Positions 1-64,000 of a DNA stretch of 64,000 nucleotides are shown here, in pieces (the stretch's first letter is position 1; every line of letters starts with the position of its first letter). Source of the stretch: Nitzschia sp. pyKryTriq1 (taxonomy: Eukaryota; Bacillariophyta; Bacillariophyceae; Bacillariales; Bacillariaceae); the NCBI GenBank assembly GCA_956465555.1, contig OY101124.1, forward strand, positions 1,302,001 through 1,366,000, written 5' to 3'. The position numbers and the translations under genes were made by a program. The notes beneath the pieces are model-generated. The model did not search any database. It worked only from the letters and a program-made list of their open reading frames with translations, and was not told the origin of the DNA.

Positions 1-1
1 T

Positions 2-553
2 CGCATCAAGTGCTTGGCGTATCATGGAGAATTGAACAGCGTGGTACGATCCGAGAATCTGAATAAATTCCGCCGTGGAGCAGCTGCAGGAAGATCCTCG
101 GAGGATGCTGAGCTTGAAGACGACGAGGTGGAGGGCTACTCAAACGTCCTCATTTGTACAGACCTCGCTGCCAGAGGATTGGATATCCCACAAGTCGATC
201 ACGTCATCATGTTTGACTTTCCTTTGAACGCCATGGACTATTTGCATCGGAGCGGGCGGACGGCACGAGGTGCTGGCCGGGGTAAGGTAACTGCCCTGGT
301 AGCGAAACGAGACAAGGTACTGGCAACCGCTATCCAGCAAGCCGTCATGAAGGGGGAGACGCTGGATGGCTTGTCATCGCGCAAGTCGGATTATCTTCCC
401 GGAGCCAGGTTCGGGGCTCAGCCAAAGAAAAAGAGCAGTTTCGAAACGAGCAAGCGTGGAAGTGACGCCGGTCGAGCAGGTGCAGGTCAGAAGACGAAGT
501 CTTCGGGATCGGGAGCGAGACGCTCCACCAACAACAAGAGCTTTCGCAAGTAA
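2..553 (+). CDS. DEAD-box ATP-dependent RNA helicase, C-terminal part (5' end outside window)
   Basis: The reading frame is open from the first bases and ends at a TAA at 551-553, giving about 183 residues of a helicase C-terminal (RecA-like 2) domain. Visible motifs are AYHGE near the start, [12 protein letters not shown] (motif V) and HRSGRTARG (motif VI, the arginine finger region). An acidic insert ([12 protein letters not shown]) lies before motif V. After the domain comes a basic Ser/Gly/Lys-rich tail ending KSFRK, typical of RNA-binding helicase tails. The stretch [19 protein letters not shown] resembles the plant organellar RH39/RH50 type, so an organellar or ribosome-assembly role is possible, but the N-terminal targeting part is missing. 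The helicase family call is firm; the subfamily is inference. Confidence 0.93.
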
Positions 554-1477
554 AACAAATCCAAATCCACAAGTACTACCACTGTCCGTTTCTCATCAAT
601 AGTGTTGGAAATAGTAGTATGAACATGTTTCTATAGCGATCGTCAGGAGCCAACCTGTTCTCACATGGTGATCACTGATAGAACAACATACTACTAATAT
701 CAGACACGAAAATCTACTAGTAGTGCGTAGAGCTACTATGTACTTACAGAATAGTATACATAGAGAGGAAGCGGGGGCCACCGACGTATCCCCGCCCATT
801 CATCCCCCCTGCGCTACATACCGGTAGCTCCCCGAAACATGTTTTTTGTCGAATTCAGGAGACTACCGTACTACTGTACTCGCACTGCGTACTGTACGAG
901 TACGGCACAGTAGCAGTACTGGTACTGTACAAGTACACCACCGTAGGATACCGGTAGGGAAGTGGAAATATGTGTGCTGGCGTCGAAGTCATTACCGTAG
1001 TTACAGAACGCGTACAGTACTGTGGGTGGACGGGTTCTCTCGAGTCTACCGGTACCTGGTACAGTACCAGAGTACCTGGTACTGTACCAGTACATACCGG
1101 TACGTACTTGAAACGCGGGTGAGGAGCAGAGAACCATTGGGTATGGTTCTCTGGTGAGGAGTGGTGAGGAGTGGGGCGAGGAGGAGGCGAAGGACCGCGC
1201 TTATGCGCGATCGAGAAAGGTTTGTAGGGCGAAGGCCGAAATTCCGAACTTTTCAAGGAACCGCGCCGCCCGCCAAACAAGATACTCTTACGTCGACGAC
1301 GAGCTTTTCGACAATATTGCACTTTCTCCTCTCATCACTCGTCGTCGTTGGAAAGGGAAGAAAGATATTGCTGCTCCAGTTTTTTGTGAAGACACATTCG
1401 TTTCCATAAATCGATCAAGTCTTCATTCGTAAGCAAATTGAAGCAAACTCTCAATTTCTTGTGTGTTGCAAAGAAAA
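554..1477. repeat. Intergenic region with GTAC-rich palindromic tract
   Basis: No supported gene. From about 870 to 1105 the DNA is crowded with GTAC-centred words (GGTACC, GTACTGTAC, TACCGGTA) on both strands, giving Tyr/Val-rich spurious frames. The last 300 bases or so before 1478 are the probable promoter and 5' leader of the PEP carboxylase gene. Confidence 0.7.
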
Positions 1478-4400
1478 ATGTTGAGAACTACTTCTGCTGC
1501 TGCCCGAAATGTGGCCCGTGCCGCTTCGTCTGGTTTGCGACTTGCCAGTGCAAAGCCGTCGGCGGGTGTGACTGCCGGTGGCCGTGCTAGTCGTCATATT
1601 GCCATGGCTGAGACCTTTGCGTCTCCTCAAGGACTCCGGTTTTTGAGCTCGTACTCCAGTTTCCGTGAACCCGGGTCGCTCTTTGAAGTTGTTCCTCTCA
1701 ACGAAACCTCTGATAGCATTTCTCCTCCGCCTGCGACGCAAGATCGAGATGCTCCTTTGAGGGCCGACGTTCGAACCATGGGTTCTGTTCTCGGACAGAT
1801 CATCCGGGATCATCATGGCGACGCCATCTTCGAGAAGATCGAAGACTTTCGCGCCCATGCAAAGAGGTGGCGTGAGGCCGGGGCTGGACGTGACCCTTCC
1901 AAAGCCGACGAAGCCAAGAAAACCTTTGACGAGTTGGCGGGGCTCTGTGCCGGCTTGACCGACGAAGAACTTCTCATCATTTCTCGCGCCTTCACCCATT
2001 TCTTGGCCATTGCCAACTCCGCTGAAGCCCACCACCGCATCCGGCTGTTGAGTCAAATGGAGAGTCAATACTCGCTTCCGGACAAGCCAGACTCGTGCGG
2101 CGGTCTTCTCCACAAATTGGTGGAAGAAGGAAAAAGCCCTAATGAGATCTTTGAGTGTCTCTCAACGCAGCAGACGGAACTTGTCCTGACAGCTCACCCG
2201 ACCGAAGTCAACCGTCGCGTAATTTTGGAAAAGCAACGACGAGTCCAAAAGGTAAGACAGAGTCTACAGGCCCAAATTTTATTCATTGCTTCACCAATCT
2301 CACGCATTTTCTTTGTTATTTTTTTCACATAATAGATCCTGACTCAGGCTGATGCTTTGCGTCAAAAGTCGACGAACTCCGATTACACCCAGGCTCAATT
2401 GGATTTGGCTTTGCAGCGAGAAATCTCAAGTTTGTGGCAAACTGACGAGGTCTCTCGCACCAAACCGACCCCTCAAATGGAAGCTGAACGTGGAACCTTG
2501 GTAGTCGAAAACGTCTTGTGGGATGCCTTGCCCAGTTACTTGCGTAAACTGAGTGCCAACATGGAAGCTACGATTGGCAAGAAATTGCCATTGGATGCGG
2601 CTCCCGTGATCTTTTCCAGTTGGATGGGAGGTGATCGTGACGGAAACCCCAATGTTACCCCAGCGGTCACTCGTGAGGTCATCATGAAGCAACGTGCACA
2701 AGCTGCTGGTTTGTATGCTCGAAATTTGAGGAAATTGGAACGTGAATTGACTCTAAGAGAATGCTCACCTGAGCTCCGAGCCGTCGTTGGCGATGCGCCA
2801 GAACCCTATCGCGCGATGATCTGGCCTGTAAGTCGAATGGATGGACACAATTGCTGGACTGGAATGCAACGTAGTGAAATGCAACGTAGTGAACTAACCT
2901 TGTTGGATATTATTATATCTTTTGGAAATATTGCAGATGATCGAAAAATTCGAAAACACCAAGAAGTGGGCAGAAGCCCAACTTGCATCGAATGTCGTCA
3001 TCAAGCCAGATCTTGAAAACGTCTATGTCAGCAAGGAAAAGCTTATGGAAGACCTTCAGATGATGCACAGGTCTCTGTGTTCCACTGATGATGAAATCAC
3101 TGCTGATGGATTCTTAACTGATATCATCCGTAATGTGGCTGCCTTTGGATTGCAAATGGCGACCTTGGACATTCGAAATGAAAGTGATCGCCACGAAGAG
3201 GCCGTGGACTGCATCACTCGTTTCCTTGGACTTGGAAGTTATTCGCAATGGGATGAAGATACAAAGTGCAACTGGCTTCAGCAACAGTTGGCATCTCCAC
3301 GCCCGTTGATCCGACCTGGTGTGTGGTATGAGCATCCCGATATTTTCACACCCACAAGCATTGACACATTGGAAACGTTCACAATGATCGCCGAACAGTA
3401 CCCTGGCAGTTTGGGAGCCTATGTCATCAGTCAAGCGACGTGTGCAAGTGATGTTATGGCTGTTTTGATGCTCCAAAAGGATGCTGGTGTGAAGAAGCCC
3501 CTTCGTGTTGCGCCCCTTTTCGAAACTTTGGGTGACTTGAAGGGTGCAGCAGCCACCATGAAAAAGTTGTTTAGTCTTCCGGGATACATGGGAGAGATCA
3601 ACGGAAAACAGGAGGTCATGATTGGATATTCCGACTCGGCGAAGGATGCTGGTCGACTGGCTGCTAGCTGGGCACAGTATGAAACCCAAGAGGCACTGGT
3701 AAGTCTATGTAAAGGAATGTGGAGTGTGTCCAGAAGCAACTTGAAACTAACAACGCCATTCGATCAAATTCTTAGGCTAAAGTGGCCAGCGATGCTGGGG
3801 TCGACATGACTTTCTTCCATGGTAAAGGAGGAACTGTTGGACGGGGAGGAAACCCTCAAACTTTTTTGGCTATCCTGGCGCATTGTCCAGGCACCATCAA
3901 TGGAAAGTTCCGTGTTACGGAACAAGGTGAAATGATCAACCAAAACTTTGGTTACATCGATCGTGCGGAGAGAACTATGGACATTTACACGGCTGCAGTT
4001 TTGGCTGAGAAGCTCACCGAAAGAAAGACACCACCCCCTGAATGGCGAGCAATGATGAACAAGCTCTCGGACATCAGTTGTGAGGCTTACCGTAAGGTTG
4101 TCCGTTTCGACGAGCGATTTGTGCCATACTTCCGATCTGCCACTCCAGAGCTGGAGCTAGCTAGTCTCAACATCGGATCACGTCCAGCAAAGAGAAAGGC
4201 AACCGGAGGCGTGGAGAGTTTGCGTGCTATTCCATGGAACTTTTCATGGACCCAGACTCGGTTCAATTTGCCGACATGGCTTGGTGTCGGTCAGGCGTTC
4301 CATACTGTACTGGACAGCGACGAAGAAAAAACTCTCCGAGAAATGTACAACGAGTGGGGCAGCTTCAAGACAACCGTCGATTTGGTTGAAATGGTGCTCG

Positions 4401-4735
4401 CCAAGTCGGAGCCTACTGTCGCTGCACACTACGAAAGTATGCTAGTAAGTGATCCAAAGGCGTTGGAATTGGGACAAGAGCTACGCTCGTTACATCTGAA
4501 CACAGAAGACGCGGTTCTCAGCTTGACGAACCACGTAGAATTGAGCGAGAACAACCCTATGCTGAAACGCTTGTTGAATGTGCGAAACCCTTACGTCGAT
4601 TGCCTAAATGCGTTGCAAGCGGAGACCCTCAAGAGAATTCGGGGCTACGACGAAGGACAAGAAAGCAAGGTGCTGAAGGATGCGCTGATGACTACGATCA
4701 CGGGGGTTGCCAACGGCATGGGCAACACCGGCTAG
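1478..4735 (+). CDS. PEPC: Phosphoenolpyruvate carboxylase, mitochondrial-type presequence
   Basis: Four exons: 1478-2251, 2336-2827, 2937-3698, 3776-4735, all phase 0, giving 995 residues, the usual length. It carboxylates PEP with bicarbonate to oxaloacetate. Motifs in order: TAHPTEVNRR (about 239-248), MGGDRDGNPN (about 354-363), APLFETLGDL, GYSDSAKDAGRLAASWA (about 650-666) and FHGKGGTVGRGGNP (about 689-702). The C-terminus is GMGNTG*, where the common ending is QNTG, so the terminal NTG is kept but the preceding Gln is Gly. The start is the ATG at 1478; the frame upstream has no other ATG. The N-terminus (MLRTTSAAARNVARAAS, Arg/Ser/Ala-rich, without a hydrophobic core) looks like a mitochondrial presequence. 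One diatom PEPC is known to be mitochondrial. Intron 2 holds a 15-base tandem duplication at 2863-2892. Confidence 0.97.
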
Positions 4736-5019
4736 GTGTTTGCGAAGAAACTCGTTCATGGTCGTGTTAATAAGACGTGTACATCGTACTAGTGTTGAAA
4801 TTACTTTACATTTTTTTCCTACTGATGTATGTCCCACATCATACTTGAAGGCCTAGTAATACTTCGGACACAATACTCCGCCCAGCACGTGTGTGAAGGA
4901 CAACCTCTTACGGTAGTTCGTGTGGTAGCGTAATAGCGCAGTCTGGAGCAGCGTCCCCTTCCCTACGTGCACAGCAGTACCAGCCATGAGTAGCAGTTTG
5001 TACTCTACTAGAGAGAACA

Positions 5020-6618
5020 TCAAACATCACCATCCCCACCATCATTGCTACGAGACCGCCGGTCCGGTGGTGACTGTTCGTCGACCTGTCTGTAATGCGC
5101 TGCGAGGGCTCGCAAATAGTCAGCCGAGGGAGCGGTGGTCCCGCCAGTCCTATCGCTCGTCATCGTGTGTTGCTGTTGCTGCGTTTGGAGTAGTAGAAGG
5201 GAAAGCAACGCTTGGTTCGTCAGTGCTGCTGGTAGCTCAGCGGTTTGTCCCCTCCCCTGCGAGGAGGAGGACAAACGAGAACTACCCTCCGACCTCTGTG
5301 AATCGCCACCTGCAGGTCGATGTCCAGATAGACTTTCTCGGGAAGCCGGCAGAAGAAGTGAACGCAACATGTTTGTGGCATCAGCAGCCCTGTTCAATGA
5401 GGAAGGAGCACTTTGGCCGCCTTGGGCCAAGGATGCATCACCCATACCTGTACCACCAAGCAAAGAAGAGCTTGAGGGGAGTCCCAGTAAAAGCCTTTCC
5501 ATTGGAGATAAGTTTGGCTGCGCGTATGCTAGTGGCTGCAAGAGGAGGCTCCTTGTTGGGTCGCCAAGATCCGCTTCTCTCTGAGAACGCTGGTTGTGCT
5601 GAAGTAGTAAAGCAATCCTAGAAAGCTCATCATGAGCAAGAGAATCACCAATGCCACCATACGCAGCGGGACCAAGCCCAACCAGTGGCGAAGGTCGAGT
5701 TGCCAACGGAGGAGACGATGATCCTGCTCGTCTAGTACCAGCAAGACCAGCAGCGACTGCTCGCCTCAATTGCTCCTCTTGGCCCGCAACAATCTCTTGA
5801 GCCAGTTGCTGTTGGCGGAACAAAGACAAAGCGGAAAGTTGAGAAGCTTGAGGGTCACCAGCGTGCCGTGAAAGTAGTGCCGATAGTGCCGGGTTCCCAC
5901 CGGCAGAAGGAAGCAGATGGTGCTGAGAAGGAGGCCGGCTATCCACGGAGGCAATCTGCGGCGATTGTTCTTGTCGGACTCCTCCTCTCGCAGGCAGCAT
6001 GGCACTGTGTGCCCCACTCTGACTCATGTAACTCGTTGCATACTCCTGGCCTTTGGAATCCATGGTGGGTCGCAACACTTTTGCTGGCGAGGCTCCACCT
6101 TCCGAGGATTCTTCTCCCTCGGAAGAACTTCCGCCGCCAGTCTTCTTGCTGCTCTTGTAGTGGCCAACAAACCTTAATGCCTGCTTCGTCTTCTCTAACA
6201 CAGTATCTTTTTCTACAACTACCCATCGCTTGGCTTGCTTCTTCTTAGTTTTTGTTTCTCCCTGGTCGCCATCGGGATTCGTAACGTGTTCCCCTTCGAC
6301 TTGCTTAATGAACCGAGCACCGTTTGCTTTAACACTCCGGATCGCTTTTCGTGCGATCTTTTCCTTTTCTTTGCGTTTCTTTGTTGCCAAATAATCAGGC
6401 TGATACGAATGGACGATGTTTCTATACCGCTTATTGCCGGGGTGTTCGTTCGGACCAATCCCTCTGCCCATCATAACGTCAAACTCCCCTGGGACATCTA
6501 TGAACGTTCCGGCGACAGGACTCTCTGTGTCGCCAGATGTCTTCCTATTTCCTTGAGCGACCGGGCTTGTCATGATGTGCGGGGAACTGTCGCTTGGGTA
6601 GGCAGGGTCCATTAACAT
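5020..6618 (-). CDS. DUF6824-domain protein with long low-complexity C-terminus
   Basis: Single exon, 532 residues. Residues about 45-170 match the DUF6824 domain that is expanded in diatoms: FDVMMGRGIGPNEHPGNKRY, then a basic helical segment (ATKKRKEKEKIARKAIRSVK), GARFIKQVEG and a WVVVEKDTVLEKTKQALR block. The remainder is Ser/Leu/Gln-rich and looks disordered, with runs such as SLLLLQTQQQQH. The domain's biochemical role is unknown; the basic region and Gln-rich tail would suit a nuclear DNA-binding or transcriptional role, but that is inference. Two in-frame ATGs (6618 and 6612) are possible starts. The plus-strand frames over this gene are antisense shadows. Confidence 0.82.
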   Translation of the reverse strand: MLMDPAYPSDSSPHIMTSPVAQGNRKTSGDTESPVAGTFIDVPGEFDVMMGRGIGPNEHPGNKRYRNIVHSYQPDYLATKKRKEKEKIARKAIRSVKANGARFIKQVEGEHVTNPDGDQGETKTKKKQAKRWVVVEKDTVLEKTKQALRFVGHYKSSKKTGGGSSSEGEESSEGGASPAKVLRPTMDSKGQEYATSYMSQSGAHSAMLPARGGVRQEQSPQIASVDSRPPSQHHLLPSAGGNPALSALLSRHAGDPQASQLSALSLFRQQQLAQEIVAGQEEQLRRAVAAGLAGTRRAGSSSPPLATRPSPLVGLGPAAYGGIGDSLAHDELSRIALLLQHNQRSQREADLGDPTRSLLLQPLAYAQPNLSPMERLLLGLPSSSSLLGGTGMGDASLAQGGQSAPSSLNRAADATNMLRSLLLPASRESLSGHRPAGGDSQRSEGSSRLSSSSQGRGQTAELPAALTNQALLSLLLLQTQQQQHTMTSDRTGGTTAPSADYLRALAAHYRQVDEQSPPDRRSRSNDGGDGDV

Positions 6619-8498
6619 CTACCCGTAGTCTTCTGTCTATCGATTGGAATATCACGTTCAGTTGGGGTACTGGTAATTTTGTCGGACGATGATTGCAATA
6701 ATGTTATGTGAGAGGTGAGGAGTCGTCAGTCGCCCACTACTGGTGCCGGTACAATGATGTTTCGTGCAGCACAGCATAGGAGTACCGTACTGTAGTTTGC
6801 GCTAATACCAGGTACACCTGCTGGGACCTGCCACTGTACACGCACTACGGTACCGACGGCACGCTGTCAGCTGGAGAATACAACAACATGAGAATACTCG
6901 AAGCAGTTTCCGTCCGGGTGGTGGTACGTTTTGTGCACAGTGGATTGGAGGTTCTCGCTTTATACTCGTACCGGTATCACGCATGAGCAGCCAGAGTAGC
7001 ATTCCCCCTTCGACCTTAATTTCTTTTTAAAAAAAAAAGAAATGATAAGCGCGCACGTGCACGCGCCGGTGCCTGTTTGCGAAGCTCCGGCTCGAAAACG
7101 CAACTAACTGCAAGTACTGTGCGAAGTCGACCTAACTAATGTGCAGTACAGTACAGTAGTTCAATAAATAATGTCTTGAAGTAGTCTGCGAACCGGAGAC
7201 TGCTTCTCCGACTGTCCCTATATATGCGCATATACAAAAAATCAGATTGTTCTCGTCGATCGTTTCTATCTTAAAGTGGGTGCAACGACTCGTAGTTACG
7301 GGATTCAATTCGTGATTTAAAGTAGATGAAATTAAAAGAAGTGAGACTATTTTTCTGGGGTGTTTTTGAGAGATGAATCTTTTGTAATCGTGAAGTAGTC
7401 GTGAAGTGTCAGGGGCACGAACGACTTATCATAAATGTAGTGGTGATGGCGATCTTGGATGTCTTGTGAAGTTTGTGAAGTAAGGATCGTCTCTAGTTGA
7501 TATGCATTGGTCATTGACGGCGGTGTCACGACTAGTAGGAACGCTATGACGTCACGCAGTGTCAGGATGACGTCGAGGGAGGGACGGACGGACCGATGAC
7601 GTCGACAGGACACTGCAGTGGGCCTTGTTTGTTAGTTGTTCCCGTCGAAAAGTATTAAGTAGTACAAAATCAATAATAAGAAAAAAAGAACACACTAACT
7701 TTCTAGAGGAAAAACAACATGCTTGCGTTATTCTAGTGGCGGGATTGTTTTGCTCTGTTTCGTCGTAAAAAAATATGTGCTAAACTGCACGTATGCGAAG
7801 TTCTGTAATGCTGAAAAGAAAGTGGACATTTTTTTTAAAAAACGAACTCCATAGCTAGACGCACAGTACGAACGTAAACAATCCACCAGTAGGGGGGCGA
7901 AAATGCGCTCGGTCGGTAGGTGGTGTGCCTCTCTTTATCGTGTGCTGATGATGAGTTAGTGTTGACCATAAATCTCGGCTTGAAGGGAAAGTACAGGTAT
8001 TCTTCCGAAAAGCGCAAGTGGGCTTATTTATAAAAGTAACCATATGTGCGAATTGGCGGAGAACAACATGACACATTCGGTACTGTAATACCGTAGCTAC
8101 CGGTGAGTGGTCCCGTTCGCTCCTGTTCGTTGCTAAGCTTGTTGTTTGTTGTTGTACTTTACCGGTACAGTATTCCATATCGGTACCAGGTACATGTACC
8201 GGTACCGTTACATACCGAACACAGTACAGTCGAATGCTTTCGCGCGCGCCGCGGTTCCCGTGATTCATTCATTCATGCATTCATTCGTTTTAGCGAAACA
8301 ATCTCGCCACAATTTGACCCTCGCAAGACAGAAATCTGGAATCTGAATTCTGATACCTTCCACGCCCAGAGCGATTGATGTGGATTGTAATATAACTCGT
8401 AGATCATCTTCTTACCGGTTGCTCTTCTTATTTCTTTGAGCTCAACGATAGTCGAATTTTTTTAAAGGTTTGCAGAGAGGACTGACTGTGTAGAAAGA
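6619..8498. other. Long intergenic region between divergent genes
   Basis: No supported gene in about 1.9 kb. It contains a poly-A tract near 7028-7039, a cluster of three TGACGTC boxes (7547-7603), a short GTAC-rich patch at 8160-8225 and an ATTCATTC/ATTCATGC patch at 8263-8288. It must hold promoters for the DUF6824 gene (leftward) and the 8499 gene (rightward). Confidence 0.6.
7547..7603. promoter_or_regulatory. Cluster of three TGACGTC (CRE/aureochrome-type) boxes
   Basis: A full palindrome TGACGTCA lies at 7547-7554, followed by TGACGTC at 7568-7574 and 7597-7603, spaced 21 and 29 bases. TGACGT is the core of diatom CO2/cAMP-response elements and of the site bound by aureochrome bZIP light receptors. 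The cluster is about 930 bases from the start of each flanking gene, so its target is unclear. Confidence 0.5.
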
Positions 8499-9461
8499 AT
8501 GCTCGAGAAGATCCCTACACGTGGTGTCTCCGTTTCCGGCTTTGGCCAAGCTACTGGAACGGGTGTCGACAAGAAAGAAATGACATTGGTCTTTTGTGAT
8601 CACGTTGGAGAGTCAAACGCAAGGCAAAGTGATGATCATCAGAGCTGGCGCAGGATGCGAAAGTCTAAGATTCCATCCACAATCATCATTGGGCACTGCG
8701 CACCGCCTTCGCCTTTGCGTCAAGATGGTATCGACTTCCAGCACAGTATTGATTCCGAAGACAACGATTGCTCCTCCTCTCTCGGAACATTGCACAGCTG
8801 CATCAGCCTTCTGGAAAGTGGGATGAATACGACTGATTGTCGAATTGGGATGGAACGGTTGATGAAGCTCGTCAATTCGGAACTCGTCAATTTCCAGAAG
8901 GAAGGTTCCATTGCCCAAGCGTTGGTTTGCGGTGCTGAAGTTGGATGTAGATTCGAAACGCAGCGCTTGAGAAAGATTTTCCTCTCCTGTTTTTCGCATG
9001 ATGCTTCACTTTTTTATGATCAGGGAATTTCCAGCGACAGCTCTTCAGCGGATGGCACTGATGACAACTCGAGCCTCACTGACAACTCGCACAAAGCCCT
9101 GCAGGAGCTGAAATTACCCGCCCTGCGAGTTTTGGCCTCGGCTCTGAATTTGATTGCCATGTTAGATCAATCTGTTACCAGCAAAGTGGACTTGTCTTCA
9201 ACCTTTTGGGTGGCAATCCTGGGAAATATGGCGGAGATGACCGAAGTCGTTGCTGATAGTCGTATCGAAGCGACTCTGTCAATCAAGTGCATTCGCTTGC
9301 TGTACAATATGCAGCCAAAGATAATGGAGCCCTGCATTCGATATTCCTTACTGCCCTATCTCATACATGCCTATGAGTTTGGGAAGGAAAATGGGGATCG
9401 AATGTTGTTTCGGGAAACTGAAAAGATCTTGAAGCCCCTGGGGGTCGAGCTCAACTTTTGA
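8499..9461 (+). CDS. Unrecognised helical protein, related to the neighbouring convergent gene
   Basis: Single exon, 320 residues, ATG at 8499. I do not recognise a named family. The N-terminal 95 residues look unstructured. Residues about 95-315 are helix-rich and repeat-like, with GSIAQALVCG, ALRVLASALNLIAML, STFWVAILGNMAEM, IEATLSIKCIRLLYN and LLPYLIHAYEFGKENGD, in the manner of ARM/HEAT-type helices. The same order of blocks occurs in the C-terminal half of the convergent gene at 9792-11396 (GSIAKRLRRAF, TPFWARVLQVLVYNL, LEAALSAKCLRILE, VAPLLKTAHEFGKDHH), so the two look like paralogues. The N-terminal VEVQRR-containing domain of the neighbour is absent here. Confidence 0.75.
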   Translation: MLEKIPTRGVSVSGFGQATGTGVDKKEMTLVFCDHVGESNARQSDDHQSWRRMRKSKIPSTIIIGHCAPPSPLRQDGIDFQHSIDSEDNDCSSSLGTLHSCISLLESGMNTTDCRIGMERLMKLVNSELVNFQKEGSIAQALVCGAEVGCRFETQRLRKIFLSCFSHDASLFYDQGISSDSSSADGTDDNSSLTDNSHKALQELKLPALRVLASALNLIAMLDQSVTSKVDLSSTFWVAILGNMAEMTEVVADSRIEATLSIKCIRLLYNMQPKIMEPCIRYSLLPYLIHAYEFGKENGDRMLFRETEKILKPLGVELNF

Positions 9462-9791
9462 GCGTCATCCCAGTCATCCAGTCCCGGTCGCTTTTGTACT
9501 ATTCTTCCTACGTGTGTTTGCAACATGTGTATTGAGCTCCATTGAGTTATCGACAATTCGGCCAACAATGTTGTCATTTGTAGCTTTCAAAAGGAGCAAC
9601 TATTCAAGTGTTGCCCATGCGATTTAATAGGAATCAATCGATCAGACAGTTGCGTTTAATGGGATGCATGAGTCACTTGCTGTTTCTGTAGGTCAATGGT
9701 GTCAGGTTAAAAAGCTTTCTATTCTATTAATAGCTGTTACACGAGCGCGTGCTCTAGATATTGCGCGACGTGGGTATCCATTTGTTTTGTG
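9462..9791. other. Convergent intergenic region
   Basis: 330 bases between two converging stops. No gene or recognisable element seen; it must hold both 3' ends. Confidence 0.6.
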
Positions 9792-11396
9792 CTAGAAAGA
9801 GGACGATGCGGGTGGGACATCTCGTTTGATGTGCCCTCCATCCTGGTTGCAGCAGAATCGGAGAGCAAGTTCTTCTGACTCCTTTTCGAGCGACCAGTGG
9901 TGATCCTTTCCAAACTCGTGTGCGGTCTTCAACAAAGGAGCCACAGACGTATCGATGAAAGGAGACAGCCTTTCAGGTTCTAATTTTTCCAAGATCCGAA
10001 GGCATTTCGCAGACAGAGCTGCCTCCAATGGTTGGTGCGAAAACTCATGTAGATTATACACTAGAACTTGCAGCACTCGTGCCCAGAACGGGGTCCCGAG
10101 CTTGAGCTTTGTTGTATCGTTCGCCAGATAGTCTCTTTCATGGGCCTCGACTGACTCCAAGCAGTTGACTAATGCTGTCAGAGCCAGGATGTGGGCGTCG
10201 CCGACTTCGGTGTTCTGTGGAGTCGGCACACCATCGTGCGACGAAGTCACCGTCGCCATTCTGGTGAAGGCATTCTTGGACCAACAACCAGCATCGCCTT
10301 CAACAATGGGAAGCTTTGCGTACAGAAATTCGAGAAAAGCCCGGCGCAGACGCTTGGCAATACTTCCTTCGCTGTATACCAGGGCACGAGCGACTTCATG
10401 AGACGACTTATTCTTTGGGTTAGTCATACCCAAGAAACATTCTATACCGAGCCGTTTCTCGTCCACCTTCTCACTCTCCAAAAGGTCCACGCAGAAGAGC
10501 TGTCCATTCGAATTCCGACGCTTCTTCGATAGTTCCTCATCTTCAACATTCCCGTTTGCGTATAAGTCGTTACATATTTGCTGCTCCAGCACTCTGCTAG
10601 GACGCCGCAGATGGATCTCACAACAGTTTCTACAAGGACCTTCCCCCGAAAGGATGCACTTGTAGAGACAATTTCGAATGGATCTCATTCGAATGCTACA
10701 ACCACGCCGGCGCTGCACTTCCACGATAATAGTTGAATTGTCGTTTTCGTCCTTCCACAGTTGGACGACAAACTTGATACAATTGCTCGTAAGGCAGTCA
10801 ACCCTCCCAGGCTCTTCGGTTGGGTAATAACTCGATATAGAATTGATTCTCAAAAAGTCTGCTATTCTTGCGGTGATCGTGTCGAGGGGGAGTTCCTGGA
10901 TTCGGAGCGACGCACGTTCGATTGGAACGTCTTGAGGCACAACCGGTACGAGTGAAGCCTCGACCTTCCAAACCCAGTTGTTGGAGGGAGACGACAGGTG
11001 AATGTGCTCGACTCCGCCGCAGCAGGAAGATTCCTCAGTCCTACTACTAGCGGCGCTTTGGTTGCTTTCGTGCTGTAGATGCTTCTGTCGTTCTTGGTCT
11101 TCTTGGATACTGCTACCATCGTCAGTACTCATACCACCGGTAAGAGCGGCGGAAGTAGAACATGTGTCGATTGTAAATACTGATCGAAGGCTGTCACCTC
11201 CAATGTACTCAGGTATGCCTCTTCTTCTAGTGGGGGCAACGTTTGTTGTTGATGCGAGCGAGGACAAAGCAATGGCTCGGATTGCTGCCTCGCTACTACT
11301 AGTAGACTGATGTGATGGTGTGGATAGTGTGGATATCTCTTTGGAGGAAGGGCTAGACGTACGCGTGGACGATCTCAAAACAATACCGGAACTCAT
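9792..11396 (-). CDS. Unrecognised two-domain protein (VEVQRR-type domain plus helical repeat)
   Basis: The frame is open from 11735, but that first codon is GTG and an in-frame TAG lies just upstream; the first ATG is at 11396, giving 534 residues. The extra upstream codons would translate GTAC repeats into a Val-Pro run, which argues for a start at 11396 or an unseen upstream exon. Residues about 138-250 form a compact domain: NNWVWKVEAS, ITARIADFLRINSISSYY, IKFVVQLWKD, TIIVEVQRRRGCSIR. I recognise this as a recurring diatom domain but cannot name a function. Residues about 310-525 are helical and similar in block order to the convergent gene at 8499-9461. A Cys-pair segment (CILSGEGPCRNCC) follows the first domain. 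Confidence 0.72.
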   Translation of the reverse strand: MSSGIVLRSSTRTSSPSSKEISTLSTPSHQSTSSSEAAIRAIALSSLASTTNVAPTRRRGIPEYIGGDSLRSVFTIDTCSTSAALTGGMSTDDGSSIQEDQERQKHLQHESNQSAASSRTEESSCCGGVEHIHLSSPSNNWVWKVEASLVPVVPQDVPIERASLRIQELPLDTITARIADFLRINSISSYYPTEEPGRVDCLTSNCIKFVVQLWKDENDNSTIIVEVQRRRGCSIRMRSIRNCLYKCILSGEGPCRNCCEIHLRRPSRVLEQQICNDLYANGNVEDEELSKKRRNSNGQLFCVDLLESEKVDEKRLGIECFLGMTNPKNKSSHEVARALVYSEGSIAKRLRRAFLEFLYAKLPIVEGDAGCWSKNAFTRMATVTSSHDGVPTPQNTEVGDAHILALTALVNCLESVEAHERDYLANDTTKLKLGTPFWARVLQVLVYNLHEFSHQPLEAALSAKCLRILEKLEPERLSPFIDTSVAPLLKTAHEFGKDHHWSLEKESEELALRFCCNQDGGHIKRDVPPASSSF

Positions 11397-12709
11397 ATTC
11401 TGGTGGAGAATACTGTTTCCACAGCAAGTGCAATACGAATAGTCTACTTCTTGCTTGTTTCGGTAGTTGTTGCTTGATCGTTTGACCTCACTCCGAGGGG
11501 CATACTTGCACTTTGTGGCAAGCTCAACATCATTACTTTGAGTAGCTTTGTTTCCTTCAATGTTAGCTTCACTGTGGGGACTGGTACCAGGTACTGGTAC
11601 TGGTACTGGTACTGGTACCAGTACTGGTACTTGGTGTTTGTGATGCTCGATGCTCGATGAAGGTCGTAGAAGCGAAGGGATCACTTCTCGTAAAGCCTTG
11701 ATATTTTTTGATGTTGTGTTTTGTTGATGAGACACGGCCTATATTTCGGGCTACTGTATCTCCGCGCTTCGCGATGAGGGAGAAAAATGAATTCGTTGGA
11801 ACCCGCCCGCGCCGCCGGAACCTGCTGTCGGACAGTCGAACCTAATAATCGTACCGGTACGATATTCATATCGTGATTGATTGCTGACGACGACTGTTTG
11901 ACTGACTCGACTTCTCACTCCTCCTCTGCGTACAAGCGCACGGTACTGTACCAGTACCATGCCACACATACCAGGTACTGGTACCGGTACGAGTTACAGT
12001 AGGATGTACCAGGTACCACCGTACGAAGTACTGACTGGTGCTACTATTTTTTGCTTCCAGCGCACGAAGCTCTACTATAGACGCTGCTCTCTACTACGGT
12101 AGAGAGAGAGAGAGAAAGAGAGGAGTCTCTAGCTCTAGAGGAGTACTATTGGAATATCTCTAGTATAGAGGTAAAAGAGCTACTAGCTACTAGCTACTAC
12201 TAGCAGTACAGAAACAAGTACTAGCTAGAGAAGAGAACTGAAGTCTCGTCTTACGAATACTACAGTAGCTACTACTAGTACGTGTTCAATCCCTACCGGT
12301 ACATACGTTCTTCACAGTTGCCACACGATAATACGGAGAGATAATGCCCCCACAAGGCAAGGGTCCATGGAGAATATGCTACCGGTACCGCCGGCCGGTA
12401 CCGGTAGAGGAACTTTAACGTTTACGAATAAGAACTAGTAGCGTGCGATAATGTATGGCTGCAGCAAGGGGCGGGGATCTCGTATCCAGGCAAGCAAGCA
12501 AAGAAGCGTTCAATCCGTTCCCAAGTGAGAAAACTTGGCCAAAAATGGAATTGTGCATACTTCCTTTGCACTTTGCACTACAAATATTACTGTTATTGGC
12601 TTCGTCTCTTTGAAAATAAATGATAGTGTCTACCGATTTTCACCTATGTAGTATATTTATTAAGATAGTGGAGGAAATGCTCTAACGATCGCCTCAAAAG
12701 ATACCGCGT
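11397..12709. repeat. Intergenic region dense in GTAC and CTAG palindromic words
   Basis: No supported gene after 11396. 11580-11634 is a near-tandem GGTACT/GGTACC array. 11845-12015 and 12290-12420 are GTAC-rich. 12075-12270 is CTAG-rich (CTACTAGCTACTAG, TCTAGCTCTAGAGG) with a GA run at 12101-12120. The region from about 11400 to 11735 is the likely leader of the leftward gene. Confidence 0.65.
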
Positions 12710-15580
<2,871 letters not shown>

Positions 15581-16451
15581 TTTTCTCCGTTTCCGATCAG
15601 AACAAGAGTCTTCTTCGACAAATAGGTTTCGCGGAACTCGGTGTTCTTCTTCTTCTATCTATCTTGCGTCGGACCAACAGTTGCAGCCCGAATGTACACT
15701 TGGAAGCTTATTAAATGTGGATCGTTTCCAGCAATCTAATAGCTTTTGGGTTTGTCGAAGCTCCTTATGTTGTTGGACCAAGTTTGCAGAGGCATCATCG
15801 ACTGGTCCCTGCGTCGTCGTGCTTCACGATGAGAAAGGGACTTCAACTTCCACGAGGCGCAGGCAGGAGCGACGCCCGCCCATCATCGTGCGGTTGACAT
15901 GCAAGCAAGAGAAAACGTCAGACCACAAAAATGTACAGGGGGGTTCCACCTGGCAGTTTGCATCAAAGTTCAAGTCACCGAAACGGATCAGGGACAGACG
16001 ATTCTACTGTACGGCAGATGATTCATTCGATCGATCAAATACTTAGAATGATCCATTCGACTGGTTGACTGTACCCCCGTAAAAGATGAAATTCGGAAGC
16101 TGCCAAAATTGGTGGTTCGAGTCTTGTGGATTGAAACTTCCAGTATTTGTGCGCACTCTCCCCTTGACTCTGAGAATCGTAGGGCATAAGAACTACTTAA
16201 GGGAATTTTGTGCAGATCTCGTCGTGCGATGTAAATAATAGAGGCGATCTTGCCTTTTTTCAAACCTTCCTGGACGATTTTACAGTACCAGGTACGACAA
16301 CAATACGCCGGTGGTTGTTCTCTAGAGGGTAGTTTGCATTAGCAATCTTTACCGAACCGCCCCTCCATGGTTTGCAAAGCCCTTGTGTTGATCCGTAATT
16401 TGGCAATACAGGGATTATATCTACTCCCTTAAAAAAAAAAGAGCATTCACC
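15581..16451. other. Divergent intergenic region
   Basis: No supported gene. Holds the promoter of the leftward Cdc48 gene and the rightward LRR gene, with an A-run at 16431-16440 just before the LRR start. Nothing else stands out. Confidence 0.6.
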
Positions 16452-18100
16452 ATGATGAGCGACGACGTACCCACGGAGGGCCCAGACCCGAAGGTTGCCC
16501 AGTCAAGACATCGATGCATCGTTCTTACTCTTCTCTTCATCGCAGCATGTGCAATCGCAGCGATAGTTGTTCCTTTAGTGGTGGATACTTGTGACTGCCC
16601 CTCCATTCCAAATATTCGCGTGACTCTTTCGCCCACGCGAGCACCTATTGGGCCAACTTCATCTCCTTTCCCCACTGAAGATTCCAGAGACAAGATTCCA
16701 ACGATTTCTCCGGCTCCAACTTCTCCTCCTACAACTTCGCGACTGGGTCAAGTTATTGACACGTTTCTTATTCCTATCTCGGGGGAAGAAGTGTTCCAAG
16801 ATCAAAACTCTCCCCAGTACAAAGCAGCTGTGTTCCTCGCCCAGGAAGATACAGTTGGGGAGGATCTAGATAATACACAACAGCTGGGGGATCGCTACGC
16901 CGTTTCGACTTTTTATTATTCGACGGATGCTGATAATAGCTGGTTCACTTGCTATCAGGCAGATACGAATTGTACGAGGGGAAATTCATGGATGGATCCC
17001 GAAGTGAATCACTGCGAGTGGGCATTCATTAGATGCAACGATGTTGGCCGAGTCGTTGACGTATTTTTCGGTGAGTTTGATCCATTTATTTCGTTTTCTA
17101 GGTCCATTGACTACTTTTCAGGCCTCTCTAAATGATTTCTTTTTTGGGCACAGCAACCTCTGAGGGAAATGGGCTGGTTGGTAGCATTCCACATGAATTT
17201 TCTTTGTTGACCGAGCTTGAGAATTTTGTAGCGGTCAACAATTTGATCGGGGGCAGCTTTCCAGAATCTTTCGGAAACATGACCAACTTGCGTCGAGTTG
17301 TGCTATCGACAAACGTCATGACTGGTCAGATTGGAGACAGATTCCTGGAAAATTCCCCCCTTGATATTTTCATGGTGTCAAACAACCGTTTTTCGGGCCC
17401 TATTCCCAAGTCGTTTGGGGGTATTTCTACCTTGACGCAACTGCTATTGGGAAACAATCGATTCGACGGCACCATTCCTACAGAACTTGCAAGCTTGGAG
17501 CTTATAGGAACCCTTGACTTATCCGACAATATTCGTCTTCGCGGCACAATTCCAGACGCGATTTTTGGCATGCAGAATCTAGAAAATTTGTTCCTCAATG
17601 GATGCACAAACATTCCGGGAAGGCTATCGTCCAGTATCGGCGGGCTCACGTCGATTCGATCTCTTCGTCTTGGTGGAACCTCACTCGATGGCACACTTCC
17701 AGAAGCACTTTTCACTCTCGGCAACCTTGGCGAGCTTGACCTGGCAGGGGCCAATTTTACAGGCTCACTGTCAGAGGACTTCTCGCTTTTCGCTGCGTCT
17801 CTTCGAATCTTGAAGCTTTCAGGCAACGGATTTACGGGTGACATTCCCACTGCCTTCGACTCGTTGGTCATACTGAGTAAGTAAAGCGACCATTGAAATT
17901 TGTCAAATAATGTGATGAGACGAAACTAACGTGCATTATTTCTAGATGTTTTGGAACTCGACGACAACGACTTGACAGGTCAAATTTCAGATGTCATTTG
18001 TGCTCGACGAGGTAACGGTCGATCTGACCTCAATGAACTCACTGTCGACTGTCCAGAAGTCACTTGTGATTGCTGTACAAATGACAGCTGTAAGATATAA
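16452..18100 (+). CDS. Leucine-rich-repeat single-pass membrane protein (copy 1)
   Basis: Exons 16452-17070, 17154-17876, 17946-18100; both introns phase 1; 498 residues. Order: short cytosolic N-terminus, one membrane segment (about 24-46, VLTLLFIAACAIAAIVVPLV), a CDCP motif, a Pro/Thr/Ser stalk (SPTRAPIGPTSSPFPT), the block ISGEEVFQDQNSPQYKAA, an LRRNT-like cap (AVSTFYYSTDA, CEWAFIRCN), then plant-type LRRs (GLVGSIPHEFSLLTELE, GPIPKSFGGISTLTQL and so on) and a Cys-rich end (CPEVTCDCCTNDSC). A type II orientation puts the LRRs outside the cell or in a lumen. There is no kinase domain, so it may be a recognition or adhesion protein. The next gene downstream has the same architecture. Confidence 0.88.
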
Positions 18101-18879
18101 TCATCGAGCTCATAAAGATCGCTCGAAAAGTGTCATAGTAGTAATCTAAATATGTACATTGGGGTATCATCGTATGTACCATACTGCAGTAAAAGGTCTC
18201 GATGCTACCGCTTCGCAACTCAAATAGCAGGCGTCGATATTGACCAATTTGCATCCCTACCACATGTACTGGCAAATTTATAAGACAACCTTGACAGTAT
18301 TATTTGCCTATTCATTGGGATGATGAATATTGGATCCAACCTTCGCAAACATCCAGGACGAGCTATTACTACTCGACTACTCCTCACTCACTGCACTCGG
18401 TTCCTGAATCCGTGATTCACCAGCTTCCGAGCAGGCAAAGCGTGACGCATAATATTTGCTGAAGGCCGCCCGACTTCTAACACATGAAATAGCCCTCTAA
18501 ATACGAAAATTCTACTTAGACGAAAAAATCGTTGAATATACAAGACTCTCTAATTACCGACCGACCAAGAGCGCCTAAATATGAAGGAAAACTTGGCGGG
18601 CGGCGCGGTGCCTTCACGCATGATGGTGTCCCGTGTGTGATTTTTACTGGCCGATTTTGTTGCAAAAAGTCCAGTCCGTAATGATATTGTGCAATGGAAG
18701 TGTCTCGTTTCCTTCCAAGCCTTTTCACATCCGTTTCGACTCTCGTGCTCAGTTGAAAGACCTATCCCTACGCTTGTTACTTCTTGGATCTTGAGTTAAA
18801 GCATTATAGTATCCGTTCTTCATAGTGTCGTGAATGAATACAATCCCTATCGAGCGCCAAAAGTGAGAGATCGGTGAAG
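18101..18879. other. Intergenic region between tandem LRR genes
   Basis: No gene seen in about 780 bases; presumably terminator of the first LRR gene and promoter of the second. Confidence 0.6.
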
Positions 18880-21703
18880 ATGTCGACAGTTTCGTTGAAA
18901 GAACGTATGAAACAATTGCAGGCGCTCAAGTCGTCGGTCCAGGCGAAAAGTCAATCAGTTGTTGAACGAGAAAAGGAATTGGGAGAAATTGCGAAGAACA
19001 GTCCTGCTAAAACAAACGTGAGAAAGTTGCAGCTAGAAACAATATCGGACGAGCAAACAGCTGGAGGTGAAACTCAGACTACCGCCGGCGAGACGACAGC
19101 TTCACCGGCCTTGCCACCAGCGCCTCTGACTGAAGGAGATGAGCCACCACCACCCGTCTTGTCTCAGGTGGATGAGACACCAGTAGAAGAGACGGATAAG
19201 ATACCAGCGGAAGAAGAAGAATTCGAGGGTAAGTGGTTGGAATTCGGTCCAACAAGACAATCGTTTCTGTTGGAAGATTCTAACAATGGCTTATATGCCA
19301 CATCCTTCTACATTTTAAAGAAGTGGAAGAGGAGGAAGAGGTGGAGATAATAGAAGAAACTGAAGTAGTTGAAGGGGATACGGAAGGTGTTCAAGTTGAG
19401 GAGGTGGAGGAGTATGTTGAAGTATTCGAGGACGAAGAAGAGGAGGAGTTTGATGAGGAGGTTATCAATGAAGGAAGTGAAGCCCCGCAAATTACCGATG
19501 AAAAAATTTCCGATGAATTTGCTTGGGGTCGGCATCCAGTGGTAGACATGACAAGTCGACCCTCTGATGCTGAAGATGCTCCCATGGATGAAATGGCCTA
19601 TCTCCACAAGAATCAACCACAAACAGTTGCTGACTTACCGTTCGACGAAGATTCTTCCGGAGTACAACCGATATTCCGAGCCCTTGACGAAGAGGAAGGG
19701 AAATCTGGGGTGCTTCCCGTATTCCAAGTCATGGACGAAGAAGATAGGAAAAACGCGGACGCCAGTGCTAGAAAAAGCCGGGAGGTACCGGTAGCCGGTG
19801 CTGGAAGTTCGGAGGTAGCAAGCGCCAATGTCTCAGAAAAGCGAGAATCTGCTCGGCCCAGCCGAACTGGTGGTCTTCCGCGTGGATTCAATGACGACGA
19901 AAACAGACGATGGAAATGCATCGTTTGCTTTCTTCTTATCATTGGAGTAGCAGCTGTGACCGCCATCGTGTTGCCGTTCGTCTTGGACTACGGTGATGAT
20001 CCTGAGCCGAAGGCAACTCTAGCGCCAACCATCTCCCCAGCTCCCACCAAGGAACCAAGCGCCGCCCCCACCATGTCGCCCACAATATCACCGGCCCCAA
20101 CCCAGTCCCCAACGGAGAGACCGTCGGCTAGCCCGAGCGTGTCGAAGGCCCCCACTGGTTCCCCTACTCTCAATCCGACGAAAAGCCCCACGCAGGCCCC
20201 CACGCCAGCACCCACAAGGGCTCCTGTGGTTGCTACTCCAGCCCCGACAGTTGCACCGGTGGCTCCGACACCTGCACCCGTGAATCCCACTACTGCACCA
20301 GTGAATCCTACACCTGCACCGGTTAATCCTACTATCGCGCCCGTGAATCCTACACCTGCGCCGATTAATCCTACTGCTGCACCTGTCGCTCCAAGCCGGC
20401 CACCGGCACCGACGCCATCCAATGCACCAACGACTCTTCGATTGGGCAATTTCATTGAAGTTTTCCTTGTCCCCATTTCGGGAGAGGAGGTGTTTCAAAA
20501 CCAAGATTCGCCCCAGTTCCAAGCAGCGGAGTATATTTCGGAGGAGGACCCGTACACGAGCGAGGTTACGGACGAGGCGATTCTGGCGGAGCGTTACGCT
20601 TTGATAACGTTTTACTATGCTACCGTTGGTAGTGATTGGAATCGATGCTATCTAGGAGATACAAGTTGTGCAGCTGATTGGCTGACTGGTGATGCATGTG
20701 GCTGGGAATGGATCTCGTGCAACGTCAATGGTCGCGTTGTGTCTATGAATTTTGGTACGTTTGCAAAGATTTATTCAAAGGAACTTCGACTGCTTCGCTT
20801 GTTTTTCTCATCACGAATGTTCATCTTTTATCACGCATAGGTGCAGGAAATCCTGTAGGTTTGAGTGGCTTCCTCCCCCCTGAGCTTTACGTTTTGGAAG
20901 CCTTGGAAGACTTGATAATTATCAGCGAGGCCGTCGGCGGATCGTTACCTGTGCGTTTTGGCACAGATGCTCCCAGTGTTCGTCAATTAATCATCCGAGA
21001 CACGGAAATCGGTGGCACTATTCCCAATGGGTATCTCGCTAACTCTCCTCTTGAGTCATTTTTGGTGAGCTCGAACAATATTCGTGGCTCCGTTCCGGTA
21101 GACGTTGGACAAGCCGATACACTTACCGAAATTGATTTGAGTGGCAACAAGCTGACCGGTTCCCTCCCTGGTGGCCTCTCGAGATACAGCAGCCTTAAGA
21201 CTTTGTTCTTGGATTCGAATATTTTGTTGGGATCTATTCCCGCAAATGTCTATACTATGACCAGTTTGCAAAGGCTTCGTTTGAATAACAACCCGCTCAT
21301 GACAGGTTCCTTGTCGTCTTCTATCGGACAAATGGAATCCATTGCAGAATTGCGGCTCGGAAACACTGGAATCGGAGGTCTTCTCCCGGATGAATTGTTT
21401 ACCCTGCCCAGTATTCTAGTATTGGACATCCGAGATGCCACCTTTCGGGGTACTCTGCCTTCTGCCTTCCGGGAATTGGCTAATAGCTTACAACGACTGC
21501 ATTTGCAGGACAACGCCTTTAATGGAACCGTCCCTACCACCTTCGGGCAACTCACCTCTCTCAATGCTTTGAATCTACAAGGCAACAGTCTGGTCGGAAG
21601 CATCGCTCCGGAGATTTGTAACCTCCGCAGTGATGAGCTGCTAGAACTGACCGTCGACTGCGATGAAGTCGCTTGCTCGTGTTGCACAGAATGCTTTCGC
21701 TAA
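18880..21703 (+). CDS. Leucine-rich-repeat membrane protein with long acidic N-terminal region (copy 2)
   Basis: Exons 18880-19228, 19321-20754, 20841-21703; both introns phase 1; 881 residues. The cytosolic N-terminus (about 1-315) starts with a coiled-coil-like stretch (LKERMKQLQALKSSVQ) and a strongly acidic run (EEVEEEEEVEIIEETEV). One membrane segment (about 316-340, IVCFLLIIGVAAVTAIVLPF) leads into a long Ala-Pro-Thr stalk with repeats of the type APVNPT. Then come ISGEEVFQNQDSPQFQAA, an LRRNT-like cap (CGWEWISCNVNGRVVSMNFG), about ten plant-type LRRs and a Cys-rich end (CDEVACSCCTECFR). Shared blocks and matching intron phases with copy 1 show tandem duplication; only this copy has the long acidic cytosolic part. 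No kinase domain. Signalling would need a partner, which is inference. Confidence 0.88.
20050..20400 (+). repeat. Tandem codon repeats for the Ala-Pro-Thr stalk
   Basis: Within the second LRR gene, an 18-24 base unit encoding variants of APVNPTPAPVNPT is repeated, clearest at 20271-20390. It forms the extracellular stalk and is the kind of region that varies in copy number. Confidence 0.7.
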
Positions 21704-24906
<3,203 letters not shown>

Positions 24907-25618
24907 TCAATCATAAAACAATATTTGATGGCAATGTGAAAGCTAGGCTAGTTTATGGGTGGGGGTAGAAGGTAGTAACTTGGTGGACCGGTACATTATA
25001 CACCTGCTAGCTAGTAGCTAAGTGGCTCTAGCTACAGTACCGGTAGGAGTAGTACGAGTGAGTTTTGTCTCCCTACTACTCTCTACTAGAGAGAGCTGTC
25101 GAGGTTTGAACTACAGTACTTGTACTTGTAGTTTTGAATAGAGAATATCCGATACGAATACAATTCCCACCACAGCCTCGGGGTAGATATTTACTCTGGA
25201 GTTTCAGGCACGGAAGGATCCGATCATACTGTATTCATTATTTTGATGGTGGCAGCAATTTTTGGCACGAGTGTTTGAACGTCGCGTACTGTACTCCGTG
25301 ATTTATATCAGTATACGTGAATGTATATATTTATTTCCACAAGTGCGGCTTCGCACTAGCTTCGCATTATCCGTTGAGACTCCAACGAACGGAGTGACAT
25401 TCTCACACCTTTCCTCCCTCCGAGCCAGCAGCGCGCACCTCCTAGAATGGGCTCAATTTTTGGGCCGGTATGGGAAAAGACAACAGACAACAGAACATCC
25501 ATCCTCTATCTCTTGCTTTTGTTGACCCTTTCTCTCTTCCTCAAGAACTAACAATAGTCTTCTACTAGTACTGTAGAGCGAATCTTTGGTTCATTGGGAC
25601 TTGGACAATTATTTCACC
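24907..25618. other. Intergenic region, CTAG- and GTAC-rich patches
   Basis: No gene. 24985-25125 has short GTAC/CTAG-type words such as CTCTACTAGAGAGAG. The rest is the promoter side of the next gene. Confidence 0.6.
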
Positions 25619-27613
25619 ATGGCTTCGAGGACAACAACAACAACAACAGGAGTTCGCCGTACTAATAGCTTCCGCAATAACGGAGGCAAAGGCATTTTAC
25701 AGCCGAAACCAAAGTATCAAGCAACCGCAATCTTGAACAACAAGCCTGGTATTATTTCCGATAAGCGAGATGATGATCTGGTACAGGAGCGAAGTTTTAA
25801 TACTGTCACCACCGAGGCCTCTAATGACAGCATGGTTATGAATCATGTTGTCGATGCTGCTGTTGCCGCCATCCCCGATGCGTATATTGACACCATCATT
25901 GAAGGCTTTGGTGAGGATGCCGACATTTTTACAGACGTTCTCAAGGCAAAACATGACGCGGAACCTCGGCAACTTCGGATTTGTTATTTCCGACGCGGCA
26001 GGGAGATTTTAACAGAGGGCGGCGTACCGGGTTTGGATGGCCTCGCCGCATCCGGGGGTGATAACGTATCCGAATTGACCAAAATCCGCTTTCAGGCAGT
26101 CAGCATGGCGTACGAAATTGTATCGAATCCGGCTTGGAGGGCTATTTATAGCGAACGAGGATTGAAAGCCGTCTGTATGAAAGAAGATTTGAAGGCCATT
26201 TACTCCGAGAATAACGAGAGACCAAGTGTTCGCTGGAATGAACATGTAGAAGAGCTTCTGTTTGATCTCGAGCCAGACGAGAAAACCGATCCAAACTTGG
26301 GAAAAAAGAAGAAAGGAGGCAAGAAAGCCAAGGCAAAGATTTTCATCGAGCAAGACGAAGAGCTGGACGAGCATTTAGCCAAATTGGATGCTGAGGCAGA
26401 ACCACACTTTGTGACAGACTTCTTTGACAGTCTGGAAGAATCATTAGATGGACTGCTGAAATTTGGTGGCAAAAAGTCAACAGGAAAGGCCGAGTTGCCA
26501 AATAGTCGAGACAAGAATAAGTCCAATAACGGACCACCGTCTTTGACAAGTGACGATCGTGAAAATGTTCCGATCGAAAGAGTGACAAGCAATGATGAGG
26601 ATTCTTTGGTCGGCATGCTTGCAACTCGTATCCTTGGAATGTCGTCAGCGTCATTCGAGCAGCCACAACACTCGAATCCAGAAGCCTCCTTTTTGGTCCC
26701 ACTGTCGCACACAGAGGCAAAAGAACCTTTCCGTTGCGTCTCGCCCGATCCCTGCCGAGACGATGACGTTTTCGATCTAGAGAACATTGCGGTTTCTCCT
26801 ATCTCGTCCGTGGCGTCTGGGAAACAAGATACCGCCGATGCCAATGTAGAGAAGGAGGACGATCAGGGCAACGCCCAGGCGATCAGTGTGGAGGACGAGG
26901 ACGACGACGACGACGACGATGAAGATGTTTTTGATGGCATCGAGGAAGAGAAACCATCATCGATATCTATGCCTCGCAAGCGCCCCATAAGTCCTGCAAA
27001 CTTCAGTGTAACAAGCTTGGTCAGTGAACTTAGCATGAGCGTGGCAAACCAAAGCCAGACACCCGGACAGTTTGATATGTTTGAGATCAAGCCTGACCAG
27101 TCGGAAAACAAGACCCCCTTCGACGAGGAGTCGAAAGACGACATCCCAGATACTCCAAGAATTTCAATGGAGGAACTGTTCAATGACATGCCAGATGAAG
27201 AATTCTTTGAAGACACTTGGTGTCAGCCATCGCAAGTTGTGAAAGCTCTTTCTTTTGGAGAGCCTGAACCCGAGGATGGAGAGGAGAAGACGACAACTGC
27301 GAACGAAGAACAGAATGACACGCCGAATGCTTTGGAAAGTGTACGCCCCTCGAACAAAGATGAGAGTTTTCTCCAAGGTGTCAAAAGCTTTGTCATGGCG
27401 ATGTCCCTTGATTGCACGTCAATGGGAAAGAACATGTCCGAAATCGATTGGAAAAACGCCGTCTTGGGCGCTTTCATGGTCGAGGATGAGGAGGTGCTGC
27501 AGTTGATGGAAATCGTTTCGGAAGAGATTCAGAAGGCACCTGCGCTACTCCCAGAGGACGCGGTCGAATCGCCCACTCGGCATGTGATCGAAGCGGCGAA
27601 ATCTTTCTCATGA
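25619..27613 (+). CDS. Acidic protein with degenerate J-like domain
   Basis: Single exon; the first ATG is at 25619, giving 664 residues. Residues about 95-180 resemble a divergent J domain: a first helix (LRICYFRRGREIL), a Gly-rich loop, then TKIRFQAVSMAYEIVSNPAWRAIYSERG, which matches helix III of DnaJ proteins (FQAISAAYEVLSDPE-type). The HPD tripeptide needed to stimulate Hsp70 is not present, so classical co-chaperone activity is unlikely. A Lys-rich patch (KKKKGGKKAKAKIF) follows, then a long acidic low-complexity region with a DDDDDDDED run (about residues 425-435). The last 80 residues look folded (SFLQGVKSFVMAMSLD, WKNAVLGAFMVEDEEVLQLM). Similar J-like proteins are common in diatoms; their function is unknown to me. 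Confidence 0.82.
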   Translation: MASRTTTTTTGVRRTNSFRNNGGKGILQPKPKYQATAILNNKPGIISDKRDDDLVQERSFNTVTTEASNDSMVMNHVVDAAVAAIPDAYIDTIIEGFGEDADIFTDVLKAKHDAEPRQLRICYFRRGREILTEGGVPGLDGLAASGGDNVSELTKIRFQAVSMAYEIVSNPAWRAIYSERGLKAVCMKEDLKAIYSENNERPSVRWNEHVEELLFDLEPDEKTDPNLGKKKKGGKKAKAKIFIEQDEELDEHLAKLDAEAEPHFVTDFFDSLEESLDGLLKFGGKKSTGKAELPNSRDKNKSNNGPPSLTSDDRENVPIERVTSNDEDSLVGMLATRILGMSSASFEQPQHSNPEASFLVPLSHTEAKEPFRCVSPDPCRDDDVFDLENIAVSPISSVASGKQDTADANVEKEDDQGNAQAISVEDEDDDDDDDEDVFDGIEEEKPSSISMPRKRPISPANFSVTSLVSELSMSVANQSQTPGQFDMFEIKPDQSENKTPFDEESKDDIPDTPRISMEELFNDMPDEEFFEDTWCQPSQVVKALSFGEPEPEDGEEKTTTANEEQNDTPNALESVRPSNKDESFLQGVKSFVMAMSLDCTSMGKNMSEIDWKNAVLGAFMVEDEEVLQLMEIVSEEIQKAPALLPEDAVESPTRHVIEAAKSFS

Positions 27614-27959
27614 CATGCTGGGCAGACACCGGATAATATGGCCCATAGGGCGCAACTCGCTCTCCCAGGCTAGCTGAGTGTATCAGAATGTACTATTTAG
27701 ATGCTGTTGAATAGCTACTGTGATTTCGATATAGATGTTAGACGATTGTACGTTATTTCAATTTCGACCCTTCGAACCCGGTCGTCGCCGAGGATGATTC
27801 ATCATCGTTTAAACTATCGTAGGAGGGGGGGGGGGGGTCGTATGAATTAAGTTGTTGTTATTCGTTCTGGATTAAGTTATTGTTTAGCAAGGCCGTTATT
27901 ACTAGCTAGTTCGGCGCGATCAATAGTAGCGTCATAATATGTGTGGTGGTGCAAGATGT
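27614..27959. other. Convergent intergenic region with a G13 tract
   Basis: No gene. An uninterrupted run of 13 G (27825-27837) lies between two converging 3' ends. Confidence 0.65.
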
Positions 27960-29395
<1,436 letters not shown>

Positions 29396-31231
29396 ATGTC
29401 GGCACAACGAGGAGGACATCGTGGTGGCCGCATTCACCCCCAACAACGAGAAACGAATGATGCTGTTGCCACGATTGGAGCAGATCTTGCGCCACCGTCT
29501 GATTTAGCAGAGCGCTACAATGAGACCGAACGACAGTCAATGGACGACAAGTGCCGCAGGAACTACCGGCAAAGGATTGCACGGATCATTCGGTTCTGGC
29601 AGGATGAGTCGCCTGATGACGAATTCGTGCCACTCCTTCTACGCGTCTTTGCCTGTGTCGTTTTTCATGGGGAGTCGTTGATATCGCACATGGTACGATT
29701 TCCCGGTCACGACTTTTCGAAATTGTCGATTCTTCATGACCGGGAACTACTACAAGGGTTGCGAGCCCTGGTGACATTGGAACCGACAGAAGGCGGGATC
29801 GAGGAACGGACTGGTATACCCCCTCATGTGTCGCAAAATCGCATCCTGACACGTCTGACTGAACAGACTGGCCTTTTGATTGAAGCGGTGGAGCAACAAA
29901 ACACGACACTGGTTGAGACCATATCAACTTCTCTTGAGAATCGGGCGTGGGAAGCAGGCCACGTGACGGGAGACCGATTGAAGTCGATTCTGGAGGACCA
30001 CAAAAAGGAAACGATGGGTGCATTGAGAGAGGAATTGACAACCATTCGACAGGAACTGGCTGCCTGCAATGGCGGAAGAAGGAGGAACAGTGATGATGAT
30101 GATGATGATGTTGGCGGTGGGGGGTTTGATGACGATCCTACTGCTACTACTACTACAATCAACACGTATTCGTACCAGGGAAGATTCTACTACGTACCCG
30201 AGGACTTCGAATTTCCTCGGGCCAATCTACAAGAAGCTTTGCGGTTTTGGCTGTTGGGCCAGACCATCAGCCAATCCGGAAACCGAGTTGTGCGACCTTT
30301 TAGGAAATTGTCGGTATCATTTCTTCCAAAAAGATTGGGGACCAAAATGCGAGTTCAATGGTCCCCAATCTTTCGTTTCTTGGAAGGGAACACAACAGCC
30401 CTTCCACAGGACACCAGCACGATGTCCAATGCTGCTATTGAGCAGTACTACAATGAGTGTGTCGATGTTCTGAAAAGGAAGGTCTCGTACTGTTTTGCCA
30501 AAGGGAATCCCACCACTTGGACCGTGGCCACTTGGTCCAACCGTGTTCAAAGATCAACAATTGAACGCCTTGGAACCGAAGAAGACAAGGCCCAGTTGGG
30601 TGATGCGACAAGTCGTAACCAAGCACACAGTGGCGGGCCTAGAAAAAAACGGCAGGCGAAAACCACTCTCTACCCAAGGCGACAACAACGGCGTGCTCGT
30701 ACTGCTACTACTACTACTACTACTACTAACAACAACAACAATGAGAATGAAAACAACAACAACAATGAGAACGAAAACAACAACAACAATGATGAGGAGA
30801 CCGACATGAATGAGAACGAGAACGAGAACGACGAACATAATTTTGTAGCATGTGGCGCGGGGACCACATGCTTATTTGGGGGCAGGGTTGCCGCCTTTGG
30901 CTCTGCCTGCAGAAAGTGCAAGGTGCATTTTCATGCCCCCTGCGGAGGATGCAATCGGCAAGGTGAAGACAGTGAGCACTGGGAATGCAACAGCTGCTTC
31001 GCTACCATTAGTACTACTACCGGTACTACTGCAGGTACCGCTACTACCCGTACCGCTACTACCGGTAGTAGTAGTACTAGCCGTTTGCAGCCCTGTGCCA
31101 ACCCCAACTGCCTGTTCGGTGGCATGGCAGATTCCACCCATAAATGCAAGAAGTGCAGGAAGCACATCCATGCTCCTTGCGGGAAAGAAACGGATGAGGT
31201 AGCATTCGTGACGTGCCCAAAGTGTATGTGA
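29396..31231 (+). CDS. Crypton-like protein with duplicated Cys/His zinc-binding modules
   Basis: Single exon, 611 residues, start ATG at 29396. Residues about 45-75 (MDDKCRRNYRQRIARIIRFW) resemble the helical core-binding part of tyrosine recombinases found in Crypton-type elements. Residues about 255-330 (YQGRFYYVPEDFEFPRANLQ, ALRFWLLGQ, VVRPFRKLSVSFLP, WSPIFRFLE) resemble a domain that accompanies those proteins in diatoms. I see no catalytic R-H-R-Y set, so it is not an obvious active recombinase. After Thr/Asn/Glu low complexity come two related modules at about 487-537 and 566-611: C-x5-C, CRKCKVHFHAPC, CNSC, and CANPNC, CKKCRKHIHAPC, CPKC. A 15-bp perfect inverted repeat lies inside the gene at 30330-30373. 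Repeats follow downstream. Likely element-derived; the function is unknown. Confidence 0.7.
   Translation: MSAQRGGHRGGRIHPQQRETNDAVATIGADLAPPSDLAERYNETERQSMDDKCRRNYRQRIARIIRFWQDESPDDEFVPLLLRVFACVVFHGESLISHMVRFPGHDFSKLSILHDRELLQGLRALVTLEPTEGGIEERTGIPPHVSQNRILTRLTEQTGLLIEAVEQQNTTLVETISTSLENRAWEAGHVTGDRLKSILEDHKKETMGALREELTTIRQELAACNGGRRRNSDDDDDDVGGGGFDDDPTATTTTINTYSYQGRFYYVPEDFEFPRANLQEALRFWLLGQTISQSGNRVVRPFRKLSVSFLPKRLGTKMRVQWSPIFRFLEGNTTALPQDTSTMSNAAIEQYYNECVDVLKRKVSYCFAKGNPTTWTVATWSNRVQRSTIERLGTEEDKAQLGDATSRNQAHSGGPRKKRQAKTTLYPRRQQRRARTATTTTTTTNNNNNENENNNNNENENNNNNDEETDMNENENENDEHNFVACGAGTTCLFGGRVAAFGSACRKCKVHFHAPCGGCNRQGEDSEHWECNSCFATISTTTGTTAGTATTRTATTGSSSTSRLQPCANPNCLFGGMADSTHKCKKCRKHIHAPCGKETDEVAFVTCPKCM
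30330..30373 (+). repeat. Perfect 15-bp inverted repeat inside a coding region
   Basis: Arms AAAGATTGGGGACCA (30330-30344) and its exact complement (30359-30373) with a 14-base loop. The mRNA of the zinc-finger gene would form a strong hairpin here. Confidence 0.85.
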
Positions 31232-31305
31232 GTAATTAATATTATAGTAAACGATTTGCATATCACGCGAGGAAGTCATTATTTTTTACAACAATCAGCC
31301 GGCCG

Positions 31306-31486
31306 TAGTAAAATCGCGCGATAATTTTTTTGTGATGCGCGCCTCACATTTTCACAACCTCAACTTGCCACTTGGGGCGTCCCGTATTGCTCGTTCCAGG
31401 GGATGAGTTGGAGGCCGCCGTAATTCGAGCGTCACTATCAATATACGAACTAATGATTTCCCGGGCGGTTTTTTATTTGGAGCTCT
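31306..31486 (+). repeat. 180-bp direct repeat, copy 1
   Basis: 181 bases beginning TAGTAAAATCGCGCGATAAT and ending GGAGCTCT; matched by copy 2 with roughly 90% identity by eye and a 2-base length difference in a T-run. The two copies are 59 bases apart. Confidence 0.85.
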
Positions 31487-31545
31487 GTAGCAGCCTCGGG
31501 ATTGCTACACATAGACAGACAAAATTGAACAAATTTTCAAAACGC

Positions 31546-31724
31546 TAGTAAAATCGCGCGATAATTTTTGTGATGCGCGCCTCACATTTTCACAAACTCA
31601 ACTTGCCTCTTGGGGCGTCCCGTATTGCTCATCCCAGGGGACGAGTTGGACGCCGCCGTAATTCAAGCGTCAATATCGATATACGAACTAAAGATTGCCC
31701 GGGTGGTTTTTTATTTGGAGCTCT
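31546..31724 (+). repeat. 180-bp direct repeat, copy 2
   Basis: 179 bases, same ends as copy 1. A partial, weaker echo (AGTATCGCGTGATTTT) starts near 31780. No coding potential is shared between the copies. Confidence 0.85.
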
Positions 31725-31992
31725 AGAGCCGTCGCGGAATTACGAAATATAAAATGCAAATATTCGTGCCACTACTAGCAGTATCGCGTGATTTTGGCCA
31801 TTTGGCGTCTCGAATATTTTATTCTTGACGCCACAAATCCGGATACTTTACAGCACTAATTCGTAGAGGATATAAAAGAGTAGTATTATGTAGTAGTAGT
31901 GTTGCTATATCTCTTATGGTTAATACGGAAGAGGGCGTCGTTTCGAACTAAAATGGCGCGACGATGAACGAAAATCACGCGTTATCATGCGG

Positions 31993-32330
31993 AGCACGAG
32001 AAAAGTACGCGTTATTTTGTTATTATTATGTCATGTTCATGTTCTGAAGCACGGGAAAAGCGCGCGTTATTTTGTTATTATTATGTAATGTTCATGTTCT
32101 AAAGCACGGGAAAAGCACGCGATATTTTGTTATTATTATGTCATGTTCATGTTCTGAAGCACGGGAAAAGCGCGCGTTATTTTGTTATTATTATGTAATG
32201 TTCATGTTCTAAAGCACGGGAAAAGCACGCGATATTTTGTTATTATTATGTCATGTTCATGTTCTGAAGCACGGGAAAAGTACGCGATATTTTGTTATTA
32301 TTGTGAAGCACGGGAAAAGCACGCGTAATT
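31993..32330 (+). repeat. 55-bp minisatellite with 110-bp higher-order period
   Basis: Units start at 31993, 32048, 32103, 32158, 32213 and 32268, exactly 55 bases apart, then a shortened 39-base unit at 32268-32306 and a partial one from 32307. The core is AGCACGGGAAAAG followed by an ACGCG-type box, TATTTTGTTATTATTATG and CATGTTCATGTTCT. Two subtypes alternate (GCGCGTTAT with ATGTAATG, and CACGCGATAT with ATGTCATG), giving a 110-base dimer period. Confidence 0.92.
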
Positions 32331-33142
32331 ATGTCTCAGCCCTCCGTAGTCAAACGTCGTGAGAGTCGGCAGTCGTGTGACGAGTCTTGAGTCATGTTAT
32401 ACAACCGTTGTATAATATTCCTCCTCACTCTACAGTAGCTCTGAGGTCCCATCGTCGTTGCGCTTTCGTCATCGTTCGTACCGGTACACGTACCGCGTGT
32501 ACCATAGGGTACTGTACGCAGCAGTGCCGGTACTGGTACAGTATGATATTGGCATTTTGGTCTCTGATGTCTGATGCTCTCGCCGCAGAGCCTCCCGCGC
32601 GCCCAATAACCAAGCGAACAGTTCGACCACAACGCTGGTGTAAAGTACACCGAAGTAGACCTACTGTACTTTGGAAGAGGGTAGACGACTCTCTACTCTC
32701 TAGAGCAGAGTAGAGTAGAGGGGTGAAATGTACATGTAGTAGCAGCTATTACGCCAGTGGAGCGGCAACGTCGGCGAGATATCGGCGGCCAATTGGGTTG
32801 TACCGGTTTCGCCAACCGACCACTCCTGTGGCATCACATGTTTGCCTGTCTACAGTCTCGAGAGCTATGAGCAGAGCAAAGATAAGGGCGTGAAGCTAGG
32901 CAAACACACACACACGTCGGAATGCTTGGTTGCATGCCCTCATACTATAAAGTATGACACCAAATCCTATCGTATTGTGCTAGAGTGAAGAGTTTTCGTG
33001 GATACTCTCAACGCTTATGTCCAAATTAGCTTACAGTCTATGATATGGTTGATGGGCTTTGTTGATTCAAATCAAACGCAACCACCAACAACAGGAAGGC
33101 CGACCAAATCAAGGTCGTCCATCCCCCACACCTGATAGTAAC

Positions 33143-33931
33143 TTAGTCAAGGCTGACGCTTCCGGAAAGGCATCCAACGAGGGTGAAAAGCCCGAACACG
33201 GTGATAAAAAGAAGCTGGAAGCGGTCGCCATTAAGGCCGAAGGCAAATTCTTGGACCTCGATATCGTCACGGATGGTGCTCTTATCGGCCTTCGACTTGG
33301 CGGATCCAGTCAAGAAAGCGGGAAGGGTGGCCCGTTGCTTGCGCTCAAGTTCAGTCAAACCATCCTCGTAAACAAATACTTGGTTCTTTGTCAGACGGGC
33401 CTTGGCGGCTTCCTTGTAGTCAAACGATGGAGGAGGGGCGGTGTTGACGGTGGGGTGGACGAAGACGGGAGTGTACTTCTTGTTGCCTCCTCCAGAGATG
33501 CTTCCAAGCTTGAAGTTTTGGGCAGAGGCGGCGAAGGAAGGGTATCCCTGGCTCGCTGGCGGGGCAGCCTATAGGACAGCAAAAAATCTAGGTGGTCAGC
33601 ATCCTCGGGTCTAGACTACGATGCGGAATCAGATGGACGATGCACTTACAGATTTAGCAGCGACGGCCTTCTTGGCGACGGCCTTGACAGGGGCGGCCTT
33701 CTTCACGGGAACAGCCTTCTTCACGGCGACGGCCTTGACAGGGGCGGCCTTCTTCACGGGAGCAGCCTTCTTCACGGGCGCCTTCTTGGCGGGGGCAGCC
33801 TTCTTGGCGGGGGCAACCTTCGCCGCCTTCACAGGGGCGGGCTTCTTACCGACAGCACGAGTGGCGAACTGAGGGGCATTGAAGGCAGCGGCGGAAGCCA
33901 AGATCAAAGCAAAAACAGCGGTAGTCTTCAT
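33143..33931 (-). CDS. Plastid-targeted Lys/Ala/Pro-rich protein with one C-terminal membrane segment
   Basis: Exons on the minus strand: 33931-33650 and 33568-33143, phase 0; 235 residues. The ATG at 33931 starts a signal peptide MKTTAVFALILASAAAFNAP with the classic Ala-Phe junction of diatom plastid proteins. Residues about 27-92 are repeats of the KKAAPVKK type. Exon 2 encodes a conserved-looking domain (NFKLGSISGGGNKKYTPVFV, FDYKEAAKARLTKNQVFVYE, ERKQRATLPAFLTG) and a membrane segment near the end (FQLLFITVFGLFTLVGCL). I cannot assign it to a named subunit; a thylakoid photosystem-associated protein is plausible. It lies head to head with the PsbQ-type gene, 449 bases apart, which supports co-regulation. 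Confidence 0.82.
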
Positions 33932-34380
33932 TGTCAAATCGTGTCTGTCGAGGAAAATGCGCGATGCTTTGGAGAGCTTTGTCGACCTTGAGTTGCTGTT
34001 GATGAAAGAAGAGTCTTTCTCAGCGATCGGGAAGGCGTGCGTTGTTGTAGTTTGAAGGCAAATCTTTCTACGCGTTTTTTCTACTCAATTTGAGTACCAA
34101 TGGATCGATGATGTCACCAGTGGACTAAGTGGACTGAATTGAGAAACGGGTGGAGGGGTGTGATTTTGCTTGACTTTATTTCAGAAACGGCTAAATACGT
34201 CGACGCGATCCAAGACGGATCTTGAAGTATCTCCAAAATTCATGTCGCGATCTAGAGTATGATGTTGGGACGACGACTCCATCATCATCGTTGCCTCGGG
34301 AACTTTTCATGTGACGTCTTGATTTGCCGTTGCCTTCCAAGTCAATTATTATCCCTGATCAATCCATTTACATCGTCACC
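33932..34380. promoter_or_regulatory. Shared divergent promoter region of two plastid-protein genes
   Basis: 449 bases between the starts of two nuclear genes for plastid proteins. It holds TGACGTC at 34312-34318 and TGATGTCA at 34108-34115. TATA-type elements were not identified. Confidence 0.6.
34312..34318 (+). promoter_or_regulatory. TGACGTC box 63 bases before the PsbQ-type start codon
   Basis: Context CATGTGACGTCTTG. TGACGT is the aureochrome/CO2-response core known from diatoms. Proximity to a photosystem II gene makes light or CO2 control plausible. Confidence 0.5.
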
Positions 34381-35075
34381 ATGAAGTTCTCTGCTGTTGT
34401 CTCCACCCTTCTTGTCGCGTCGGCTGCCGCCTTCGCCCCTGCCACCACCGAGGTATGTCGAAAGGGCCGTCGTTTGGTTGCTGTCCGAGAAGGATTGTGC
34501 CTGTACGAATTCGCTTTGGATGACCGTAATAATGCCGGGTCTTGATGTTCGTTTTGTTATCTGCAATGTTCTGGAAACTAATTCTCCTCTTCTTTTTGTA
34601 GCGTGCTACCACTTCGTTGAACATGGATCGTCGTGCCGCCATGGGAGCCATCGCCGCTGCCGGACTTGTGGCCATGCCCACAATGGCTTCCGCCGATGGT
34701 GCCATCAGCAAGGCATCTGTGCAACGTGCCAAGTTCCAATACGGATCCCGCATTGGCGCCTTGAAGGCTGCCGTCGCTGCCGGTGACTTCGCTGCCGTTG
34801 CCGACGAGAAGAACGCCTTTGTTCTCTTCAACTCGGGAGCCTACCCCACGATCAAGGACAAGTCGAAGAAGGCCGCCGCCATCGATGGAACAAACGCCAT
34901 CTTTGCTGCCATCCGTTCCAAGGATAAGGCTGCTTTGAAGAAAGCCTACGACTCGTATGTTGCCTCTAACGATATCTCCGACTTCGGTTCGCTTGATGCC
35001 AACAAGGGACAAGGCTACTCGTCTGATTTCGACTACCGTGTCCGAACCAAGCAAGCTGCTATCTACGTTCGATAA
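34381..35075 (+). CDS. psbQ': PsbQ-type extrinsic photosystem II protein (oxygen-evolving enhancer 3 / PsbQ')
   Basis: Exons 34381-34452 and 34602-35075, phase 0; 181 residues. It would stabilise the oxygen-evolving complex on the lumen side of photosystem II. The N-terminus has three parts: a signal peptide with the plastid junction (MKFSAVVSTLLVASAAAFAP), an Arg/Ser transit stretch, and a lumen-transfer signal with paired Arg (DRRAAMGAIAAAGLVAMPTMASA). The mature part is a short helical-bundle protein (ISKASVQRAKFQYGSRIGAL, DFAAVADEKNAFVLFNSGAY, AIFAAIRSKDKAALKKAYD) ending AIYVR. Psb31 has a similar fold and is the main alternative. A TGACGTC box lies 63 bases upstream. Confidence 0.85.
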
Positions 35076-36006
35076 ATTTGCTTCACGGACTAATACCTTT
35101 GAAGAGGAAGGACGCAACTCTTTCTTTGATGAGGACCGCACGGAATGCAAGTTGACAAGTTGGAAAGCGTTAATATCAATTGTATCGTTTCGGTATTCTG
35201 CGAGTACATGATGTATCATAATCTAGAGAACAAACTTGACCCTTGCACTTGGGATGGCTACGTCTTCGATACGCTGGCCGTGATAATTTATTGCTTCTTT
35301 CCCTCTAATTTAGAGGAAGAGAGAAGCGCCAGCTTCCTTCTCTCTCTACTAGCTAGAGTAACATCCTTCTATATTGATCTACTTCTACTCGGACGGAGTG
35401 TAGTCTACTCTACTCTCTAGTAGAGATAGAGTAGAGCTCTCTAAAGATTTCGCCTGGAAGTATCATACATTTCGAATTTCGAGCGATGCATGCATGCGTG
35501 GATGACCCCTTCGACTTCCTCATCGTGTACTACGTGTACGCATGATGCATGACGACTCCAAGTACGGTACCGTGTAATAGTCTACCGGTACGAGTACAGT
35601 ACCTGGTACAAGTACGGTAGCTACCGGTAGCAGGGTATGTACGAAGAACAACGGACGACGACGTGGCGCAGCCAACCGGTTCTGGGTCCTGGCCCGCCCA
35701 TGGTTGTTTTCGTTTTTCGTACAGTTGAGGTTCGGTCAAGACCGACTTTAGTGGTCGGTCGACGGTCGATGCATCTCTCATTTCGCTTTCGCTTTCGCCG
35801 CTTTCAGCTCTTGATGATCGACCCTTGCTTTTAGCAGTTTCGACCATGACAAAACACAAACAGCCACATGCCTCTACACCGGTAGTAGAAACCAGCAGGC
35901 AACAAGCAATTATAAGTCTCACCACCACACAGAACCGACGCAGTACTCGCACATACAGTCTTGGAACCAAATCCTAATCCTACTGTAGCTGTCCCGTCAC
36001 CGAAAA
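35076..36006. other. Intergenic region with CTAG hairpin and GTAC patch
   Basis: No gene in about 930 bases. 35404-35435 folds into a hairpin with perfect 9-bp outer arms (TCTACTCTA / TAGAGTAGA). 35560-35640 is GTAC-rich. Confidence 0.6.
35404..35435. repeat. CTAG-class hairpin downstream of the PsbQ-type gene
   Basis: Outer arms TCTACTCTA (35404-35412) and TAGAGTAGA (35427-35435) are exact complements; the interior also contains paired CTCT/AGAG. Confidence 0.55.
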
Positions 36007-37563
36007 ATGGTGGAGCCCAATTTCTCCTCGAAAAATAATCTCAGAGGTGGTGCTAGCAATACGCGTAATATTCCGATCAAACGCCGCAAAGCAGGAGGGA
36101 AGCGGCCTTTCATTAGCACCCCCCTGTTCATCTTTTTCTCCTTCTTGGCGTTGATCGTGGTGGCGTACTTTGCCCTGATGATGCAAGTCTTTCAACATCA
36201 CTCAACGATATCCAATGCTGGTCCTCCTCCTTTACCTTTGCTACTTGGCAACACAACATCATTCGGCAACAACAAGAAGCGCGCTAGATACCAAGATTGG
36301 AAAGAGCTTGCTGTACAACTCGCGGCATTGCCAGCGGATCAGATTTTGGCAACCCTCAAGACGCAGGATCCTTTTGGCGTCCGTCAATTTGAGGAAAAAC
36401 TCAAACAGGCCGAGTCCGATCGGCAGGCCATTTTGCAACTGGAGGACATTCGACGACAAGGAGAGCATCCACTCTTTCCTTGTCCTGTCGACGAGCGCAT
36501 TACATTGCCAGATCAAAGAGATCACCAACGTTCCAAAAAGTATCGAGAAGGATTGCATCAATTGAAAACACAAAACAAGGAAGAGTTTGTGTTTCTCTTC
36601 TTTCAGCATCTTCGCAAGGCGGGCGGGACCAACTTTTGCACTTTGGCGGAACACAATCTTCTCAGGGCTCAAGTTCCATCGTAGTAAGTATAAACTGACC
36701 GAGGGTAGGATCGGATACAGCCATCGTCATTGATATTGATATCACCGTCCGACTGACTCTTCTCTCACTATTCCTTTGGTGTCGTTTTCAGCTTTTGCAT
36801 GCCTGACTTTCAGTGGAGCAAGAAAAAATGCGCCGGGTGTCTTCTGAAATTCTCCAACGAGGAAATGGCATCCAATATGTTTGAGGCGGGCCATAGAATA
36901 CTCGGCAACGAATGGGACAACTTTGCGGATCGCTTCTTTGACCTCCCGGCTGTATTTGCCACCTCGTTCCGTAGACCATTGGACCGTGCGCTTTCCCAGT
37001 TTCGTTTTGAATGCATAGAAGACCGAGGGTGTAAGTTCAAGAATGTCGAGCCGTGGTGGAAGAAAAGAACCGATTTGACGAATGTTTATACTTGGACATT
37101 TTCTGGATCGCCGATTCGAAAGATATCGGTCGGAAAGACAGCCGCAGACGCCAAAAAACGCCAAGAAGCGATTGCCAAAGCCCTTGACACAGTTGCCAAA
37201 TACGACCTGGTGATGGTAATGGAGTGGCTAGCCTATGCACCGGAACATGTCCGAGACGTTCTCGGCTTTCGAGACACGACCACAATGACGGAACGGATCC
37301 GACCTCATATCGGCCAGGCCAAGCGTAATGATGGGCAGGAACACAATCAGCTGGGTGCTGCTGGAATTGCCAAGGCGAGTTGGACCCCAGGGGAATATTT
37401 ATCCGCCGAGCAATACAAAATCATGAGCGAAGATCTTGCTTTGGATGAAATCCTTACCGATGCTGCTCGTCGCATGTTTCTGGAGCGCATTGTGTGCGAT
37501 GACATGTCCGAGGACAAGTTTACTACAACTAGTACTATGGATACCCTCGTTCTTCCGCAATGA
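36007..37563 (+). CDS. Type II membrane sulfotransferase-like protein
   Basis: Exons 36007-36683 and 36792-37563, phase 2; 482 residues. Near the N-terminus a basic stretch precedes one membrane segment (about 37-60, FISTPLFIFFSFLALIVVAY), as in Golgi type II enzymes. HLRKAGGTNFC (about 200-210) fits the 5'-phosphosulfate-binding loop, and FRRPLDRALSQF (about 283-294) fits the 3'-phosphate-binding motif (R-x-P-x-x-R-x-x-S type). The expected reaction is transfer of sulfate from PAPS to a glycan or protein in the Golgi; the acceptor cannot be read from sequence. The intron splits a TAC codon, and splicing removes an apparent TAG, which supports the model. Confidence 0.8.
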
Positions 37564-37908
37564 AATCGGGTAGTTGCAAAGTAGTAGTTTGGTAAAATTT
37601 TAAGATGAAACAGCTTAACACTGTGCTGTCTGTACCTGTAATTACTTTGCACACTCATGGATGAACAAGAATCTTCGTCCCTGTACTGGACTCGTATCAT
37701 AGCCTACTACTCCGGGTAGATGATGGAAGACTATCGCTCTAGTAGTGACTGACTGTCGACAGTAGAGATGGTCGTATTGAAAATTGTTATATATTTTACC
37801 GTTTAAGCAAGCAAGCAAGCAATATCCTGTCTTGCTTGTCGATTGTCGATTCCGGCCTGTCAACAAGCACAGACGCCACTTCTTAAAACTTCAGAGAGTA
37901 CCAGGTAC
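37564..37908. other. Convergent intergenic region
   Basis: 345 bases between converging genes; contains an AAGC tandem run at about 37806-37821. No gene seen. Confidence 0.6.
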
Positions 37909-38589
37909 CTAGTAGTATCTGATAAAGCGACAAATACTCGATATTCTTGGACATGATGATATGTTGGATTGTCTCTGCGCAGTGGTGGTGGTGGTGGTGG
38001 CGGCGGAAGGCGGTGTTGCTTGTGGAGTACTCGTAGCAGTAGTGTTCTTGCTGATGAATAGCATGTCACGCCGGCAACATGGACACGACGATTGGACTTG
38101 GAGCCAAGCTGACAAGCAGGAGTGATGATACAGATTGTTGCAGCACTTGCGCGATCCAGAAACGACTACTTCCTTGTGTTCGAAGTCATTCAAGCAGATG
38201 GAGCAGCATGTACTCGTACTTGTAGGGGTGGCATCGGTGTTGCCCTGGTGCGCATCCTTCGCTTTTGATGGAAGGTCAAGAGCAACAAAAATGGAAACAT
38301 TCAGACACCTTTGAATTCGGGCATCCCGCTGAGCTGGAGTCTCCTCCTCTTGCCACCAATAAGTACAAGAAGAATCTCCTTCGCCTTGGAATAGTTCTGG
38401 ATATCGTTTGGACAGCGCGCAGAGAGCACGGGCAAAAACTTCCACCAGCGCCATCAACAACGCCAAAGTGATGAGGCAATCTCGGAACGACGGTTCCATC
38501 GGGCTGTCTTCCACTGTCGAAGATGATGATGACGACTCCATAGACACAGGAAACATTAAGATTGATTGTATGCTTTGAAAGAGTGACAT
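37909..38589 (-). CDS. RING-H2 finger protein with a hydrophobic segment
   Basis: Single exon, 226 residues, ATG at 38589. The RING-H2 finger is at about 133-180: CSICLNDF, an inner spacer, CCNNLYHHSCLSAWL and CPCCRRDM, with the Cys/His order of E3 ubiquitin ligases. An N-terminal hydrophobic stretch (CLITLALLMALVEVFARAL, about 39-57) may anchor it in a membrane. The C-terminal 40 residues are Thr/Ala-rich. It probably works as a membrane-bound ubiquitin ligase; the substrate is unknown. Confidence 0.82.
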   Translation of the reverse strand: MSLFQSIQSILMFPVSMESSSSSSTVEDSPMEPSFRDCLITLALLMALVEVFARALCALSKRYPELFQGEGDSSCTYWWQEEETPAQRDARIQRCLNVSIFVALDLPSKAKDAHQGNTDATPTSTSTCCSICLNDFEHKEVVVSGSRKCCNNLYHHSCLSAWLQVQSSCPCCRRDMLFISKNTTATSTPQATPPSAATTTTTTAQRQSNISSCPRISSICRFIRYY

Positions 38590-39476
38590 GATGGTATTTT
38601 ATTATTCTGGTCGGTACATATAAGGAAGGTCGAAGAACCGATATTTGCTCGATGTTACGATGTTTTGAAGCATCAACAACAACGCGAAAGATTATGTCTC
38701 GTTTTATCATCTCTCGCGATGAGAGCGATGCGAGATCGATGCGAGGATGCTTCAAAAGCGGCACCTCCTGTGCAACTTTTCAAGCATTCTCGTCGACACA
38801 GTATGCATACCTGGTACAGTACTGGTACTGTCTGTACGTTTTCTACCGTAACTGGAACCACGTACACGGTGTACCAGCGGTACTCATCCTGGGGTCGGGT
38901 ACGTTCTACTGTATGTTACGTACCGGTACGTGTAGGCACTGCACTGGTACATAGACAGACGTGCTCGTCGCAGTAGACACGTTACGCGCAGATACCGGTA
39001 CCAGTACATACTTGTACTTGTACTTGTACTTGTTCTTGTACGGTACCAGTACCAGGTCTACAAGTACCTGGTACGGCCGCCTCGCCTGTTGACATTTAAA
39101 GCTGATAACCTATTCGAAATTGCGCAGTACGACTACAGTAGTGCCATACCGAACCGGTACAGATGGAGAATTCTTTGCAACTCGACGACTCTCTATCATC
39201 ACTCGTCAAGACCGGACTTGTTTCAAACATTCAGACCTTTGAGACTAGTAGACTAATGAATGAAAAATGAAACTGGTAAAGGCCATACTCTGCATGGTAT
39301 TTGAAGAGGAAACAACAAGCCACCTCACTTTCTGCTACTTCGCTGAGATTGGTGCAAATCGATGCGCTATTGGACTGCTCCTCTAGTAGTAGCTCTACTA
39401 CTAGAGCTACAGTAACAGTATACCCTACTCCTACTATTTTTCCTCCACACATGCTCGCCATGTCGAGAGGAGAGGA
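38590..39476. repeat. Intergenic region with strong GTAC-rich tract
   Basis: No gene in about 890 bases. 38805-39080 is one of the densest GTAC tracts of the window (GGTACC, TACTTGTACTTGTAC, GTACCAGTACC). 39380-39425 is CTAG-rich. Confidence 0.65.
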
Positions 39477-41774
39477 CTAGGTTTCCCAATCGTCTCCTGG
39501 CTTTGGTATCCTAGATAGGACTCGGATACGTCGATGCCGCAATCCCCAAGAACGTACCTTTTGTTTATCAAGTCCCAGTCTCCAAGCAATTGCAATGGCG
39601 GATATATCTCCATTGAGAAAATCTGACTCTAGCAACTCCCGAAAGAGATTCTCGTCTGCTTCTGGGAGTCCGCCAGATATGGTCGTCACAACTGGTGTCG
39701 TAGATGAGGAGTCAGCTGCCGCTACAACAGGTGCTATATCATCGTGATCAATTCCAACCACCACAAAGTATTCTTGAAGTTGTGCGAGGACACGATGCGA
39801 TATCAACCATACCGCCATGGCATAGAGTTGTTCTTCCATTTCTTCCTTCCAGTGATGTGGGAGATGATGAAGATTATGATGATCTTGTTGCACCGCTCCT
39901 TTTGCAGTCGGACCAAGATTTCCTTTCGTTGATAATATTTCTTCGGACGTGAGACCCATTGAGGAGTGGCCGACATCTGACCGGAACATTCCTCCTCCAC
40001 CGCCTCCTCTACTAGACAGTAAACTCTCACGCAACCACGCTCCTTCCTCATTTTCAATATTTGTGAGTAAAGACATGGCGGCACCTAGTGTTTTGGCCCG
40101 CGTCAAAAAAGCAACCACGCGGAACAAGTGCACGCCACTGCCAAAGAGCTGAGAGAATTCTAAACCCAGCTGTGGAATTCGATCGACTTGATTGCAGGCC
40201 AACCTGGATTGACGAGAAACCACTGGAGACATTACGCAGGCTCCGTGTGTTACCAAATAGGAAGCCATTTCCAGAGTTGTGTAGAGAGGTAGATTGGCAT
40301 CCAAAGCAATTTCTGTCAGTGGTTTCTGGGCATTGACTGTCAATAGAAGCTGTTGGAGCCGTTGTGGGGGCGCCGAGCCAGAGGATTGAAGTGCTTGCAA
40401 AAGACCCGAGGGAGACGCATGCGGAAAAAGGAGAGTGTAGTACGGTCGTACAGTGGGATTGTCCACTGCATAGGACGGTTTCGGTGCAGCTGCCTCCACG
40501 GGAATGGCAATATGTTGGTTGACATACACTACTCCATCTCGTTCAATCAACAGGGATGTAGGTGTGGAAGGGTAGATATGATCGTTTCTCGAAAGCGAGT
40601 GAAACATCTGAACCAGCTCTCTTACAAGATTTCCGTAGTGTTTTGGGACACCAGCGCTTGGTTTCGGAGGCAGGGCTGCGAGCATTAGTTCCAAGATCTC
40701 CTGTTCTTTCTCCTGCTCTTCTTCAATAGTAAATTCTTGTTGTTGAGCTGGAATCAGCATCTCTTCGGCCAACACAGACGCGCTGAGTGATGTTTGACGT
40801 TTATGCCGCGGCCGCCGCTCCGATGCCGATTGAGTAGATTTTGCTGTCATCACTGACGCCGAGCTGGAGGCGTTAGCAGCACCTTGCTTGCTTGTTTTCA
40901 TAGCTGTACTGGCTGCTTTTTTCTCTTCCCACTTCTTCTGGTGGTCGTTCCGTATTTGAAAGAAATGGTTCGCTTGTAAAGATATGTACTGACACCTTCT
41001 CTCTTCTCGCTCAAGTACCCGACAATATCGAGCGAGCGAAATGTGGACCCGACGAATGGATAGGAAAGCGGAGGAGACTCTCCCCCTTGTGGAAGAATTC
41101 TTTCTGTTTCGATGATGTTCGGCTTCAGGAGTAGAGATCGAAGCTGCTGCCGTGCTTTCTCTGACATATCGTTGAATGTCAAGCTGATCCTCCGTGGCCG
41201 AATCGAGCCAACTTCCTGCAGAAAATTGAACTGACTCGTGGCTCATGGGAGTCGACATAGCAACAATCACACTGAAAAGCACCAGTTGATTATTATTCTG
41301 CTGTTGTTGGTCGTCGTTGTTGTTGTTGACCACGACTCCTGCTGATGGTGGATCCTCCTGCCCGTCATCCCCTTGCATCAATACGGCTCTGCAACAAAAA
41401 ACCGTTCCATTCACGGAAAGAGTCATAGGATTGCCACACAGAGCTTTCTTGGTCCGGAACAGTTTTGCCATTTGTCGGGCTGTCAGCGTAAAGAAGAGAT
41501 CGTCATCGGAATGCAGCTCCTTTTCCGGAGGAGGAGGGTGGTTCACATTATGACTCGCACTATTTTGGATGTTCCACTTGGTAGTGCTGGATCGCGGACT
41601 CTCTGAGGGTTGAGTGGGATAGCGAGCGACGAGCTTTGCGCCCGATCCCCTCTGGTCCACCACGAGGGCAACGCCGAGAACACGGAATGGTCGATCTTCG
41701 TTCTCCTTGGCGGAAGGCGACGAAGATTCGAGTAATAGAGGCTCGTTTATTTCCTGGGGGGCGCTGGCGTTCAT
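39477..41774 (-). CDS. NPRL3: NPRL3-like subunit of the GATOR1 complex
   Basis: Single exon, 765 residues, ATG at 41774. NPRL3 is part of GATOR1 (SEACIT in yeast), which restrains TORC1 when amino acids are short. Family blocks: FRVLGVALVVDQRGSGAKLVARYP near the start; ARQMAKLFRTKKALCGNPMT and LSVNGTVFCCRAVLM in the first 140 residues; LFSVIVAMST; a central disordered insert; PYYTLLFPHASPSGLLQAL and LYTTLEMASYLVTHGACVMS (winged-helix-like); and a C-terminal HTH (ISAIAIAWRLGLDKQKVRSW). Asn/Gln-rich stretches are insertions relative to animal proteins. The family call rests on the N- and C-terminal motifs. Confidence 0.85.
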   Translation of the reverse strand: MNASAPQEINEPLLLESSSPSAKENEDRPFRVLGVALVVDQRGSGAKLVARYPTQPSESPRSSTTKWNIQNSASHNVNHPPPPEKELHSDDDLFFTLTARQMAKLFRTKKALCGNPMTLSVNGTVFCCRAVLMQGDDGQEDPPSAGVVVNNNNDDQQQQNNNQLVLFSVIVAMSTPMSHESVQFSAGSWLDSATEDQLDIQRYVRESTAAASISTPEAEHHRNRKNSSTRGRVSSAFLSIRRVHISLARYCRVLEREERRCQYISLQANHFFQIRNDHQKKWEEKKAASTAMKTSKQGAANASSSASVMTAKSTQSASERRPRHKRQTSLSASVLAEEMLIPAQQQEFTIEEEQEKEQEILELMLAALPPKPSAGVPKHYGNLVRELVQMFHSLSRNDHIYPSTPTSLLIERDGVVYVNQHIAIPVEAAAPKPSYAVDNPTVRPYYTLLFPHASPSGLLQALQSSGSAPPQRLQQLLLTVNAQKPLTEIALDANLPLYTTLEMASYLVTHGACVMSPVVSRQSRLACNQVDRIPQLGLEFSQLFGSGVHLFRVVAFLTRAKTLGAAMSLLTNIENEEGAWLRESLLSSRGGGGGGMFRSDVGHSSMGLTSEEILSTKGNLGPTAKGAVQQDHHNLHHLPHHWKEEMEEQLYAMAVWLISHRVLAQLQEYFVVVGIDHDDIAPVVAAADSSSTTPVVTTISGGLPEADENLFRELLESDFLNGDISAIAIAWRLGLDKQKVRSWGLRHRRIRVLSRIPKPGDDWET

Positions 41775-42997
41775 GATGTCTTTGTTCTGTTGTGGGTTAT
41801 CTTGGACACACGAAATCCAACTCCACCACCACCACCATCATCATCGACCTTTTTGATCTAGTCTACTCGTGCGGTACGAACTGTGAACTGTATGACGAGG
41901 ATTGATTTACACTCTCTCCTGGCAAATATAAACGTGATGGTCTGATCCAGTATCTTACGTAGTAAAATACCGGTACGAGTAGCATTACATCGGAGGTCTG
42001 CCACCAAATCGCCTCGATCATCACGATAATAACGCAGTCAACAGGGTGGCGGCGGCGGCGGCGGACGCCAAGAGAACGACCCCTTCGACTGGCTCCAGTC
42101 ACATGCAGTCGACCGAGTCGTCAGTTCAAGTTCAACAAAACTAACAACAATGCATCACTCAAAACCACAACTAAATTTTTTTTAAAACACGAGCCCTCTA
42201 TTATAGCAACTAGTAGAGTAGGAGTCGTAGACTAGTAGAGTAGAAAGAATATAGTGGATCTACCCTAGGATGATCCCTCGCTCACGTTTTGTCATTCTCC
42301 TTGTTTGTGGTCCATTTTGTTCCCCACCACGTGCCCGGTCCTTTCCACAATATGTACAGGTATACTAGTATACGTACTACGTACTACGTACTCTACAACA
42401 TCGAAAAGCAGCGAAATAGTAGAGAGCTACTACTCTAGAGTAGAGAGTAGGTTAGGGCTCCGTAGATGCCTAATTGAGAGCTATTGCGTTGTTTAAAAAG
42501 TACATACTCGTATATATTCTACGAAGTGTTTCCATATCCCCGCTACAGCAACGAACAAGTATACAGCCAGTACTCGAGAGTAGGGGGGCAAACACTATTT
42601 CGTACTCTACCTCTACTTTAGCAGTGGAATCTCGAATGGTAGCCGTAGAGAAGCCAACTGTAGAGAATAGAGCAATTTGTGACCTCATTCAAAGTCTTCT
42701 GACATCAGGAATATCGTCGGGCCGCCTATGCCTGTGCTTGTACTATACCTACTAGCACGGTCTCAAATCAATGAGATGGGCGCCTCTTCAATTGACGACC
42801 ATGTTCCTGGTGAGAATACGTGTCTCTAAAGCAACAAAAGCGGAGGAGAGATGAGCGAGTTAGCAACTCCTAACATGATAATGTGACTGCTCTCGTGCGA
42901 ATCTAGGACTGGGCGCAAGGTCGCGATGTACGTGGGTAGTTTTCAGGTGTATGGTACTGGCTTCAAGAAGTCGGGCATGCATCCATCCATCCATCCT
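41775..42997. other. Intergenic region with CTAG patches
   Basis: No gene in 1.2 kb. CTAG-type words at 42205-42260 and 42416-42450, a TACGTACTACGTAC patch at 42370-42392 and a CATC run at 42980-42996. A GGC run at 42047-42064 is simple sequence. Confidence 0.6.
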
Positions 42998-45286
42998 TCA
43001 TCCAGAATTTGGCATTTCGGGCATTTCGGACTCTAACATGTAATCCACTCTGAGCTGTCGTTTGTCGAACCATCTTCCAGCTAGATTTTGAGCACATTGG
43101 ACAGCTGCATCCACAGTGTCAAAACTGGCATAGATCTGTCCACCTGGCTTATCCGACATCACAGTCACCGATAAGATCTTTCCAAACTTGGAACATTCTT
43201 CCTCAAATTCTTCCTTGACTTCGGTAGGCCACATATCGCCCGTTTCTTCGTCCTTGTCGAACATGTTGTGGACAAGAATGTGCTGGGTGGGAACTTCCGA
43301 TCCTCCGATCATCTTCACTTCGGGTGTGGATGGTGCTTGACCGGGAGTTGTCGACGACTGCTCTGCTGTGATTGTGGCTCGAGCTTCCGCAACAGTTGGC
43401 ACGGCTGCTGCACTTGGTTTGGTAGCCTGCACACCAGCCATGGCTGCATCGAGTGCTCGCTCCGCAGTCGCAGAGATGGTGGAGTTGGCTACTGCAGCAT
43501 CGGTGATTCCAGACATTTGTGCCAGAACAACTAATGCCTTTTGAGCCCTTCTAGCGGCGTCTTCTGGAAATTCTTCAGACGTAACAATCTCTACCCCTTG
43601 AACCGTCGAAGTCTGACTTGCCCAGCCAGTCTTGATGGGCCGCCCAGCTAGAGATTGATTCGACATTGTTTGGATCGCGAGGTTTGCCTCCTTTGGATCC
43701 CGGTACGTCAAGAAAGCGTAGCCCCTGCTGGTTCTGGTAGAGGGATCCATTTGCATACTAACTTTCTCCAGCTGCCCGAATTGAGAGAACAGGGCAAAAA
43801 TATGCTCATCGGAGACGCTGGGATCAAGGCCACCGATGTATACTTTCTGGGCTTCGATAAGTCTACCATCTGAGGACAAGAGTGGTTTCGAACTTGCCGA
43901 GGTCCCCATCATGGATGCTGTGACAATGGAAGAACTAGCCTGAATAACATAATTCTTCTCTGCCTCGGAAGGTTTCACTAAAATAGGAAAACGCTGAAAG
44001 TCAGGAGCTTGTCCAGCAACACCGACCGCTTTGTTGACATCTTCAATACGGCCCAGTTGTACATATGCGCACCCCTTGTGGTTCCCTGTTCTCTTGTCTC
44101 GCAGGAGAATCACTTCTCTGACTTCACAGCCCACTTTCCTTCTAAAATAGCGTCGAACGTCCTTCTCTGTTGCACGCATGACCAGCTGCGAGACGAAAAC
44201 GGTGCGCTGGTCTTTGGAAAAGGTAGATTCGTCCTCTTTTCCACCAATATGTTCTTGCGGATCTTCACTGGAAGACGACGACGATGATGAAGACGACGAC
44301 GATGAATGCGAACGGCGGCTACCAGAGTGTCTGCTTCGGCGACTTCCACTGCCACTGCCTCGAGATCCTCGAGTCGCATCACCGTGCCCCCCGGAACCGC
44401 TCCTTCTCCCGGAGCCACTCCTTCTACCAGAGTCGCTTCGCTTTCGTTTCTCCCCGCTGCGCCCTCTTTCCCTACTGTTTTTGCTGTCGCGGCTTCTACG
44501 GGGAGATCGGGAGCGCGGTCGACTCTCTGATCTCGAGCTCAGGCTGCGGTGCGAGTGGGAACTGCGGGAACCACTTAGACTTCGCCCACGTCTATCTCGA
44601 TGGCCTCTTGGACTTCTCGAGCGGAAACCACTGTAATCGTATTCTCCGCGGGGCGGCGGGCCTCTTCTATCCGGAGGACCTCTCAAATCTCTGGGAGGAT
44701 GAGGTTCCCCGCGATAATCATCGGGCCAAGGCGGCCCCCCTCGATACTGCGGCGGTGGTGGACCTCGACCTCCTGGATGATGATGGCGGTGGCGACCTTC
44801 TCCTGTGTTTTCGTACGGCATGGGATCTCCGTTTTGTTGGGCCTCTCGATTCATTCGTCGCCGCTCACGTTTTCGTTTTCGGCCGCGGTCACTACTCTGC
44901 GGTTGGTAGTGGCGTTGGTTGCTGGAAGACTGGTAGGATGATTCCTTGTAAAGACCACCGCTTTCGTAAGACCTGGAATCACTCCGCGACTGCCCTGAAT
45001 TACCGTTCTCCTCAGTAGCTGGGTCTGTTGGAGGAGTCTCAGAGGTGGTCTTGGTATGTGATGGTATTCTCCTAGCCTCTTCCGATTGGGACGAGGAGGT
45101 AATCGTAGCCCCCCCCGTCGATGGGTGGTGGGAGCTGGCTCCTGTAGAATCTACGTGGTTTCCGGTACTAGTAGAGGAGTCTTCTTGACTCTTTTGCCTT
45201 ATTTTCTCGCGTAATTTATCGCGCAGACGTTCTTCCTCTTGTTGCAGCGCATTCGAGGGTTTTGTTTGGCTCTCTTTGCTGTCCAT
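42998..45286 (-). CDS. RBM39: RBM39/CAPER-like SR splicing factor with three RRMs
   Basis: Single exon; the ATG at 45286 gives 762 residues (the frame is open further up, but only from a GTG). The N-terminal part is Arg/Ser/Gly-rich (RSRSPRRSRD and similar). RRM1 (about 357-430) has VFVSQL and KGCAYVQL; RRM2 (about 477-553) has KVYIGGLD and SRGYAFLTY; the C-terminal RRM/UHM (about 670-760) has ILVHNMFD and GQIYASF, ending EMPNSG. The order RS domain, RRM, RRM, UHM is that of RBM39, which couples 3' splice-site recognition to U2AF-type partners. It lies head to head with NAT10, with 790 bases between starts. The many plus-strand frames here are antisense shadows. Confidence 0.93.
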   Translation of the reverse strand: MDSKESQTKPSNALQQEEERLRDKLREKIRQKSQEDSSTSTGNHVDSTGASSHHPSTGGATITSSSQSEEARRIPSHTKTTSETPPTDPATEENGNSGQSRSDSRSYESGGLYKESSYQSSSNQRHYQPQSSDRGRKRKRERRRMNREAQQNGDPMPYENTGEGRHRHHHPGGRGPPPPQYRGGPPWPDDYRGEPHPPRDLRGPPDRRGPPPRGEYDYSGFRSRSPRGHRDRRGRSLSGSRSSHSHRSLSSRSESRPRSRSPRRSRDSKNSRERGRSGEKRKRSDSGRRSGSGRRSGSGGHGDATRGSRGSGSGSRRSRHSGSRRSHSSSSSSSSSSSSSEDPQEHIGGKEDESTFSKDQRTVFVSQLVMRATEKDVRRYFRRKVGCEVREVILLRDKRTGNHKGCAYVQLGRIEDVNKAVGVAGQAPDFQRFPILVKPSEAEKNYVIQASSSIVTASMMGTSASSKPLLSSDGRLIEAQKVYIGGLDPSVSDEHIFALFSQFGQLEKVSMQMDPSTRTSRGYAFLTYRDPKEANLAIQTMSNQSLAGRPIKTGWASQTSTVQGVEIVTSEEFPEDAARRAQKALVVLAQMSGITDAAVANSTISATAERALDAAMAGVQATKPSAAAVPTVAEARATITAEQSSTTPGQAPSTPEVKMIGGSEVPTQHILVHNMFDKDEETGDMWPTEVKEEFEEECSKFGKILSVTVMSDKPGGQIYASFDTVDAAVQCAQNLAGRWFDKRQLRVDYMLESEMPEMPNSG

Positions 45287-46076
45287 CGCGGGGAATTGGG
45301 ACGGAAAGGGTAAGGAACAAAGGTTGCGATAGTCAAATAGACGTTGTCGACCGATGAAACGAAACACAAACCATTGAGGTCAATAGGCAGGGAGTAGTAT
45401 TGTAAATGCACAACAAATGCTTTTTTTGGGCTGCTTGTGTGCTTCTGTTTACCGGCATGCAGGCGGCATATTCTCGTTATCGTATTATCCATTCTTGTTG
45501 TACTGTACAGACAGTACATCAACGCACGGACGGCTAAAAAAAGCTTCACAAAACAGAGAGAACTTCGAGCCCCTCACGTTTGCGTGCGTTTCGCGTGTAG
45601 CAAATTCTACGTGGTGGTATGATGCTTGTATGGTACCAGGTACTATGCATGTGGGATTAGATCGCCCGCAAGGTCGGTGGTATTCTTCGGGGTTGTTCGT
45701 ATATTTTTTACTTACGTAGACTTGGACAGGCGGTAGAGTGTAGGCACAACATCATTACAAGACTTGGGAAGCGTTTTTTATCATCTGTCGCAATTACAGT
45801 TCAAGTAGGCGGTTGTGCTTCTATGTTGTGCGCGACGACACGCGCTCGAGATCCTTCGTTGTCGTTTGCAACCAACCACCGACCACCGACAAACAAAAGA
45901 AATTAGGGAGTGGTACCGGTAGACTACTTCAGTAGTTGATCCTCTACTTGTCCTGTCGTTCCCTCTCTTTCCCACACAAAGGATCATTCAACAACGAAGG
46001 CGAAGCTTCCCTCTAACTACGAACATACTACCGTCCGCCCGGAAGACATTGTCTCCATTCTGGAGGTTGAAAGAAG
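45287..46076. promoter_or_regulatory. Divergent promoter region of RBM39 and NAT10 genes
   Basis: 790 bases separating two start codons on opposite strands, both RNA-processing genes. GTACC-type words occur near 45630-45645 and 45910-45922. No further element recognised. Confidence 0.5.
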
Positions 46077-49000
46077 ATGGTGAGAAAGCGCTTGGACGAC
46101 CGCGTTCGAACGCTGATCGAGCAAGGAGTCGTCAACAACGAACGTTCTCTCCTCGTCTTGGTGGGAGACTATGGCAAAGACCAGGTACCGAACCTTCATC
46201 AAATCCTTAGCAAGACTTCCCTCCAGACTAGGCCGAATGTGCTATGGTGCTACAAGAAGGAACTGGGATTCTCTACCCACCGCAAGAAGCGGATCAAAAA
46301 GTTGAAACGAGACAAATCTAGGGGCTTGACTTCGGGCACTGCCGATACCGCCGACAACTTTGAGTTGTTTATTTCCTCGACGGATATCAATTGGTGCTAT
46401 TACAAGGACTCTCATCGCGTGCTTGGAACGACTGTTGGAATGTTGGTCTTACAGGACTTTGAAGCTTTGACCCCGAACCTCATGGCGAGGACGATCGAAA
46501 CGGTGCGAGGAGGTGGACTGGTCGTGTTCTTGATGCGAACAGTCAAATCTCTAAAACAGCTCTATACCATGACCATGGATGTCCACTCCCGCTATCGTAC
46601 AGAATCAGCAGGAGATGTCGTCCCACGGTTCAATGAGCGTTTTATTCTATCGTTGGCAAAGTGCCACAACTGTCTGGTCTGCGATGACGAATTGAATGTG
46701 CTGCCCGTCTCAAGGAAAGCTTTGATGGGCTTGGTTCCCGAAAAGATCGAAAAAGGAGATGCGGGCGAAGTCATCATTCGTGAGTCGGTAATGGATCAAG
46801 AGCTTAAAGATCTGAAGGAGTCTCTTTTCGACACTCCCCACGTAGGTGTGCTGGTGGATCTGGCCAAGACCGTTGACCAGGCAAAAGCTCTATTGGTATT
46901 CCTGGAAGCATGTTCCGAGAAGACAAACATGGCCTCCACAGTAGCCATGACTGCGGCCAGAGGACGAGGGAAATCAGCAGCAATGGGTCTATGTTTAGCA
47001 GGTGCCATCTCTCTTGGCTATTCTTCCATGGCAGTCACGGCACCGGAACCAGAAAATCTTGTTTCTGTGTTTGATTTCCTCTGCCGAGGACTCAAAGCGC
47101 TGAAGTATCAAGAGCACATGGACTACAGTATTACCTATAATACGTCCTCAGGACGAGACGCGATCAAGTGCATCGTTGCCATTCACATCCACCGAAGTCA
47201 TCGCCAGGTTATTCAATACATTCCTCCCCATGAGACAGACAAGTTTTCTTCAGCCGAAATTGTTGCGATCGACGAGGCCGCGGCAATTCCTCTTCCTATT
47301 GTGCGTGCACTGATGCATCAACCTAATCGTCTCTCTTTCCTAAGTTCCACGATCAATGGATACGAAGGTACCGGTCGAGCGCTGAGCCTGAAACTCATCA
47401 AAGAACTTCGAGAGAGCAAAGGCGGACGTCAGGCTGAGCTCAACGCTGCGACCGCTGCAGCTAGTGCCATTTCTGGTCCCAAATCTAGAAAGGGAGTAGC
47501 AAAGGTCCACGAGCAACGATATCGAGCTGCAGCTGATGCTGCGGAGGGTGATCGTCTGTCGGGGCCGTTGAGAGAAATTGAACTCAGCACCCCCATTCGA
47601 TATGCCGAAGGAGATGGCGTCGAAAAATGGATGAATAATCTGTTATGTCTCGACTGTGGCTCAAGCTCTCAACTCAAGTTGAATGGTGGTGCACCAGCTC
47701 CGTCGGATTGTGAGCTATATAGCGTTGATCGGGATGCACTCTTTTCGTATCACAAGCTTTCAGAGGCATTCCTGCAAAAACTCATGGGGCTCTACACAAG
47801 CGCCCACTACAAGAATACACCGAATGATCTTCAAATGTTGTCTGATGCCCCAGCACACTCTGTGTTTGTACTATTGTCACCTTCGGCAGAGAAAGATTCA
47901 AATTCACTTCCAGACATCTTGGCTGTGGTGCAAGTTGCTTTGGAGGGCAAGATTTCCAGAAAGGCCGTTGATGCCCAACTGGCAAGAGGCCATCGATCCG
48001 CCGGTGATTTGATTCCGTGGACGATCTCCCAGCAATTTGGGGATTCGAAGTTTGCCCAATTGAGTGGAGCAAGAATTGTTCGCATTGCGGTTCATCCGTC
48101 GGTTCAATCTATGGGCTATGGATCACGTGCCGTCGAGCTACTCTACCGCTTTTACAACGGTGAAATGGTATCGCTGGCCAACCCTGAAGAAGGAGAAAGT
48201 GACAACGACGACAGTGCTGATGAAGATATATCGGAAGAGGAACAAGGAACTGATACTGAAACCGCACCAAACGGTGCCGATGGCAACACAAAACTCAAGC
48301 GAATTCAATCCGAGAAGCTTGCACCTCGGAAGGAGCTCCCACCACTGCTGCTTCCTCTTACTGAAGTTGAATCACCACGTTTGGACTGGATTGGTACATC
48401 CTTTGGTTTGACGGCTTCCCTTCAGAAGTTTTGGAGTCGGGCTGGAATGCGAATGTTGTACCTCCGCCAAACAAAGAACGAGCTGACGGGAGAGCACTCT
48501 GCGATTATGGCACGTGCCTTGCCCAAGACCTCTGGTGTAGACGACGTCTGGCTTGATGCGTTTGTTGGTGATACCAAACGCCGACTCATTGCTCTCCTTG
48601 GGGGTCCATTCCGCAGCATGGAAATCAAGCTGGCCATCTCTACTTTGGAGGGAATGGATGATGTTGCAACTAGCAAAAACGCTGATAGGATCGGAAGTGG
48701 ATCCGGGAAAATCGATGCTGACGAGTTGGGTTATTATTTGACAGCTCATGACCTCAAACGATTGGAAATGTATGGTCGCAATCTCTGTGACCACCATCTG
48801 GTAACTGATCTGCTGCCTCCTGTTGCTCGCTTGTATTTTACTGGGAGGTTCGGCCCCGAGTTTAAGCTATCGAGCGTCCAGGCTGCCATTTTGTGTGGTA
48901 TTGGAGTCCAGAACCGTGACGTAGACGAGCTCACGAAGGAATTGGGACTTCCTGCCAATCAAGTGTTGGCAATGTTCAACAAAGCGATTAGAAAGATTTC

Positions 49001-49430
49001 GATTTCTTTCAACACAATTGTTGAAGAGAAGGAAACGGAAGCCCTTCTCGGCGGAGAAAAACGTCTCAAGATTCAGAAGTCTGTCGAAGGTATGCGAAAT
49101 GTCGCAGAGAAGACTCTCGAGGAAGACGCAGCAGCGGCCGCTAAGGATGCTATGCAGGTTTACAACAGCGACAAGATGCTTCCACCAGAAATTGCGAACG
49201 ACGATACTCTCATGCAGTATGCAATCAAGGGGTCAGATAAGCAATGGAACGAAGCGCTTGATGGCGAAATAAATGAAGCCGGTACGGTGTCAATCAAAAG
49301 CGTTCGGGAAAAGCGCAAGCTTGTGGATACCGAAGACTTTGAACATGAAGCCAAACATGAATCTGGGAAGTCCAAGCCTGGCAATAGCAGCAAGAAGAAG
49401 AAGACAAAGGGCAGAAGAAAATCGACCTAA
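46077..49430 (+). CDS. NAT10: RNA cytidine acetyltransferase NAT10/Kre33
   Basis: Single exon, 1117 residues, a little longer than human NAT10 because of acidic inserts. It makes N4-acetylcytidine in 18S rRNA and tRNA in the nucleolus, using ATP and acetyl-CoA. Visible parts: the N-terminal DUF1726-type domain (NVLWCYKKELGFSTHRKKR), the RecD-like helicase domain with Walker A TAARGRGKSAAMG (about 291-303) and VAIDEAAAIPLP, the GNAT acetyltransferase (ARIVRIAVHPSVQSMGYGSR, about 665-684) and the C-terminal tRNA-binding part (LYFTGRFGPEFKLSSVQAAI), ending in a Lys/Arg-rich nucleolar-type tail (KKKKTKGRRKST). Its stop is only 27 bases from the stop of the convergent ABC1 kinase gene. Confidence 0.97.
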   Translation: MVRKRLDDRVRTLIEQGVVNNERSLLVLVGDYGKDQVPNLHQILSKTSLQTRPNVLWCYKKELGFSTHRKKRIKKLKRDKSRGLTSGTADTADNFELFISSTDINWCYYKDSHRVLGTTVGMLVLQDFEALTPNLMARTIETVRGGGLVVFLMRTVKSLKQLYTMTMDVHSRYRTESAGDVVPRFNERFILSLAKCHNCLVCDDELNVLPVSRKALMGLVPEKIEKGDAGEVIIRESVMDQELKDLKESLFDTPHVGVLVDLAKTVDQAKALLVFLEACSEKTNMASTVAMTAARGRGKSAAMGLCLAGAISLGYSSMAVTAPEPENLVSVFDFLCRGLKALKYQEHMDYSITYNTSSGRDAIKCIVAIHIHRSHRQVIQYIPPHETDKFSSAEIVAIDEAAAIPLPIVRALMHQPNRLSFLSSTINGYEGTGRALSLKLIKELRESKGGRQAELNAATAAASAISGPKSRKGVAKVHEQRYRAAADAAEGDRLSGPLREIELSTPIRYAEGDGVEKWMNNLLCLDCGSSSQLKLNGGAPAPSDCELYSVDRDALFSYHKLSEAFLQKLMGLYTSAHYKNTPNDLQMLSDAPAHSVFVLLSPSAEKDSNSLPDILAVVQVALEGKISRKAVDAQLARGHRSAGDLIPWTISQQFGDSKFAQLSGARIVRIAVHPSVQSMGYGSRAVELLYRFYNGEMVSLANPEEGESDNDDSADEDISEEEQGTDTETAPNGADGNTKLKRIQSEKLAPRKELPPLLLPLTEVESPRLDWIGTSFGLTASLQKFWSRAGMRMLYLRQTKNELTGEHSAIMARALPKTSGVDDVWLDAFVGDTKRRLIALLGGPFRSMEIKLAISTLEGMDDVATSKNADRIGSGSGKIDADELGYYLTAHDLKRLEMYGRNLCDHHLVTDLLPPVARLYFTGRFGPEFKLSSVQAAILCGIGVQNRDVDELTKELGLPANQVLAMFNKAIRKISISFNTIVEEKETEALLGGEKRLKIQKSVEGMRNVAEKTLEEDAAAAAKDAMQVYNSDKMLPPEIANDDTLMQYAIKGSDKQWNEALDGEINEAGTVSIKSVREKRKLVDTEDFEHEAKHESGKSKPGNSSKKKKTKGRRKST

Positions 49431-49457
49431 TATGATATTATAGTCTATGTGTGGGTT

Positions 49458-52204
49458 TTAGTTTATGCTCTCTTCGAATACAGTAGACGCAGAACTGCTG
49501 TCGCCATCAAACTTTGGAGGTGGAAGGCCAAACATGGCCCGCAAGGATCGACTCAGCACGCGCTCGCCTAATCGCGCCACAATCTCGTTGGCCGTTTTCT
49601 GGATCTTGGGCTCCTGAGATAGCTTCCGGACAATCGGAACATATTTGGAGACGTCCGTGTCGGCTCCCCCGCCCAAAAGAGAGATTACTCGACTGAAGCG
49701 CTTCATGGACGGTGTTAATTCGGGCAAAACTCCTTGTATCTCGTCTTGGAAACTGTCTTCTCTATCCAGCAATCGTTGCAACGATCGAATGGCTCTGGCG
49801 GCGCCCACCTCATCTCGAATTGTCAAGGCACTTGCGGCCTTGAATATGTACTCAAGACTCTCCGCACCTAAGCTGTCCGCTGCTTCAACGATCTGCTGCG
49901 ACAAATCCTGTAGCAAGGGTTCTCCTTCGTCGCTCGTTAGGTAGTCTGTCAAAAGATCTAGCGCTTGTGATACATCATATCCGCTTGAGTCCTTGGCTTC
50001 GTCCAAAAGCCCCTCCAAACGATTCCATCGGATTCGCCCATCGCTCGTGAGTGCCAGACCCCGAAGTGCTTCCTGCAAGTCAGGTTGCGGGTCCGTCAAG
50101 ACACGACTGGCCACATACGGATAAGCCTCACTGATAATACGTGATGTTGGGTCGACCTGCAAGATAAAAAGCGACAGACAACATGGAAGTTCCGTTAGAC
50201 TTCATTCTCCAAATGATGACAAGCATCAATCGTGATGAAGACAAGCGTCAATCGTGATGAAGGCATCAAAGACGTACCTGGATCGCCAATCCTTCCAAAA
50301 CGCCCAGACACCGGATGATAGCAATGTAAAAAGGTGGCAAGGAAAAAGGATACGTGTACATGATGTCACCAAGCTTGTTGACAACATTCTTGAAGTTCAA
50401 TTCCGATATTTCAGCGTTCAGGACATCGGGAAGAGCTTTCTCCAGTGCTACCTCGATAGGTTTCACATCCGTTCCTTCTGGGATGAATCCCAACTTTTGA
50501 TACACTCTCACAAGCGCTCCCCAATCTCGATTGACAATGTGCACCACAGCCAACAAGAATCCGTTACGTTGAGCCCGTTCGGCATACGACATCATACCGA
50601 AATCCAGATAACACAAGCGCCCATCTTCACAGGCTAGCAAATTGCCAGCATGGGGATCTAAATCAAAATACAGATGATGATATTAATAAAGCAACAATGA
50701 AAAGTGAGAACAACGAGCCAAAACAACGGCGAAGACATGTGGCGTGTCAACGATGATTAGTAGCCTACGGGTACAGTACCGGTACGGTACAGTACAGTAG
50801 TTCGTTCATCTCACCTGCATGAAAGAACCCATTTTCGAGAATTTGTCGCAACGAACACTGGACCAAAGTGTCCACCAACTTTTTTCGATCCAGACCATAT
50901 TTGTCCAAGCTCGCTGAGTCTGTCAAACGAAAGCCATCGACCCACTCCATGACCAGCACTTTGCGAGTAGTCAAATCCGAATAGATCTTTGGGACAAACA
51001 CGTCCTGCACACTAGCATACAACTCATTGAATCTCTGGGCGTTGGCAGCTTCCGCGATATAATCAATCTCACGATAGATCAAGTCACCGAAATCATCAAT
51101 GATACTCTGCACATTAATGTCCCGCTTCAAGAAACGAAAGATTTCATTGTAGATGCCTGACCACCACCTCAAAATGTACAAGTCCAGAGCAACAATCTCT
51201 TCACACCGGGGTCGTTGGATTTTCAACGCTACCAGGTCATCATTTGCCCTGAGACGGGCCTTGTAGACTTGCCCAATAGAGGCCGCTGCAATCGGTTCTT
51301 CTTCCACAAGTTCAAAGACATCATCAAATTGGACACCTAGTTCCTCCTCCACAGTGGCCAAGGCCAGTTTATTCGAAAAGCGTGGCACGTCATCTTGTAG
51401 CTTTTGCAGTTCCTCCAGATACTCACTGGGCAGCAAATCCGGTCGGCTAGCTAGGGCTTGCCCGGCCTTGATAATGGCGGGTCCCAGTCCAGAAATTGCC
51501 TTTAAGAGTTGCTTGGCGCGTTGCTTCCGATTGTTTTGTATGCCTACTGCTGCGTCCCAGACGACACCCGCGGCCCACCATCCCAACGGCCCGGCAATCT
51601 GAACGTTTCGAACAAACCACTTGGTCGGTTGTCGAAACAAGAGCTTTTCGGCTGCCTCGGGATCATATTTGACGAGTGGCTCCGCGATTTTGACGCCCCT
51701 ACGAAACGCGTACCGAGTAATGACATCACTGCCATCCAACAATCCATTGGCCCACAAGTTGTCGGGTACCAAGGACAGGTCTGTCATCGTCATGGATACC
51801 ATCGTCATGTTATTATTATTATTATTCGAAGAAGAAGCAGCAGCAGCAGCAGAAGAGGCGTCTCGAAGCCTTGTCGTGGGAGGCGCCAAGGCATCGCTGT
51901 TTTCATCCGTGAATTGCTCCAATAGAAGTTTGGCTTTGGTCAACCGAGCCGATTCTTCCTTCTTCTTCTTCTCTGTGGTCGTGGCAGTGGTACGAGTACT
52001 CGTAGTAGTGGCGACTGTGTCTTTCTCCCTATCTACAGCGACGGCCCATAATCTCGATGGTTGCTGCGAACGATAGCTACTACCGGTAGTAGCACCGGGG
52101 GGCTCGGGGATAAGAAAGGCAAACACCGTCGAGGAAAGCACTACTACTAGCAGTAACGCCCACCGAGAAGTAACGCCGATAAAAGAAGAATTGGATCGTT
52201 TCAT
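49458..52204 (-). CDS. ABC1/UbiB-type atypical kinase, plastid-targeted
   Basis: Exons on the minus strand: 52204-50815, 50657-50278, 50156-49458; 822 residues. ABC1K proteins act in prenylquinone metabolism and stress responses in plastids and mitochondria. Key motifs: KAGQALASRPDLLP (about 246), the Ala-rich loop AAASIGQVYKAR (about 308-319), VALKIQRP (about 326), FHADPHAGN spanning the first splice junction (about 460-468) and YLDFGMMS (about 482-489). The N-terminus has a signal peptide (ALLLVVVLSSTVFAF) whose Ala-Phe junction suggests the plastid. A Thr/Ser-rich spacer follows. Both introns fall in or next to conserved motifs, and splicing restores DPHAGN and GLAIQVDPTSRI exactly. Intron 2 carries a 22-base tandem duplication (50219-50262). 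Confidence 0.94.
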
Positions 52205-53886
52205 GTTATTGATATTTCTTCTCTACAGAAGGAAAATGAAAGTATCTAGTCTCAGCTTTATCATATCGAACAATAATGATGTCAACAACAACGCCAAGAC
52301 AGGTTGTTGGAGCTTGGTCGGTCGGTGGGAAGAAGGACGAAGAAGCAACGACCAGCTGGCGCAGCGGCCGGGCACAGCAGGCAGGGAGTGCCCATACCGC
52401 GTACCGGTACGAGTATGGTACGAACTGGTACGTGTAGAGAGGGAGATCTTTGAGGATTTTGTTGAGTCACATCCGGGTCTCTTGAGGAAGGAAGCGTTCG
52501 CACCGACCAGCGATGCAGGCGACACTCTGTAGCCATCAGCTGACGTACTGACTGATTTTGGGGTCCTTTTCGATTTTGGGGGATTTTCAAGGGGAGCAGG
52601 CTTGAAGACCACAGACAGTTTCTACCTACAGTACTCACTGACCAGAACTCCTGATCCAGGCATACAAGCCCCCCACCAGTGGCCAAGCTCCCTGTTACAA
52701 ATAACATCACACCGAAGGACATCACATCGTAAGGAGACCAATCCTAAAAGAGCCTTGGAGGAAGTTCCAGACTTGAAGTACGAAAATCCAATTGTGCTTT
52801 GTCCATGTTTGGCACTGCCTGGCTTGATTGTGATGGACTACTAGTTGTGGAAAACTCATCAATTCCCGTCGGATCATACTATCACATAAACAACCTTCAC
52901 CAAATTTGCATCCCTTGCGACATTGAAGACTACATATCTCCCTATTTGGAGAAAGACAACCGGAAAGGATACCACAGATTCCGTCGATTTGCCAACAAAA
53001 TGAGTGCTCTCGCAAAACAAGCAGCCCGCGCAGGCTTCCAACCTACCAGCAGCCTACAGCCCAGCAACACGAAGTCAAGCTCCTCGCCGCCTTGTTGTTG
53101 TTGCGTGGCGACGACGTCACGCGATCACGCGTTTCCCCCATTCCCCCCTCAAATTGCCGCTTATCGCCAAATGTTGCATATTTTGCCGCGAGAGCGACGA
53201 TCTTGTTCCTCCAGCTCCGTGGCTTTTCCAGCAACGGCATGCGCTGTGAATAAATGAAGCTTGGTAATGTCAAATGCGATCCGACATTCACAGACGAAAA
53301 TCGGGCAAGTGCAAGGATCGCCCGTTGGCCCATCAGGACATTTAGGGCAGATGTTCTTGCTCCCTCTTCCACCACCCCGGACACATGGTGTACCACCAGT
53401 CAACCTGATTTTCCCGGCCGCTCCAGTAAGTCTACTTTCCCTTTTTTGGTTGACTACTTTGATCACTAACTTTTCACTTGATTTTCCTCTTTTTAAAAAT
53501 GAAAAAAGGAGGACAGATGACAGACGAGTTGTCGAATCGTCCGACTGGTTCGTGCGTTGTCGATTTAAACTCTTATACAGCCATGTATGTTTATTCAATG
53601 TAAAATCTCCAATGCTTTTTTCCTTACCGTATACTAACACACGCCTGCCAGCCCAATTAGTTGAAAACAGGCGATAGGTTTTGTGCGTTGCTTGCTTGCT
53701 TGCTTGCTTGCGTACTGGAGTATTCCAATTCTAACTTTGACCAAGACAACAAGACGACCGACTGAACCTCGTTTGGTGGTAATACACAACGGTCTCTTTC
53801 GTTCTGCACTTGGCATCTCTCTCTCTCTCTCTCTAGAGTCGTCCCCGGCAAAACAAACACAACAACTTACACACACAACATTGAAA
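52205..53886. other. Long region without an intact gene; cysteine-rich open frames
   Basis: No gene I can support in 1.7 kb. Open frames on both strands between about 52720 and 53640 contain Cys-rich peptides (ICSLQCRKGCKFGEGCLC and CPKCPDGPTGDPCTCPIFVC on the minus strand), which could be remains of a gene or transposase-type sequence, but no family is recognisable. GACGTCAC occurs at 53113-53120. The end has (TTGC)n at about 53690-53711 and (CT)n at 53816-53833. Confidence 0.4.
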
Positions 53887-54659
53887 ATGCAACGTTATCT
53901 GGAACAAGACGCTGACGGTGGTGCCCAATACGATTATTCGGATGATTTAAATGCTAGCGTAGCGTGCCCGTCTTGGGCGCCCATCGTTGGTTTCACCGGC
54001 ATTGCTTGTGCTGTGTGTTTTGCTAGTGAGTATTCGAATAGTTCACGTGGACGAGGAAGAGCATTGATAGACATTGCCGACGGTTTGCCTGTTTGGTTAT
54101 TCGGCGTGAAGCTCATCGTTTCTTCTCCCTTTCCTCATCACTCGTAGACTTTGGTGGAGCGTATGGTACAGCAAAGGCTGGCCTCGGAATCATGTCCATG
54201 GGAATTCGATCACCTGAATTGCTGATGCGAAACATCATCCCAGTGGTCATGGCGGGTGTTCTAGGCATCTATGGTTTGATTGTTGCTGTCATTTTGAATG
54301 GAAAGTTCAGTGTGCCCGAACAAGGAGGTTACGCCACGTACAGCCAGTATTCGGCCTTTTCGCACCTGGCCGCGGGACTCTGTTGTGGTTTCACCTCGCT
54401 AGCGTCGGGAATTGCCATTGGTATCTCAGCAGATGCTGGAACACGAGCGATTGGAGCTCAATCGCAAATGGCGGCGTCATGGAAGAAAATGGGCTTTACA
54501 GGAGATGCTGGAGGCCAAGCCGATGGTGGTGGTGACAACCTGTTTGTGGCCACTGTTTTGATTCAAGTATTTGCTTCCAACTTGGGGCTTTACGGACTCA
54601 TCGTGGCGCTTATCTTGACGCAACAGGAATACTCGTGCAGTTCCTCAGACAACTACTAG
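53887..54659 (+). CDS. V-type ATPase proteolipid (c-type) subunit lacking the usual glutamate
   Basis: Exons 53887-54025 and 54148-54659, phase 1; 216 residues. Four membrane helices in two hairpins match V-ATPase proteolipids: GAYGTAKAGLGIMSMGIRSP, IIPVVMAGVLGIYGLIVAV, a Gly/Ala-rich third helix (CCGFTSLASGIAIGISADAG) and the fourth helix VFASNLGLYGLIVALIL. In active c subunits the fourth helix reads F-A-E-A-L, with Glu carrying the proton. Here Ser190 and Asn191 take the Glu-Ala positions, and the second helix also has no acid where c'' subunits carry one. The protein has a longer acidic N-terminus than standard c. It may be a structural or regulatory ring member. Confidence 0.88.
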
Positions 54660-54827
54660 AGATTTTAAAAAACCTCGAGTGAGGCGAGCGATAGAGACAT
54701 TTCAATATACTGTACTTTATGTTCGCTCTTTGTCTCCTGGAGACGAAACATCCCCACATTGCTATGCATATCCAAGTTACCATTGGGTAATTGCATTATT
54801 ATTATTTGAGTACTAGCTAGCTGTTGC

Positions 54828-57431
54828 CTACTCGTCCAGATCAAACTGTTTCAGTCTCCGTCTCAACTCGATGATTGGTTTGCGAGCGGCAATCGAGTCG
54901 CTCATGCCTTTGTTGTGGTAATGGAGCGACGGATAGTATCTGTGTTGTCGGAGTAGGTCGGTCCTTGTCACCATTCCTACCAACTGATTCGTCCCATCCT
55001 TCACCACGGGTATACAACCCACGTCGTTCGCCAACAAGATGGCTTCCACTTCGGCCATGGTCCGACTGGCTTCCACCGTCTTGACGTGCTGTTTCATCCA
55101 CGCCTTCACGGTAGAACCAGCTCTTCGTCTTTCTTCCGCCTTCTTCCGAGCATCCTCGCTCATTGCTTGCTGCTGATTTTCCTTGTGCTGCTTAGATTTG
55201 GACGACGAATCGCCATTCTGTTTCTCCTTTTCAGCTTGCCGTAATCGCTTCTGTTCCTTGTTCCACATTCGTTGCTTTGCGGCAGCTACTTCCTTGTAAC
55301 TTACCAAGCCTATCACCTCATTCTTCTCGTCAACGACAGGCAACGCTCGGACGTCGTAGCGAGTAAACAAGTCCTCTACTTGCTGTTCTGTCATGTCCGG
55401 CCTCACACTCAGCACTGGGGACGTCATAAATTCACCCACCGTGGCTTGCTCTTGCAAGCTGTTTTCTACGAGCTCGTCTACCAAACTGGACATGATCGCA
55501 GTCGCATCCGATTCATCGTTGAGTCGAACAGTTGCCGAGGCAGCCTTGGGATGACCACCACCACCAAAGCGTTCCTCTAGAAGCTTGCCCAGTTTGATTG
55601 ACTTCATGTTCACGCCGGCCTTGACTCGACCAATGATGATCAGAGTACAGGGCTTCTTTTCGGGTGTGGTCAGCTCATTCCGAGATTGCTCCGCAAAATC
55701 GACAAATTCCTTAAAATCAATGTAGCCATTGCCGTCCGTATCCATGGCATCCATCAGGTTCGAGACTGAATCTTTGGATGCAATAATTCCCGAGGATGCC
55801 AAAGCAGTAGTGAGTTCACGCTTATCTAGAAAGCCAGATCCGTCCAAATCTTTGCGATCAAAGGAAGCCCGTAGACGTTGTTGCATGAGGTCGTCTCCAC
55901 TCAATGCTTCAGTTTCTAGAATACTCCCATCGGATTCTTGTGCCTGACCCTGCTGCTGCTGTTGTTGCTGCTGCTGCTGCACGATGGGTGACGGAGCTTC
56001 ACCATCCTTGAGAAGATGCGTCTTAATACGGTCACCTGGTTCCTTGCTCTTCTTTTTCCCCTGTCCTCCCGACTTGGGTTCGTACACCAATCCCAGCAAA
56101 TACACATCCGAAGAACTTAATTCCAGGGCATCTTGTGTCACTGCTGCAAGGCCATTGATGAATCCATCCGCAGTCAAAAGGACGGTTGAGATAGTGACGC
56201 CATGAACAACCGTCGAATTAGTATTGATCAATGCCTGGGTCAGCACACCCTGTTGTTCTTGACTTAGTGACGATTTGGCGTGTTCCGCAATGGCCGCTTG
56301 ACTTGCACCCTGCTCCATGACCCACGCCAAAGCCCTTGCGTCCCGTGGCGTCGTCGAGTCAAAACACAAAGAGCCTGTATCTCCATGGATACCCAGAGCC
56401 AAAAGGGTAGCTTCGGCTGCAGTCAAACCTTCATCCAGCTCGGCTTCTTCTAATCGTTCGACAATCAAGGTCGACACCGAGCCCACCTTGTCCAAAACGT
56501 AATCGGAAGCGTCAATGTCTGAATCCGAGTCCAAGTGATGATCTACGACAGTGATTCGATTCGCATAGTCGAGCAGGTGCTCCGCAGGCCCAATTCGTTC
56601 TCGCCGTTGGGCATCTACGAGACCGAGCCTATTCAGACCGCTGAGGTCTTCTGGTAGACTTTTGAGACTACGGATAGGAAAGAGATGTTTGTGCAGGGCC
56701 AGGAATTTCTGAACCGAGGGGTGTGCACCTCGTGGCAGCACCACAAATGTAGGAAGATGGGAACTGCTGTCAAACTGTGCCTTGTCTACCCCTTCACGTT
56801 CATTCTGACAGCTCCATAGCTTTGCCAGTCCGACTGCGCTGGCTAACGAATCAAAATCGGCTGTGCAGTGGGTCAATACAACATTGAACCCCGACGTGGG
56901 CACAACGGTTGCCGGTTGATCTTGGATCGCTGGATTTTTCTTTTTTTGCTGCTGTGACTGAACGTCTTCCAAGGCGTCTTCTTCCTCCTCCTCTTCTATC
57001 TCGACAGCTGCAGCTTCTTGTGGTGGTCGTGGTGGTTGGATGGGCCGAGCTATCACCGCACCCTCACTATTAGTTGTAAGCTCCAGCCCATTGTCTTCCA
57101 GAAACCTTGCTGAATACGTTCGCAAGGGAACCTCCTTCCTCCTAGGCGGCGAGGGGGGGTTCTGATCACTGCTGCTGGTGGTGCTACTGCTCTGCTCACT
57201 ACTTTCGCTTCCTGTCAACGATCCATCGGCAACCTGCGAAGAAGGGCTCGGCTGCGATGGTCGCTTGGCAGCATGGAGAGCTATTACAGAAGAAGAAGCT
57301 TGCTGGGTAGTGGAATAGAAGAAGCACGGCTTATTTTGCAGGAGAGCATGCGAATATTCATGGCAGCCAAACCCCAACAAAACAACAATGCCGAGCACGG
57401 GTCTCGGGAGGTAGGATACGCTTCCAACCAT
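54828..57431 (-). CDS. DHH phosphoesterase with inserted EF-hands and C-terminal CBS pair
   Basis: Single exon, 867 residues, ATG at 57431. A hydrophobic N-terminus (VLGIVVLLGFGCHEYSHALL) suggests a signal peptide. The DHH domain has THCTADFDSLASA (about 184-196) and VVDHHLDSD (about 295-303), metal-binding motifs of DHH phosphoesterases. A poly-Gln run (55953-55981) is followed by two canonical EF-hand loops, DLDGSGFLDKRE and DTDGNGYIDFKE (about 527-575), then the DHHA1 substrate-binding part (RFGGGGHPKAAS, about 618-629) and two CBS motifs (about 667-714 and 777-827) separated by a charged helix. In bacteria DHH-CBS modules occur in CCA-adding-type and pyrophosphatase-type proteins. The substrate here is unknown; Ca2+ and nucleotide control are inferences from the EF and CBS parts. 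Confidence 0.9.
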   Translation of the reverse strand: MVGSVSYLPRPVLGIVVLLGFGCHEYSHALLQNKPCFFYSTTQQASSSVIALHAAKRPSQPSPSSQVADGSLTGSESSEQSSSTTSSSDQNPPSPPRRKEVPLRTYSARFLEDNGLELTTNSEGAVIARPIQPPRPPQEAAAVEIEEEEEEDALEDVQSQQQKKKNPAIQDQPATVVPTSGFNVVLTHCTADFDSLASAVGLAKLWSCQNEREGVDKAQFDSSSHLPTFVVLPRGAHPSVQKFLALHKHLFPIRSLKSLPEDLSGLNRLGLVDAQRRERIGPAEHLLDYANRITVVDHHLDSDSDIDASDYVLDKVGSVSTLIVERLEEAELDEGLTAAEATLLALGIHGDTGSLCFDSTTPRDARALAWVMEQGASQAAIAEHAKSSLSQEQQGVLTQALINTNSTVVHGVTISTVLLTADGFINGLAAVTQDALELSSSDVYLLGLVYEPKSGGQGKKKSKEPGDRIKTHLLKDGEAPSPIVQQQQQQQQQQGQAQESDGSILETEALSGDDLMQQRLRASFDRKDLDGSGFLDKRELTTALASSGIIASKDSVSNLMDAMDTDGNGYIDFKEFVDFAEQSRNELTTPEKKPCTLIIIGRVKAGVNMKSIKLGKLLEERFGGGGHPKAASATVRLNDESDATAIMSSLVDELVENSLQEQATVGEFMTSPVLSVRPDMTEQQVEDLFTRYDVRALPVVDEKNEVIGLVSYKEVAAAKQRMWNKEQKRLRQAEKEKQNGDSSSKSKQHKENQQQAMSEDARKKAEERRRAGSTVKAWMKQHVKTVEASRTMAEVEAILLANDVGCIPVVKDGTNQLVGMVTRTDLLRQHRYYPSLHYHNKGMSDSIAARKPIIELRRRLKQFDLDE

Positions 57432-58102
57432 TTCGAGTCAGAGCGATATATGATGCTTTTCTTTCTTTCTCTCTCTCTTCCGATGGATTTTATGTTTGAA
57501 TACGAGTAGTGTGAGTGTGAGGAAGGATGCGGGGAACAGAACTTGTTGGCTTGCTACTACCGGTAGAGTTTTGTTGTTGATCGATACAAGTTAGGCTAGA
57601 GATTAGAGTACAAGTGTAGCTCCACGATGCCTTCCGATACATGCGCGATAGACGAGGCAATGTCCGTTGTCTATCTCTCGATCCATCTTCCAGCTGCGGT
57701 TTGCGGTTTGTTCCTCGAGCGCGTGTCAGATGCTCGGCACCGACCGACGATGGCTTCTTGCTTCGCCATTGTGGCCGTCGAAATTTTGGCCCAAAAGCAA
57801 GTCCACCGCATGCCATGACCATCGAAGGACAGACTCACTTATGTTTGTCTCTCTATTACGCGCACGTCGACACGCACGTCAGAGGCTTCTTCGAAAGAAG
57901 CACAGGCACCTTTTATGGAAAGATGTCTTGCCTATTGCCAAACCGACGTCACAAAATCCGACGATGCATCGGACCACGACATCCGACGACCAAAACACAT
58001 CATTGCGCTTTGCTTGCTTCGCCTCTCTCTCTCCTCTGTTGCGACAGACGATGAACGGATATGCCACAAAATCACATCGCATCCATCCTTGAAGAGGTAA
58101 AA
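57432..58102. promoter_or_regulatory. Divergent promoter region (DHH-CBS gene and PsbP-like gene)
   Basis: About 670 bases with no supported gene. GACGTCA (TGACGTC on the minus strand) lies at 57945-57951, about 152 bases before the PsbP-like start. Short CT-rich tracts are near 57468-57480 and 58021-58035. Confidence 0.5.
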
Positions 58103-59188
58103 ATGAAATACTTGGCGTCAACAATGTCGTTCCTTTGGGTGTCGACCTTTTGGATACTGGTGCAGCAGAGCCATCTCACCGAAGGATTCCAAAAACCATC
58201 AGTCGCACCACCATCAGCTCAATGGCGGTCATTATTTTCCGTCAACCTTCCGACGAAAACTGCAATATCTGCGGGGCGTCACGATTCTGATCAAAATGAT
58301 GATGCTTCCAATAGAAGGTCTTTCCTAGCCACAGCAGGATCAGCCTTGATTGGTTTCGGCATCTTGTCTCCAGCGCAGGAAGCATGGGCGGGAATTGATG
58401 TCTCTGGGTTGCAAACCGAAGGCGGTGGCGGCAATCCCAACCTTGCCAGTCAATTGAAAGCCTACGATGGATCGGGAATTACAAGAGTACGAGAGGTCAA
58501 ATCAATGCAAGAGACCACATCTTCGCCCGTTGCTTCCAAAAAGCCTGCTGCCCCCGTCGAAGCTGTGGACGATCGAGCACCCATTGCTACCTGGGCCTAC
58601 CGAGCCAATCCTGGATTCAATCCTAGTTTGACCCCCGCGGGGCCCTTGCGAAATATGTATCGCTTTAGTGATATGGTGGTGGCTCCTTCAGGAACGAAAC
58701 GACGAGCCATTGGTGTACAATTTGAATTCCCTTCCGATTGGCTTCAACTCGATCGAAGCATTGGGGGAATCCAATATGTCGATCAGCGCAACGGAGATAA
58801 GCTCTACGTCTTCCGGGCTCCACTCCCGGCCGATACATCACTATCAACCATATCCAAGGCGACTATTGGGGATTTTATTTTTGATACCCAGGGAAGTCTC
58901 GCCAAAAGTGGTCAAACCGTGGAAGACTACAAGGTGACCAGCGCCCAAATTCTGTCCGAATGTCCCAACCAAATGTGTGCCACGCGACGACGATTCAAAG
59001 TGAAATATGCCACTGTTACGGGGAATGGGTTACGGGTTGAGCGCCGAGCTCTTGTCGATGCCTACCAAGTGGAAAATGATATCTACATGCTCATGACTTC
59101 GTCGAATGCAGTCAAATTCGAAAAACAGGATAGTCTGGAACGAGAGACCGTGGAGAAGATTGTATCATCCTTTCAAGTGGACGCTTAA
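58103..59188 (+). CDS. PsbP-domain-like thylakoid lumen protein
   Basis: Single exon. An in-frame ATG also exists at 58061, but the one at 58103 starts the signal peptide directly (MKYLASTMSFLWVSTFWILV), giving 361 residues. A transit region is followed by a twin-Arg lumen signal (NRRSFLATAGSALIGFG, about 70-86, then AQEAWA). The C-terminal 165 residues match PsbP-like folds: YRFSDMVVAPSG, IGVQFEFPSDWLQLDRSIGG, YVFRAPLPAD, RRRFKVKYATVTGNG and a final SLERETVEKIVSSFQV. PsbP-domain proteins assist photosystem assembly or the oxygen-evolving complex. Which of the several PsbP-domain subgroups it belongs to cannot be told from here. A TGACGTC-type box is about 150 bases upstream. Confidence 0.87.
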   Translation: MKYLASTMSFLWVSTFWILVQQSHLTEGFQKPSVAPPSAQWRSLFSVNLPTKTAISAGRHDSDQNDDASNRRSFLATAGSALIGFGILSPAQEAWAGIDVSGLQTEGGGGNPNLASQLKAYDGSGITRVREVKSMQETTSSPVASKKPAAPVEAVDDRAPIATWAYRANPGFNPSLTPAGPLRNMYRFSDMVVAPSGTKRRAIGVQFEFPSDWLQLDRSIGGIQYVDQRNGDKLYVFRAPLPADTSLSTISKATIGDFIFDTQGSLAKSGQTVEDYKVTSAQILSECPNQMCATRRRFKVKYATVTGNGLRVERRALVDAYQVENDIYMLMTSSNAVKFEKQDSLERETVEKIVSSFQVDA

Positions 59189-59520
59189 AAAAGTAGTCTC
59201 GTCTAGTCTAGTCATGCAAGGGTAAGAATCGCTATTTTCATTTCAAGCTAAAATAGAATATCAAGAATTGTTTCTGTACACTGTACACTGTACTACTACT
59301 ACTAGAGCTACAGCAGCAACATGGTGTTCGAAGCAGCATCACTTGCCATCACGCCTCCACTACAGCATACGACTCGTCATCGTACCAGATGATATTGGAA
59401 CGGGTTTCGTCGCATCATATTGTATTGGAAAGCGGTCATTCCAATTGTTGCCTGCTTCCACACTCAAGAGCTGCGTAGAACTATGAGTAGCTACCGGTTG
59501 TATCAGCGTCTAACCATCTC
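59189..59520. other. Convergent intergenic region; expected 3' UTR of the selenoprotein candidate
   Basis: If the leftward gene decodes UGA as selenocysteine, a SECIS element should be in this 332-base stretch (minus strand). I see short stems (for example 59232-59256, and ATTGGAA/TTCCAAT arms at about 59396-59446) but no convincing ATGA...AA...GA core by eye. Confidence 0.4.
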
Positions 59521-60288
59521 TTACGCTTCGTCGTCAGCAGCCACCTCTCGAAATATCTCCAACAGAGTTTCGGATGATTGCGCTCCTGAGAATCCATGGG
59601 GTCGTTTCGATGGATCACTTCCACGAACAACGAAAAACGGCACTCCACGAATCCCATACTTGGATCTTCCAAAACGAATTTCGGCTTCCACTTGTGACTT
59701 CCCTTGATCCTGCGTCAAAAAAGTTCTCAAAGATTCCACGTCTTCTTCCGCCGTTGCAATACCCAATTCTCGCTGCGCCAGTTGCACCAAGGTTTCCACT
59801 TGCGAAATATTTTGTCCCTCTTCGTATTCCGCCCGAAAGAGGACTTGATTGACAGTATCCGTATCCGTCGACATTCCGTGACGATCTCGACAGTACTGAA
59901 TCAATTGATGGGCCTTCCATGTATTCGGCCAAACCTTCCAGTTATCAAACCTTGCGCCGTCTTTTCGTCCTTCCGCCTTGAGGTGATGCGTCCAGCCACT
60001 TCCACCCCATCTTCTTCGACAGTAGGACTCCACCGATTCTCCCTCTGGTTTCGTCCCTGGATCAATCACAAAGGGCTTCCATTCGACGACGACGGTGACG
60101 TCCCGATTGTTATGTTCCTTATCATTCTCCTTACCGAATTCTTGCAGGGCCTGGTGGAGTCGCTGTTGACCGACATAGCACCAGGGTCACGCTAGATCGG
60201 AATATACCGTCACATGGATGGCAGGAGCAGCAGGAGCAGCAGCAGCACTTGTACTGCCAGTATTACTAGCAGGAGCGGAGGCAGACAT
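59521..60288 (-). CDS. DsbA/FrnE-like thioredoxin-fold oxidoreductase, probable selenoprotein
   Basis: Reading from the ATG at 60288 gives 255 residues with one in-frame TGA at codon 34 (60189-60187); the frame is open on both sides to the TAA at 59521. The codons around it read VTVYSDLA-TGA-PWCYVGQQR. FrnE/DsbA-like proteins have VYSDxxCPWCYVG there, so TGA stands exactly in place of the first active-site Cys: a U-P-W-C motif. The rest fits the family: EWKPFVIDPGTKPEGES, NTWKAHQLIQYC, LFRAEYEEGQNIS and the cis-Pro loop GIRGVPFFVV (about 210-219), then GAQSSETLLEIF. It would be a thiol-disulfide oxidoreductase or isomerase. A 3' splice-like tract just upstream of the ATG leaves open an extra 5' exon. 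A chance nonsense change is the alternative. Confidence 0.85.
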
Positions 60289-60898
60289 GCTGAGCCTAAA
60301 GATTATCCTGAAAAGAAACAAGATGATTCTTGGACTATACGTGTACAGGCAGGATGTAGTCAGCTACCGTATGTCGATTACCAAGGGAGCATCAACGGTG
60401 ATTTGCAACACCCGAAGAAAATAGAATGGTAGATGGTAGGGACTATACTCTACTTATATTTCCTCTGCGGTACGGATACTCTCGTACTACAAGTAGTGAA
60501 CCACGAAACGAGGCGATGATGGGAGATGATGGGAGTACGCGATCTTCTGAAGAAAGCGGTCGGGTCGGTCATTTATCCTTCCGTCTGTCCTGCCTCCTGC
60601 CTGTCTCGAGCGGCCAACCGCCAACCGTTATCAATGGCTCGGTCGTCTGAGTCACAAGCGTCCGGCCTTCGCCCGCCTGCCCCCGACTTTTTTCTTTGCC
60701 ATTTCCATTTACACTTCTCTCTTCTCTTCAAATACACCCTACAATGTTCAACAGCAGTCTTTGTTCTACCAGGTACAACCACTTCCTACCACAACATCAG
60801 TAGACTAATAGTCCTGGGCATCGTCCCCTCCTCCTCCCCATCCAAGTCGTCGATGAACAAGAAATTCTTGGATTGATTTTCTACTTGCCGCAAGAATA
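60289..60898. other. Divergent intergenic region
   Basis: No gene in about 610 bases. A TTTCTTTTCAG-like acceptor (minus strand) near 60305-60316 could belong to an upstream exon of the DsbA-like gene. Confidence 0.5.
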
Positions 60899-63554
60899 AT
60901 GATGACGAACATGAACAAGGTCATCACTCGCAGCCACAACAACAATAGCACTTTCGCCAAAGGCTTGGCGGTGCTTCTAGTGATTGGCTTCTTTATGTTT
61001 AGCTTGGATTCGGCGGAGATCGCTGATGGTGCTGCTGCTAGTACCACCACCGCCACCACCACCACCACCAATCACACAATGAATGGCGTCGTTCAAGTCA
61101 AAGAGCAGCCTACCAATCATCATACTGCTACTACGACTACGACGAGTCAAGATCCAAATGCAAGCCCATCATCCCCAGCACCACCATCATTTCATCGCCA
61201 TACATATCAACCAAGAGGGCAACCACTGACCGACGACGAACGACAAGCGCTGATCGAGAAGTGGGGATCTTGGACTTTGGTGGATCCGAAACGAGACTCG
61301 CGCCCCAAAGAGGACTTTTATGCTAGATATCCTAATCGAGATGTACCCCGCAATGAATTTCCTTCGAATGCCTGGCAAATGGACAAGGCATATCTCGATG
61401 AATTCTTCCCCCAAGCCTTGGCATTGGTTCGGCGTGCCCAAGAAGCGATTTTGGCGGAATATGGAAAAGAACAAGGTGACAACTCTTCCTCATCAGCAGA
61501 GGAGGACTACTCATCTTCATCTTTCGAGACAAGATCGTCCATGTTTCAAACGGAGATTATGGACACATGGGAAGGCGAGACGATAAACAGTCCGAGACCA
61601 TCGGCCGGTCAGGGAGGTTTCACCAATCGAAAAAGCTGGGATGGCTTCATTCGGCGAATTCTACATTCCATCATGACGGAAGATTCATTCGTTTTTGCCA
61701 TGGGGGGACACTCGGCAGCAGCAGGACATGGGTACGTAGAAGAAGAAGAAGAAGACGAAAAGAAAACATATAATGTCATGGGGAAATATTTATAGGCCGC
61801 TTTGCTCATTCATCGTTCTGTGCTCCCTTCTTCTTGTTGTTTTCAGAAATCACTTCGTACAATCATACACAATACAAGTCCAATGGATTTTGGAAGCCGT
61901 CTTTGCGCGACTGGGCGTCCGACACCAAGCTCGAAATTTTGGCATGGGGGGATTGGGCACCATTCACAATGGATTGGGGGCCGGTAGCATTTATGGACCC
62001 GACGTGGATATCCTCATGTGGGATTCGGGCATGACGGAAAAAGACAAAGCGGGTCAAGACTTGTTGCACCGCCAATACATACTGGGAGGTCAAAAGGTTC
62101 CCGTCCTTTGGTCGTTGGCGTTGAGTCCCATTATGGAATTGCATCTCAACGCGGGCGCCGATGTAGGATACCCGGGTGAGGGGGCTCAGGGCGTCCCGAA
62201 AGCGAATACCGTGGAAGAACTCAATGCTCTACCCTGGGCGGTTCAATATATGAAGTGCGATGACGATCTCAAGCAAAGTTGTAAAGGTCACGAATACAAT
62301 GGAACTTGTTGGTTGGAACGCGACGATTATACACCAACAACAAAGCAGGGTAGCTACCCTGGAGGACGTGCCGGCTGGCATCCTGGGAATCGCCATCATC
62401 AATTGCGAGGGCGGGTTTTGGCGTTTACCATCTTAAGTGCTCTTCATGATGCTTTGACACTATGGAGAAATGCGGATGGGTACGAGTTACCAGACGAAGC
62501 CTGGCATGTGACGGAACACTACGAGACAATCCGAGCAAAAACTGCAGCTGATACTGGAGCTTGTCATGGGCAATTTTCACAATCTCATTTGGAGTTTGCG
62601 TGTAAATATCCAGTCAAGGTAAGAGCAATCTTTACAATACGGTTTACCGGGATGTTCGTCTCTAACGCCACCAAACATGTTGATACAACTTGAATGATGG
62701 TGCAGGCACGAACAGCGTTTACACCTAGAGCCTTTCCCTCTTGGACCAGTATTGTCAACACGTTACCACCCGAGCAACAATCGATATTGAACTCACACGA
62801 GAAAAACGCGTACGAACCACCAGATATTTTCAATCCGTATCTTCATCCTCCGAAAGGGTCTGTTGACGTCTTGAACATTGTCGAAGGAGGCGTCCCTTTT
62901 GAATCAGTTCGAGTACCAGACTACACCGGCTTCTATAAAATGCCATCCTTCCCGACTACACCGACCCTACCCATCGGCAAAGGTATTATTTTAAACACCC
63001 AATCTGGAGACCCGTTTTGTGATGGATCGGCCGATTCCTTCTGTTCGCGCGGAGGAAGTTCTGACTGTTTGCTGTCTGGCCACAATGATGGTCGGAACGG
63101 GATTGCCTTTGATGGCTACAGCGGCTGGGTCGTCATGAATCTTCCAGACCTCAAACGTGGTTACATTGCTATCAAATATGAGTCATGGCACAAGGCCGAT
63201 GGCTTGTCGAAGACGGTGGGATGGAACTCCATCAACAATGAGACAGTTCCATCTAGCGACGAAATTGGACGGGAAGTTTTCTCGAATTCGACTCGCAAAT
63301 TGAAGAAGAACAAACCTGCACCGTTTTGCGATAAGTTCGAATTCGAATACGCTGTTGATGGGAATGTAACGACTCTGAACCTCGAAGAATGGCGGGCACG
63401 CTCTTACCAAGTGCAGCGGGTCGTCGAAGTCCTAACCCTGTTGGAAGATCCAAATTATACCGGTGGTGAAGAACGTGAAGTAGAAATTGCGATTCGGATC
63501 AAGGGATGCGCGAGGCGAAAACAGTTCCAGCTGACACATGTCTACTGGTCATAA
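60899..63554 (+). CDS. SGNH/GDSL-hydrolase-like type II membrane or secreted protein
   Basis: Exons 60899-61731, 61847-62618, 62706-63554 (phases 2 and 0); 817 residues. An N-terminal membrane segment (about 21-38, GLAVLLVIGFFMFSLDSA) is followed by a Thr-rich stalk. The first splice joins FAMGGHSAAAGHG to NHFVQSY, giving the block-I-like nucleophile motif (Gly-His-Ser with a following Gly) seen in a family of large diatom/algal secreted proteins. Later blocks: NFGMGGLGTIHN, DVDILMWDSGMTE, VPVLWSLALSP, PGGRAGWHPGNRHHQLRGR and GRNGIAFDGYSGWVVMNLPD. The C-terminal part is beta-rich and Cys-containing. It may act on cell-wall glycans (esterase type), but no substrate is shown. Splice sites GTACGT and GTAAGA. 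Confidence 0.78.
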
Positions 63555-63774
63555 CGGCATGACATGACTCTACTCTCTAGTAGTAGTAGAGAAGTAATTT
63601 CCTCTACTAGCTACTCTAGCTAGAGCGTTAAATTTACTCTAACAGCTTCTCTATCCACCACGTTGCAAATAAGATGAAGTTAATCGTTATGAAAAATGAA
63701 CTATTATAGCCGTTGTGTTGGACGGCGTCCTCCCAAGTAGCATTGGTCGCATGTAAGCCCGTCGAAATACATAT
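63555..63774. repeat. CTAG-rich convergent intergenic patch
   Basis: 63570-63628 is made of CTACTCTCTAGTAGTAGTAGAG-like words able to self-pair. It separates the SGNH-like gene from the leftward gene that enters at the window's end. Confidence 0.6.
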
Positions 63775-64000
63775 TTATACAATGACCGTACTTTCGAATT
63801 TGAAAATCAGCTTGGTGAGCGACTCTCGAAGACCAGTGCTCTTGATTCGATTTTCTCCTAGCGACCAAGTGAGGAACTCCTTGTCGGCTGGATTGGTGGC
63901 GTCTGTCGTCCCCATACAAACTCTGCCCAGCACCTGAAGTTCTGGTCGGTCCAGGACAAAGGCCGGTCGACCAAAATGGTAGGCGCACATGAGAGTGATA
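63775..64000 (-). CDS. C-terminal end of an unrecognised protein (5' part beyond window)
   Basis: The frame is open from the window edge to a TAA at 63777-63775, giving about 75 residues: MCAYHFGRPAFVLDRPELQV, GTTDATNPADKEFLTWSLGE and LRESLTKLIFKFEST. The text looks protein-like (balanced composition, no low complexity) and is the longest sensible frame here. I do not recognise the family. The overlapping frame at 63704-63988 is Arg/Ser/Gly-rich and less likely. Confidence 0.45.
   Translation of the reverse strand, partial: ITLMCAYHFGRPAFVLDRPELQVLGRVCMGTTDATNPADKEFLTWSLGENRIKSTGLRESLTKLIFKFESTVIV

Follow-up and report, generated by a model that had tools for sequence, protein, structure and literature searches.

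A FrnE-type DsbA gene with a probable selenocysteine codon at the first active-site position

On the minus strand of the window, by which is meant the whole 64,000-nucleotide stretch of DNA analysed here, a single-exon gene at 59521..60288 encodes what its sequence identifies as a FrnE-type protein of the DsbA thiol oxidoreductase family, full length at 255 residues when an in-frame TGA at codon 34 (60187..60189) is read through. We infer that this UGA is recoded, and its reading as selenocysteine (Sec), which would complete a U-P-W-C active site, is the best explanation and probably the correct one. The Sec reading is favoured by the position of the TGA, by the role of TGA as a normal stop in the rest of the window, by bacterial relatives that combine a TGA at the same codon with SelB in the genome, and by published Sec-containing DsbA and FrnE proteins; the failure to find a SECIS element is the main evidence against it. 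A preliminary description of this DNA had proposed a U-x-x-C selenoprotein. That proposal gains from position, from the TGA-bearing relatives with SelB and from precedent, and falls short in that the SECIS it requires was not found.

Reading frame, family and genetic code

The frame begins with an ATG at 60288-60286 and ends with a TAA at 59523-59521, and the TGA at codon 34 is the only stop within its 255 codons. There are 33 codons before the TGA (the ATG counted) and 221 from the TGA up to the TAA, and the surrounding peptide reads VYSDLA-TGA-PWCYVG; on re-reading of the minus-strand frame, the TGA position, both codon counts and the flanking peptide proved to be exactly those of the preliminary description. 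The probability of 221 open codons in a random frame of the same composition is ~5e-4, and this improbability, together with a match to Pfam DSBA (PF01323) over residues 26-244 of the read-through product (77.4 bits against a cut-off of 25.6, E 1.7e-21), indicates that the frame 3' of the TGA is coding.

Among sequences of known structure the read-through product matches Deinococcus radiodurans FrnE over residues 19-252 (E 5.1e-22) and SCO1869 of S. coelicolor (E 7.7e-11). Only three distinct PDB sequences are found at E <=0.001, two of which are forms of one FrnE, and in all three the column of the TGA is the first Cys of CPWC, which bears out the earlier placement of the TGA at that Cys. A search of NCBIfam with the protein gave no match. 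The AlphaFold2 model of the read-through protein has a pLDDT of 92.4, with a strand at residues 23-30 and helix 1 from residue 35, and its best five PDB folds are all D. radiodurans FrnE entries (TM 0.71-0.73, normalised to query length). The catalytic residues of the thioredoxin-like DsbA fold sit at a helix start, and residue 34 is so placed, since helix 1 of the model begins at residue 35.

Motif residues of the FrnE subfamily are present at S30, D31, P35, W36, C37, V216 and P217, position 34 being the TGA. The TGC of codon 37 (60178..60180, minus strand) would by analogy supply the resolving Cys of U-P-W-C. The codon for Pro217, the conserved proline of G-V-P, lies at 59638..59640 (minus strand); this residue is presumably the cis-Pro of the thioredoxin fold. 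The window protein has no C-terminal CXXXXC motif and no Cys beyond residue 133. FrnE of D. maricopensis and of S. roseofulvus are likewise described as being without CXXXXC (PMC8945050), so the motif is not obligatory for the subfamily.

A nuclear code in which TGA stands for Cys, or for some other residue, would account for a single in-frame TGA at a Cys position, but the behaviour of TGA elsewhere in the window makes such a code scarcely credible, and the remaining three Cys codons of the FrnE gene itself are TGC or TGT. A homologue of CDC5L aligns up to its residue 788 of 801 with residues 30-795 of the 802 in PDB 5mqf chain L, which we take to be human CDC5L, and is terminated where CDC5L ends by a TGA at 24904-24906, 13 residues past the last aligned residue. 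Of 13 frames of at least 200 codons that end in TGA, 12 remain open for no more than 45 codons past it, and the thirteenth is accounted for by an 87-nt GT-AG intron at 62619-62705. Elsewhere in the window TGA is an ordinary stop.

That intron belongs to a plus-strand gene at 61740-63554, seen as frames of 317 and 286 codons parted by an in-frame TGA at 62691-62693. As a recoded stop this TGA was rejected; it lies inside the intron, and removal of the intron leaves the frame open.

The presence of an in-frame TGA within a short intron of a neighbouring gene raises the same explanation for codon 34, namely that its TGA is intronic, or that translation begins downstream, and that it is therefore never translated. 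This is very improbable: conserved codons abut the TGA on both sides (SDLA-TGA-PWCYVG), and no GT-AG intron can drop the TGA and yet keep the active site, because the first AG 3' of it comes only after PWCYVG, where QQ is encoded. A late start fares no better, as the next ATG is codon 139 and its use would lose the active site.

The codon-34 column in bacterial relatives

A genome scan of bacteria and archaea yielded 48 relatives, every one with CPWC. One of the six search peptides of this first scan was CPWCYVGQ, itself present in 48/48, and for that reason the uniformity is uninformative on Sec. When the window protein was aligned with 19 of the 48, 11 columns were invariant across the 20 rows; eight of these (C34 to Q41) lie within CPWCYVGQ and the others are D31, G176 and P217.

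Relatives were also sought by an unseeded whole-genome protein search of 4 genomes of known loci, 60 genomes from one phylum and 58 from another, with matches in 8/60 and 14/58 genomes of the two phyla. Its 28 loci were reduced to 22 by leaving out L065, in which the column is uncovered, and L052-L056, which were already among the 48. The exact peptide CPWCYVGQ occurs in none of the 22. Their active sites read CPWC in 16, CPFC in two, CAWC in one and TGA-PWC in three, the second Cys, that of codon 37, being present in all 22. Whether homologues carry Cys or Sec at the TGA column, a question posed in the preliminary description, can now be answered for these bacterial relatives: 19 have Cys and three (L064, L074 and L076) have TGA.

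In the three TGA relatives the frames stay open for 188-191 codons beyond the TGA, and the three genomes encode full-length SelB (TIGR00475; 366, 327 and 321 bits against a cut-off of 242). SelB scored above the cut-off in 14 of the 21 genomes tested, and the seven below it all have Cys; TGA thus occurs in 3/14 genomes with SelB and 0/7 without, the expected direction in numbers too few for significance alone. Of the TGA relatives, two share a phylum and look like close kin. Hairpins 3' of the bacterial TGAs, compared with simple shuffles, do not stand out clearly (z -0.96, -2.54 and -0.98), and the hairpin directly 3' of the window TGA is not unusual either (z -0.45). As far as sequence can tell, the Sec form at codon 34 also appears to exist in distant bacterial relatives. 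The unseeded search raised our confidence in the Sec reading slightly, from an already high level.

L064 (1540), L074 (1558) and L076 (1549) are themselves probable selenoproteins of bacteria, and annotation may show them as truncated. They resemble the window gene in being of FrnE type, in their in-frame U-P-W-C-Y-V-G and in the SelB of their genomes, and differ from it in being bacterial, in sharing only ~25-28% identity with it, and in that their Sec would need a bacterial SECIS. Among viral contigs a protein search found no relatives, and three matches to the DNA pattern for TGA-P-W-C-Y were all dismissed as chance.

The main rival to the Sec reading is a Cys-type FrnE gene, or allele, whose true codon is TGC or TGT, with the TGA explained by a base error or by a nonsense mutation of very recent date. 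A single substitution suffices for this, Cys is the common form (19/22 unseeded relatives), and no SECIS was found. Against it, the gene is otherwise intact, and the change must have landed at the very residue where Sec is expected. Single-base changes could create a stop at 115 places in the gene, 35 of them giving TGA and one giving TGA at codon 34, and an accidental stop would therefore strike the catalytic residue about once in 115 times, mutation bias being ignored. The same codon is TGA in 3/22 bacterial relatives, and replacement of the upstream Cys by Sec has been described before (PMC2874816). This rival is possible but unlikely, and less likely than Sec.

Search for a SECIS element

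The expected site of the 3' UTR and its SECIS is a convergent intergenic region of 332 bp (59189..59520, minus strand), bounded by the end of the convergent neighbour gene at 59188. Neither in this region nor elsewhere within 1 kb of the stop was an acceptable SECIS found by Rfam or by scripts, the latter being uncalibrated on real algal SECIS, and the preliminary description had likewise seen no convincing element by eye. With E allowed up to 5, Rfam gave five matches between 57500 and 61000, none of them to a SECIS family. Between 59060 and 59560, with E allowed up to 10, it gave three snoRNA matches below gathering and no SECIS; at gathering score it matched nothing across the whole window. 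A tRNA search of the 64-kb window found no tRNA.

The published SECIS rule, given as NTGA-(10-13)-AA/CC-(15-39)-GA (PMC2375036), was scripted with a demand for at least 6 helix II pairs and returned a single site in 1.5 kb, a CC-type site at 58075 that was rejected, as it lies 1446 nt past the stop and antisense to the neighbouring gene. A loosened form of the rule gave seven rows, and the best of these, at 58202 and 58294, were set aside at more than 1.2 kb downstream. Stem scoring over the 1.5 kb after the stop produced six rows (five sites) scoring at least 5, where the rate over the window would predict ~1.3; the top score of 7.5 was again the site at 58075, and another site, at 59264, needs a loop of 29-36 nt. 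Neither was accepted. The first 1 kb past the stop holds no strict SECIS site, the general frequency being 79 per 128 kb, and a further scripted scan found 0 in the 1.5 kb after the stop, with 67 per 128 kb. Sixteen rows of stems between (T/G)GA and GA in ~700 nt included none with the SECIS layout. Twenty loosened primary matches in ~525 nt included none with a clean helix II adjoining the quartet; one of them, at 59115, was discarded with its six pairs split over two short stems.

Less usual arrangements fared similarly. The six rows listed for GGA quartets (58612, 58538, 59359 and 58827) do not have a standard core. Within the coding region two sites have at least 7 helix II pairs (60069 and 60125), the better of them with a 3x3 internal loop, and neither was retained. 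Nine rows obtained from 197 in-silico splice variants were put down to multiple testing on poor splice sites. From 59342 down to ~59270 on the minus strand there is a GTGA, followed after 10 nt by AA and then by an (AGT)n 3' arm, resembling part of a form II SECIS; this look-alike was rejected, being without the 3' GA and in a segment that does not fold that way.

There is a small chance that the gene is a genuine Sec-FrnE gene whose signal breaks the eukaryotic SECIS rules, for example through a SECIS formed only once the 3' UTR is spliced, a quartet without the 3' GA such as the stretch at 59342, or a SECIS in the coding region; if true, a class of algal selenoproteins escapes the SECIS searches now in use.

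Other genes of the window were also noted. The convergent neighbour (58055-59188, plus strand) has a plastid-targeting-like N-terminus and a twin-arginine-like segment and is PsbP-like by eye; its protein has no Pfam or NCBIfam match. A minus-strand frame of 869 codons at 54828-57437 combines DHH, paired EF-hands and two CBS domains with a DHHA1 match below its cut-off, an unusual-looking arrangement in that the EF-hands lie between DHH and DHHA1. Genes for a DUF6824 protein and an LCIB-type carbonic anhydrase lie, both on the minus strand, at 5020-6618 and 27960-29015. Both would fit a stramenopile alga, plausibly a diatom.

Related selenoproteins and proposed mechanism

DsbA proteins with Sec in place of the upstream Cys have been described in Ciona intestinalis, C. 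savignyi and Branchiostoma floridae, in a report that also refers to earlier Sec-DsbA from bacteria and Micromonas (PMC2874816). These chordate proteins are like the window protein in being DsbA-like with Sec for the upstream Cys of CXXC; they differ in that a SECIS was found in their genes (COVE 17.89-22.40; PMC2874816), whereas none was found for the window gene. Sec-FrnE is described from Mamiellophyceae and M. viride (PMC6627142). By description, the terms on which the comparison is made, these share with the window protein the family name, an algal origin and the character of a Sec-containing oxidoreductase, and differ in coming from green algae, the window being that of a probable stramenopile. 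A survey of algae counts DSBA as one of their most widely distributed selenoproteins, and diatoms are credited with 20-44 selenoprotein genes (PMC7539508); an older survey gave Thalassiosira pseudonana 16 selenoproteins, one of them thioredoxin-like or of thioredoxin fold (PMC2375036). Novelty of Sec-FrnE in diatoms cannot be claimed.

D. radiodurans FrnE (DR_0659; PDB 5cnw, 5cp1 and others) has the same fold and a CPWC site. It has Cys and a C-terminal CXXXXC (PMC8945050), where the window protein has the TGA and is without CXXXXC. FrnE is presented in the same source as a predicted cytoplasmic thiol oxidoreductase tied to oxidative and cadmium stress, and a different regeneration is suggested there for members without CXXXXC (PMC8945050); regeneration of the window protein, which is without the motif, should accordingly differ from that of D. 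radiodurans FrnE. By eye no signal peptide is seen in the window protein, and its location is probably cytosolic.

In the mechanism proposed, the UGA of codon 34 would be decoded as Sec, with the U-P-W-C site at the start of helix 1. By analogy the chemistry at this site would be a disulfide exchange in which the selenolate attacks disulfides and Cys37 resolves the mixed selenenylsulfide. The full-length protein would need selenium, a 3' UTR that contains a SECIS, and the tRNA machinery for Sec; when selenium is short translation would halt after 33 residues.

The probable Sec-FrnE gene is a further case in a known selenoprotein family and not a new kind. A known pattern is confirmed, and new insight could come only from the failure to find a canonical SECIS. 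If the Sec reading is real, the gene is one that standard annotation would miss or truncate, and its product would be one more selenium-dependent redox enzyme in an alga.
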